A program made the translations under genes and the position numbers. A stretch of 37,123 nt of DNA, taken from positions 1-37,123 of the forward strand of contig LOEZ01000023.1 in the NCBI GenBank assembly GCA_001516055.1. The letters run 5' to 3'. A model generated the notes under the pieces. The model was not told the origin of the DNA. It did no database searches and was given only the letters and a program-made list of their open reading frames with translations. This document shows positions 1-37,123 of the stretch, in pieces (position 1 is the stretch's first letter; each line of letters opens with the position of its first letter). The stretch comes from Gracilibacter sp. BRH_c7a. Its GTDB lineage: Bacteria > Bacillota > Desulfitobacteriia > Desulfitobacteriales > Syntrophobotulaceae.

Positions 1-356
1 AGGTTCTCTGTATTGCGTTCCACAACGAAAGAATTTTCAATAATATCCTTGATAAGATAGAGTTTACCCTCCTTATCTCTGAAGCCTTTGTTCTCCTGAA
101 CAAAATCCTTCCCGGGGAACATTAAGCTAAGTATTTCCATATCTGTAGGATTTTTGGCTATATCTGAAGAATCTTTCACATTATTTGTAGGCTTAGCTTG
201 GTCAGGTAAATTATCCATGTTTTGAGCACAGCCGCTTACCATCAGAGAAGAAAATAATACTATTATTATAAATATTTTTATTAGATAATTACTCTTTATA
301 TTAAGTAAAGAACAAATATTCGACGTTACAGTGCTAATAAAGTTTATATTAATCAA
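1..356 (-). CDS. Partial lipoprotein of unknown function, cut by the left edge
   Basis: The reading frame has a hydrophobic stretch (KIFIIIVLFSSLMVSGC) ending in a lipobox-like VSGC, with the lipid-attachment Cys near residue 43. A polar, Asn/Asp/Lys-rich linker follows, then a domain that runs off the window. The only conventional start I see is TTG at 354-356, with AGGTG six bases upstream, 1 nt after the tautomerase stop. That makes the signal peptide unusually long (about 42 residues), so the true start is uncertain. The protein should be an exported membrane-anchored lipoprotein. I do not recognise the mature domain. The tight spacing suggests co-transcription with the tautomerase. Confidence 0.6.
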   Translation of the reverse strand, partial: MININFISTVTSNICSLLNIKSNYLIKIFIIIVLFSSLMVSGCAQNMDNLPDQAKPTNNVKDSSDIAKNPTDMEILSLMFPGKDFVQENKGFRDKEGKLYLIKDIIENSFVVERNTEN

Positions 357-357
357 C

Positions 358-594
358 TTAAACACCTGACGGCTTATACCCTGGTTTTTTGTACAATAGA
401 TCCTCCTTTGCCATGATATCAGGTTTATACACTTCTTCTGTCCAGTTCTCTTTTGGAATCTCTTCAAATGAGATGGAGATACTCTTATCTTCTACTCCCA
501 TCGTTTCTTTCATTGATTCTGATATTTTCTCAGTTAATGCTATTTTCTGTTCTTCACTTCTTCCTGGCCAAAGCTTGACTATAATGTGTGGCAT
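358..594 (-). CDS. PptA-like 4-oxalocrotonate tautomerase family protein
   Basis: The 78-residue protein starts MPHIIVKLWPGRSEEQK. Pro2, exposed after Met removal, is the catalytic base of the 4-oxalocrotonate tautomerase superfamily. The length and the C-terminal KKPGY match the PptA (YdcE) branch, whose members act on enol-keto pairs such as phenylpyruvate in vitro. Physiological substrates are generally unknown. It should be a small cytosolic oligomer. An AAGGAAGG ribosome site lies about 10 bases before the ATG. The edge lipoprotein follows immediately, so the two may form an operon. The family call is firm; substrate and pathway are not inferable here. Confidence 0.9.
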   Translation of the reverse strand: MPHIIVKLWPGRSEEQKIALTEKISESMKETMGVEDKSISISFEEIPKENWTEEVYKPDIMAKEDLLYKKPGYKPSGV

Positions 595-627
595 ATTCTT
601 AAACCTTCCTTTTCTATTTTTTTTAAT

Positions 628-1377
628 TTAGATGGATAAATCATTATCACCTCTTGATAGTATGCGCAGTCGATAGCAGTTAATTGCAGTGTCACCTAGT
701 TCATCCAACAGCTTATAGTTAGCATAAGCCCCAAAAACAGCACCTATAAGTGGAATAAACTGCAATAATTTTGCTAAGTCAAGATAATCTCTATATTCTT
801 GTTGGAAAACTCTCCAATCTATGGAATCCATTGATTGAGGATTTTTATATATATAATTGTCCCAATCCATAACCTTTCGGTATACGAAAGCCCTTTTTTG
901 TCTGCTGGAAAAGGTCAGTTGGAAAAGATGCAGGATATAAATTCTTTCTTTTAAATCTCTTACATCAAAACCATAAACACTGGCGATATCAAATAAGAAC
1001 CGCATTTTTATGCTAAGCAGGAGAGGAAAATCCGCAATCCCTAAAAGAATACCTCCCGCTCCAGTGCCTGCCCCTTCTAAACTTGCAGTCCTTTGATATA
1101 AAACTAATCTTTCCTTCGCTTTCTTGTCCCGTTGCTCTAAAGATTGTTTCTCATGAGGTTTACCTGTGATAAATTCTGAGCCGGTTACTACTGCTTTAAT
1201 CATATTTTTGATAGCTATAGTTATAACTTCATGAGCTTTATGAGGAATAAGATCATTCACTTTGTTTTGAATATTCTTGGATACTCTATCGACCAACGTC
1301 GGCCTGCGTTTCATTTTTTTTTGCCATGTGTATATTTCTTTTAGAATTTCTTTTTCATAGCTATTCATTTTTCTCAC
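628..1377 (-). CDS. EcsC family protein
   Basis: The 249-residue protein carries the EcsC-family signature around residues 98-130: a Gly-rich ASLEGAGTGAGG followed by ADFPLLLSIKMRFLFDIA. A second hydrophobic, Gly-rich stretch near the C terminus (LQFIPLIGAVFGAYANY) is also usual. EcsC was named from the Bacillus ecs ABC-transporter locus, but its biochemical role is not established and no transporter genes are nearby. The start is either GTG at 1377 or the ATG three codons in; neither has a strong ribosome site. The N terminus is basic and hydrophilic, and the Gly-rich segments suggest membrane association. Confidence 0.85.
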   Translation of the reverse strand: MRKMNSYEKEILKEIYTWQKKMKRRPTLVDRVSKNIQNKVNDLIPHKAHEVITIAIKNMIKAVVTGSEFITGKPHEKQSLEQRDKKAKERLVLYQRTASLEGAGTGAGGILLGIADFPLLLSIKMRFLFDIASVYGFDVRDLKERIYILHLFQLTFSSRQKRAFVYRKVMDWDNYIYKNPQSMDSIDWRVFQQEYRDYLDLAKLLQFIPLIGAVFGAYANYKLLDELGDTAINCYRLRILSRGDNDLSI

Positions 1378-1561
1378 TACATTTCTAATAACTACTCTCT
1401 TTACTAAGGTTCTTTATTTATTTCGCTATCTATTATTATTCTCCTGTTTATAATCTTGGTATGATTTACAGGATATTACCTTTTCCTTAGTGAAAATGTA
1501 ATGTATCCAAGTTGTTACAGGAAGAAAATTATTAAAATTTTTTTTAATCTATTCACATTAT

Positions 1562-1590
1562 TTGAACTAAAACTATATAAATAGTATAAT
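1562..1590 (+). promoter_or_regulatory. Sigma-A-type promoter of the HesB-like selenoprotein gene
   Basis: TTGAAC (1562-1567) and a perfect TATAAT (1585-1590) are separated by 17 bases. The predicted transcription start falls near 1597, inside the palindrome that follows. Confidence 0.75.
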
Positions 1591-1595
1591 AGTTG

Positions 1596-1614
1596 TATAC
1601 CCAATAGGGGTATA
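1596..1614 (+). promoter_or_regulatory. Palindromic operator TATACCC-N5-GGGTATA (CsoR/CstR/FrmR-like)
   Basis: TATACCC (1596-1602) and GGGTATA (1608-1614) are perfect inverted repeats around AATAG. The site covers the predicted transcription start, the usual position for a repressor. A/T-flanked C and G tracts are typical of operators of the CsoR/RcnR family (copper, nickel, persulfide or formaldehyde sensors). The same palindrome lies in the promoter of the FmdB-type gene at 30100-30118. No regulator gene of this family is in the window, so the family assignment is inference. Confidence 0.7.
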
Positions 1615-1630
1615 AGGAGGTGAGCATTAG

Positions 1631-1918
1631 TTGAAGTTAATCATCACGGAGAAAGCCAAAAACATCATTCATAAAAAAGGAAACATTTTTACCATAAGTT
1701 ATGTAGCTTGTGCCAGTTGAGCAGGAACTTATAAAAGCCTCTGGTCAGGGGCAAGTTCAAAATCTGAAAATGAGCAAGATTATCTTAAGTATGAGCATGA
1801 GGGAATTACTGTTTTTATTCACAAGCTCCTAGAAACATCCGATAGCTTAGAAATAGACTTGAAATCTAACCTGCCTCTCTTTGGACCGGCATTTAATGTA
1901 AAAGGAATCTTTGTTTAA
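1631..1918 (+). CDS. HesB/IscA-like selenoprotein with in-frame UGA (Sec30)
   Basis: The 95-residue frame runs from TTG (1631) to TAA (1916-1918), interrupted only by TGA at 1718-1720, codon 30. Reading UGA as selenocysteine gives VACASUAGTYKS, a CxxU redox motif with Cys27 and Sec30. The fold looks like the HesB/IscA family: N-terminal ITEKAKNIIHKKG, a beta strand before the motif, EHEGITVFI in the middle, and a C-terminal FGPAFNV. The second Cys cluster of true IscA scaffolds is missing, so this is a HesB-like redox protein and not a standard Fe-S carrier. HesB-like selenoproteins are a known bacterial family. A ribosome site AAGGAGG (1614-1620) lies 10 bases before TTG. A bacterial SECIS hairpin follows the UGA, and a sigma-A promoter with an operator precedes the gene. 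Ordinary gene callers would split or miss it. Confidence 0.88.
1718..1758 (+). promoter_or_regulatory. Bacterial SECIS element in the HesB-like gene
   Basis: After the UGA (1718-1720), GAACTT (1725-1730) pairs perfectly with AAGTTC (1753-1758). Inside it GCCTCT (1737-1742) pairs with AGGGGC (1747-1752, one G-U). The apical loop is GGUC. A six-base bulge lies on the 5' side. The loop starts 22 nt after the UGA. A GGUC apical loop is also present in the E. coli fdhF SECIS, where loop G and U contact SelB. Confidence 0.85.
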
Positions 1919-1939
1919 AAAGCCTGCAAGGGCTTTTTT
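1917..1939. terminator. Bidirectional terminator between the HesB-like gene and the phosphatase gene
   Basis: AAAAAGCC (1917-1924) and GGCTTTTTT (1931-1939) form a short hairpin with A and T runs on either side. It overlaps the TAA of the selenoprotein gene and serves two convergent genes. Confidence 0.7.
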
Positions 1940-1961
1940 CTATTGGCTTACGTCTACTTAT

Positions 1962-2750
1962 TTATTCTTCATTAAGCTCTGTAATTGCCCTGTGTATTTG
2001 TTCAGCTATATTTGTGTTCCCAGCTATTAGGGATACTCCTCTTTTATCATCCAGCATGATAACCTTTCCGCCCGCTTCTTCAACTAATAAAATTCCTGCC
2101 GCTACATCCCAGATGCTCAGGTTCAGTTCCCAGTAACCATCAAGAACTCCGGCCGCAATATTGGCCAAATCATAAGCTGCAGATCCTAAACGCCTTAGCC
2201 CTCTTGCTCTGGGGACAAAATAAGCAAAGTAGTTTGTATTGTTATCATGGTTACTCTGCTGATCATAGGGGAAACCAGTTGAAAGCAAGCTCTCTTTTAG
2301 ATTTTGTTTTCCAGCTACTTCTATTCTCTTACCATTTAGAAAAGCTTTTTGCCCGCGGATCGCTTCAAAAAGAAGATCAAGCATTGGTACATAGACTACC
2401 CCAAGTACTGTTTCTCTTTGATATTGGAGTGCTATCGAAATAGCGAAGATGGGTAACCCCTGAGCATAGTTGGTCGTCCCGTCTAAAGGATCTATAATCC
2501 ACAGGTACTCTGAGTTTACGCTTTTATGTTCTCCTGATTCCTCGGAAAGAATACTGTGTTCCGGGTATTTCTCTCTAATAGCATTAATCAAAACCTTCTC
2601 AGAAAGTTCATCAATCTCCGTAACTAAATCTATTTCCGAAGACTTGGTATTTATTATCATATTTTCTTTCCTAAGGTTCTCTTTTTGTATTTGCCCTACT
2701 TCTCGAACCCAATTCTTAACGTCATTAAGAATTTTTTCTAAAGATACCAT
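1962..2750 (-). CDS. Inositol monophosphatase family protein (SuhB-like)
   Basis: This is a Mg2+-dependent phosphatase of the inositol monophosphatase family, about 262 residues from the chosen start. The metal-binding motifs are visible: ILSEESGE (the Glu of the first motif), WIIDPLDGTTNYAQG (DPxDGT) and SIWDVAAGILLVEEAGG (WDxAAG). Members hydrolyse inositol-1-phosphate and related sugar phosphates, or PAP-like substrates; the sequence alone does not separate these. I chose ATG at 2748-2750 because GGAGG lies five bases upstream. A longer frame to 2807 would place a perfect palindrome (2770-2783) inside the coding region and has no better ribosome site. Confidence 0.88.
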   Translation of the reverse strand: MVSLEKILNDVKNWVREVGQIQKENLRKENMIINTKSSEIDLVTEIDELSEKVLINAIREKYPEHSILSEESGEHKSVNSEYLWIIDPLDGTTNYAQGLPIFAISIALQYQRETVLGVVYVPMLDLLFEAIRGQKAFLNGKRIEVAGKQNLKESLLSTGFPYDQQSNHDNNTNYFAYFVPRARGLRRLGSAAYDLANIAAGVLDGYWELNLSIWDVAAGILLVEEAGGKVIMLDDKRGVSLIAGNTNIAEQIHRAITELNEE

Positions 2751-2769
2751 AATAACCTCCAACATAACT

Positions 2770-2783
2770 CGTATACGTATACG
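2770..2783 (-). promoter_or_regulatory. 14-bp perfect palindrome upstream of the phosphatase gene
   Basis: CGTATACGTATACG is self-complementary and lies about 20 bases before the phosphatase start codon, just upstream of its ribosome site. It could be a repressor site. No regulator is identified. Confidence 0.4.
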
Positions 2784-2924
2784 CAAGTCCCCAAATACGA
2801 AGTTCATTTAATTATAATATTGCTTTCTTAGTTTAATTATATCCTTCAATCTTTACGAAAATATTTCTTATCTGTATTCTGGTTAACAATGCGCTTTATC
2901 TTCGTGAAATTTTCATAAGCATGT

Positions 2925-2957
2925 ATTAAAACTGACAATCAATGGCATTGTCAGTTT
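2925..2957 (-). terminator. Rho-independent terminator after the TraB-family gene
   Basis: Eleven-base perfect arms (2929-2939 and 2947-2957, AAACTGACAAT and ATTGTCAGTTT) enclose a seven-base loop. Read on the minus strand, the hairpin ends in a short U run. It lies 32 bases past the stop of the TraB-family gene. Confidence 0.75.
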
Positions 2958-2988
2958 CCGTTTATTACTTTGATGTTATAATGTGAAT

Positions 2989-4158
2989 TTAGAAAAAAGT
3001 ATTAATAAACTGTCTGATTACGTCAACTCCTCCGATCATCGCACCAGCACTACTACCTAAATTGGCGAAAGCAACGACCAAAAGGATATGGGTCACTTTG
3101 TTTCGCCAGAATCCCTTCAGAGAATGTACATCCTCAGATATATTTTCAAAATCCTGAACATTAGGCTTACGGATAAAAGCTTCGGTTAGGCCGGCAAACC
3201 AGCCGGCAGCTAGCAAGGGGCTTAAAGAACTGATGGGTGAAACTAAAAAAGCAACTAATATAGAAACTGGGTGACCAAAAGCGAGTAAAGTTCCCAATGC
3301 GGATAGAGAACCATTCCATACAATCCAACTTATAATCTGATCAATCCCTGTTGCTTTATCAACTGATAGAGTAGAAATAATAATTCCTACTAATATTATT
3401 GGTATGCTCCAGCCAATTATTTTTGCCGTTTTAGAAGGAGGTGCAACTAAGGATAGCTGCTCTAAATCGTGTTCAGTACCCAATTCTTGCTTTATCCCTG
3501 GAATATGTCCTGCCCCTAAGACAGCAACTACCTTATCGCCCGGAGCTTTTTTAATCTTTTGAGCAAGGTATTTATCCCTTTCATCAATAATTATCGCCTT
3601 AAATTGAGGAAAGGAATGAGCTAATTCATTGAGCGAGGAAGTCAACATATCCTCACTTTTCATCTTTTCTAATTCTTCTTCGGTAATATCTTCATTAACC
3701 ACTATACTCATTAGAAGTTGAAAGAATAGTTTTGTTTTGCCCCATATACCCAATCCCCGCCATAAACGCTTCATAGTAGTTTGAATATCACGATCTGCAA
3801 GGCAAAGGGTCGCTCCAATTTCCTTAGCTGATTCTATACCCTGAATCATCTCTTGACCGGGCTTAATACCAAATTGTTTAGCCAATCTTTTTTGGTAAGA
3901 AGACAATATCAAGTTGATAAGCAGCATGAGGGCTTTGCCTTCTTTAATAATCTTGATGATATCTGTATTTTTCCATCTCTTTTCATCGGATATAGATTGA
4001 AAACGAGATTCACATAATTCTATACAAACGGTATCCGGTTGTTCTTGTAGGATTATCTCCTTAACTTCCTCGGCACTTTGCTTAGAAACATGGGCTGTTC
4101 CTATAAGTATTATCTCTTTGCCATCCATCTCAATTCTGTGAACATTACCGCTGGACAA
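2989..4158 (-). CDS. TraB/PrgY family membrane protein
   Basis: The 389-residue protein belongs to the TraB/PrgY (GumN-related) family. The N-terminal half has the family GTAHVS motif at residues 20-25, VCIELCESR near 45-53, and GAGHIPGI near residues 215-222. The C-terminal third has several membrane helices (IPIILVGIIISTL, ALGTLLAFGHPVSILVAFLV, HILLVVAFANLGSSAGAMI). PrgY and TraB block pheromone activity in Enterococcus and are proposed metalloproteases; the role in clostridia is unknown. Translation probably starts at TTG (4156-4158), with AGGAAG 7-10 bases upstream. It follows DAHP synthase by 67 bases on the same strand, so read-through is possible. A terminator follows the gene. Confidence 0.88.
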   Translation of the reverse strand: MSSGNVHRIEMDGKEIILIGTAHVSKQSAEEVKEIILQEQPDTVCIELCESRFQSISDEKRWKNTDIIKIIKEGKALMLLINLILSSYQKRLAKQFGIKPGQEMIQGIESAKEIGATLCLADRDIQTTMKRLWRGLGIWGKTKLFFQLLMSIVVNEDITEEELEKMKSEDMLTSSLNELAHSFPQFKAIIIDERDKYLAQKIKKAPGDKVVAVLGAGHIPGIKQELGTEHDLEQLSLVAPPSKTAKIIGWSIPIILVGIIISTLSVDKATGIDQIISWIVWNGSLSALGTLLAFGHPVSILVAFLVSPISSLSPLLAAGWFAGLTEAFIRKPNVQDFENISEDVHSLKGFWRNKVTHILLVVAFANLGSSAGAMIGGVDVIRQFINTFF

Positions 4159-4225
4159 ATAATCACTTCCTATTTTTTAATAGAACACCAACAATAATAA
4201 TATCATATATAATAATCTTTGTATC

Positions 4226-5257
4226 CTAGGAAACATTTTCAGCAATATAGTAAATTAACTTTTCAGTACTCTCCCACCCCAAACAAGCATCTGTTATGGA
4301 TTTTCCGTAAATATTTTCACCAATATCCTGCCTGCCTTCTTCGAGGTAACTTTCAATCATGAGACCTTTTATCATCTTCTTAAGCAAATTATCACTTTTT
4401 CTGCTCATTAATACTTCTCTCGTTATTCTTGGCTGTTCATAATAGCGTTTCATGGAGTTGGCATGGTTTACATCAACTATAATCGTAGGATTTGAAAGCT
4501 GTTGTTTTTCATACTTACTGGCTATATAGATTAAATCTTCATAATGATAATTAGGAATGTTCCTGCCCGAAGAATCCACCGCTCCCCTTAAAATAGCATG
4601 GGCAAGTGGGTTACCTGTGGTTTCTACTTCCCAACCATTATAGATGAAATTATGACCATTCTGAGCAGCTATAATGGAGTTTAACATAACAGGCAAGTCT
4701 CCGCTGGTTGGGTTTTTCATCCCAACCGGGGTACAAACACCACTTACGGTTAATCTATGTTGCTGGTTTTCAACCGAACGGGCTCCGACTGCGATATATC
4801 CCAGAACGTCCAAGAGATAGGTGTAGTTTTCAGGATATAGCATTTCATCAGCTGCAGGCATATGTGCTTCACTTAAGGCGCGAATGTGCATCTTTCTGAT
4901 AGCTTTGATTCCCTCGCAAAGATCAGGTTTTTTGCTGGGATCGGGTTGGTGCACCATCCCTTTGTAACCTTCACCAGTAGTCCGCGGTTTGTTGGTATAA
5001 ATCCTAGGCATAATGATAAGATTATCTTTTACCTTTTCCTGTACTTCAGCGAGCTTCCCAATGTACTCACAGACAGAATCTTCGTTATCTGCAGAACAGG
5101 GACCTATAATAAGAAGAAATTTTTTCTCTTCATCTTTAAATATTTTTCTAATCTCTTCATCTTTGGTATTCTTTATTTCTTTAATGTGATTTGGTAATGG
5201 AATCTGCTCAATTATTTCATCAGCAGTAGGTATCTTTTTTATAAACTTCATTCCCAT
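4226..5257 (-). CDS. aroF: 3-deoxy-7-phosphoheptulonate synthase (DAHP synthase, AroF/AroG type)
   Basis: It condenses phosphoenolpyruvate and erythrose-4-phosphate, the first step of the shikimate pathway. The 343-residue length and motifs fit the class I alpha (AroF/G/H) type: IIGPCSADNED near residues 50-60, KPRTTGEGYKG, GARSVENQQHRLTVSG, VDVNHANSMKR (substrate/metal loop), GLMIESYLEEGRQ and KSITDACLGW. This enterobacterial-like type is less usual in Firmicutes than the AroA-Q or class II types. The N-terminal 40 residues resemble the extension that forms the Phe/Tyr feedback site in AroG-type enzymes. AAGGAG precedes the ATG by about 8 bases. No other aromatic-pathway gene is adjacent and I see no T-box or attenuator upstream. 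Confidence 0.93.
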   Translation of the reverse strand: MGMKFIKKIPTADEIIEQIPLPNHIKEIKNTKDEEIRKIFKDEEKKFLLIIGPCSADNEDSVCEYIGKLAEVQEKVKDNLIIMPRIYTNKPRTTGEGYKGMVHQPDPSKKPDLCEGIKAIRKMHIRALSEAHMPAADEMLYPENYTYLLDVLGYIAVGARSVENQQHRLTVSGVCTPVGMKNPTSGDLPVMLNSIIAAQNGHNFIYNGWEVETTGNPLAHAILRGAVDSSGRNIPNYHYEDLIYIASKYEKQQLSNPTIIVDVNHANSMKRYYEQPRITREVLMSRKSDNLLKKMIKGLMIESYLEEGRQDIGENIYGKSITDACLGWESTEKLIYYIAENVS

Positions 5258-5360
5258 ATCATTTTCTCCTTAAAAATATTATAACTTTTAAAATTCTTTT
5301 CCTTATTAACAAATTATACTGTTAAAGCCTTTATCGGAATAGATTCTTTTTCATCATACT

Positions 5361-6230
5361 TTAGCCTGTTAGTCCTTCCAACTCTTCTTTGGAAAAATTA
5401 TATCTTTCATTACAAAAATGACATTGAGCCTCTGCTTTGCCTTCGGTTTCAATAATATCTTGTATTTCATCCTTTCCTAAGCTGATTAGAGCATCGGCTA
5501 TTCTTTCTTTGGAGCACTGGCATTGAAATCGAACGTTCATCTTCTCCAAAATCTGTACATTATTTTTACCAAGGATATGCGCCACTATCTCTTCTGGAGT
5601 CAGCCCTTTTTGAATCATTGTAGATATAGGCTCAGTTTTTTCTAATTGTTCTTCTATATTAATAATAGTCTCTTCCGTAGCTCCAGGAAGCATTTGGATT
5701 ATAAACCCTCCTGCAGCCTCAATTGAATTGTCTGGGTTTACTAAGACTCCTACACCAACAGAGGAGGGGACCTGTTCGGAAGTAGCTAAATAATAAGTGA
5801 AATCTTCTCCTATCTCACCGGATACAAGCGGAACTTGGCTGGTGAAATAATCCTGCATACCTATATCTTTTGCTATGGTAAGCATACCCTCTTTCCCTAC
5901 CGCTCCACTTACATCCAATTTACCTCGATTGTTTAAGTCTAAATGGGTTTGAGGGTTTGTGACATATCCTCTTACATTACCTTTAGCATTGGCATCGACA
6001 AGAATCGCCCCAATAGGTCCCCCACCCTCTATTTTGATTGTCAGTTTTTCATCTCCTTTTAACATAGCTCCCAACATAAGACCGACTGTTAGAGTACGAC
6101 CCAGAGCCGCTGAGGCAGTTGGCCAAGTTTGGTGCCTTTGCTGAGCTTCTGCTACCGTTTCTGTTGTCGCTACAACATAAGCTCGCACTTGGCCGTTATA
6201 TCCTAATCCTTTTATCAGATAATCTTCCAT
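5361..6230 (-). CDS. hslO: Hsp33, redox-regulated chaperone
   Basis: This 289-residue cytosolic holdase is activated by oxidative unfolding. The C-terminal redox switch is intact: Cys237-x-Cys239 and Cys270-x-x-Cys273, which bind Zn2+ when reduced and form disulfides when oxidised. The N-terminal core has typical [16 protein letters not shown] and [22 protein letters not shown] segments. Length and domain order are normal. A GGAG site lies about 10 bases before the ATG. The gene stands alone, with divergent chemoreceptor transcription upstream, and fits a strict anaerobe that meets occasional oxidants. Confidence 0.96.
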
Positions 6231-6459
6231 CCTTATATCTCCTTGTATTATTTTTTTATTTAATATACAAATGATTCTTTATAATACCATAACCAATTTC
6301 CAACGTAAAATCCTTGATGATAAATAAATAGTTCTATATTCGCAATTATTTCTTCGAAGTCATTATATTCGGATACTTTTTAAAAGGAAATATTCAATTC
6401 TTGTCGAAATTATTATTATTCCAGAATGTTCTATTAATGCAAGATATGGAGGTGTTACT

Positions 6460-8079
6460 TTGGCAGAAGTGAAAATCAGTAATGCAACAAATAAACAGGC
6501 CATCAATTCAATTATTGCAATTGCTAAGGAATTTGAAACTGTATTAGAACAACATGATGGAGATTGGCAAGAAGCGATCAGGCCTTTAAGAGAAGTAATA
6601 GATAGAGCTATAGGTGACAATGAATTTTTATGTCTTTATGACCTTGACGGGCTTTCTTTAGTTCATTCTAATAGATTAAGAGAAGGTATCTATTTTAATA
6701 ACGAAACTGAGCTAAGGGGTGCAAGGTGCAAAGAGCCTATCACGCAAATTTATCATCGAAATACGGGAGAGGTTCTTCTTGACGCTGCCAGCCCAATTAA
6801 GATTCTTGGTCAGCATCGGTATGGAATCCGTATGGGCATCCCAATTCGCAAAAAAAGATTAAGTACTAGATTTATACTCTTATTACTGCCAGTCATATTT
6901 CTAGCCGCTGGCTGGTTAGGTTCTAGCTCTTTTTCAGCTATAGCGATACTATTCTCAATACCGACTATCGCAGTAACCTTATTCTTATCCTACTACGAAC
7001 ATAGCAAAATCACCACTTCTTTGAATGAAGCTTTTAAAGTGACAAAGTCTCTGTCTAAAGGAGACCTAAGGGCTTTGGCCGAAGCTAAGTCGGAAGATGA
7101 ATTAGGTGCTTTGTCCTATGAAGTAAATAAGGTTTCTATGGGTATGAAGAATATGATTGAAAACCTTAACTCTGCCAGCCAGCAAACTAAAGATATTAGT
7201 CAATCTCAAGTTGAGTATACCAAAAGAATTGTGGAATACTATGAGGAGTTATCTGAATTATTCCAAGAGTTTAATAGTGGTGCAAGCAAGCAGATTGAAG
7301 GAATGCAAAGAGCTAAAGATCAAGTCAATATCATTCATACTGCTTCACAAAATATTAATAATAGAACAAAAGAAGTTCTTAATTTGACTACATCTGCCAA
7401 AGAAACAAGTGAAGAAGGTCGCGATTCTGTTATTAAAGCAGTTAATGAGATGGAAATGGTCTTTCGTGTTTCCGAACAAGTGAACAGATCCATTCTAGAA
7501 CTTGCTCAAGAAGCAGAAAAAATTAGTGAGATAGTAGAATTGATTAATGGTATCTCTGAACAAACAAACTTACTGGCTCTTAATGCTGCTATAGAAGCTG
7601 CTCGGGCAGGTGAACATGGTCGTGGTTTTGCTGTTGTAGCCGAAGAGGTAAGAAAATTAGCTGACAATTCTTTAAACTCCGCCAGCAATATCATGGAATT
7701 AATTAATAATGTAAAGATTATGGTTCAGGGTGTTGTCGAGAACATGGAACAAGGTATGGGTCAGGTTACTAACGGTAAAGATGTTATAGAAAAAGCAGGA
7801 AAAGCTATTTCATATCTTGATGAAGTAATTCGTACAACTTCAGTTAAGGTAGAAGAAAATTTCGAGAATGCCAATTCCCTGCTTGAACAGTGTAATGTTC
7901 TCTCTGTAGTTCAGGAAGATGCTACAGATATCGCCTTTAACTTCTCCAAAGAAGCTTCTGAAGCGGCCAAATCCATCGGAGAACAGATGCATTTTACCCA
8001 AGAAGTTGCAGCATCAGCGGATGAGTTGGCCATAAATTCTGAGAATTTAGATAAGATTCTTAAACGCTACGTCTGGTAA
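6460..8079 (+). CDS. Methyl-accepting chemotaxis protein with N-terminal cytosolic sensor domain
   Basis: The 539-residue receptor ends in a full signalling domain with the conserved hairpin tip [20 protein letters not shown] followed by [20 protein letters not shown]-like linker follows the membrane region (residues about 182-232). The unusual part is topology. Residues 1-130 form a soluble Cache/PAS-like region ([25 protein letters not shown]), and no membrane helix precedes it. The two helices at about 137-153 and 156-177 form a short hairpin. The sensor should therefore sit in the cytosol, near the membrane. Translation starts at TTG (6460) with GGAGG seven bases upstream. The gene is followed by a strong terminator and stands alone. 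Confidence 0.92.
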
Positions 8080-8089
8080 ATAGAGCTAC

Positions 8090-8128
8090 AAAGAGCTCTG
8101 AGACTTTGGTCTCAGAGCTCTTTCTTTT
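8090..8128 (+). terminator. Strong terminator after the chemoreceptor gene
   Basis: Fifteen-base perfect arms (8090-8104 and 8109-8123) surround a TTTG loop and are followed by TTTCTTTT-type bases. It may also stop the convergent hemerythrin transcript. Confidence 0.9.
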
Positions 8129-8163
8129 GAGCTTTTGTATTTAAGTTAAAATAATTAATAGTA

Positions 8164-8553
8164 TTAAGCTGTAATTAGCTTATCCCGTTGCAAAATGTGT
8201 TCTAAGATCCAATTAAAAACAAATAAAAGTAATTCACGGATATGCTTCTCCTGATTCTCATCAAGATCTTGTAATTGGATTTCTTCAATCTTGTCAATGA
8301 AATCTTCATGCTCCACTTTTTGTTTAAAATAACCAGAATACATTATTTCAATCATGTAATCCTCTTCACTCTGAAAGTGGTACTTGGTATACTCGCGTAA
8401 ATCATTGAGAACATTGATAATTCTATCATACTTATCTTCTAATACGTAGTTCTCTAGTAATTCATAGATGCTATTACCGATTTCAAATAGATGTTTATGC
8501 TGGTTATCAATGGATTCTACACCTATCGCATATTCTTCTTTCCACACCAACAA
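8164..8553 (-). CDS. Bacteriohemerythrin (one His ligand apparently replaced)
   Basis: The 129-residue single-domain hemerythrin should bind O2 (or NO) reversibly at a non-heme di-iron site. Expected ligands are visible: His19 (IDNQHKHLF), His59 and Glu63 (HFQSEE), His82 (VEHEDF), His119 and Asp124 (WILEHILQRD). The HxxxH pair normally seen in the third helix is incomplete: position 78, four before His82, is Gln. The iron site may therefore be altered or filled by another residue. Translation probably starts at TTG (8551-8553), with GGAG about nine bases upstream. It is monocistronic with its own promoter. Neighbouring functions (flavodiiron protein, chemoreceptor) fit oxygen handling or aerotaxis. 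Confidence 0.92.
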   Translation of the reverse strand: MLVWKEEYAIGVESIDNQHKHLFEIGNSIYELLENYVLEDKYDRIINVLNDLREYTKYHFQSEEDYMIEIMYSGYFKQKVEHEDFIDKIEEIQLQDLDENQEKHIRELLLFVFNWILEHILQRDKLITA

Positions 8554-8722
8554 TTTTTCTCACTCCTAAAATTATGTTTTTATTTATAGCTAACTATGTC
8601 GCTATACAATTAATACTTCTACTTCCCAACCAAATCTCCTTTCCAAATAGCCATAACACTAATTTCCAAGTTTGAAATATATTATCATTCTTAAAAAGTC
8701 TTATAAATATAATCACAACTAC

Positions 8723-8750
8723 ATTATACATATTATAATTTGATAATCAA
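8723..8750 (-). promoter_or_regulatory. Probable sigma-A promoter of the hemerythrin gene
   Basis: On the minus strand TTGATT (8745-8750) and TATAAT (8723-8728) are 16 bases apart. This leaves a leader of about 160 bases before the TTG start, in AT-rich DNA with no other structure that I recognise. Confidence 0.5.
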
Positions 8751-8790
8751 GACAATGAATAAATCAAACGATCTAAAGATACTATCAATC

Positions 8791-8823
8791 CAAAAAGAAA
8801 TAGACTGAAGTCAGCCTATTTCT
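8791..8823 (-). terminator. Terminator of the fixABCX operon
   Basis: AGAAATAG (8796-8803) and CTATTTCT (8816-8823), with an inner paired CTGA/TCAG segment, form a long hairpin. Read on the minus strand it ends in TTTTT. It lies 35 bases after fixX. Confidence 0.8.
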
Positions 8824-8857
8824 CGTTCGTAATCTTCTTGTATTAAATAAATCAGGG

Positions 8858-9133
8858 TTAACCATTCTTCCAGGAAACTCCAAAGCCGCCTCGTGGGTAG
8901 TCCCAAGCAATATTGTCTGGACAACCTACGCGGCATGTCCCACATTCCAGGCAACCTTCGTAGCCTACAGATATGCGTTTTTCTTCTTCGTCCCAGTGAT
9001 AAACATGAGCTGGGCAGATCCGAGTGCATGGCTTGTCCTCGCATTGTAAGCAAGCATCAGGGTCAAGAAGCTTAATATGATTCTTTTTATCAGTATTGTA
9101 ACGAACAAGATAAAGCTTATCATCTAGTTTCAT
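8858..9133 (-). CDS. fixX: FixX, ferredoxin-like subunit of the Fix/Etf complex
   Basis: This is the last gene of fixABCX. The protein (about 91 residues) has two Cys clusters, C-x2-C-x4-C-x3-CP (CLQCEDKPCTRICP) and C-x2-C-x2-C-x3-CP (CLECGTCRVGCP). That spacing is typical of FixX and of the iron-sulfur domain of ETF:quinone oxidoreductase. FixX pairs with FixC to pass electrons from the flavins to quinone. I chose ATG at 9131-9133, which overlaps the fixC stop (ATGA) and has GGAGGG seven bases upstream. A frame five codons longer lacks a good site. Confidence 0.93.
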   Translation of the reverse strand: MKLDDKLYLVRYNTDKKNHIKLLDPDACLQCEDKPCTRICPAHVYHWDEEEKRISVGYEGCLECGTCRVGCPDNIAWDYPRGGFGVSWKNG

Positions 9134-10422
9134 TTGAACGCCCTCCAAGCACTAAAGATATCTCCAAGTAATTCACGTTTGGAACGTTTTTCGAATGCCA
9201 TTTTCATGATTTGCTTCTGCACTTCTTTTTTTGGTGTCTCATCAGCGGTAAAAAACTTTTTCATCGCCTTACTAGCTATTTCCGGATAGACCTTAAATAA
9301 ATGTGGATTGCTTTCAAGGAATTCACCTGTCTTGCGATATTTATGCAGATCTTTAATGATAAAACTATCGCGTACTCGATCATCGTAATGATTCAGGCTG
9401 CGTTCACTAACATCCCCGATTTTAATAGCCTGGGCTGCAACTTCTCCAGCTATCTTACCGGAAGTCATGGCTAAATTGGAGCCTTCGCGATGTAAACCGT
9501 TAACAAACATAGCTGTATCCCCAACTACCATCACTCCTTGACGATATAATTTTGGGATAGCGTTGTATCCCCCTTCGGGAATCATGTGTGCTAAGTATTC
9601 TTTTATTTCCCCTCCTTGAAGCAAACGCTTAACATAGGGCTTTGCTTTCAAGGCATCCAATAAATCATTAGGTGTCCACTTAGCACTAATAAGAGGTTTG
9701 ATGAGTGCCCCGACACCAATAGAAAGAGAGTCTTTATTCGTATATATAAAGGCTGTGCCAACCATGCCTTGGGTGGAATCTCCAAACAGTTCTATCGTTG
9801 CTCCTTGACCTGGTTCTAAGCAGAAGCGGTCTTCAATCTTTTCGGTGGGCAAGGAAATTATTTCTTTAACAGCCACAGCTACATTTTCTGCTTTCAACGG
9901 CTTAGCTAGACCTGCCTTTTGCGCGATAAAATTATTAACTCCCTCTGCAAGGATTACTACCTTTGCTCCTAGATCCCCTTCCGAGCGGCCGGTATGAACA
10001 CCAATAACCTCGTCTCCATCATATAGAAGGTCTTCTACAACAGTTTCTGTGATAATCAAGGCACCGGCTTTCTCTGCTTGTTGAGCCAGCCAACGGTCAA
10101 ATTTAACCCGTAAAACAGTGTGAGCGTTATAAGGCGGTTGATCCCAAGATGGATCCCTATAGGCCATACTAACGATTTCGTCACCGCTCAGAATACCATA
10201 ACGCTGCTCAATCACCGGCCGCTCCAAAGGTGCTTCCCTCCAAAACTCCGGCACGACCGCTTCGGTGGACTTGGTGTAAAGAACACCACCCATTATATTT
10301 TTCGTTCCGGGGTAATCCCCACGTTCAATTACGCAAGTACGCACTCCTGCTTTAGCAGCACTGATCGCAGCGGATAGGCCTGCAGGACCGCCGCCAACGA
10401 CGATCACATCAAATTTTTCCAT
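9130..10422 (-). CDS. fixC: FixC, FAD-dependent ETF:quinone oxidoreductase-like subunit
   Basis: The 430-residue flavoprotein has an N-terminal FAD-binding Rossmann motif (VVGGGPAGLSAA, residues 8-19), an E-R pair after the second strand (CVIERG), and the FixC-type GD segment (VVGDTAMFVNGLHREGSNLAM). It corresponds to the flavin half of ETF:quinone oxidoreductase; FixX supplies the cluster. In the bifurcating FixABCX complex, one electron path goes through FixC/FixX to quinone while the other reduces ferredoxin or flavodoxin, using NADH as donor. It overlaps fixX by four bases and follows fixB by 11 bases. Confidence 0.95.
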   Translation of the reverse strand: MEKFDVIVVGGGPAGLSAAISAAKAGVRTCVIERGDYPGTKNIMGGVLYTKSTEAVVPEFWREAPLERPVIEQRYGILSGDEIVSMAYRDPSWDQPPYNAHTVLRVKFDRWLAQQAEKAGALIITETVVEDLLYDGDEVIGVHTGRSEGDLGAKVVILAEGVNNFIAQKAGLAKPLKAENVAVAVKEIISLPTEKIEDRFCLEPGQGATIELFGDSTQGMVGTAFIYTNKDSLSIGVGALIKPLISAKWTPNDLLDALKAKPYVKRLLQGGEIKEYLAHMIPEGGYNAIPKLYRQGVMVVGDTAMFVNGLHREGSNLAMTSGKIAGEVAAQAIKIGDVSERSLNHYDDRVRDSFIIKDLHKYRKTGEFLESNPHLFKVYPEIASKAMKKFFTADETPKKEVQKQIMKMAFEKRSKRELLGDIFSAWRAFK

Positions 10423-10433
10423 GTTCGCCCTCC

Positions 10434-11777
10434 TTAATTGGCCACGCCATATTGTAGGCGTTTTTTCATTTCTGCGGTCATTGCCGGCACCACTTCATTC
10501 AGATCTCCAACAATGCCATAGTTGGAGACGCGAAAGATCGAAGCTTCAGGATCATTGTTAATGGCAATGATATAGTCTGAACGCTCCATACCAACCAAGT
10601 GTTGGATAGCTCCGGATATCCCAATGGCAATATAGAGTTTTGGCCTTACTGTTGTACCTGTTTGTCCCACTTGATGGTCGTGAGATAACCAACCTGACTC
10701 CACTGCTCCACGGGTTCCAGCTATGGTTGCTCCCATTGTTTCAGCCAATTCTTCAGCAATAGCCATGTTTCTTTTTGACCCTATTCCCAAACCCACTGCT
10801 ACAATGATTTCGGCTTTATCTAAGAAGACACTCTTGGCATCAGCTTTGATAAATTCAACAACTTTTGTGAGAACATCTTCTTCTTTGATTCCTAACTCTT
10901 CTCGGATTACCTGTCCTTGTCGACCTTCAATCCTCTCCGGCATTTTCATGACTCGCGGACGTACCGTTGCCATTTGGGGCCGGTGCTTTTTACAAAGAAT
11001 TGTAGCCATGATGTTTCCGCCAAAGGCGGGTCGGGTTTGCAAAAGTAGTTTGGTATCTGGATCAATTCCCAGAACCGTGCAGTCAGCAGTCAGCCCTGTT
11101 TGCATTTTTGTAGCCACTGCTGGGAAAACATCACGGCCCATAGCCGTTGCCCCCATCAGCATTATTTCAGGCCGATATTTTCGGACTAATTTAGTAATCC
11201 CCTCAGCATATGGTTCGCTTCGATAGTATTCCAAAACAGGATCATCGATTACATATATCTTCTCAGCTCCATAGGCAAAAGCGTCAGTAATCACATGGTC
11301 GACATGATTTCCGCAAACTACACTAGCTAACTCACAACCAAGTTCATCTGCCAGCTTACGCCCTTCCCCCATTAGCTCCCAAGATACAGGTGCAATTTCG
11401 CCATGGTTATATTCTATAACCACCCAAACCCCACTCCAACCATTCGGATCTTTGGGTTTGGCCTCTTCAGCTTTCACAATTTTCCTGGGACTGTCCTGAG
11501 CATAATCTTGTATTGATTCAGGCAGAGGTTCATCTTTATTAAACTCTGCCTTCCTTCCTCCTTCAGAAGGAACCTGTTCCTTTTCCCCGGCACCTTGAGC
11601 AGGTTTCTCTAAAGCCAGAGCATTGGTTGGACATACTTCAACACAACTCCCGTTGTCTTTACATTTTGCTGGATCAACCACGGCTATACCATCGATTAAG
11701 TCCAAAGCTTCCAGGGGGCATTCCACGACACATGCACCACACCCTATACATTTGCCATTATCAACAACTACTGTCAT
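10434..11777 (-). CDS. fixB: FixB/EtfA with N-terminal ferredoxin domain
   Basis: This is the large ETF subunit (447 residues). After a charged linker (about 55-110), the ETF alpha domain carries the FAD-binding C-terminal motif (GTRGAVESGWLSHDHQVGQTG and YIAIGISGAIQHLVGM). The N-terminal 50 residues form a ferredoxin-like unit. Its first cluster is complete (Cys10, 13, 16, 20). The second has Cys39, Cys45 and Cys49 but Asn42 where the second Cys would be, so it may hold a 3Fe or altered cluster, or none. Ferredoxin-fused EtfA proteins are known in anaerobes and could add an electron exit. It overlaps fixA by ATGA and precedes fixC by 11 bases. Confidence 0.94.
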   Translation of the reverse strand: MTVVVDNGKCIGCGACVVECPLEALDLIDGIAVVDPAKCKDNGSCVEVCPTNALALEKPAQGAGEKEQVPSEGGRKAEFNKDEPLPESIQDYAQDSPRKIVKAEEAKPKDPNGWSGVWVVIEYNHGEIAPVSWELMGEGRKLADELGCELASVVCGNHVDHVITDAFAYGAEKIYVIDDPVLEYYRSEPYAEGITKLVRKYRPEIMLMGATAMGRDVFPAVATKMQTGLTADCTVLGIDPDTKLLLQTRPAFGGNIMATILCKKHRPQMATVRPRVMKMPERIEGRQGQVIREELGIKEEDVLTKVVEFIKADAKSVFLDKAEIIVAVGLGIGSKRNMAIAEELAETMGATIAGTRGAVESGWLSHDHQVGQTGTTVRPKLYIAIGISGAIQHLVGMERSDYIIAINNDPEASIFRVSNYGIVGDLNEVVPAMTAEMKKRLQYGVAN

Positions 11778-12610
11778 TTATCATCTCCCCCTTTCGCTAA
11801 AGGATCAACCATAATCATGTTTTGCTGAAACATTTTTTCTACCACATTTCCTGCCACAATAGCAGGTTCCTTCATTCCATCCAGGATTTCTCCACCCGAT
11901 TTAGCTTCTGGTGCAAAAATACGAGAAACACTTGTAGGTGAGCCTTTTAATCCCATTTGGCTAAGGTCGCTAGGTAGAACCTTTACATCCCAGACCTCAG
12001 GTTCATAAGCCGCAGCTTTCATCATATTGGGTAAGGATGCATAGCTAAGATCGTTCAATTCTTTCTCAGCAGTCAAAAGAACCGGCAGTTTTGCTTTCGC
12101 TACTTCAAGTCCACCCTCAGTTTTCCTTTCAACTGTAATCCAGCCTTGATTAATTTCCCGAATCTTAATAACATAAGTTAATTGCGGAAAGCCAAGACGT
12201 TGGGCTATACCTGGGCCGGTTTGAGCTGTGTCTCCATCTATAGCTTCCTTACCACAAAATACGATATCTACGGGATCGGTTTCACTAATCTTTTGGATGG
12301 CTACGGTTAATATGTAGGCTGTTGCCAAAGAGTCTGAACCAGCAAATGCTCTGTCACTTAAGAGTATTGCCCGGTCTGCTCCAAAAGACATCGCTTTTTT
12401 CAACGCTTCTTTAGCTTGAGGAGGGCCCATACAGATAATCGTTACTTTACCGCCGAAACTCTCTTTTAGGCGGATAGCTTCTTCTAAAGCATGGGCATCA
12501 TAAGGATTGATAATTGAAGGTACGCCTTCCCGCATGAGTGTATTAGTCTGCGGATCAATCCTAACTTCCGATGTATCAGGGACTTGTTTTAAGCAGATCA
12601 GATAATGCAC
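11774..12610 (-). CDS. fixA: FixA/EtfB, ETF beta subunit
   Basis: This 278-residue small ETF subunit is the first gene of fixABCX. The typical start MHYLICLKQVPDTSEVRIDP, NPYDAHALEEAIRLKE and the DGDTAQTGPGIAQRLGFPQ loop are present. In bifurcating ETFs, FixA/FixB hold the bifurcating FAD and accept hydride from NADH. Translation begins at GTG (12608-12610), with GGAGGG six bases upstream. The operon is followed by a terminator. Fix clusters support nitrogenase in diazotrophs, but in clostridial sulfate reducers and dehalogenators they occur without nif. No nif gene is visible here. Confidence 0.95.
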   Translation of the reverse strand: MHYLICLKQVPDTSEVRIDPQTNTLMREGVPSIINPYDAHALEEAIRLKESFGGKVTIICMGPPQAKEALKKAMSFGADRAILLSDRAFAGSDSLATAYILTVAIQKISETDPVDIVFCGKEAIDGDTAQTGPGIAQRLGFPQLTYVIKIREINQGWITVERKTEGGLEVAKAKLPVLLTAEKELNDLSYASLPNMMKAAAYEPEVWDVKVLPSDLSQMGLKGSPTSVSRIFAPEAKSGGEILDGMKEPAIVAGNVVEKMFQQNMIMVDPLAKGGDDK

Positions 12611-12783
12611 ACGAAACCCTCCAAGTTTTTATTTCTATAACTCTTTTTTTAGATACTTGTATGCATTTAAGCAAAAATAAAAGGTAATAGAGTTACTAAG
12701 TTATTTCTCTATAAAGAACTATATTTCCTTTAATTAGAATGTTTTTCTTTATTTTTCGACAAGAGATTTAAAAACCATAAAGC

Positions 12784-13977
12784 CTATTTGATGGCTGCTA
12801 CGATTTGTTCGCCTAAATTGAAACAATCTTTTTCATTTTTATCTGTAGGATTCCACAAAACTTTTAGGCCTTCAGTAATGACTTCAAATCCGCTTTGTTG
12901 TAAGAGTTCTGTTACAATTTTTACTGATTCCCCACCCCAGCCATAGGAACCAAAAGCTGCTGCTTTTTTATTTGTAAAAGACAATCCCTTTATTTCTTCC
13001 ATAATACCTGCTACTGAAGACAATATACCTTTATTAACTGTAGGTGATCCAACTAAAATTGCTTGGGATTTAAACACCTCGGTAATAATATCGTTTTTGT
13101 CACGTTGGGCTGTATTGAAGAGCTTAACTGTAATACTGTTATCAGAAGCGGAAATCCCTTCAGCAATTGCGTGTGCCATTTTCTTAGTACTATCCCACAT
13201 GGTGTCATAAAGTATTGTAATCTGGTTTTCTTGATAATTGTTAGCCCACTCTTGGTAGCGCTGGACAATTTGCAAAGGGTTGTCTCGCCAGATAACTCCG
13301 TGGCTTGGACAGATATAACGGATAGGTAAGTCTAACGCCACAACTTCCTTAATTTTTTTGTCTACCAAGCGGTTAAAAGGATTTAGGATATTTGCATAAT
13401 ATTTAAGACATTCATATTGTAATTCTGCTTGGTCAACTAAGTCATTGTACAAAAGCTCTGTGGCATAATGCTGCCCAAAAGCATCATTACTGAAGAGAAT
13501 TGCCTCTTCAGTGAGATATGTAAACATACTATCAGGCCAGTGTAACATTGGCGCTTCTATAAAGATTAGTTCTTTACGTCCTCCGATGTTAATTTTATCC
13601 CCGGTTTTTACAATCTTAAAATTCCAATCCTGATGATACAATCCGCGTAGGGATTTCACCCCATTCGCGGTGCAAATAATAGGGGTATCTGGAATTAGCT
13701 TCATTAATTCGGGTAAGGCACTACTATGGTCAGGTTCAGCATGATTAGCGACGATGTAATCAATTTTATCTAAGCTTATTTGTTGTTGAAGTTCAGCAAT
13801 AAATTCATGATTAAACGGTCTCCAAACAGTATCAATAAGAATATTTTTCTCATCCTGAACGAGATATGCATTATAAGTGGATCCTTTATGAGTAGAGTAT
13901 TCTTCCCCATGAAAAGTCTTTATTTCCCAGTCCACTTTACCAATCCAACTGACCGTATCAGTAATTTTTATCGTCAT
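12784..13977 (-). CDS. fprA: Flavodiiron protein (A-type flavoprotein, FprA/NorV type)
   Basis: The 397-residue enzyme reduces O2 to water and/or NO to N2O with electrons from rubredoxin or a similar donor. The N-terminal beta-lactamase-like domain has the di-iron ligands in NHAEPDHS (His79, Glu81, Asp83, His84), a further His in MLHWPDSM, Asp in NDAFGQHY and His in CPSHGVIWRD. The C-terminal flavodoxin domain shows the FMN phosphate loop (YDTMWDSTKKMA) and GSPTVNKG. There is no fused rubredoxin, and none lies beside it. It is 173 bases upstream of fixA on the same strand with no clear terminator between, so partial co-transcription with fixABCX is possible. AAGGAG lies about 10 bases before the ATG. 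Confidence 0.95.
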   Translation of the reverse strand: MTIKITDTVSWIGKVDWEIKTFHGEEYSTHKGSTYNAYLVQDEKNILIDTVWRPFNHEFIAELQQQISLDKIDYIVANHAEPDHSSALPELMKLIPDTPIICTANGVKSLRGLYHQDWNFKIVKTGDKINIGGRKELIFIEAPMLHWPDSMFTYLTEEAILFSNDAFGQHYATELLYNDLVDQAELQYECLKYYANILNPFNRLVDKKIKEVVALDLPIRYICPSHGVIWRDNPLQIVQRYQEWANNYQENQITILYDTMWDSTKKMAHAIAEGISASDNSITVKLFNTAQRDKNDIITEVFKSQAILVGSPTVNKGILSSVAGIMEEIKGLSFTNKKAAAFGSYGWGGESVKIVTELLQQSGFEVITEGLKVLWNPTDKNEKDCFNLGEQIVAAIK

Positions 13978-14099
13978 TATTTTTAAGCTCCTTTATGCTT
14001 TTTTTCATAGCATTGTACTAAACATCCTCCTTTATGCAAATTATTGATATTCGTGACTTTAATTATCTTTCGCATAATTCACTTGGTATATCTTCATAC

Positions 14100-14143
14100 A
14101 AAAAATAACCTCCGTTAATGATTTCCTTTACAACGAGGTCATT
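14100..14143 (-). terminator. Terminator after the TSUP permease gene
   Basis: On the minus strand AATGACCTC pairs with GAGGTTATT (one G-U) around a 22-base loop, and a U run follows. The arms are at 14135-14143 and 14104-14112. It separates the permease from the flavodiiron gene. Confidence 0.6.
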
Positions 14144-14198
14144 AATATTCGAATTATTCGCTCAAATATGAGGGATCCAATTCAAAATTAAAAATCGT

Positions 14199-15074
14199 TT
14201 AAGTCTCATTATTCTTTATCTTCTCAAATGAATGATGTCTATAAAAATCTATTAACATATAAACCAAAAAAGTTAATAATATCAACAAACTAACCCACTC
14301 CAGAATAGGCCAAGTCAGTATAGCAAGTAAGTCAACCGCTATTGAAGATATAACGAATAAATATAGTACACTTAATCTTTGGGTCATCTCACTTGTCTGA
14401 TAGCGGGAAGTCATTTTAGCTCCGAATGGCGAACCGATAAAAGCCCCTATAATAAGAGATAGCCCTAAAAAATAATTTAATTCTATTTGAGTACTGTAAC
14501 CGACTACCCCGCTAATAGATATTATTATTATACCCGCTAGACTTGTACCTATAGCTTTTCTTGTATTGAATCCCAGCCAAGATATGAGGAGCGGAACCGT
14601 TACAAAGCCTCCTCCAATTCCGAGTAAGGCACTGAGAAATCCAATAATTGCCCCGATTATAGCCGAAGCTAGATATTGATTTTTAATTAAAGGAGGTTTC
14701 TCTTTTTTATTTCTTTTATTATACAAAGACCAAGCGAAGTAGGATAAAATCATTATTAACCAGACATTAAGCAGCCAATCATAACTACCTGAAATATGCA
14801 TAACAATACGATTCGATGCTTGGGTAAGTATTCCACCTACTGACCCTATCATTGCTGATACTTTCCAATTGACATTTTTCATTCTGGTATGAGTTAATGC
14901 TCCCGATAAACTTGTTCCAAAGGTAAACATTAGGGATGTCGGGACCGCAACAGCCGGACTAAATCCAGATAACAACAGAATTGGCATTAGGACGATCCCT
15001 CCGCCAATTCCATAAAAACCTGATAATGTTCCAACAATCATACCAATAGGTATAAATAGTAATTCTGAAATCAT
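14199..15074 (-). CDS. TSUP family (TauE/SafE) permease
   Basis: The 291-residue integral membrane protein has about eight helices and the repeated TSUP signatures GGGIVLMPILLLSGFSPAVAVPTSL in the first half and ALLGIGGGFVTVPLL with TRKAIGTSLAGI in the second. Family members export or import sulfite, sulfonates, thiosulfate or other small organic anions; the substrate cannot be assigned here. GAGGCG lies about six bases before the ATG. It is divergent from the zinc-ribbon gene at 15219 and ends in its own terminator, so it is probably monocistronic. Confidence 0.92.
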   Translation of the reverse strand: MISELLFIPIGMIVGTLSGFYGIGGGIVLMPILLLSGFSPAVAVPTSLMFTFGTSLSGALTHTRMKNVNWKVSAMIGSVGGILTQASNRIVMHISGSYDWLLNVWLIMILSYFAWSLYNKRNKKEKPPLIKNQYLASAIIGAIIGFLSALLGIGGGFVTVPLLISWLGFNTRKAIGTSLAGIIIISISGVVGYSTQIELNYFLGLSLIIGAFIGSPFGAKMTSRYQTSEMTQRLSVLYLFVISSIAVDLLAILTWPILEWVSLLILLTFLVYMLIDFYRHHSFEKIKNNET

Positions 15075-15218
15075 ACTTACGCCTCAATCTAGTTTTCTCT
15101 TTCTTATATTAGAAGCCATTCAGGCATAAACTTTTAATTATTTGGCTACTTTAATATTGATTATCTCTAAGACATTCCAAATTAATTATGTAGTAATTAA
15201 AATAGAAGGAGCTTTAAT

Positions 15219-15515
15219 ATGGTCGACAATACTTTAGGATTAGTATGTCCAGTATGTAACAGCAGTAGTTTTCTTTTAAAATATGAAGCTACCTATGTTT
15301 ATTCTTACGTCATAGATTCTGACGCTCCCGGTCTCAATAATACCGAGAGATTTTTTACATTTTTGTACGATGACCGCGAACAAACTGCAACGAAACAATT
15401 TTTAGAATGCACTTCTTGCGGTGCTACTTATCTATGTTGTTTTAATCAGTGGGATCATAATATCGGGGTAAAAGATTTACAAGATGCTATTTACTCAAAT
15501 TGTAATCTAGAGTGA
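15219..15515 (+). CDS. Small putative zinc-ribbon protein of unknown function
   Basis: The 98-residue cytosolic protein has two CxxC knuckles, CPVCNSSS near residues 10-17 and CTSCGATYLCC near 68-78. Together they could hold one structural Zn2+ (zinc-ribbon layout). The loop between them contains acidic FLYDDREQTATKQ. I do not recognise the family. A clear AGAAGGAG site lies 8 bases before the ATG, which supports expression. It stands alone, divergent from the TSUP gene and convergent with the VanY-like gene 14 bases away. Confidence 0.75.
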   Translation: MVDNTLGLVCPVCNSSSFLLKYEATYVYSYVIDSDAPGLNNTERFFTFLYDDREQTATKQFLECTSCGATYLCCFNQWDHNIGVKDLQDAIYSNCNLE

Positions 15516-15529
15516 AAATTTTCATTGTT

Positions 15530-16306
15530 CTAGACAGCTAACGCCGCATCCCGCAGATACTCAATATATTCTTCAAGACACAGGTTGAGTCTGTTCATCT
15601 CTAAGGCATGATCAGTACCAACATAGCGGAAATGCCATGGTTCATACATGATTTTGGTAGTTTTCTCCTTATTAGCAGGATATCTAAGAATAAAACCATA
15701 CTTATCCGAATTCTGTTTTAACCATATCGCTTCTGGTGTATCTGCATAGCCATCATCAAGTCTCTGATAATCAAGTGCTACAATATCGACAGCTAGACCT
15801 ACATTGTGTTCGCTTGTGCCAGGGAGTGCTACGATTGTTTTGGCGACATTATAGGCTTCTTTGTCTGAAAGCCCCTTATGTTGTTGCTTTGCTACTTGCG
15901 CTTTAAAAAGACTGGTCTGTAATTCAATCGTTCGATATGCTGAACATACAACAAAGGTTAGTCCTTCATTTTTGCCGTCATTAAGCATTGCTATCAAATT
16001 ATCATATGCTCTTGTGTCAAAGGTCAACCCATTAGGTAAAGGGCGGGTTTCGAGAGTATAATCCTCGGGAATAGGGTTTTCAGTATTTACAAGTATCAAC
16101 TTCCAGTCAGCAAGTGCTTTGACTGGCACATTATTAGCAGTGTTTTCGGTGACTTCACTACCTTTTTTGTTAACACCTGAAATTGATTGAATATCATCTT
16201 TTATAAATAAGGTTACACCAACGAGCGTTACCAAGATGATTATCGCCAGGCTAACTAAGAACAGGCCTAACTTCTTCTTTGTTTTTCTTACTTTGTTATA
16301 TCTCAT
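15530..16306 (-). CDS. D-alanyl-D-alanine carboxypeptidase, VanY/M15B family
   Basis: The 258-residue membrane-anchored peptidase should remove the terminal D-Ala from peptidoglycan stem peptides on the outer face. An N-terminal basic stretch and one membrane helix (LFLVSLAIIILVTLVGVTLFI) act as signal anchor. The zinc-peptidase motifs are complete: SAYRT, SEHNVGLAVDI (SxHxxGxAxD) and EPWHFRYVG (ExWH). No van regulatory genes are adjacent, so this is a housekeeping or spore/cell-wall enzyme and gives no evidence of vancomycin resistance. The ribosome site AAGGAG lies 15 bases before the ATG. Between them is a small hairpin, AGTAC-AATA-GTACT, that would shorten the effective spacing. Confidence 0.92.
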   Translation of the reverse strand: MRYNKVRKTKKKLGLFLVSLAIIILVTLVGVTLFIKDDIQSISGVNKKGSEVTENTANNVPVKALADWKLILVNTENPIPEDYTLETRPLPNGLTFDTRAYDNLIAMLNDGKNEGLTFVVCSAYRTIELQTSLFKAQVAKQQHKGLSDKEAYNVAKTIVALPGTSEHNVGLAVDIVALDYQRLDDGYADTPEAIWLKQNSDKYGFILRYPANKEKTTKIMYEPWHFRYVGTDHALEMNRLNLCLEEYIEYLRDAALAV

Positions 16307-16490
16307 AAGTACTATTGTACTCTCCTTCTAAGAAAAATCTACCTTAATTCTAAAAAAGCAACTCTTTCTTATTATAATTATATTCCAAGTGAAAAAGTAA
16401 CTAGAGTACATACATTTTCCCCACTTGTAACATGTATCTCGCCGCCCACCCATTACTTACATCTAAGTTGTGAAGAAATTATAAAATCCC

Positions 16491-16538
16491 AATAAAAATG
16501 CTGCCTCTACCAGAAATGAGGTTTCTAATAGGACAGCA
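16491..16538 (-). terminator. Terminator after the GlsB-like gene
   Basis: On the minus strand TGCTG-x-CCT pairs with AGGCAGCA (one bulged base), with an inner AGAAA/TTTCT stem, followed by TTTTTATT. It lies 28 bases after the GlsB-like stop. Confidence 0.75.
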
Positions 16539-16566
16539 ACTCTAATACCTATAAGTTTAATTAATT

Positions 16567-16848
16567 CTAAACATTTGGGCTACGCCTGTTATTTCCAGAA
16601 ATCGCATTGATTAATACAAGTAAAACAACTGCCCCCAGTAAAGCTACTAAAAAACTCCAGATGTTGAAACCTGTGACGCCTGCTCCGCCAAATAAACTTA
16701 CTATCCATCCTCCAAGGAAGGCTCCAATGACTCCAACTCCGATATTCATTCCTACACCCATTCTAGGATCATTGCCAGTAATTTTGCTGGCAATCCATCC
16801 TGCAATACCACCAAGTATTATCCAACTGATAATGCTCATTCCGTCCAT
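16567..16848 (-). CDS. GlsB/YeaQ/YmgE family small membrane protein
   Basis: The 93-residue protein has three hydrophobic, Gly-rich helices (ISWIILGGIAGWIASKITG, GMNIGVGVIGAFLGGWIVSLF, WSFLVALLGAVVLLVLINAI) and the family hallmark GxIAGWIAxKITG. The family is often labelled transglycosylase-associated or general-stress protein; its molecular role is unproven. GGAAGGAG lies about 11 bases before the ATG. The gene is monocistronic with a terminator downstream. Confidence 0.9.
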   Translation of the reverse strand: MDGMSIISWIILGGIAGWIASKITGNDPRMGVGMNIGVGVIGAFLGGWIVSLFGGAGVTGFNIWSFLVALLGAVVLLVLINAISGNNRRSPNV

Positions 16849-16976
16849 TTCTATCGTTTCTCCTTCCTTTACGCAAAGTTATTTTTAAATCCTTTGTATA
16901 TTATATAATCTACCCAAAAAAAATAAATTTAACTGATTTTTTTTTATAATAAAGGATTAGAGAAACAAAAATATAT

Positions 16977-18401
16977 TTAAAGCAGGATCACAAATTCCGA
17001 TCCTTCACCCACTTTGCTTTTTACTTTTATTTTACCGCCATGTCCCAGAATTATTATTTTGGCGATAGCCAGTCCTAAACCATGTCCGCCCTTCTCTTTA
17101 GTTCTGGACTGATCCGACCGATAGAATCTATCGAAGATATGCCTTAGTTCTTCTCGAGTCATACCAACACCTGTATCCTTAATACTAATGGCTATATCAT
17201 CTCCTTCATCTCCTAAACTAATAAGAATCTCTCCGTCTGCAGGCGTATATTTGAGCGCATTATCTATTAATATCCTGATAGCTTGTTTAATCCTGTTTCT
17301 ATCAGCATATATTGGAACTTCTTTACTGATATCAATATTAATTTTATGTGAACTGTCGATGATATGAGTCTCCTTGGCTATTTCTAATAACATTTCTGAA
17401 AGACTGAATTCTTCTTTTTGAAAAACGAAAGTGTCTTTATCATGCCTAGCTAGGAATAACAATTTCTCTATAAGTTCTTTCATGTTTTCCGATTCATTCT
17501 TGATCGCGTCAATAGATTCCTGAAGAATCTCTCTATCGTTTTTCCCCCAGCGGTCCAACATGTCAACATAACCTTGCACTACGGCAATAGGTGTCCTTAG
17601 TTCATGAGAAGCATCGGAGACAAATTGTTTTTGCCGATTATAATAGTCCTCAATCCTGTTCATCATCTCATTAAATGTCAGGGCTAGTTCTTTGAGCTCA
17701 TTTTTAGATCCGCTTACGTTAAGCCGCAAATTTAAATTTCTTTCAGATATATCTTTTACAGTCTGGGTCATTTCTTTAATTGGCTGGAAAATCCCTCTTC
17801 CGGAGAATGCAATGGATATGATGGCAAAAAATAATACCAACGTGAAAATAATGAGTATGATTCTAGAAATAACCAATAAGGTAGCAATTTCTTCTCCTAT
17901 ATCAGAGTAAATCACCACCTTGACAGGTATACCGGAATATATCTCACTTCTGTTTATTCCTAAATAAATAGTATCATTGGTCCTTACTACACTAATAAAC
18001 CGTTTATATCCGTAATCATCTAATTCAGATTCTGTTGCTATAATAAGCTTTTGATCATAATCATAGATTAGAACCGTTGCTTTATGTTCTTTTGCATAGT
18101 ATCGGACATCTGAATCTTCAACATTATTCTTATTAAGAATTTGGGAGAGTGCCGAATAGTCTTCTGAGACTTTCCCATAAATTGTTAATGTGCCAAAAAC
18201 AAGCACAACACCTAATCCTGCTGTAATCAAGGCACCAAATAAAATCCGAATATAACTTAGCGACAACTTAAATCTAATAGAAAATTCCAGTTTTTCTTTA
18301 ATAAAATTCCATATAATTGTCATTAGACGTGCTGGCCAAATTATAATTTGACGTAAATTTTCTTTTTTACTTTTTCGTTCTTCGTTATTTTTATTCTTCA
18401 T
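16977..18401 (-). CDS. Sensor histidine kinase (HAMP, HisKA, HATPase)
   Basis: This membrane kinase is partner of the OmpR-type regulator just upstream. Domain order: a long basic cytoplasmic N terminus, membrane helix (ILFGALITAGLGVVLVFG), an extracytoplasmic sensor of about 95 residues, second helix (ISRIILIIFTLVLFFAIISIAF), HAMP linker, HisKA with phospho-acceptor His in SDASHELRTP (about residue 266), and HATPase_c with N box (ILIDNALKYTP), DTGVGM and GGHGLGLAIA. The start is uncertain. I use ATG at 18399-18401, overlapping the regulator by 11 bases. A TTG at 18422 would add seven residues, but GGGG abuts it, too close for a ribosome site. The signal is unknown. Confidence 0.92.
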   Translation of the reverse strand: MKNKNNEERKSKKENLRQIIIWPARLMTIIWNFIKEKLEFSIRFKLSLSYIRILFGALITAGLGVVLVFGTLTIYGKVSEDYSALSQILNKNNVEDSDVRYYAKEHKATVLIYDYDQKLIIATESELDDYGYKRFISVVRTNDTIYLGINRSEIYSGIPVKVVIYSDIGEEIATLLVISRIILIIFTLVLFFAIISIAFSGRGIFQPIKEMTQTVKDISERNLNLRLNVSGSKNELKELALTFNEMMNRIEDYYNRQKQFVSDASHELRTPIAVVQGYVDMLDRWGKNDREILQESIDAIKNESENMKELIEKLLFLARHDKDTFVFQKEEFSLSEMLLEIAKETHIIDSSHKINIDISKEVPIYADRNRIKQAIRILIDNALKYTPADGEILISLGDEGDDIAISIKDTGVGMTREELRHIFDRFYRSDQSRTKEKGGHGLGLAIAKIIILGHGGKIKVKSKVGEGSEFVILL

Positions 18402-19080
18402 TTTCTTTAAACATATACCCAACCCCTCTTACGGTATGGATAAATTGAACTTCATACTTTTGGTCTATTTTGTTACGTAAATAACGGATATAAACATCTG
18501 TAACATTGGTATCGCCATAGAAGTCATATCCCCAAACATGATCCAAAATTTTTTCTCGGGATAGGACAATTCCACGATTCTCCATTAAATAACGCAACAG
18601 CTCAAATTCCTTCTTGGACAAGGATATCTCCTTATCTTTATATGTAACTCTATACTCGTCCTTATGCAACAGAAGATTACCTGCACCAAGGGTATGAGTA
18701 TTTGCTGCTTCTATTTTCCCCTTACGTTTTAAGACAACTCTTATCCTTGCCAGTAATTCCTCTATGGCAAAAGACTTCGTCATATAGTCATCTGCCCCAC
18801 TATCCAAACCCATTACTTTATCGGAAACATCATCTTTGGCTGTAAGCATAATAATAGGTACCTCGGAAACCCTTCTCACCCTTCTACATACTTCAATCCC
18901 ACTTATTCCAGGAAGCATTAAGTCCAGGATGATAAGATCGATATTACCTGAAACTGCTTTTTCGTAACCGCTCCTACCATCATGAACAACTTCGACCTCA
19001 TATCCTTCATGATTGAGCTCAAGCTCCAAAAATCTTGCTATTTTAACTTCATCTTCTATCACCAGAATCCTTGTCTTCAT
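18391..19080 (-). CDS. OmpR/PhoB family response regulator
   Basis: The 229-residue regulator has a receiver domain with acidic pocket Glu9/Asp10/Glu11, phospho-acceptor Asp53 (LIILDLMLPG), and Lys in MTKSFAIEEL, where most family members have KPF. A C-terminal winged helix follows (LSKKEFELLRYLMENRG, SREKILDHVWGYDF, VTDVYIRYLRNKID, RGVGYMF). It is the first gene of the pair, with GGAGG six bases before ATG, and overlaps the kinase gene. Its targets are unknown. Confidence 0.95.
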   Translation of the reverse strand: MKTRILVIEDEVKIARFLELELNHEGYEVEVVHDGRSGYEKAVSGNIDLIILDLMLPGISGIEVCRRVRRVSEVPIIMLTAKDDVSDKVMGLDSGADDYMTKSFAIEELLARIRVVLKRKGKIEAANTHTLGAGNLLLHKDEYRVTYKDKEISLSKKEFELLRYLMENRGIVLSREKILDHVWGYDFYGDTNVTDVYIRYLRNKIDQKYEVQFIHTVRGVGYMFKENEE

Positions 19081-19132
19081 CCCATCCTCCGCCTAAAACC
19101 GTTTCAATTAAATTCTATTTTATTATAAACAT

Positions 19133-19163
19133 AAATGAACCTGTGAACAACACAGGTTCATTT
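19133..19163. terminator. Hairpin between the DUF4342 and response regulator genes
   Basis: Thirteen-base perfect arms (AAATGAACCTGTG at 19133-19145 and its complement at 19151-19163) enclose AACAA. The U run is weak on both strands. It follows the DUF4342 gene and precedes the regulator gene, so it probably limits read-through. Confidence 0.65.
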
Positions 19164-19173
19164 TCATAGTAGT

Positions 19174-19749
19174 TTACTTAATGATGATTTCGTTATAACC
19201 ATCTTCTTTTTTTTCATCATCACTTTTTATTTCTTGATCTTTATTTGTACCTTCGTTCTGATTGCTATTCTGATCTTTGGCTGCAGTTTTTTCGCGCATT
19301 TTATCCGTTGCAGTTCTCACTTTATTTCCTAACCCATCAACAAGCTCATTTATATCTACTTCTTGTCCTTCTTCTTTTCTTATTCTTATTTTATAACCCA
19401 TAAAATAGATAGCTATGAAAATTATAGGATAAATCCAAATTAAAGGCATGGTGATGATTACAGCAAGAATCAGGATATTAATCGGTATATTTAAGATAGT
19501 GTTTTCTTCTTTTTCAATTACAAATCTTGTAATGAACCCTTTCTGAATAAGATCCTTTACTTTCTTGCCAAAGTTGCCATTCTTTTTCTCAGAAGAAGTG
19601 CTTTTTTGCTTGCTACCATGATTCTTTTCGAATTCGACAATGGCTTCAATTAGATTCCCATCATGTTTTTCCAGAAGTTCCTTGGCCTCCTGATAGCTAC
19701 AGTTGGTTCTTTTTCTCATTTCATCAATTTGTTCGATACCAATATTCAT
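19174..19749 (-). CDS. DUF4342 protein with UBA-like N-terminal domain
   Basis: The 191-residue protein starts with a TS-N/UBA-like three-helix domain (RKRTNCSYQEAKELLEKHDG, LIEAIVEFEK; residues about 5-42), the fold also found at the N terminus of EF-Ts. After a basic linker comes a hydrophobic region of about 35 residues (PINILILAVIITMPLIWIYPIIFIAIYFMGY), probably a helical hairpin, and a long acidic, low-complexity C terminus. The layout matches the DUF4342 family, of unknown function. It lies 93 bases upstream of the two-component pair on the same strand, with a hairpin between. GGAG is about 10 bases before the ATG. Confidence 0.85.
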   Translation of the reverse strand: MNIGIEQIDEMRKRTNCSYQEAKELLEKHDGNLIEAIVEFEKNHGSKQKSTSSEKKNGNFGKKVKDLIQKGFITRFVIEKEENTILNIPINILILAVIITMPLIWIYPIIFIAIYFMGYKIRIRKEEGQEVDINELVDGLGNKVRTATDKMREKTAAKDQNSNQNEGTNKDQEIKSDDEKKEDGYNEIIIK

Positions 19750-19940
19750 CTAATTCATCTCCATTTCTTAATTATAGGTTCATTCTATACCATCTTTATT
19801 AGACTATCCTTAATCCAAGATTAAAATTTGATGAGAGTCTGCTAAGTAAACTCTTATAAGTTAATCGCTTTATTAATAGGAATAAAACGAATCGGACAAG
19901 CATATTTTTTATATAAGACGAAGACTAGGCGGGATTCCAC

Positions 19941-20534
19941 GTGAACAATAAAAGAAATAAAACCTCTAATACTGCTCTCAGATTATTCACTTTTTTTTTA
20001 TGGATATTGCTAATAGCATCCATTTTGTGGCCTTTATTAATTTTAATTTGGCTTTTTATAGAAGCTGTAATAATTCCTGATTTATATGTCCCCAAAAGCA
20101 TTAAATCTTCAACATCAATATTCTTAGTGGTATTTTTTTGGATTACTTTTATTGGTATTATCTTTTTTTATCTCAGTAAAAGGAATAAAACTAAACAGAA
20201 AACTCAAGTACAGCTTGCAAATGATTATACCCACTATCCTTGGACAGAAATCATTTCTTTTCCAACAGAACATCATAGTAATCTTCTTGTAAAACAAAAG
20301 TTACTGTTAGACAAAGAATTAAACACGTTGTCTTCTTCAAAGCTTCTTTCCTATGGAATAAATCTATATAACCAGGGATTGATCAAAGAAGCAATCGGTA
20401 TCTTTAGATTAGTTATAGATAGACCGAACTCAAATCCTTTATTAGTTCAAATTGCAGAATATCGTCTGTATCAGTTATTTCCATTTTCAGGTGCTGTCGG
20501 TCAGCAAATATTAACCAAGTTGGAAGAAGGTTGA
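19941..20534 (+). CDS. PgaD-like two-helix membrane protein with C-terminal extension
   Basis: The 197-residue protein has two strong membrane helices (about 15-43 and 58-77) followed by a basic, Tyr/Trp-containing segment (KQKTQVQLANDYTHYPWTEI). Size, two-helix layout and position beside a PgaC-type glycosyltransferase resemble PgaD/IcaD, the small partner of poly-N-acetylglucosamine synthase. The last 80 residues (SYGINLYNQGLIKEAIGIFRLVID) look like one or two TPR-type helices and are not part of PgaD. The start is GTG (19941) with AGGCGGG upstream. The stop overlaps the start region of the DivIVA-like gene. The PgaD relation is inference from layout. Confidence 0.65.
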   Translation: MNNKRNKTSNTALRLFTFFLWILLIASILWPLLILIWLFIEAVIIPDLYVPKSIKSSTSIFLVVFFWITFIGIIFFYLSKRNKTKQKTQVQLANDYTHYPWTEIISFPTEHHSNLLVKQKLLLDKELNTLSSSKLLSYGINLYNQGLIKEAIGIFRLVIDRPNSNPLLVQIAEYRLYQLFPFSGAVGQQILTKLEEG

Positions 20535-20539
20535 TGAAA

Positions 20540-21259
20540 ATGAAAATAAGTAATTTTCAGAATAAACAATTTAATAGAACACTACGCGGATATGACGTTC
20601 AAGAGGTTGATATCTTTGTTAATGATCTCCTAAATTACTGTCAATCTCTAAACAGCGAGATTAAGAATTTAGAAAAAAGATTATTTTCTTTCGAAAAGCA
20701 GGAACAAATTTTAAAAACAACACTTGTAACTGCAGAACAAACTGCTGCCTCAATTAAACAAAATGCCCATACAAAAGCAAAAAACATCCAGACACTTGCT
20801 GAACAGAAAGCAATCGAGCTTATCAAAAATACTGAAAGTGAAACCAAAGTTTATCGCAATAATATTAATAAATGCTTCTTTAACTATGAACGAGAGTTAC
20901 GCCTAGTTATTGACCGTTTTTATTCGTTAGCAAGAAAACATATGGAAACCTTAGAAAATGAGCTTGCTGAAGAAATTAGAACGACTGTCAGCAATTTAGA
21001 CGTAGAATTTAATATGATTCCAAAACTGAAATTAGTAGCTAATAATAGTAGCAATTCAGAAGCAAAAGCTAACCCCGTAGCAAATAAATTTAAGGAAAGG
21101 GAAACTGCAACCCTTCTAGGCCGTGTCTTAAAACAGGATGTAGTAAATTCTGAAGGATATCTAATAGCTAGAAAGGATACGGTGATTACACCTGATCTAA
21201 TTAATAGTTTTATTGGAAAAGGTCTTTATGGAGAGCTAATTGTTGCAGCAGAAATCTGA
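20540..21259 (+). CDS. DivIVA-like coiled-coil protein with PRC-like C-terminal domain
   Basis: About 239 residues. The N terminus has the DivIVA/GpsB membrane-binding signature (KISNFQNKQFNRTLRGYDVQEVDIFVNDLL). A long heptad-rich coiled coil follows (residues about 35-155). The last 50 residues (GRVLKQDVVNSEGYLIARKD, then TVITPDLINSFIGKGLYGEL) look like a small beta domain of PRC-barrel type. DivIVA proteins sit at poles and septa on negatively curved membrane and recruit partners. I chose ATG at 20540, with AGAAGG nine bases upstream; ATG 20534 and TTG 20531 are too close to that site. The gene lies between PgaD-like and glycosyltransferase genes with overlapping ends (TGATG at 21257-21261), so it may place the synthase in the cell. 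Confidence 0.82.
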   Translation: MKISNFQNKQFNRTLRGYDVQEVDIFVNDLLNYCQSLNSEIKNLEKRLFSFEKQEQILKTTLVTAEQTAASIKQNAHTKAKNIQTLAEQKAIELIKNTESETKVYRNNINKCFFNYERELRLVIDRFYSLARKHMETLENELAEEIRTTVSNLDVEFNMIPKLKLVANNSSNSEAKANPVANKFKERETATLLGRVLKQDVVNSEGYLIARKDTVITPDLINSFIGKGLYGELIVAAEI

Positions 21260-22527
21260 TGTTAATTCTGCCCTATTTATCGACACTCCTACCCTATTTA
21301 TCTACTTTTGTTTTTGCCTACCCTCTAGCCATGAGTGTTATCTGGATTATAGGGGGCTTATACTTCTGGGTTAATTATGAAGCAAAGGAAAAGGATAGTT
21401 TAAGATTACTGAAGACTTTCCCTAATATTTCAATTCTAGTTCCCTGTCATAATGAAGCAGCATCTATTGAATTAACATGTAAAACTTTAAGTTCCCTAGA
21501 TTATGATCACTATCAGGTAATATTTATTGATGATTGTAGTGGAGACAATACCGTAGAGATTATCCGATCTTTTGTAGATAGATTTCCATATCTTCATTTA
21601 ATTCAACTAAAAGAGAACTTGGGAAAAGCGGGTGCTCTTAATACTGCATTGAAATACGTTAATACCACATTTGTTCTTGTATTAGACGCCGATACCATAA
21701 TTAGTGGCCAAACATTAAAGTGGCTTGTACTGCCATTTACACGTAGAGCTAATCTTGGTGCGGTTGCAGCCAATCCAATTCCCCATAACAAGGATAGTTT
21801 TTTAAGTAAATTTCAAACTGCTGAATTCCTGTCTATAATTGGCCTCATTAAACGAACTCAGGGCATTATAGGACACATTTTTACAGTTACTGGATGTACC
21901 ACTCTATATAAAACAAATATATTACGCGAGATAGGTGGATTCTCTACAATTACAGCAACTGAAGACATTGATGTCACCTGGAAAATTCAAAAAGCTTCTT
22001 ACCGAATATGGTTTCAGCCTCAAGCATTGGCATTTATACAGGTACCAAACAATCTAAAAGAATATTGGAAACAAAGAAAAAGATGGGCAACCGGAGGTTG
22101 GCATCTTCTTAGAACCCATAAAGAAATATTTTGTCATTGGCGTTTACGCCATCTTTGGCTGCTATTCTTAGACTTTGTACTTTCGTATTCTTGGGCGTTC
22201 AGTTTAATTATCGTTATGATATCTTCAGCAATATCAATAATTTTCGGCTTGAATCTGGGTTTAAAACTATTACCCTCTGTACATGTGACTATTGGCATCC
22301 TGATTTATGTAATTCAACAAATCTGTGCTCTTGCAATAAACCTAGCATATGATAAGGATATAAAAAGTTGCTTTATCTATATACCTTGGTACCCAATATT
22401 TTTCTTTATAATCGGAGCGGTACTAATTGTCTGGACAAGTCCCAAAAGTCTATTTGGAAATCTTAAGAATTCAGGAAAATGGTCCAGCCCCAAGCGGTTC
22501 CATACTGAATATAGTACTAAAAACTAA
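21259..22527 (+). CDS. Family 2 membrane glycosyltransferase, PgaC/IcaA-like
   Basis: The 422-residue processive-type glycosyltransferase has one N-terminal and three to four C-terminal membrane helices. Catalytic motifs are complete: [22 protein letters not shown] (VLVLDADTI), TED (ATEDIDVTW) and QRKRW (the Q-x-x-RW signature of processive synthases). The likely product is a beta-linked polysaccharide such as poly-N-acetylglucosamine, but sugar donor and linkage are not proven. It is the last gene of the three-gene operon and its ATG overlaps the upstream TGA. The first codons contain a near-perfect 21-base tandem repeat, giving LPYLST twice. The 3' end overlaps the convergent chemoreceptor gene by 11 bases. 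No deacetylase or export genes are adjacent. Confidence 0.9.
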
Positions 22528-23701
22528 AGCCTACAAACTCGTTAGCCATCCGTTCGCTGATTTGCGTTACGTGATGTAAAGCTTCAGAAATGGCTTTGGC
22601 CTCATCTTGATTAGCTGTCGATCGCTGGGAAATATTATTAATAATTTCATCCATTTCGGTGATTTCTGTCGTTAAGAATTGGAGAAGGGGAATAGTTCGA
22701 TTACTAGTTTTTTGGATATTAAATACCAGTTTCTGAATAGTTTCAATAGATTCTTTGCTTTTCACTGCTAGCTTTCTGACTTCATCAGCCACTACAGCGA
22801 AACCTCGGCCAGCATCCCCGGCACGTGCAGCTTCGATTGCTGCATTTAAAGCCAAAAGATTTGTTTGGTCAGAAATTGTTTTAATCGCATGGACGAGATT
22901 ATCTATTTTTTGTGCATTGTCGTTAAGTTCTTTGGATACTTCGATAGTCTCATCAATGCGTTCCACTTGTTTTTTCATTCGGTTATCAGCCTCAAAAATG
23001 TTCTGACTAGTATTATCTAAAAAACTAACAATTTCCTCAGTGGAAGACATAACTTCTTGAATATGGGAGTTCAAATCGAAGCAGATATTTTGAGTATTGG
23101 AGATGATACCTTTAAAGTTAAATTCTACAACTTTTTCAGTCAGATGAAGAATATCTTCAGGTTTAATCGTCCTTTGGAATTCAATTATCTGACTGTCAGT
23201 AATATATTGGCCATATTTCGAAAATAACACTTCGTTTTTGCCTACGAATCCCTTCATTCCTACGATGTAATCTGCAGCTTGCAAACTTTCATTAACTTCG
23301 TTATCGGGAAGCTCCGCAAAGGGAACAACTTGGTAATGAACATGATTTACTTCATGTTCGAGAAGATATTTTTCAATTGCTTTCCCCTGAGCACTATTAT
23401 TATTGAAGATTACTACATTGCTCCCTGAAGGTAGACGGGCAACTTTTATATAAAAAAGTTCTTCGGGCACCAATTCTAGAGGAAATATCTTATCTCGTGC
23501 TACATATTTTGAAGCCTCTTCAACTCTGGTAGGTAAAACTATATACAGATCATCATTTAGAGTGTCAGGTAATTCCTTAATATTATATTTATTTTGCATT
23601 TGAACTTTATGGCCAAAATAAAGGGTGGTGACACGGAACAGTTCATCGGCGACGGTTTGGGAACTTCCAATTGTCGAAACTCTCATGAATTTAGTACTCA
23701 T
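22517..23701 (-). CDS. Soluble methyl-accepting chemotaxis-type protein with unusual N-terminal sensor
   Basis: The 394-residue protein has no membrane helix. Residues about 210-394 form a short MCP signalling domain with the conserved tip [20 protein letters not shown] and [15 protein letters not shown]. The first 190 residues look like an alpha/beta (Rossmann-like) sensor with alternating strands ([41 protein letters not shown]). This recalls the PrpR_N-type ligand domain of sigma-54 activators, which binds small acids; I am not certain of it. GGGGAG lies five bases before ATG. It is monocistronic and convergent with the glycosyltransferase gene. It should signal to CheA from the cytosol. 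Confidence 0.87.
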
Positions 23702-23934
23702 AACGCTCCCCTTCCTTGTGAAAATATTCCTTTTGTCACACTAGTTTGACTAAACTATCAGAAATCCTTTATTTTTCGTTATAAATAAATATTATAATTC
23801 GATAGTTTAATCCTATATATCCTCTCTTATTGAAAGGGTATATACTTCTTTTAGAATGATTATCTTTTCCAGCAGAAGGAAAAACTGTATAATATCTGTA
23901 AACTATGAATTTATACGATAGGAGTGATTACTCG

Positions 23935-24282
23935 ATGATTGTTGGTCATATCAATAATCTAGCAGGTATACCGATGCAAGGACCTGAAGTACAAGGTGCT
24001 TCGAAAAAAGTTTTAGTTTCTCCCGTTGAGGGCTGGGATGGTTGGACAATGCGCCTTATTTCCTTGGCTCCTGGCGGCTTTAGCCCCAAGCATACCCACT
24101 CTTGGCCACATATCAATTATATAACCGGTGGTAACGGTGTCTTGCATTTGGATGGAAAAGATCATGAATTAACCGAAGGTTCTTTTGCGTACGTACCGGC
24201 AGAAAAGCTCCATCAATTCCGTAATAACAGTCAAGAAGACTTATCCTTCATTTGCATTGTGCCGGAAGAAGGAGATAAGTAA
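23935..24282 (+). CDS. Small cupin-domain protein
   Basis: About 115 residues from the chosen ATG. It is a single cupin barrel with motif 1 (GGFSPKHTHSWPHINYITGG; metal-binding His residues in HTH and PH) and motif 2 (GSFAYVPAEKLHQFRNNS; third His). Such proteins bind a metal and may be isomerases, dioxygenases or sugar-binding proteins; nothing here decides. The start is ATG at 23935 with GGAG 10 bases upstream. An upstream ATG at 23905 has no ribosome site. A TATAAT at 23888-23893 is a likely -10 box, with a weak -35. A strong terminator follows, so the gene stands alone. Confidence 0.88.
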   Translation: MIVGHINNLAGIPMQGPEVQGASKKVLVSPVEGWDGWTMRLISLAPGGFSPKHTHSWPHINYITGGNGVLHLDGKDHELTEGSFAYVPAEKLHQFRNNSQEDLSFICIVPEEGDK

Positions 24283-24319
24283 GCTTACTTTCTATGTGTG
24301 TCATGTAGCGGCTGCAAAC

Positions 24320-24362
24320 AACACCTGTTTCCAAAGTACTTTGGAAACAGGTGTTTATTTTT
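24320..24362 (+). terminator. Strong terminator after the cupin gene
   Basis: A perfect 36-base palindrome (24320-24355; arms AACACCTGTTTCCAAA around GTAC) is followed by TATTTTT. Confidence 0.92.
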
Positions 24363-24473
24363 ACACCGAAGATACCATCCTGCTTTTTCACCGTTTGACG
24401 TTTTTATATGTATTAGACTATATTATACTATTAAGAAACATAAATGAAATAATCATATTAAGAGGTGGTAGCC

Positions 24474-25121
24474 GTGGAAAAATCCACTAACCTCAGCATT
24501 GATGGATTTAATGGAAATTCACTTACAATATATGATTCGGATATTTCTTATTATGGCGGAAGTCAACATTGGTTTCCAAAGATAACTCATCGCTTGAGCG
24601 GTTGTGCGCCAGTTGCTGCTGCCAATATCACTGCTTATTTATCTCAGACCTTTCCTGAAAAGTATTTTCCATTATACCCATATGCGGGTATTCTAACTAA
24701 GGATAATTTCGTTAAGCATATGGTGGAAATTCGAAAACATGTGATTCCAGGGGTGTTTGGACTTACTTCAGTTAAGCAGTTTTCTGACAATCTATTGGCT
24801 TTTACCTACCAAAGAGGCGTTTCCTTAGTTCCTTATATCTTGGATAATAATGACGCCAGTATTGGGGAAGCCATAAATTTTATTTCTCAAGCTTTATCTC
24901 AAAGACTTCCGGTCGCCATCCTGGTGCTTAAGCATCCAGCCAAGGAGTTAAAAGACTATGCCTGGCATTGGATGACAATCACTGGATTAAAGTTGGACCC
25001 TACAGATAATAGCTATTCTATTTCGGTCACAACCTATGGGGAGTGCCGTCAGATTAATCTTAACCTGCTTTGGAATCATAGACGTCCGCAAGATTTTATT
25101 AGGCTGGCGTATTTCACCTGA
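24474..25121 (+). CDS. C39-like cysteine peptidase family protein, no signal peptide
   Basis: The protein is about 215 residues. A papain-like peptidase C39-type fold is suggested by LSGCAPVAAANI (candidate nucleophile Cys44) and DYAWHWMTITG (candidate His165), followed by a polar turn with several Asp/Asn. I see no signal peptide or membrane helix, so it should be cytosolic or spore-located. The start is GTG at 24474, with AGAGGTG six bases upstream; a GTG at 24465 lies inside that ribosome site. It is probably monocistronic, with a hairpin downstream. Its substrate is unknown. It could also be an inactive or non-peptidase member of the fold. Confidence 0.75.
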   Translation: MEKSTNLSIDGFNGNSLTIYDSDISYYGGSQHWFPKITHRLSGCAPVAAANITAYLSQTFPEKYFPLYPYAGILTKDNFVKHMVEIRKHVIPGVFGLTSVKQFSDNLLAFTYQRGVSLVPYILDNNDASIGEAINFISQALSQRLPVAILVLKHPAKELKDYAWHWMTITGLKLDPTDNSYSISVTTYGECRQINLNLLWNHRRPQDFIRLAYFT

Positions 25122-25198
25122 TTTAATCTTGCGTAATTTATATATTTTTATTGATCTGAATTATCGCACAATTGAAAAGAACTTGAATCTAATAATAG

Positions 25199-25240
25199 AG
25201 GCGCGGTAGTCCAAACGTTTGTTTTTGGATTATCGCGCCT
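25199..25240 (+). terminator. Long hairpin, probable terminator after the C39-like gene
   Basis: AGGCGCGGTAGTCCAAA (25199-25215) pairs throughout its 17 bases with the segment ending at 25240 when G-U pairs are allowed. The G-U pairs favour folding of the plus-strand RNA. The U run that follows is poor. Confidence 0.6.
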
Positions 25241-25276
25241 TAGTTATTACACTTTTAGATAATAAAAAACATACCA

Positions 25277-25305
25277 TTGACATAACATCTTTTCAATAGT
25301 ATACT
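25277..25305 (+). promoter_or_regulatory. Sigma-A promoter of the DUF6323-DUF6179 operon
   Basis: A perfect TTGACA (25277-25282) and TATACT (25300-25305) are 17 bases apart. The transcript would have a leader of about 100 AT-rich bases in which I see no riboswitch-like fold. Confidence 0.75.
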
Positions 25306-25416
25306 TAAGTTTTAGAAAGACCTATATATTTAGTTATAACTCATCTATATTATCATACCATACTTTCGTTTATATGTCAATACTGTTTTGTTTTATTACG
25401 AAGGGAGGAAATGAAT

Positions 25417-25920
25417 TTGAATAATCTGCTTATTTCACCCTCTTTTATCAACAACATTTCTAGTAAAGCCGCAGTTGAACAGATCCTTCAAATCAACGAA
25501 CGATCCTTACTATTTGGTATCTATCTAACAGATCGTGATGCACTAGAACTCGTAGAAACGCGGAGTCAAGCACTCCGTGACTTCGGTAGAATTGAAATCG
25601 GTAGTGCGACTATTGCCAAAATAATTGAGATGTTTTGCGATTCCCGCTATATCTTTCAAGCCAATTATGCCGAAACCATTCATGAGCTGTTAGAGACCTT
25701 CTATTATATTAAAAACGAGTCTTTAGATTTAATCTCCGATGATGAATTGATAGAAATAATGAAAGACTATTTTGAAAACCGTTGTCAAGGTTCTATCGAG
25801 CTTCTCCAACATAGAGAATTGGAGCACTTGGGCAGAAATCTGCGTTTTGGCTTACCCTATGACTCGAATATGGAGGATATTAATATGGATATGGATGAGG
25901 AGGAAGATGATGAAGAATAA
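25417..25920 (+). CDS. DUF6323 family protein
   Basis: About 167 residues, mostly alpha-helical, with an extremely acidic C terminus (MDMDEEEDDEE). Features include ALELVETRSQALRDFGRIEIG and FCDSRYIFQANYAETIHELLETFYYIKNES, which I associate with the DUF6323 family. Function is unknown. GGGAGG at 25403-25408 lies 8 bases before TTG 25417 but only 2 bases before ATG 25411, so TTG is the better start; both give nearly the same protein. It overlaps the downstream gene by 11 bases, indicating translational coupling. Confidence 0.75.
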   Translation: MNNLLISPSFINNISSKAAVEQILQINERSLLFGIYLTDRDALELVETRSQALRDFGRIEIGSATIAKIIEMFCDSRYIFQANYAETIHELLETFYYIKNESLDLISDDELIEIMKDYFENRCQGSIELLQHRELEHLGRNLRFGLPYDSNMEDINMDMDEEEDDEE

Positions 25921-27325
25921 TACTCTCATTGCAACCCATTTACTTAAACCCGAAGCAATCAATCGGCATCAGTTGACCCTATCATTGATTACCGAAGGAG
26001 CACGTGTAGGTGTCTTTAATCAAGCACATGTAGAAAAGATGCAGATACAGCTAGTTACAATCTTAAATACGGCCATCCTCGAATATACACACCAGGAAAG
26101 TAACTCCGTCAAGACCGAGACAGCACATAATATTTTTCAATCTATTCTCTACTGCTGCGATTACTTCTTACTCAGTTTAAGTCTTGAAGACGCAGCAACT
26201 GTACTACTAACCTTAGATTTCAATGACCTTTACCTCAGGGGGCTACAACGAATCAAAGATGATGTTGATCAAGCAAAAATAATTGAGGCTAAGGTTCAAA
26301 GCACAATGCTGGATATTCCTCTCATTGCCTACAATGATTCTATAAATGAAAGCATCCCTGACTTCTGGCAAAACTATGATGAATACTATGATGCCCATAA
26401 TACTCCTGCTTTGATTGACTATCCCTTACTTAAGGATGATATGAGCTGGGCGGGAATTCTTTATATTAAAAATTATTTAGAAAAATTGCTGTTGGAAAAT
26501 GAATTCGCACTATGTTTTTCTCAGCAAGAGGTTATTCAGCTTTTAGAAAACTATGGCGAAAAGTATTGTATGGACTATCGAGAAATGTTGATTAATATAA
26601 CTGAACAAATCTTAAAAAATGTTCTCTGTTCAGCTCTCTTAAAGAAAAATATATCCTTATCAATCAGCGAAGCTGAATGTACTACATTAGAAAAGCAATT
26701 AAAAGGTCTTACCGAAAATGAATGTCGCACTCAATTGGAATATGCAATGCAAAATATTTTTGTAGAACTGCAGATTGCCAATTCCGAGCTACAGCAGTAT
26801 CTAAAATCATTTATTGACACCTTCTCTCCTCAATTGGTTAATGCTATCAGAACGAACTCTTTAGCTGGATTAATTGTTATCGACCACGATCATTCTTATA
26901 TTGATTGTGCCCACTACTATCGCCCTGGAGAAAACCTCAGCGATGAGCAATTGCGTTTAGTAATTGATGAACTACAACACTGTCAAGACGGTCAAGCAAA
27001 GTTCGCAGTGATCAAATCCGAGATTCACAGCCTCGAAGACCTGATTGAGGTTTTAGGATCATATTGTATCTTCGACGAAGAATACAACGTTATTTTCAGT
27101 CAGATGGAAGAGCACGATCTAGCAGTCTTGGTGGCTGATTTACGGGATGATTATGAGTTAGTCGATGACAAATTCGTCTTCAATGTAGACCGCTGGCACA
27201 GAACTGAAAACGAATTGTATTGGCAGAAACAACTTATTTCTTATTTATTAAATGCTAACCCTTCTACTTACGAAAACGTTCTGCAGCTCTCAAGGGAGTT
27301 TAAGAAATCGCGAATCGTCAAATAA
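25910..27325 (+). CDS. DUF6179 family protein
   Basis: The protein is about 471 residues, soluble and largely helical. It matches the DUF6179 type that I recall next to DUF6323 in clostridia. Visible features are SLITEGARVGVFNQAHVEKMQ near the start, YEEYYD-like acidic/aromatic repeats (FWQNYDEYYDAH), HRTENELYWQKQLI near the end, and no membrane helix. No catalytic motif is apparent. The start is ATG 25910, with AGGAGG six bases upstream inside the DUF6323 gene. Longer frames reach back into that gene and are not credible. The pair is likely a complex. Confidence 0.8.
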   Translation: MKNNTLIATHLLKPEAINRHQLTLSLITEGARVGVFNQAHVEKMQIQLVTILNTAILEYTHQESNSVKTETAHNIFQSILYCCDYFLLSLSLEDAATVLLTLDFNDLYLRGLQRIKDDVDQAKIIEAKVQSTMLDIPLIAYNDSINESIPDFWQNYDEYYDAHNTPALIDYPLLKDDMSWAGILYIKNYLEKLLLENEFALCFSQQEVIQLLENYGEKYCMDYREMLINITEQILKNVLCSALLKKNISLSISEAECTTLEKQLKGLTENECRTQLEYAMQNIFVELQIANSELQQYLKSFIDTFSPQLVNAIRTNSLAGLIVIDHDHSYIDCAHYYRPGENLSDEQLRLVIDELQHCQDGQAKFAVIKSEIHSLEDLIEVLGSYCIFDEEYNVIFSQMEEHDLAVLVADLRDDYELVDDKFVFNVDRWHRTENELYWQKQLISYLLNANPSTYENVLQLSREFKKSRIVK

Positions 27326-27372
27326 ATCCAATTGGATCCATTCTCTTGTTAAATCTCAAATAGACTTACCAC

Positions 27373-27642
27373 CTAATTCAAATAGGCATCAACAACTTTA
27401 GCTACATAGTCCTCAGAACCTGATTTAGCTAAAACGACTAGAGATTGGCTACTATCTCCTGGAATTATGGTACTATAACCCTCTATACCCGCACTATCGA
27501 ACTGTTTATCTCTGTTAATTGCTACCTGACCTTTATTGACAACTGCATAGTCTTCAAGGATACCTGCAACTCTATATTGTACATCTCCTGTCGGGCACTC
27601 AAGCCTTTTTATTCTTTCGATGGCCCCTTCCAGATTTGTCAT
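27373..27642 (-). CDS. Small hypothetical protein
   Basis: The 89-residue soluble protein runs from NLEGAIERIKRLECPTGDVQYRVAG to KVVDAYLN, with one Cys. The middle (ILEDYAVVNKGQVAINRDKQ, then SLVVLAKSGSED) suggests an alpha/beta domain. I do not recognise the family. AGGAGG lies eight bases before the ATG, and codon use is like the neighbours, so it is probably real. It is downstream of DUF4153? No: on the minus strand it follows that gene by 101 bases, with a hairpin (27710-27731) between them. Confidence 0.65.
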   Translation of the reverse strand: MTNLEGAIERIKRLECPTGDVQYRVAGILEDYAVVNKGQVAINRDKQFDSAGIEGYSTIIPGDSSQSLVVLAKSGSEDYVAKVVDAYLN

Positions 27643-27709
27643 TTTTTAGCCTCCTAATAAGAATAATTAAACTTATTATTTCCTTTAGGGCTCTTTTAAT
27701 TCCTTACTA

Positions 27710-27731
27710 TTCCCACTCGACTTACTGGGAA
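27710..27731 (-). terminator. Weak hairpin after the DUF4153 gene
   Basis: TTCCCA and TGGGAA arms enclose ten bases just past the DUF4153 stop. No U run follows, so it is at best a weak terminator or RNA-stabilising stem. Confidence 0.35.
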
Positions 27732-27743
27732 CCATTCTACATA

Positions 27744-29540
27744 TCAAATATTTTGATCACCGAATAACACGATGGCTGAGTAGTCGAAGCCGGCTTCATT
27801 CGGTGCTCCGTAGTTGATATTAATATTTTGAAAAATGACTTTAAGTTTATATTCATTTTGTGATACTTCCAAACTCATCTCTTCTGGAGACATTACTTCT
27901 CTTGGCGAATCGCCAGTTTCCGCTAAATCATTTACGAATTTATACAATCCGGTTCCAATAATTTCTGCACCGGATCCGTCCCTGACCGATATTTCTGCTT
28001 CCTCATAAAATAAGTTCTCAAGTAAAATCTTATACTCTACTCCATCGAGGGTGAACTTGTAGGGTTCAGCAGCCTCTTCTTTCATATAGCGGGCGGAATG
28101 AATAGTCAAAGAAACATCATAGCCTGATATGTTTATCGGCTTTAGATTATCAAGGCTTGCAGAGAAATATTGATTCTCATCGTAACCATAATTTGGATAA
28201 GTTGGCTCAAAACCAAAAACTTTTTTCATATCTTGATACATATTGAACTCTTCAGGCAACCATTGGATATATTCGAGAGAACTCTTCCTGTCTAGATAGG
28301 AAAGGATGTTAGTGGTTTCGATTTTTGTATCTTCAGAGGCATCTGCTTTCGGTATTAACTTCCCTTCAGACAGAATACCATCGCTCTGAAGTATATTCTC
28401 TATCCTGGTGATTTGACTAACGCGTGATACTGTAAAGGCATCCATGGGTGGAATGATAGAGAAAATCGCAAAGCAGGCAGCCAGCAAAGCAATATAACTA
28501 TTTTTAGCAATAGGTTTCAAGCTCAACATTACCCCAACCACAATCGAGAAGACCCCAAATAGTACCACATAATATCGGGATTCGGTGACACCGTAAGCAT
28601 TGAGCCTTATACCGACAGATATTAACTGCATAATAACCACGGGAATGAGTACTTTGGGAAATATCTTGATGTACAGACTAGCAAAGCGGTTCTCAAGTGA
28701 ACTCGCAAGCACAAAGACTAACAGTCCTGCAGCGGAATATACTAACACCATTGGTCCGAGTTGTCCCGATGGCCAATTTAAGGTGACTAATATTTTTATA
28801 AAATAAGCCAATAACACTAAAGAGTATGTGGCAACCAAAGGGATAGCAATATAGGAAACAAGGATTTCCAGAAATCTCGGATAGTTTTTGGCAATCTCCA
28901 TTCTTTCCAAGTCAGACTCTTCTTCAGAGTTGAACTTCGGTAACAGAGATAAGTAATATAGAGGTGCAAACATCACCCAGACAATTGTCATCATATAGGG
29001 ATAGGCATCGTCATTTATCTTAAACAGCAAGATATCTACTGTTGCTATAATAGCAGCGATTCCGGCAGACAATACTCCAGAATAGAGTACTGCGGTGAAA
29101 ACTGACTTAAAGTGAATCAGGGCGACTTGATTGAAGTCTGTCTTAATCTTATAGCACGGAACCCAGAGCACAGCACAAAGCATAGCAAACACAGCTACAA
29201 AAGTACGAACCCCGATTTCGGCACTGATTTCAGGTGCCGGCCATAAAATCATATAATAACCTAAAGTAAGTAATGCTGAAATCCCGTAAACAACTGGACG
29301 AGATTTAGATAACTTCTCAAATCTTTCAGTAGAGAATTGGGCAACCATCCCCAGAAAAGCACCTACCAAAAGGGTAAACATTACCTTTTGAATAAATAGC
29401 GATGGGGAATCATTGAGAGAAATCATATAACAAATAAGGATTGTTGCACCTACAAGGCTAAGAACTGTTAGTGGAAAGCGGAGAACTGCTCTAGACATGC
29501 CTTTTACCATATATTGAATCAACTCTATGAAACGATTCAT
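27744..29540 (-). CDS. DUF4153 family polytopic membrane protein
   Basis: The 598-residue protein has about 12 membrane helices in the first 400 residues (for example VLSLVGATILICYMISL, MLCAVLWVPCYKI, IAIPLVATYSLVLLAYFIKILVT). A soluble C-terminal domain of about 200 residues follows (SSLEYIQWLPEEFNMYQDMKK onward), with beta-strand-rich composition. This matches the DUF4153 layout, a family of unknown function with a conserved membrane core. GGAGG lies seven bases before the ATG. It is not clearly in an operon with its neighbours. Confidence 0.87.
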   Translation of the reverse strand: MNRFIELIQYMVKGMSRAVLRFPLTVLSLVGATILICYMISLNDSPSLFIQKVMFTLLVGAFLGMVAQFSTERFEKLSKSRPVVYGISALLTLGYYMILWPAPEISAEIGVRTFVAVFAMLCAVLWVPCYKIKTDFNQVALIHFKSVFTAVLYSGVLSAGIAAIIATVDILLFKINDDAYPYMMTIVWVMFAPLYYLSLLPKFNSEEESDLERMEIAKNYPRFLEILVSYIAIPLVATYSLVLLAYFIKILVTLNWPSGQLGPMVLVYSAAGLLVFVLASSLENRFASLYIKIFPKVLIPVVIMQLISVGIRLNAYGVTESRYYVVLFGVFSIVVGVMLSLKPIAKNSYIALLAACFAIFSIIPPMDAFTVSRVSQITRIENILQSDGILSEGKLIPKADASEDTKIETTNILSYLDRKSSLEYIQWLPEEFNMYQDMKKVFGFEPTYPNYGYDENQYFSASLDNLKPINISGYDVSLTIHSARYMKEEAAEPYKFTLDGVEYKILLENLFYEEAEISVRDGSGAEIIGTGLYKFVNDLAETGDSPREVMSPEEMSLEVSQNEYKLKVIFQNININYGAPNEAGFDYSAIVLFGDQNI

Positions 29541-29778
29541 CTCAATTCCTCCTAAAGTTTCCTAAACATCTTTCTTACTTGGAAACACGTTATATCGTAA
29601 GTATAGCATAAGAATCTTAGTGTATGAATCAGCTTGAGCTGAAAACGAAATACCTGCTCAGCTCATCGGACTAAATCAACTAAAATTTAACTAACTAATA
29701 AAATATTAACCAACTGACGATAGTAATCAGTTTCTACATTTACCATGACGGAGAATATTGCCTTTTTCTGATGGAATG

Positions 29779-29813
29779 GAAAAGTTCCCTCAGATCTTTG
29801 TCTGAAGGAACTT
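29779..29813 (-). terminator. Terminator after the FmdB-type gene
   Basis: On the minus strand AAGTTCCTTCAGA pairs with TCTGAGGGAACTT (one G-U) and is followed by TTTT. The opposite strand has a C/A mismatch, so the hairpin serves minus-strand transcription. Confidence 0.8.
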
Positions 29814-29826
29814 AAAAATACTGCTT

Positions 29827-29874
29827 TTAATTTTTAATAGGAACACACGGTTCCTTAAATTAACATCCAGCTCA
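29827..29874 (-). promoter_or_regulatory. Candidate bacterial SECIS element at the end of the FmdB-type gene
   Basis: Read on the minus strand after the UGA (29872-29874), a seven-base outer stem (UUAAUUU, 29857-29863, with AAAUUAA near 29827-29835) and a six-base inner stem (AGGAAC at 29850-29855, GUUCCU at 29839-29844) enclose the loop CGUGU. The loop starts 22 nt after the UGA, the same distance as in the HesB-like gene, and has G in its second position, meeting usual bSECIS rules. Confidence 0.6.
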
Positions 29875-30066
29875 GCCAAAGCCAGAACCAGATTTAGAAG
29901 AAACTGTATTACCACTTTTGCTGCCACCAATATTAACTGACGTAAATCGTTGGCTAATATCGTTGCTTGCACATTTTGGGCAGATCTGTTTATCCTTGGC
30001 ACTGATACTACAAAAAACAGAGAATTTGTGGCCACACTCTTTGCAGACCAGATCATAACTAGGCAT
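29860..30066 (-). CDS. FmdB-type zinc-ribbon protein, probable selenoprotein ending in Sec-Ala-Gly-Cys
   Basis: The N terminus MPSYDLVCKECGHKF is the FmdB/CxxC zinc-ribbon signature, with knuckles at Cys8/Cys11 and Cys29/Cys32, followed by a Gly/Ser-rich tail. The frame meets TGA at codon 65 and then reads Ala-Gly-Cys-TAA. Treating the UGA as selenocysteine gives a 68-residue protein ending GFG-Sec-AGC, a UxxC redox pair; many FmdB proteins have Cys-rich tails there. Support: a SECIS-like hairpin, the same GCNGGA after UGA as in the HesB-like gene, and a shared operator. If UGA were a stop, the protein would end at GSGFG after 64 residues. GAGGAG lies nine bases before ATG 30066. A longer frame to 30159 would run over the promoter and is rejected. 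Confidence 0.72.
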
Positions 30067-30091
30067 CTCAACAACTCCTCTTGGAAAGGTG

Positions 30092-30126
30092 ACACACCAT
30101 ATACCCCGTCTGGGTATATGGTGTGT
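30092..30126 (-). promoter_or_regulatory. Operator of the FmdB-type gene, perfect inverted repeat with TATACCC-N5-GGGTATA core
   Basis: Fifteen-base perfect arms (30092-30106 and 30112-30126) surround five bases. The core (30100-30118) is identical in arms and spacing to the operator at 1596-1614. It begins just after the -10 box. Read towards each gene, both sites have the form TATACCC-A-N3-GGGGTATA. No U run follows, so it is not a terminator for lutC. Confidence 0.72.
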
Positions 30127-30130
30127 CTTT

Positions 30131-30159
30131 AATATATTATAACCTAATATTTTTGTCAA
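30131..30159 (-). promoter_or_regulatory. Sigma-A promoter of the FmdB-type gene
   Basis: On the minus strand a perfect TTGACA (30154-30159) and TATATT (30131-30136) are 17 bases apart. Transcription would begin at the edge of the palindrome, separate from lutABC. Confidence 0.75.
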
Positions 30160-30228
30160 TATTAATAGTAGTATAATGATATTAAAAATTCAACTCTATA
30201 TTTAACCTAATTGAAAGCTTTCAATCTC

Positions 30229-30921
30229 TTAACCAAGTATCAGAATAAATACCTTAGCAGGCCCGTGTACCCCTAAAGCTAAATCCATCTCTATATCTGA
30301 AGTGCGACTTGGTCCTGTTATAAATGTCAGAGACGATGGTAGATCAGTATAATCCAGCTTAGTAAAGATATCTCCCATATGGGGTAAGATAGTCTCCCTT
30401 TTGAGAATTGCGATATGGACAGGCGGAAGCAAACTGACGGCACGACTCTGAACAGGATTACTTAAAATAGCCATACTACCTGTATTAGCAACTCCGTAAT
30501 CAGCCCAGGTGATACCCACATCAACATTAGCACACTGTCTAATCATTTCCCGGCGGTCTGCTTGATGATTCCAAAGGGTAAGATTTAACCCCAGATTCTG
30601 GCAGATATCCGGAATCGAGGCTTGCTTAAGCTCCGGTGAGTCCCAGCATATAATCGATTTAGCTTTAATCTCAGAGATCCAGCCTCCAATTGTACTTTGA
30701 ATATCATTTTTATTCGATATTAATTGACACTTTACTGTAAGGCGTTCTGCATTCGCTATAAATTGCTGGAGTAATTCATCCTGACTCGGTTGTGTTTTTG
30801 TCCAAAAATCCGGCGGACCTGAAATATGACGAGTCGGAATCTTTCCAGGAGTAGGCCTTCCTAGTTTTGATGCTAGCTTCTCTAGAAAATGCTCTTCGTT
30901 TGAATCAGTGTAAGTGATCAT
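30229..30921 (-). CDS. lutC: LutC, LUD-domain lactate utilization protein
   Basis: The 230-residue LUD-domain protein has typical segments DVGITWADYGVANTGSMAILSN, PPVHIAILKRETILPHMGDIF and the glycine-rich end TFITGPSRTSDIEMDLALGVHGPAKV. LutABC together oxidise L-lactate to pyruvate through iron-sulfur centres; LutC is the third subunit. Its ATG overlaps the lutB stop (ATGA), as expected for a translationally coupled operon. No lactate permease or LutR-like regulator is adjacent. Confidence 0.93.
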   Translation of the reverse strand: MITYTDSNEEHFLEKLASKLGRPTPGKIPTRHISGPPDFWTKTQPSQDELLQQFIANAERLTVKCQLISNKNDIQSTIGGWISEIKAKSIICWDSPELKQASIPDICQNLGLNLTLWNHQADRREMIRQCANVDVGITWADYGVANTGSMAILSNPVQSRAVSLLPPVHIAILKRETILPHMGDIFTKLDYTDLPSSLTFITGPSRTSDIEMDLALGVHGPAKVFILILG

Positions 30922-32345
30922 CGCTCTTCACTTCCTTTTTGTATCTCATCCCAACGCTGTCGAAAAGGTTTCTGCGCGACAGCAGGGAAATAACGAGAAT
31001 TGGTCCACCCGGAGAGTGGGGTTGGTCCCCCTTCCAAATGATTGCCCCGCATCAGAGGGCGCTGCAGATAATACCCTGATTTCATAGCGAAACGATAGCG
31101 GCGCGGATTACCAAAGTAGTGACGAAAGACTTTGAAAGCCATGTGCTCCATGCTAGAAGTATATCCCGCCTTAAATCGCCTATAGCGTAACTTCACTAAC
31201 AGTTCGTGCAAAGGAATCATCACTGGACAGGCCTCACTACAAGCAGCACAAAGGCTGGATGCGTAAGGTAACTCGCCCCAGTTTTTCAAATCATTATTCA
31301 GCAAAGGCGTAATAACTGCTCCGATAGGGCCACCATAAACTGAACCGTAAGCATGTCCGCCAATTTGTCTATATACGGGACAGACATTAAAACAAGCTCC
31401 GCAGCGAATGCAACGCAAAGCCTCTTGAAAATCCTTTTCTCCTAAAAGGTTAGTTCGACCATTATCCACGATAATTACATGCATCTCCTCCGGCCCGTCC
31501 AATTCTCCTGGATGACTCGGCCCGGAAATGATAGAAGTGTAACTTGTGTATTTTTGACCTGTGGCACTACGCGGCAGTAAATTAAGCACTGCTTCCAGAT
31601 CACTAAAATTCGGGACAATTCTTTCCATACCCATCAGAACAATATGCACCTTGGGTAAAGTGCTAACCATCCGTCCGTTGCCTTCATTACTAACTAACAC
31701 AATCGAACCTGTTTCAGCGATTGCGAAATTGCAACCTGTCAAACCAATATCCGCAGTGAGAAACTTTTCCCGCAGCGTTTTTCTGGCGAAGGCATTTAAG
31801 GATGGAGTATCTGAAGAGATTTCTTTACCAGCTTCTTTAGAAAAGAGGTCAGCAATTTCGTTTCGATTCTTATGAATGGCAGGTACTATAATATGCGAAG
31901 GAGGTTCTTCCGCCAATTGAATGATATATTCAGCCAAGTCCGTCTCGATTGCTTCTATGCCCCGGTCATACAATGCTTTGTTCAAATGCACTTCTTCCGA
32001 AATCATTGATTTAGATTTGGCAACTGTTTTAGCCTGATGCTGATTAACAATCTCCATTACTACTTGGATTACGTCTTCGGCTTGACCTGCGTAATATACC
32101 TTACCACCCTTAGCCCGAACATTATCGGCAAATTGTTTAAGGTAATAATCCAAGTTGGCAATAACATGGCTGCGAATATCCTTCCCTCTTTGCCTCCATT
32201 CATCCCAATCTCCCATTTCTTCTGCTGCCTTGAGGCGATTGTTTTTTAGGATGGTGGTTGCTTTTTTGATAGCTTCTCGCATGCTCTTGTTATGAAGTGC
32301 GAATTTTATTCTTTTTTTAAAGTTCTCATTCATTAGTGTTGTCAT
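30918..32345 (-). CDS. lutB: LutB, iron-sulfur LUD subunit of lactate oxidation
   Basis: The 475-residue protein has a LUD domain (ADIGLTGCNFAIAETGSIVLVSNEGNGR, SIISGPSHPGELDGPEEMHV) followed by two 4Fe-4S motifs, CIRCGACFNVCPVY and CAACSEACPVMIP, and a basic C-terminal tail (RQRW). It passes electrons from the LutC/LutA parts to an unknown acceptor. I start it at ATG 32343-32345, which overlaps the lutA stop; a frame 72 codons longer runs back over lutA and is not coding. Length equals B. subtilis LutB. Confidence 0.94.
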   Translation of the reverse strand: MTTLMNENFKKRIKFALHNKSMREAIKKATTILKNNRLKAAEEMGDWDEWRQRGKDIRSHVIANLDYYLKQFADNVRAKGGKVYYAGQAEDVIQVVMEIVNQHQAKTVAKSKSMISEEVHLNKALYDRGIEAIETDLAEYIIQLAEEPPSHIIVPAIHKNRNEIADLFSKEAGKEISSDTPSLNAFARKTLREKFLTADIGLTGCNFAIAETGSIVLVSNEGNGRMVSTLPKVHIVLMGMERIVPNFSDLEAVLNLLPRSATGQKYTSYTSIISGPSHPGELDGPEEMHVIIVDNGRTNLLGEKDFQEALRCIRCGACFNVCPVYRQIGGHAYGSVYGGPIGAVITPLLNNDLKNWGELPYASSLCAACSEACPVMIPLHELLVKLRYRRFKAGYTSSMEHMAFKVFRHYFGNPRRYRFAMKSGYYLQRPLMRGNHLEGGPTPLSGWTNSRYFPAVAQKPFRQRWDEIQKGSEER

Positions 32346-33085
32346 GCTTCCATCCCCTCTGCTAACAGCTGGGCTATATGAATTGCTTGCACTGAATGTC
32401 CTTGGTGCTCTAACCTTCCGCCAATATTCATCAAACATCCCAAATCCGTACCAGTCACAATATCTGCTCCGGATTCCAAGATGTTTCTGACTTTTTCTTC
32501 CACTATTTCTTCTGAAACAGCAGCCATTTTCACAGAAAACGTTCCACCAAAACCACAGCATTGATCAGCATTTGGTAATTCTAGAAGTTCAAGTTCTTTA
32601 ACATTGTGCAGGAGCTTAATAGGCTCCTCATGAATTTCCATAATTCTGGTAGCATGACAAGAAGGGTGATAAACCACCTTCACTTGTTGGCGTGCCCCTA
32701 GGTCTTCAATTTTCAAAACATTTACTAGAAATTGCGAAAATTCATAAGTCTTTGATACCAATTCTTTAACCCTAGACTCCCATAACTGATCTCCTGCAAA
32801 CAACTGCGGATAATCATGTTTAATCATAGCCACACAGGAACCAGAAGGAGATACTACATATTCGCTTTTTTCAAAAGTCCGGATTAAGCCCTTGGCTAGA
32901 TCCTTGGCCTCATCCCAGTAGCCTGCATTAAAGGCTGGCTGACCACAGCACGTTTGATCTTTTGGAAAATCAAGGTCTACCCCGTTTTTCCTTAAAATCT
33001 TCACGACACTATCCCCGACTTTCGGAAAGAAATTATCTGCTATACAGGTAATAAATAATGATGCTCTCAGAAGAGATCCCCCCAT
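32342..33085 (-). CDS. lutA: LutA, CCG-domain (Fe-S)-binding subunit
   Basis: The protein (up to 247 residues) carries two CCG-type domains: DQTCCGQPAFNAGYW and SCVAMIKHDYP in the first, HPSCHATR, DQCCGFGGTFSVKM and GCLMNIGGRL in the second. This is the heterodisulfide-reductase-like fold that binds unusual 4Fe-4S clusters. It is the first gene of lutABC. The start is uncertain. ATG 33085 has no ribosome site, while a GGGGGG run just inside the gene sits about 7 bases before an in-frame CTG. Family proteins normally begin close to SLFITC, eight or so residues in. Confidence 0.92.
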   Translation of the reverse strand: MGGSLLRASLFITCIADNFFPKVGDSVVKILRKNGVDLDFPKDQTCCGQPAFNAGYWDEAKDLAKGLIRTFEKSEYVVSPSGSCVAMIKHDYPQLFAGDQLWESRVKELVSKTYEFSQFLVNVLKIEDLGARQQVKVVYHPSCHATRIMEIHEEPIKLLHNVKELELLELPNADQCCGFGGTFSVKMAAVSEEIVEEKVRNILESGADIVTGTDLGCLMNIGGRLEHQGHSVQAIHIAQLLAEGMEA

Positions 33086-33186
33086 GTAACAATACTATGA
33101 TGCAAGTATTCCCATTGAGTTTTTCCTGTATGCATTTTACTATCGAGACTATATACTATTTCACCTATTGACGACTTTACCTATCT

Positions 33187-33235
33187 AAAAAAATAACTTA
33201 CCAATACTTTGAACATAAGCTTGGTAAGTTATTTT
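33187..33235 (-). terminator. Terminator after the padR operon
   Basis: AAAATAACTTACCAA and its exact complement (33190-33204, 33221-33235) enclose 16 bases. Read on the minus strand, a long U run follows. Confidence 0.8.
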
Positions 33236-33262
33236 AAGTTAATTTTATATTTTTACATAACT

Positions 33263-33931
33263 TCATCTATAAGATGATTTACGCCTATCAGTCTCAGTAA
33301 GAGCAAGAAATAAGAACAACCCAACTCCAACCAAGAAGAAGACCATTAAAGAACCTATCGCAATGAACATTTCACCAGTAGAATAACGGGTGATAAATGC
33401 CGTAGTCATACCAAAAAGGATTAGTCCTATGGATATTGCATAGAGTGCTGCCCGTATCTTGTTCATCCCGAATCTGGCCGTTGTTTCTCTTGTCAGTATA
33501 CTATAGGTAATTAACGCTCCCCCGGCCACGATAAATATACCACTCCCAGCAACCGCCTCGCCAGGCAGTTTCATAAAATAAAGCATGGCAATTGTAAATA
33601 TCCCAAATAATGTCAACAGAACACCGAACACTATCCCAGCTAAGGAAATCCGTGCTGTCATGGTAGAATAAACCGCTTGTCTCGCTTTATCTTGGCCAAG
33701 TAAACGCATATCTGCTACCAACCCGCTCAAATCTCCCATTGAGATTACGGCTTCTTTAAAAGCCTGTTGTTCATCCATTCCCCGGGATGTATAATCTAAG
33801 GTCTTTTCCTTAAGATTCGTTGCAAGCTCTTCTTTTAAGTCAAATAACTGTTGACTAGTTCCAATACCCGAGAATAAACTCTCCACATAAGATTTCACTT
33901 GATTATTTAGCTGATTGTTCTTCTTATTCAT
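33263..33931 (-). CDS. Permease-prefix membrane protein of the padR operon
   Basis: The 222-residue protein has a helical N-terminal domain (residues about 1-80, with SLFSGIGTSQQLFDLKEELATNL and GMDEQQAFKEAVISMGD) of the permease prefix/DUF1700-like type. Four membrane helices follow (LAGIVFGVLLTLFGIFTIAML, GSGIFIVAGGALITYSIL, ALYAISIGLILFGMTTAF, FIAIGSLMVFFLVGVGLFLFLAL). Such proteins are routinely encoded next to PadR regulators; their role is unclear but envelope-related. Its ATG overlaps the padR stop by eight bases. Confidence 0.87.
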   Translation of the reverse strand: MNKKNNQLNNQVKSYVESLFSGIGTSQQLFDLKEELATNLKEKTLDYTSRGMDEQQAFKEAVISMGDLSGLVADMRLLGQDKARQAVYSTMTARISLAGIVFGVLLTLFGIFTIAMLYFMKLPGEAVAGSGIFIVAGGALITYSILTRETTARFGMNKIRAALYAISIGLILFGMTTAFITRYSTGEMFIAIGSLMVFFLVGVGLFLFLALTETDRRKSSYR

Positions 33932-34316
33932 TATTTATACCCCCTTCTAACAAATTTTCAAGAGCGAGTTTGTCACTATTTAGCTCGTTTAAAATCAATT
34001 TATCCAGCACTTCTTTGGCAAAAATCCAATCTTTTGTGTTCTGGGCGTAGAATTCCTGGCCTTTATCAGTAAGTCGATAATATTTGCGTCTACCGCCCTG
34101 TGTCTCATCTCCCCAATAAGACACAATGCATTCCTCTTGCTCCAAGCGACGAAAAGCGGTGTATAAAGTCGCTTCTTTTAATTCATACTGATTACCGCTT
34201 AATGCAATAATTTTCTTGTAGATCTCGTAGCCATAACTATCACCTTGGCGAAGTACGTTAAGGATTATCGTATCAGTATGCCCACGAATCAGATCTGTGG
34301 AAATTGTTGTTCCCAT
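33924..34316 (-). CDS. PadR family transcriptional regulator
   Basis: The 130-residue protein has a winged-helix domain (ILNVLRQGDSYGYEIYKKI, ELKEATLYTAFRRLEQE, GGRRKYYRLTDKGQEF) and a short C-terminal dimerisation helix. It belongs to the short PadR-s2 class. GAGGTG lies seven bases before ATG. The gene is first in a two-gene operon, and the promoter overlaps a PadR-type dyad, so autorepression is likely. The inducer is unknown. Confidence 0.93.
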   Translation of the reverse strand: MGTTISTDLIRGHTDTIILNVLRQGDSYGYEIYKKIIALSGNQYELKEATLYTAFRRLEQEECIVSYWGDETQGGRRKYYRLTDKGQEFYAQNTKDWIFAKEVLDKLILNELNSDKLALENLLEGGINNE

Positions 34317-34336
34317 AAATATTCACCTCACACAAT

Positions 34337-34367
34337 ATATGATATATCACATTACTTTGTCTGTCAA
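34337..34367 (-). promoter_or_regulatory. padR promoter with overlapping PadR-type operator
   Basis: On the minus strand TTGACA (34362-34367) and TATCAT (34339-34344) are 17 bases apart. The -10 box lies inside ATGT-GATATATC-ATAT (34337-34352), one base from the ATGT-N8-ACAT consensus of PadR operators. Confidence 0.65.
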
Positions 34368-34553
34368 GGTACTATGGTATAAATTTATTCTCGTATTCCC
34401 ATACAAAAGTACTTATCACCTCCAAAAGGATTTTTCTGAGAAATGTTGAAATTATAAACTATAGGAATCTGTTCTATCTAGTATTTTCTTAATGATATAT
34501 TAAAGACTGACTATGAAACTGGATGTGATTTTATAAAAATAAAAGTAGTTCGC

Positions 34554-35222
34554 TTGAAAAGAATGGATTATAAGGAATCATTGGCTATCCAGGAAAAGCT
34601 TCTTGAAATGCGCCAGCTGGGTGATGTTGAAGATGTACTCCTGATGGTAGAACACCCTCCTGTCCTCACCCTGGGAAGAAACGGTAACCCCTCGAATATC
34701 CTGCTTACCAGAAAGGAACTTATTGAAAACGGTGTTAATATCTATGAAGTCGGTCGGGGTGGTGATGTCACCTACCACGGCCCTGGTCAAATTGTTGGTT
34801 ATCCAATAATTGATCTGAGTAATCATGGTAAAGACATCAAAGATTTTGTCTGGAAGATAGAGGAAGTTTTTATTAGACTTCTGAAAGAGGAATTCAATAT
34901 TAATGCTCATAGAGAAGATGAAAAAAATAGAGGAGTATGGGTTGAAGATAAAAAAATAACCGCGATTGGAATTGCAGTTAAACGTTGGGTAACTATGCAC
35001 GGCTTTGCATTTAATGTAAATACCCAGCTAGAACACTTTCGTTGGATAAATCCCTGTGGTATCACCGACAAGGGTGTAACCTCATTACAAAAAATATTAG
35101 GACACCCGAAGGATTTTGAACAGATAAATCAGCTTGTTCTGAAATATTTCTGTGAAGTATTTGATATACAGTACGAGATTGCAGATGCGAAAACCTTTCT
35201 TGGTTCTTATTTGCAAAGATAA
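34554..35222 (+). CDS. lipB: LipB, octanoyl-[ACP]:protein N-octanoyltransferase
   Basis: The 222-residue enzyme moves octanoate from acyl carrier protein to lipoyl domains, the first step of endogenous lipoate synthesis. Conserved parts are present: [17 protein letters not shown], the [21 protein letters not shown] segment (active Lys) and [14 protein letters not shown] (catalytic Cys). The start is odd: TTG at 34554 is the only standard codon, and its ribosome site is poor. The in-frame upstream codons (IKIKVVRL) look like the usual LipB N terminus, so a non-standard ATA start near 34533 is possible. lipA follows after 17 bases. Confidence 0.94.
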
Positions 35223-35239
35223 AGGGAGCGATAGACTAT

Positions 35240-36088
35240 ATGCACCAACGCAAACCAGATTGGCTCAAAATAAGAGTTCAAAATAATAAGAACAGGACTG
35301 AAGTAGAAGAACTCCTCGCCAGGCTTTCACTTCATACCGTCTGTGAAGAAGCCGACTGTCCTAATTTAATGGAATGCTTCAGCAGGAGGACCGCAACATT
35401 TATGGTTCTGGGAAGAGTATGTTCCAGAAACTGTACTTTCTGTACTGTAGAAAAAGGCAGTACTCAGCCCGTCGATTCAGACGAACCCTTACATGTAGCT
35501 GAAGCCGTTAAAGAGCTGCAGTTAAAGCATGTGGTAATAACCTCTGTCACCAGAGACGATCTCCCGGACGGAGGTGCCGGCCATTTTGCTGATATAATAA
35601 GAAAGATTAGAGAATTGGATGAAAATGTTGTCATCGAAGTACTCATACCTGACTTCCAAGGTAAGCAGAGCTCACTCCTTAAAGTGATAGAAGCGAAACC
35701 CGAGATCATTAATCATAATATTGAAACCATACCCCGCTTATATCCTGAAGTAAGACCCATGGCAATATATAAGAGATCGCTGGAACTCCTGAAAAACGTC
35801 AAAACTGTTGATCCACAAATCCTTACCAAGTCGGGAATCATGGTCGGCCTTGGTGAAACCGAGGAAGAAGTGATTGAATCTCTCCAAGATCTTAGAAACA
35901 TCGGCTGTGACCTTCTCACCATCGGCCAATATCTAGCACCCTCAAAACTGCACCATCCCGTTGTCGAATATATTCACCCTGATATTTTTGAGAAATACAA
36001 AAAAGTTAGCCTAGAAATAGGCTTTAAATATGTTGCCTCCGGTCCCTTGGTAAGAAGCTCCTATATGGCAGATAAGGCTTTAGAATAA
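35240..36088 (+). CDS. lipA: LipA, lipoyl synthase
   Basis: This 282-residue radical SAM enzyme inserts two sulfurs into octanoyl-protein. The auxiliary cluster Cys35/Cys40/Cys46 (C-x4-C-x5-C), the radical SAM Cys61/Cys65/Cys68 (CSRNCTFC) and the C-terminal RSSY signature are all present. The auxiliary 4Fe-4S cluster is consumed as sulfur source and must be rebuilt by Fe-S carriers. GGGAGCG lies shortly before the ATG. It forms an operon with lipB and ends in a strong terminator. Targets would be lipoylated dehydrogenase or glycine-cleavage proteins elsewhere. Confidence 0.97.
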
Positions 36089-36096
36089 AATAACAG

Positions 36097-36148
36097 CAAA
36101 AGAGAAGTCCTAATCTCTTGTACTACTGAGATTAGGACTTCTCTTTTG
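36097..36148 (+). terminator. Strong terminator after lipBA
   Basis: Twenty-one-base perfect arms (36097-36117 and 36128-36148) enclose ten bases, with a TTTT run at the 3' arm. Confidence 0.88.
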
Positions 36149-36206
36149 TAAGCAATATTTTCTGTTTGACCTCGAAGGATTATCTGTGATAAAATTTGAC
36201 TGTTCA

Positions 36207-36266
36207 ATCAATATATTATATGACAAATCAATAAATTATATGAACAATCAATAAATCACAAGTTAA
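36207..36266. repeat. Three tandem 20-bp repeats upstream of the amidohydrolase gene
   Basis: Units begin at 36207, 36227 and 36247 with exact 20-base period. The first two are ATCAATATATTATATGACAA and ATCAATAAATTATATGAACA; the third keeps only ATCAATAAAT. A TTGACT (36196-36201) sits just before. The spacing of about two helical turns suggests protein binding sites on one DNA face. Confidence 0.75.
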
Positions 36267-36341
36267 AAACCTTAAATACATTTACGAAAGAAGCAGGAAT
36301 CTGGTACAACTTTGATTTTACAACATAAAAGGAGTAGATAA

Positions 36342-37123
36342 ATGTTTAAGAATAAAAATCAATTCGCAAAGTCAAATATACAATTAAGAAATAAAAAAAT
36401 AAAACCAATAACTAGGCTCTTACTGCTTTTCGCACGCATCGTGCTATATGTGATTCTTTTGGTTATTATCCTAGCTGCGGTTGGATACGCTTTTTACGCA
36501 ACAACGCTATATAAGTCAGGGACTCCGCAAGAAGGATACCTGGCTTTGACCGGAGCCACCGTACTGTTCGGAGAGGACCTGGAAGCCCGCGATAACACTA
36601 CGGTTCTAATTCATAACGGCCTGATTATCCAAGTCGAAGATGATGACGAAATCGATATCCCCTCTGAGGCGACCGTCCTGGATTTGAGCGGCTACACTCT
36701 GATGCCTGGCTTAATAGACATGCACGTGCATATGGGTTCACAAGAACGGGAGGTAGGTCAGAATCTGGGACCTCTATCCATGCCAAAGCTTGTTATCGAC
36801 TGGATGCGCTTCTTCCTTGACCATCGACGGGCCCTTCTGAGCCATGGCGTTACTTCAGTGCGTAGCCTTGGAGACGAGTATACATGGATTATGGATTTGC
36901 GCCGTCAGCTCGAAGACGGTACGCTGGAGGGTCCCCGCTTGTTTGCTGCCGGACCTATCTTCACGACCTTAGGGGGGCATCCAATAGCCACCTTCGGGGC
37001 TGATCCAGCCTCTGACATGGTCCGTGTCCCAGCTACTCCGGAAGAAGCACGCAATGCAGTACGTGACCTGGCTAGCGGTGACAACAAGGTAGATCTTATC
37101 AAAGTGGTTCAGGATCGGGGAAG
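36342..37123 (+). CDS. Membrane-anchored amidohydrolase, cut by the right edge
   Basis: The 260 visible residues begin with a basic, AT-rich-coded tail and one membrane helix (IVLYVILLVIILAAVGYAFY), so the enzyme should be anchored outside the cell. The amidohydrolase (imidazolonepropionase-like/prolidase-like) domain follows: VLDLSGYTLMPGLIDMHVHMG with metal ligands HxH, then LLSHGVTSVRSLGD and GPRLFAAGP. Substrate is unknown. GGAG lies seven bases before ATG. From about 36550 the GC content jumps (35 of 60 bases in 36541-36600) compared with an AT-rich N terminus and neighbours, which suggests horizontal transfer of the catalytic part. Confidence 0.88.
   Translation, partial: MFKNKNQFAKSNIQLRNKKIKPITRLLLLFARIVLYVILLVIILAAVGYAFYATTLYKSGTPQEGYLALTGATVLFGEDLEARDNTTVLIHNGLIIQVEDDDEIDIPSEATVLDLSGYTLMPGLIDMHVHMGSQEREVGQNLGPLSMPKLVIDWMRFFLDHRRALLSHGVTSVRSLGDEYTWIMDLRRQLEDGTLEGPRLFAAGPIFTTLGGHPIATFGADPASDMVRVPATPEEARNAVRDLASGDNKVDLIKVVQDRG

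Follow-up and report, generated by a model that had tools for sequence, protein, structure and literature searches.

The DNA that was analysed (hereafter the window) is a stretch of 37,123 nucleotides from Gracilibacter sp. BRH_c7a, and the features of the locus considered here are listed in Table 1. The central feature is a reading frame of 95 codons whose sole internal stop is a TGA at codon 30, with a cysteine codon three residues ahead of it. When the UGA is read as selenocysteine (Sec), the motif becomes CASUAG. A preliminary description of this DNA had reported the frame, the UGA, the cysteine codon and a hairpin with a GGUC loop, and each of them is borne out in the sequence. The chance that the 65 codons 3' of the UGA would stay open is about 2% at the base composition of the window. 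As argued below from sequence comparison, the coding part without the stop codon, window 1631-1915, is almost certainly a real selenoprotein gene.

Table 1. Features of the selenoprotein locus, in window coordinates
Feature	Position	Strand	Remarks
Promoter-like site, -35 TTGAAC / 17 nt / -10 TATAAT	1562..1590	+	consensus scan, 10/12 matches
CsoR type-2-like operator (predicted), GTATACCCAATAGGGGTATA	1595..1614	+	palindrome just 3' of the -10 box
Ribosome binding site, AGGAGGTGA	1615..1623	+	7 nt 5' of the TTG start, from sequence
Predicted selenoprotein gene, NF041239 CC/Se motif family	1631..1918	+	95 aa, TTG start, TAA stop
Cys27 codon TGT of the CxxU motif	1709..1711	+	
Predicted Sec30 codon UGA	1718..1720	+	TGA at the same column in close relatives
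Predicted bacterial SECIS apical hairpin, GCCUCU-GGUC-AGGGGC	1737..1752	+	loop 22 nt 3' of the UGA
Terminator-like hairpin	1917..1938	.	between the convergent selenoprotein and inositol monophosphatase genes

The flanking signals that the preliminary description took to complete the gene, namely a promoter, an operator palindrome, a ribosome site and a terminator, are likewise all present, with the qualification that 1.7 promoter-like sites of this grade are expected by chance in the region, which is about as many as are seen. The terminator-like hairpin has a folding energy of -9.8 kcal/mol (z -2.3), and a similar one lies 3' of the gene from the same genus. In some relatives, genes for inositol monophosphatase and for EcsC/tautomerase are again found close by, but this neighbourhood gave no functional lead.

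Decoding of the in-frame UGA

The genome possesses the Sec machinery on which a selenoprotein reading depends, as the preliminary description had anticipated. Genes for selA, selB and selD are present, each scoring over its NCBIfam cut-off, together with a tRNA-Sec that has a TCA anticodon. The selD match of this genome has one in-frame TGA of its own. With these components, the UGA at codon 30 would be read as Sec by SelB and tRNA-Sec, steered by the hairpin with the GGUC loop acting as a SECIS element.

Bacterial SECIS elements are described as having a loop of 3-9 nt with a G in the first two loop positions, a stem of 4-16 bp, a minimum free energy of -7.5 kcal/mol or lower and a spacing of 16-37 nt from the UGA (PMC13188914). 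The hairpin at the window locus satisfies every limit of this published model, with a 6-bp apical stem, a 4-nt loop, and a folding energy of -8.6 kcal/mol for the apical part alone and -12.1 kcal/mol for a 43-nt piece that includes the lower stem. By itself the hairpin stands out only moderately (z about -1.8) and is not decisive, and an Rfam search over the gene region returned nothing above chance. The core CUC(U/A)GG(U/G)C(A/U)G occupies the same position in 15 close relatives, where the named helix is paired in 88.9% of cells, as against at most 61% for slid partners. Covariation of the hairpin within these 15 relatives is no better than in shuffled alignments, probably because the hairpin also codes for a conserved LWSEA segment. 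A sister clade of 13 genes has a different hairpin, of the ACCUGC-CGUGUAU-GCAGGU type, with the loop G 24 nt 3' of the UGA. This hairpin does covary, being paired in 96.2% of cells with eight double changes, a result reached by 1 of 500 shuffles. No consistent hairpin was found at the SECIS position of homologues with Cys in place of Sec.

The decisive evidence for the gene is comparative and does not come from the hairpin alone. When the close-clade alignment was used as the query of genome contigs, relatives were found in Gracilibacter sp., Candidatus Dichloromethanomonas elyunquensis, other Peptococcaceae, Desulfosporosinus, Clostridium simiarum and Alkalibacter mobilis; a single-protein query of genome contigs and a search of plasmids each gave no match. 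These relatives are 74% to 33% identical and have TGA at the same column. In a comparison with the gene from the same genus, the 65 codons 3' of the UGA have a dS of 0.84 and a dN of 0.19 (dN/dS about 0.23), and the other two frames of this segment have no such contrast. More widely, the NF041239 family to which the gene is assigned below was found in 68 of the 150 relatives searched, with one TGA in many of the matches, and in none of 14 control genomes. Members of the family have TGA, TGC or TGT at the Sec column, indicating exchange between Sec and Cys, and the Cys homologues suggested in the preliminary description as a check on the gene therefore exist. One relative (L060, G004:C10) has two tandem copies of the gene, of which one has TTA (Leu) in place of TGA and keeps a SECIS-like hairpin; it is possible that this copy is a relic of a recent loss of Sec.

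Two other readings of the UGA have to be set against selenocysteine. That it is an ordinary stop, leaving a 29-residue peptide or a decaying pseudogene, agrees with table-11 gene finding, which ends the gene at the UGA. This reading is very improbable given that relatives with as little as about 33-40% identity retain the UGA at that codon, that synonymous changes are favoured 3' of it, and that the genome has Sec machinery and the hairpin is conserved. A code in which UGA specifies another amino acid throughout the genome would account for the open frame, and for nothing else. TGA ends 9 of the 29 long frames of the window and is thus a normal stop, on which ground a genome-wide altered code was rejected; the tRNA with the TCA anticodon is moreover typed as tRNA-Sec, and the probability left to this alternative is close to nil. 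Selenoprotein status, by contrast, is supported by the presence of selA, selB, selD and tRNA-Sec, the retention of the UGA in relatives and the amino-acid constraint downstream of it. The preliminary description is thus upheld as to the selenoprotein gene, its CxxU motif and its SECIS with a GGUC loop.

Family membership and predicted fold

The window protein matches NF041239, the 'CC/Se motif family (seleno)protein' model, with 42.2 bits against a cut-off of 40, a margin of just 2 bits, and residues 2-81 align with positions 2-81 of the 91 in the profile. A six-frame search of the genome with the same model gave 35 bits, which is below the cut-off of 40. NF041239 corresponds to an uncharacterised CxxU family first predicted in Moorella thermoacetica, and a 2026 review catalogues it separately from the HesB-like selenoproteins (TIGR01911), which are listed there with the motif UxGP (PMC13188914, Table 1). 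A weak second NF041239 candidate occurs in the same genome (L069, G000:C88:37942-38232); it has one in-frame TGA and the sequence GGUKC, scores below the cut-off, and no simple SECIS hairpin was found in it.

The preliminary description had called the protein HesB-like. At the level of family this does not hold, as the score against NF038090 is 12.8 bits with a cut-off of 85, TIGR01911 gave no match up to an E value of 10, and the UxGP motif is absent. This genome does have a HesB-like selenoprotein candidate, but at another locus, C16:29440-29724; that gene carries GYGUGGP (a UGGP motif) and scores 50.5 bits with TIGR01911, below the cut-off of 66.35, and 62.7 bits with the broader TIGR00049, over its cut-off of 58.8. 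In the aligned stretch of that candidate (L137:441-725, - strand), the C-terminal tail with Cys that its relatives have is missing. The preliminary description had also regarded the window gene as overlooked. This is partly right, in that standard gene-calling programs would fail to find it, but its family is covered by a curated NCBI model and appears in the current catalogue.

Where the term HesB-like does apply is the predicted fold. An AlphaFold model built with 15 aligned sequences has a mean pLDDT of 93.4, and a Foldseek search of the PDB with this model placed SufA and IscA on top (best E 2.7e-4, probability 1.00), every one of the best eight matches being SufA, IscA or a related protein. 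The VIA structural aligner gave Z scores of up to 7.7 over 84 residues with an rmsd of 3.5; a Z below 8 is ambiguous by itself, and nearly all of the rows were IscA/SufA/HesB-type proteins. An independent profile comparison with HesB selenoproteins (P 2.2e-5) placed the Sec on the Cys/Sec column of HesB. Searches by sequence were negative, with no match between Pfam HesB and the window protein up to an E value of 10 and none between PDB chains and the family profile. The model thus predicts a HesB/IscA (A-type carrier) fold for the window protein. That the gene encodes a selenoprotein, belongs to NF041239 and has an IscA-type fold is, as a joint claim, highly probable; Sec insertion itself we infer from gene and genome sequence.

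In A-type carriers a C-terminal pair of cysteines, together with the first Cys, holds the cluster. The window protein has no Cys after residue 30, which confirms the loss of the C-terminal pair that the preliminary description had pointed out, and the pair is missing throughout the family alignment. A classical role in carrying Fe-S clusters is unlikely for this reason. The preliminary description had gone further and read the loss as a sign of a redox role instead of Fe-S assembly. A redox argument that draws on the CxxU motif is weakened by the relatives. All seven genomes that carry the clade within the taxonomic family of the window have Cys27 in their Sec copies, and in the Desulfosporosinus sister clade it is replaced, mostly by Tyr, with the Sec retained. 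A relative from Desulfosporosinus sp. PR (L063 / L117) has a Cys two residues ahead of the Sec (CxU), in contrast to the Tyr that prevails in the CxxU region of its clade. The Sec thus seems to persist as its partner Cys shifts position or disappears, and Cys27 is likely a resolving residue in the window's group and not a requirement of the family. As the Sec can outlast the partner Cys of CxxU, the motif alone is unfit to assign thioredoxin-like chemistry.

A CsoR-type operator and the candidate function

The palindrome that separates the -10 box from the ribosome site resembles the operators of CsoR-family repressors, for which a type-2 consensus, ATATACCCCTNAGGGGTATAT, has been published (PMC3902906). 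At 1598-1612 the sequence TACCCAATAGGGGTA has the type-2 form, with TAC/GTA dyads flanking the G-tracts, and is close to that consensus. The pattern ATACC(C/T)N4GGGGTAT occurs about 30-50 nt 5' of the start in all seven family-level genomes that carry the gene clade. It was not seen upstream of the genes of the Desulfosporosinus relatives, most of which have lost Cys27 as well.

In this genome the strict form of the operator pattern has seven sites, as against none for the reversed control, and a relaxed form has 14 as against 14; with no enrichment of the relaxed form, the candidate regulon rests on the strict one. The loci with strict sites are those of the selenoprotein gene, csoR-trxA, two rhodanese loci (in the first, a DUF1847-rhodanese gene lies on the operator's other side), an SBF/ACR3-like transporter, an ArsM-like methyltransferase and an FmdB-type gene. 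At the second rhodanese locus the operator (L090, G000:C77:23774-23790) is located between a rhodanese gene and a divergent gene for SelO, a protein adenylyltransferase. The FmdB-type site is a second operator within the window itself, at 30101-30117 (- strand), at the start of a gene for an FmdB-family zinc-ribbon protein (29872-30159, - strand). Among relatives, strict operators were seen at small ferredoxin-like 4Fe-4S genes (L074, L078, L079, L085 and L089), a recurring candidate target.

Three CsoR paralogues (PF02583) are encoded in the genome, and only the one linked to trxA has a site in its own promoter region; none was found at the paralogue beside a copper-ATPase-like gene. Since it is the sole paralogue with such a site, we infer from the sequence that the trxA-linked CsoR controls the selenoprotein gene. 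This regulator (G000:C7:39463-39696) is a member of PF02583, the family of metal-sensitive repressors, and has retained Cys-His-Cys at the positions usual for copper CsoR, so a copper or other soft-metal signal is possible. The rhodanese and thioredoxin genes among those that share the site instead indicate sulfane sulfur. The persulfide sensor CstR frequently has rhodaneses among its targets (PMC10318464).

A tentative reading of these observations, which falls short of even confidence, is that the protein handles sulfane sulfur or a related soft ligand under CsoR control. A repressor of the CsoR family, sitting on the operator 3' of the -10 box, would probably block transcription, and repression would be lifted jointly with that of csoR-trxA, the rhodanese and the other genes once levels of sulfane sulfur (persulfides) or of a soft metal increase. 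Sec30, aided by Cys27, would most likely act as a reactive selenol, a role that is suggested by the lack of the C-terminal Cys pair of Fe-S carriers. What the protein handles would most likely be sulfane sulfur or some related soft ligand. Sec30 would then form a selenosulfide, to be resolved by Cys27 or thioredoxin. In its fullest form, which is held at the lower end of this tentative range, the proposal is that an A-type-carrier fold devoid of Fe-S chemistry has turned into a selenol-based handler of persulfides or soft metals, induced through CsoR within a small, dispersed thioredoxin/rhodanese/selenoprotein regulon.

Two alternatives bear on this proposal. The protein could be a classical A-type (IscA/HesB) Fe-S carrier or scaffold in which Sec replaces one Cys, as its IscA/SufA fold and the position of the Sec on the conserved Cys column would allow; that is quite improbable, given the family-wide absence of the C-terminal Cys pair and the separate HesB-like selenoprotein gene in the same genome. 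A binding protein for copper or another soft metal or metalloid is a stronger candidate, if still an unlikely one. The CsoR-type repressor would then sense Cu(I) or a metalloid, and Sec30 and Cys27 would chelate it. The family of the regulator and its retained Cys-His-Cys favour this alternative, as do the fit of the operator to the copper CsoR type-2 consensus (PMC3902906), the ArsM-like methyltransferase and SBF/ACR3-like transporter that share the site, and the mention of Sec as a possible metal ligand in other families (PMC13188914). Metal binding is harder to reconcile with the copper-ATPase-like gene, which adjoins a different CsoR paralogue where no such operator was found, and with the thioredoxin and several rhodaneses among the shared genes.

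Comparison with known systems

Many of the Firmicutes relatives searched carry the NF041239 family, which has no known function. The family itself is catalogued; what is new is the fold assignment of this member and its regulatory context, for which no report was found among the open-licence papers searched. This member offers two handles. The first is its confidently predicted IscA-type fold, in which Sec occupies the former cluster-ligand position, and the second is the conserved operator of CsoR type that its gene shares with thioredoxin and rhodanese genes. A role in handling persulfides or soft metals would, if true, be the first function for the family.

The protein resembles other members of NF041239 in matching the profile over most of its length, in its CxxU motif and in the Sec/Cys exchange at the same column, and its gene resembles theirs in having the SECIS G 22-24 nt 3' of the UGA. 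It differs from them in belonging to a divergent subclade with the LWSEA segment after the Sec and in having a GGUC loop instead of one of the CGUG type, and the CsoR-type operator sets the gene's own taxonomic family apart within NF041239. With the HesB-like selenoproteins (TIGR01911, NF038090) the protein shares the predicted fold and the location of Sec on the first conserved Cys column; it has neither UxGP nor a family-level HMM match, and the genome has a separate gene of that kind. The A-type Fe-S carriers IscA and SufA are alike in predicted fold, and the window protein differs from them in lacking the C-terminal Cys pair and in being 9-20% identical to them in alignments. No report of a link between CsoR and a selenoprotein was found among the open-licence papers searched. 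The candidate regulon is similar to those of CsoR and CstR in its type-2-like ATACCCN4GGGGTAT sites and in the csoR-trxA and rhodanese genes that carry the same site, and it differs from them in that a selenoprotein appears here as a predicted target.

Follow-up and report, generated by a model that had tools for sequence, protein, structure and literature searches.

Selenoproteins of the FmdB zinc-ribbon family were previously predicted from two marine reads of the GOS metagenome (TIGR02605; PMC2398784). In the catalogues, the selenocysteine (Sec, U) of the FmdB selenoproteins lies in a CxxU or UxxU motif, and the family has no representative accession (PMC9312934, PMC13188914). A Sec near the stop codon is also known from the 'star' selenoproteins of NCBIfam (UXX-star, NF041114 and NF041211; KCU-star, NF033934; SaoC, NF040734), which resemble the present case by name and catalogued motif. 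In mammalian thioredoxin reductase, a flexible C-terminal arm carries a Cys/Sec redox pair that receives electrons from the flavoenzyme domain. Here we analysed a DNA stretch of 37,123 nucleotides (the window) from Gracilibacter sp. BRH_c7a, in which one gene is predicted, with a probability of about 0.9, to encode an FmdB-type zinc-ribbon selenoprotein with Sec near its C-terminus (-Phe-Gly-Sec-Ala-Gly-Cys). It shares with the GOS FmdB selenoprotein the zinc-ribbon family and a predicted Sec with a SECIS-like element. However, the Sec of the GOS protein sits in CxxU/UxxU, whereas here it sits on a tail behind the ribbon, one to five residues before the stop, in more than 90 Firmicutes genomes. 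The 'star' selenoproteins are other protein families, and TIGR02605 was the sole match above cut-off in the NCBIfam scan of the window FmdB. In contrast to thioredoxin reductase, the arm is attached to a zinc ribbon, not to a flavoenzyme.

No entry for a C-terminal FmdB selenoprotein was found in the 2026 catalogue, which covers 119 families and subfamilies (PMC13188914), or among the NCBIfam 20.0 matches of the window protein, and deep-Sep does not mention FmdB; the selenoprotein families of Haft 2023 and 2025 were compared via the table of the 2026 review and NCBIfam. Given the review's own rule that the same domain with a different Sec position makes a separate subfamily, the C-terminal FmdB would be a new one. 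Thus, the C-terminal FmdB selenoproteins apparently represent a widespread and uncatalogued subfamily. Sequence comparison shows that the UGA is conserved, that the SECIS-like hairpin covaries, that Sec and Cys replace each other and that the partner Cys follows a rule; it also brings out the Sec machinery of the genome and the association with the operator. The functional reading leans on the operator and the neighbouring genes, which vary among clades.

The features of the locus are as follows.
29860-30066, minus strand: fmdB-type gene with UGA predicted to be read as Sec, ending in GSGFG-Sec-Ala-Gly-Cys and TAA (translation and profiles)
29944-30066, minus strand: FmdB zinc ribbon with two CxxC pairs, residues 1-41 (profiles; strands and a helix in AlphaFold2, pLDDT about 70)
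29875-29943, minus strand: flexible, Cys-free arm rich in Gly and Ser, with a pLDDT of at most about 50 (sequence and AlphaFold2)
29872-29874, minus strand: UGA codon 65, putatively read as Sec (conserved in relatives together with the hairpin)
29863-29871, minus strand: Ala-Gly-Cys codons 3' of the UGA, the Cys being the only partner Cys of the tail (translation)
29839-29855, minus strand: SECIS-like hairpin AGGAAC[CGUGU]GUUCCU in the 3'-UTR, loop 22 nt past the UGA (folding and comparison with relatives)
29782-29813, minus strand: second, separate strong hairpin, likely the transcript terminator (folding, -18.2 kcal/mol)
30075-30080, minus strand: Shine-Dalgarno-like GAGGAG 5' of the ATG (sequence reading)
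30100-30118, no strand assigned: palindrome TATACCC-n5-GGGTATA ahead of the fmdB gene, resembling a CsoR-family operator (pattern scan)

The preliminary description of this DNA had noted an FmdB-type frame that runs to a UGA and continues with Ala-Gly-Cys and TAA, and both translation and profile scores bear this out. With the UGA read as U, the frame at 29860-30066 on the minus strand encodes a protein of 68 residues, MPSYDLVCKECGHKFSVFCSISAKDKQICPKCASNDISQRFTSVNIGGSKSGNTVSSKSGSGFG-U-AGC-stop, with the UGA as codon 65 (29872-29874). The protein matches the FmdB profile TIGR02605 (49.6 bits against a cut-off of 31.3, E 3.1e-13) and Zn_ribbon_8 (PF09723; 47.6 bits against 34.4, E 1.6e-12), and its two CxxC pairs near the N-terminus (Cys 8, 11, 29 and 32) place it in the FmdB family. 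Sec65 lies in the context G-U-A-G-C, apart from any CxxU/UxxU motif of the GOS type, and the ribbon positions are all Cys. Since the four ribbon Cys are kept, the Sec is by its position not a ligand of the ribbon zinc site. The AlphaFold2 model is of low confidence (pLDDT 61) and leaves disordered the Gly/Ser-rich arm of about 34 residues that bears the Sec.

Relatives of this gene are numerous. Ninety-five Sec-tailed FmdB genes, coding for 94 distinct proteins in 92 genomes, end in ...F(G/S)-UGA-1 to 5 codons-stop; they were taken by score from profile searches and their species are related, so the counts are not independent events. A read-through search of genomes recovered, in the same order (including Paradesulfitobacterium), the tail ...FG-UGA-Ala-Gly-Cys-stop, with codons that differ at synonymous sites (GCA/GCT/GCG-GGN-TGY). 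The tail of Acidaminobacter is FG-U-Ser-Ser-Cys-Lys, and profile searching across 398 Firmicutes genomes gave, among others, FS-U-Gly-Gly, FG-U-Gly-Ile, FG-U-Ala-Ser-Cys, FG-U-Ala-Ala-Arg, GG-U-Arg-Ile and FS-U-Gly, all with one to five codons between the UGA and the next stop. These sequences probably define a Firmicutes subfamily of FmdB in which a flexible Gly/Ser arm mostly bears F(G/S)-Sec-(1-5 residues) at its end. A scan of the 398 genomes with the pattern TTYGGNTGA...TGYTAR returned many false matches, yet also three further FmdB clades. The preliminary description had drawn attention to the likeness between the hexamers after the two UGA codons of the window (GCTGGA and GCAGGA). The likeness does exist, but it is not shared by the whole family: the UGA of other members is followed by GGN or AGN. 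The hexamer was set aside as evidence for recoding. In one relative (L110, G142:C1:1789428-1790237), the tail reads GG-U-Arg-Phe-U-Cys-Arg-Gly, with two in-frame UGA codons three codons apart before the stop.

Besides the Sec, a tail Cys is found in 93 of the 94 proteins, located only upstream of the UGA in 70, only downstream in 21, on both sides in 2 and on neither in 1, the exact figures being inflated by clade structure. The p-values computed alongside these counts disregard kinship, the one for selB also drawing on a rough table, and they carry no weight here. Tails with a downstream Cys are seen in no fewer than three separate clades (the order plus Acidaminobacter; families f5 and f116; and G151 of family f40). 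As the downstream Cys occurs where the upstream one is missing, the codons after the UGA behave as translated protein. The Sec and this one Cys, on either side, would form a selenenylsulfide pair. The presence of a single Cys within reach of the Sec suggests such a bond, and hence that the arm may serve as a mobile thiol/selenol redox hand, with disulfide or persulfide (sulfane sulfur) chemistry as its likely task. The C-terminal Sec with its partner Cys thereby gives a concrete chemical hypothesis for FmdB, a family common in bacteria. Under standard stop annotation, the fmdB genes would come out two to six residues short, and the reactive residue would be lost from databases and recombinant work.

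The Sec position is exchanged with Cys in some relatives. The UGA is found at the same place in homologues, and Cys takes its place in L027 and in L188, which ends in SG-Cys-Pro-Met-Arg-Phe and TAG; its relative L185 ends in GG-U-Ala-Met-Lys-Phe, and the two are grouped in the tree of the core domain. That tree requires about 12 changes between U and Cys, 4 of which are forced by well-supported branches. One locus classed as a U form by rule (L024) is actually Cys-tailed and was excluded from later counts; two others (L028 and L029) are borderline. Furthermore, many genomes with selB keep a second, Cys-tailed FmdB paralogue, indicating that Sec is not essential to the FmdB family. In L124, L125, L136, L154, L145 and similar loci, the tail of this second FmdB is rich in Cys (for example SCSGGSCSGCSGC), and in most cases no SECIS-like hairpin accompanies it.

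The region upstream of the gene offers the best clue to its partner process. The palindrome TATACCC-n5-GGGTATA, of which none is expected by chance in the window, stands ahead of both the fmdB gene and a CC/Se selenoprotein gene. The latter gene (1631-1918, plus strand; UGA 1718-1720), previously labelled HesB-like, scores above the cut-off of the CC/Se motif family NF041239 and not as a HesB model; its palindrome, of the CsoR type, lies at 1596-1614. It resembles the fmdB gene in the Sec-Ala-Gly context and the operator-like palindrome, but belongs to another protein family and has an internal, not a terminal, Sec. In the source genome (G000), seven sites match ATACCC-n5-GGGTAT, including the two in the window (1596-1614 and 30100-30118); the others are at L191, L194, L195, L196 and L197. 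These others lead a CsoR-family regulator gene followed by thioredoxin, rhodanese-domain genes, a SelO-like gene, an ArsM-like methyltransferase gene accompanied by a radical SAM gene, and a gene for a BASS/ACR3-like transporter; the gene behind the palindrome at L191 belongs to PF02583. The set of seven looks like one regulon with two selenoproteins. Across the order, the palindrome precedes 12 of 22 U-form genes (0.9 expected by shuffling), compared with 6 of 71 U-form genes outside the order (2.0 expected) and 3 of 45 Cys-tailed genes (1.3 expected). In the order, fmdB would thus often be placed under a CsoR-family operator common to thioredoxin and rhodanese genes, the regulator presumably being a member of that family. 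The CsoR family includes the CstR proteins, sensors of reactive sulfur that often repress rhodaneses (PMC10318464). In some clades of relatives, fmdB also lies near genes for CoA-disulfide reductase, thioredoxin reductase or thioredoxin. Multihaem cytochrome genes were seen upstream of fmdB in L013, L014, L016, L018, L019 and L021; the one in L018 is similar to ExtM from operons for selenite/tellurite reduction, although it scores below cut-off.

Given these surroundings, we put the chance that the Sec-tailed FmdB acts in thiol or persulfide redox at about even. The main rival retains the selenoprotein but has its Sec/Cys tail bind or deliver a metal or metalloid (Zn, Cu, As or Hg). Such a role would suit the zinc ribbon and the CsoR-family operator-like site, as many members of the CsoR family sense Cu or Ni, and it would agree with the ArsM-like methyltransferase and the BASS/ACR3-like transporter led by other sites of the source genome. 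The regulator of the source genome also has a Cys...His-x3-Cys pattern, which we take to resemble that of copper CsoR. However, most tails have a single partner Cys and no ligand cluster, and the operator partners and neighbours include thioredoxin, rhodanese-domain, CoA-disulfide reductase and thioredoxin reductase genes. Operator and neighbours would thus favour thiol or persulfide chemistry, and we consider the metal role unlikely, although it is the strongest of the alternatives. A fuller form of the redox reading, which we hold tentatively and at somewhat less than even chance, is that a large subfamily was missed by annotation because its Sec is nearly the last residue and its SECIS lies past the stop, that it belongs to a persulfide-responsive regulon together with the CC/Se selenoprotein, rhodaneses and thioredoxin, and that the Sec arm may read or reduce sulfane sulfur.

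A further possibility is that a radical SAM/SPASM enzyme encoded nearby, a RiPP-like maturase, takes the tail as its substrate and cross-links the Cys or Sec. In six genomes of the order (L003, L004, L033, L036, L038 and L041), the U-form fmdB starts 14-33 nt (215 nt in L038) past the end of a radical SAM/SPASM gene of RiPP-maturase type, and a relative of the latter is found at another operator-like site of the source genome (L196). Nevertheless, no such gene lies beside fmdB in the window or in most other families examined, and the similarity to maturase models falls below their cut-offs, making this role improbable.

In the preferred reading, UGA65 would be decoded by Sec-tRNA(Sec) and SelB with the help of a bacterial SECIS hairpin just past the true stop. 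Under the opposite reading, translation simply stops at the UGA to give a protein with ...SGFG as its C-terminus, and the hairpin acts in termination or is some other structure of the 3'-UTR that has nothing to do with decoding. In its favour, the window hairpin by itself is modest. This hairpin (29839-29855, minus strand) has a stem of 6 bp and an energy of -5.5 to -6.5 kcal/mol, and 4 of 200 shuffled sequences folded equally well. As the preliminary description had noted, its loop position and loop G are SECIS-like: the loop starts 22 nt past the UGA, and G is the second loop base. The published bSECIS model demands a loop of 3-9 nt with G among its first two bases, 16-37 nt after the UGA, on a stem of 4-16 bp with an energy of -7.5 kcal/mol or lower (PMC13188914). 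The window hairpin (CGUGU, 22 nt, 6 bp) fits every geometric term, but is weaker than the energy limit; the full model, including -7.5 kcal/mol, is passed by 58 of the 95 family hairpins, and the other 37 miss the energy limit. Rfam at its gathering threshold gave no match anywhere in the window, and lax Rfam matches near the hairpin were rejected as chance. The hairpin of the window alone is therefore weak evidence, and it is the comparison with relatives that lifts the case far above chance.

Among the 95 U-form genes, a hairpin with a loop G follows the UGA by about 20 nt, mostly in the 3'-UTR. Its loop starts at a median of 20 nt past the UGA (interquartile range 18-21), and in 89 of the 95 hairpins a G is found at one of the first two positions of the loop. 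Hairpins reaching -5 kcal/mol or better are present in 88 of 95 U tails, compared with 3 of 47 Cys tails and 6 of 69 other TGA-ended ORFs; 87 of 95 U tails and 1 of 69 control ORFs combine such a hairpin with a second stop 1-4 codons on. The preliminary description had proposed covariance of the stem as a check, and the stem does covary among relatives. For every one of its six inner pairs, several Watson-Crick types are found, GC, CG and AU among them (59 distinct stems), and in the alignment of the order alone the covariation exceeds all 500 shuffles and drops once the partner is slid. A covariance model trained only on the order found UGA sites in other families (L151, E 3e-5; L082, 4e-4; L091, 1e-3) and, among the 66 Sec and 30 Cys loci searched, matched no Cys-tailed locus. 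Its recovery in other families was partial, with 16 matches at E up to 1 in these 66 plus 30 loci, two of them off the gene, presumably owing to the G+C-rich stems of those families. A bacterial SECIS past the stop is free of coding constraint, so the roughly 90 natural elements of these genes would make a clean set from which to learn what SelB recognises.

The stops themselves also speak against ordinary termination. An early second stop may occur in any gene, and 22% of control ORFs have one within 5 codons of the TGA. Yet TGA ends 90 of the 92 FmdB genes that have no Cys among their last four residues, and in 88 of these 90 a second stop follows 1-5 codons later; L027 and L188, the two exceptions, have Cys at the U position. 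In FmdB genes with a Cys close to the end, the stop is TAA (24), TAG (9) or TGA (19), some of the TGA cases being U forms with a close upstream Cys. Moreover, the stronger hairpin at 29782-29813 is the likelier terminator, which leaves the one at 29839-29855 without an evident role in termination, and a second hairpin is visible further on in several relatives. Hairpin position, loop G and covariation all match the SECIS model, relatives have Cys in place of U, and a partner Cys on one side of the UGA largely excludes one on the other. The preliminary description had named unrelated sequence past the UGA of homologues, or an unconserved hairpin, as grounds for refutation, and neither applies. 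We thus consider an ordinary stop very improbable; the Sec reading advanced in the preliminary description gains support from the relatives, the Cys exchange and the covarying hairpin alike.

The source genome (98 contigs, 4.1 Mb, 96% complete) contains selA, selB above its cut-off and a tRNA-Sec match of 65.6 bits, and should thus be able to decode UGA as Sec. Among the U-form genomes tested, 86 of 87 have selB, the remaining one being 84% complete, against a background of 263 of 398 genomes; the genomes of five Cys-tailed forms of the order (L012, L022, L023, L024 and L026) are without selB above cut-off. Translation of the UGA as another residue, by reassignment to Trp or leaky read-through, would explain the open frame, but is the least credible reading of all, as UGA terminates ordinary ORFs at the same loci (69 control ORFs) and the U form tracks selB, has SECIS-like hairpins and exchanges with Cys, not Trp.

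If this subfamily was missed, other selenoproteins with Sec beside the stop may have been missed as well, and the search recipe of a UGA, a few codons, a stop and a 3'-UTR hairpin is general. In the Cys form of the L185 group (L188, genome G205), a G+C-rich hairpin directly follows the TAG and is perhaps a SECIS relic or a terminator.
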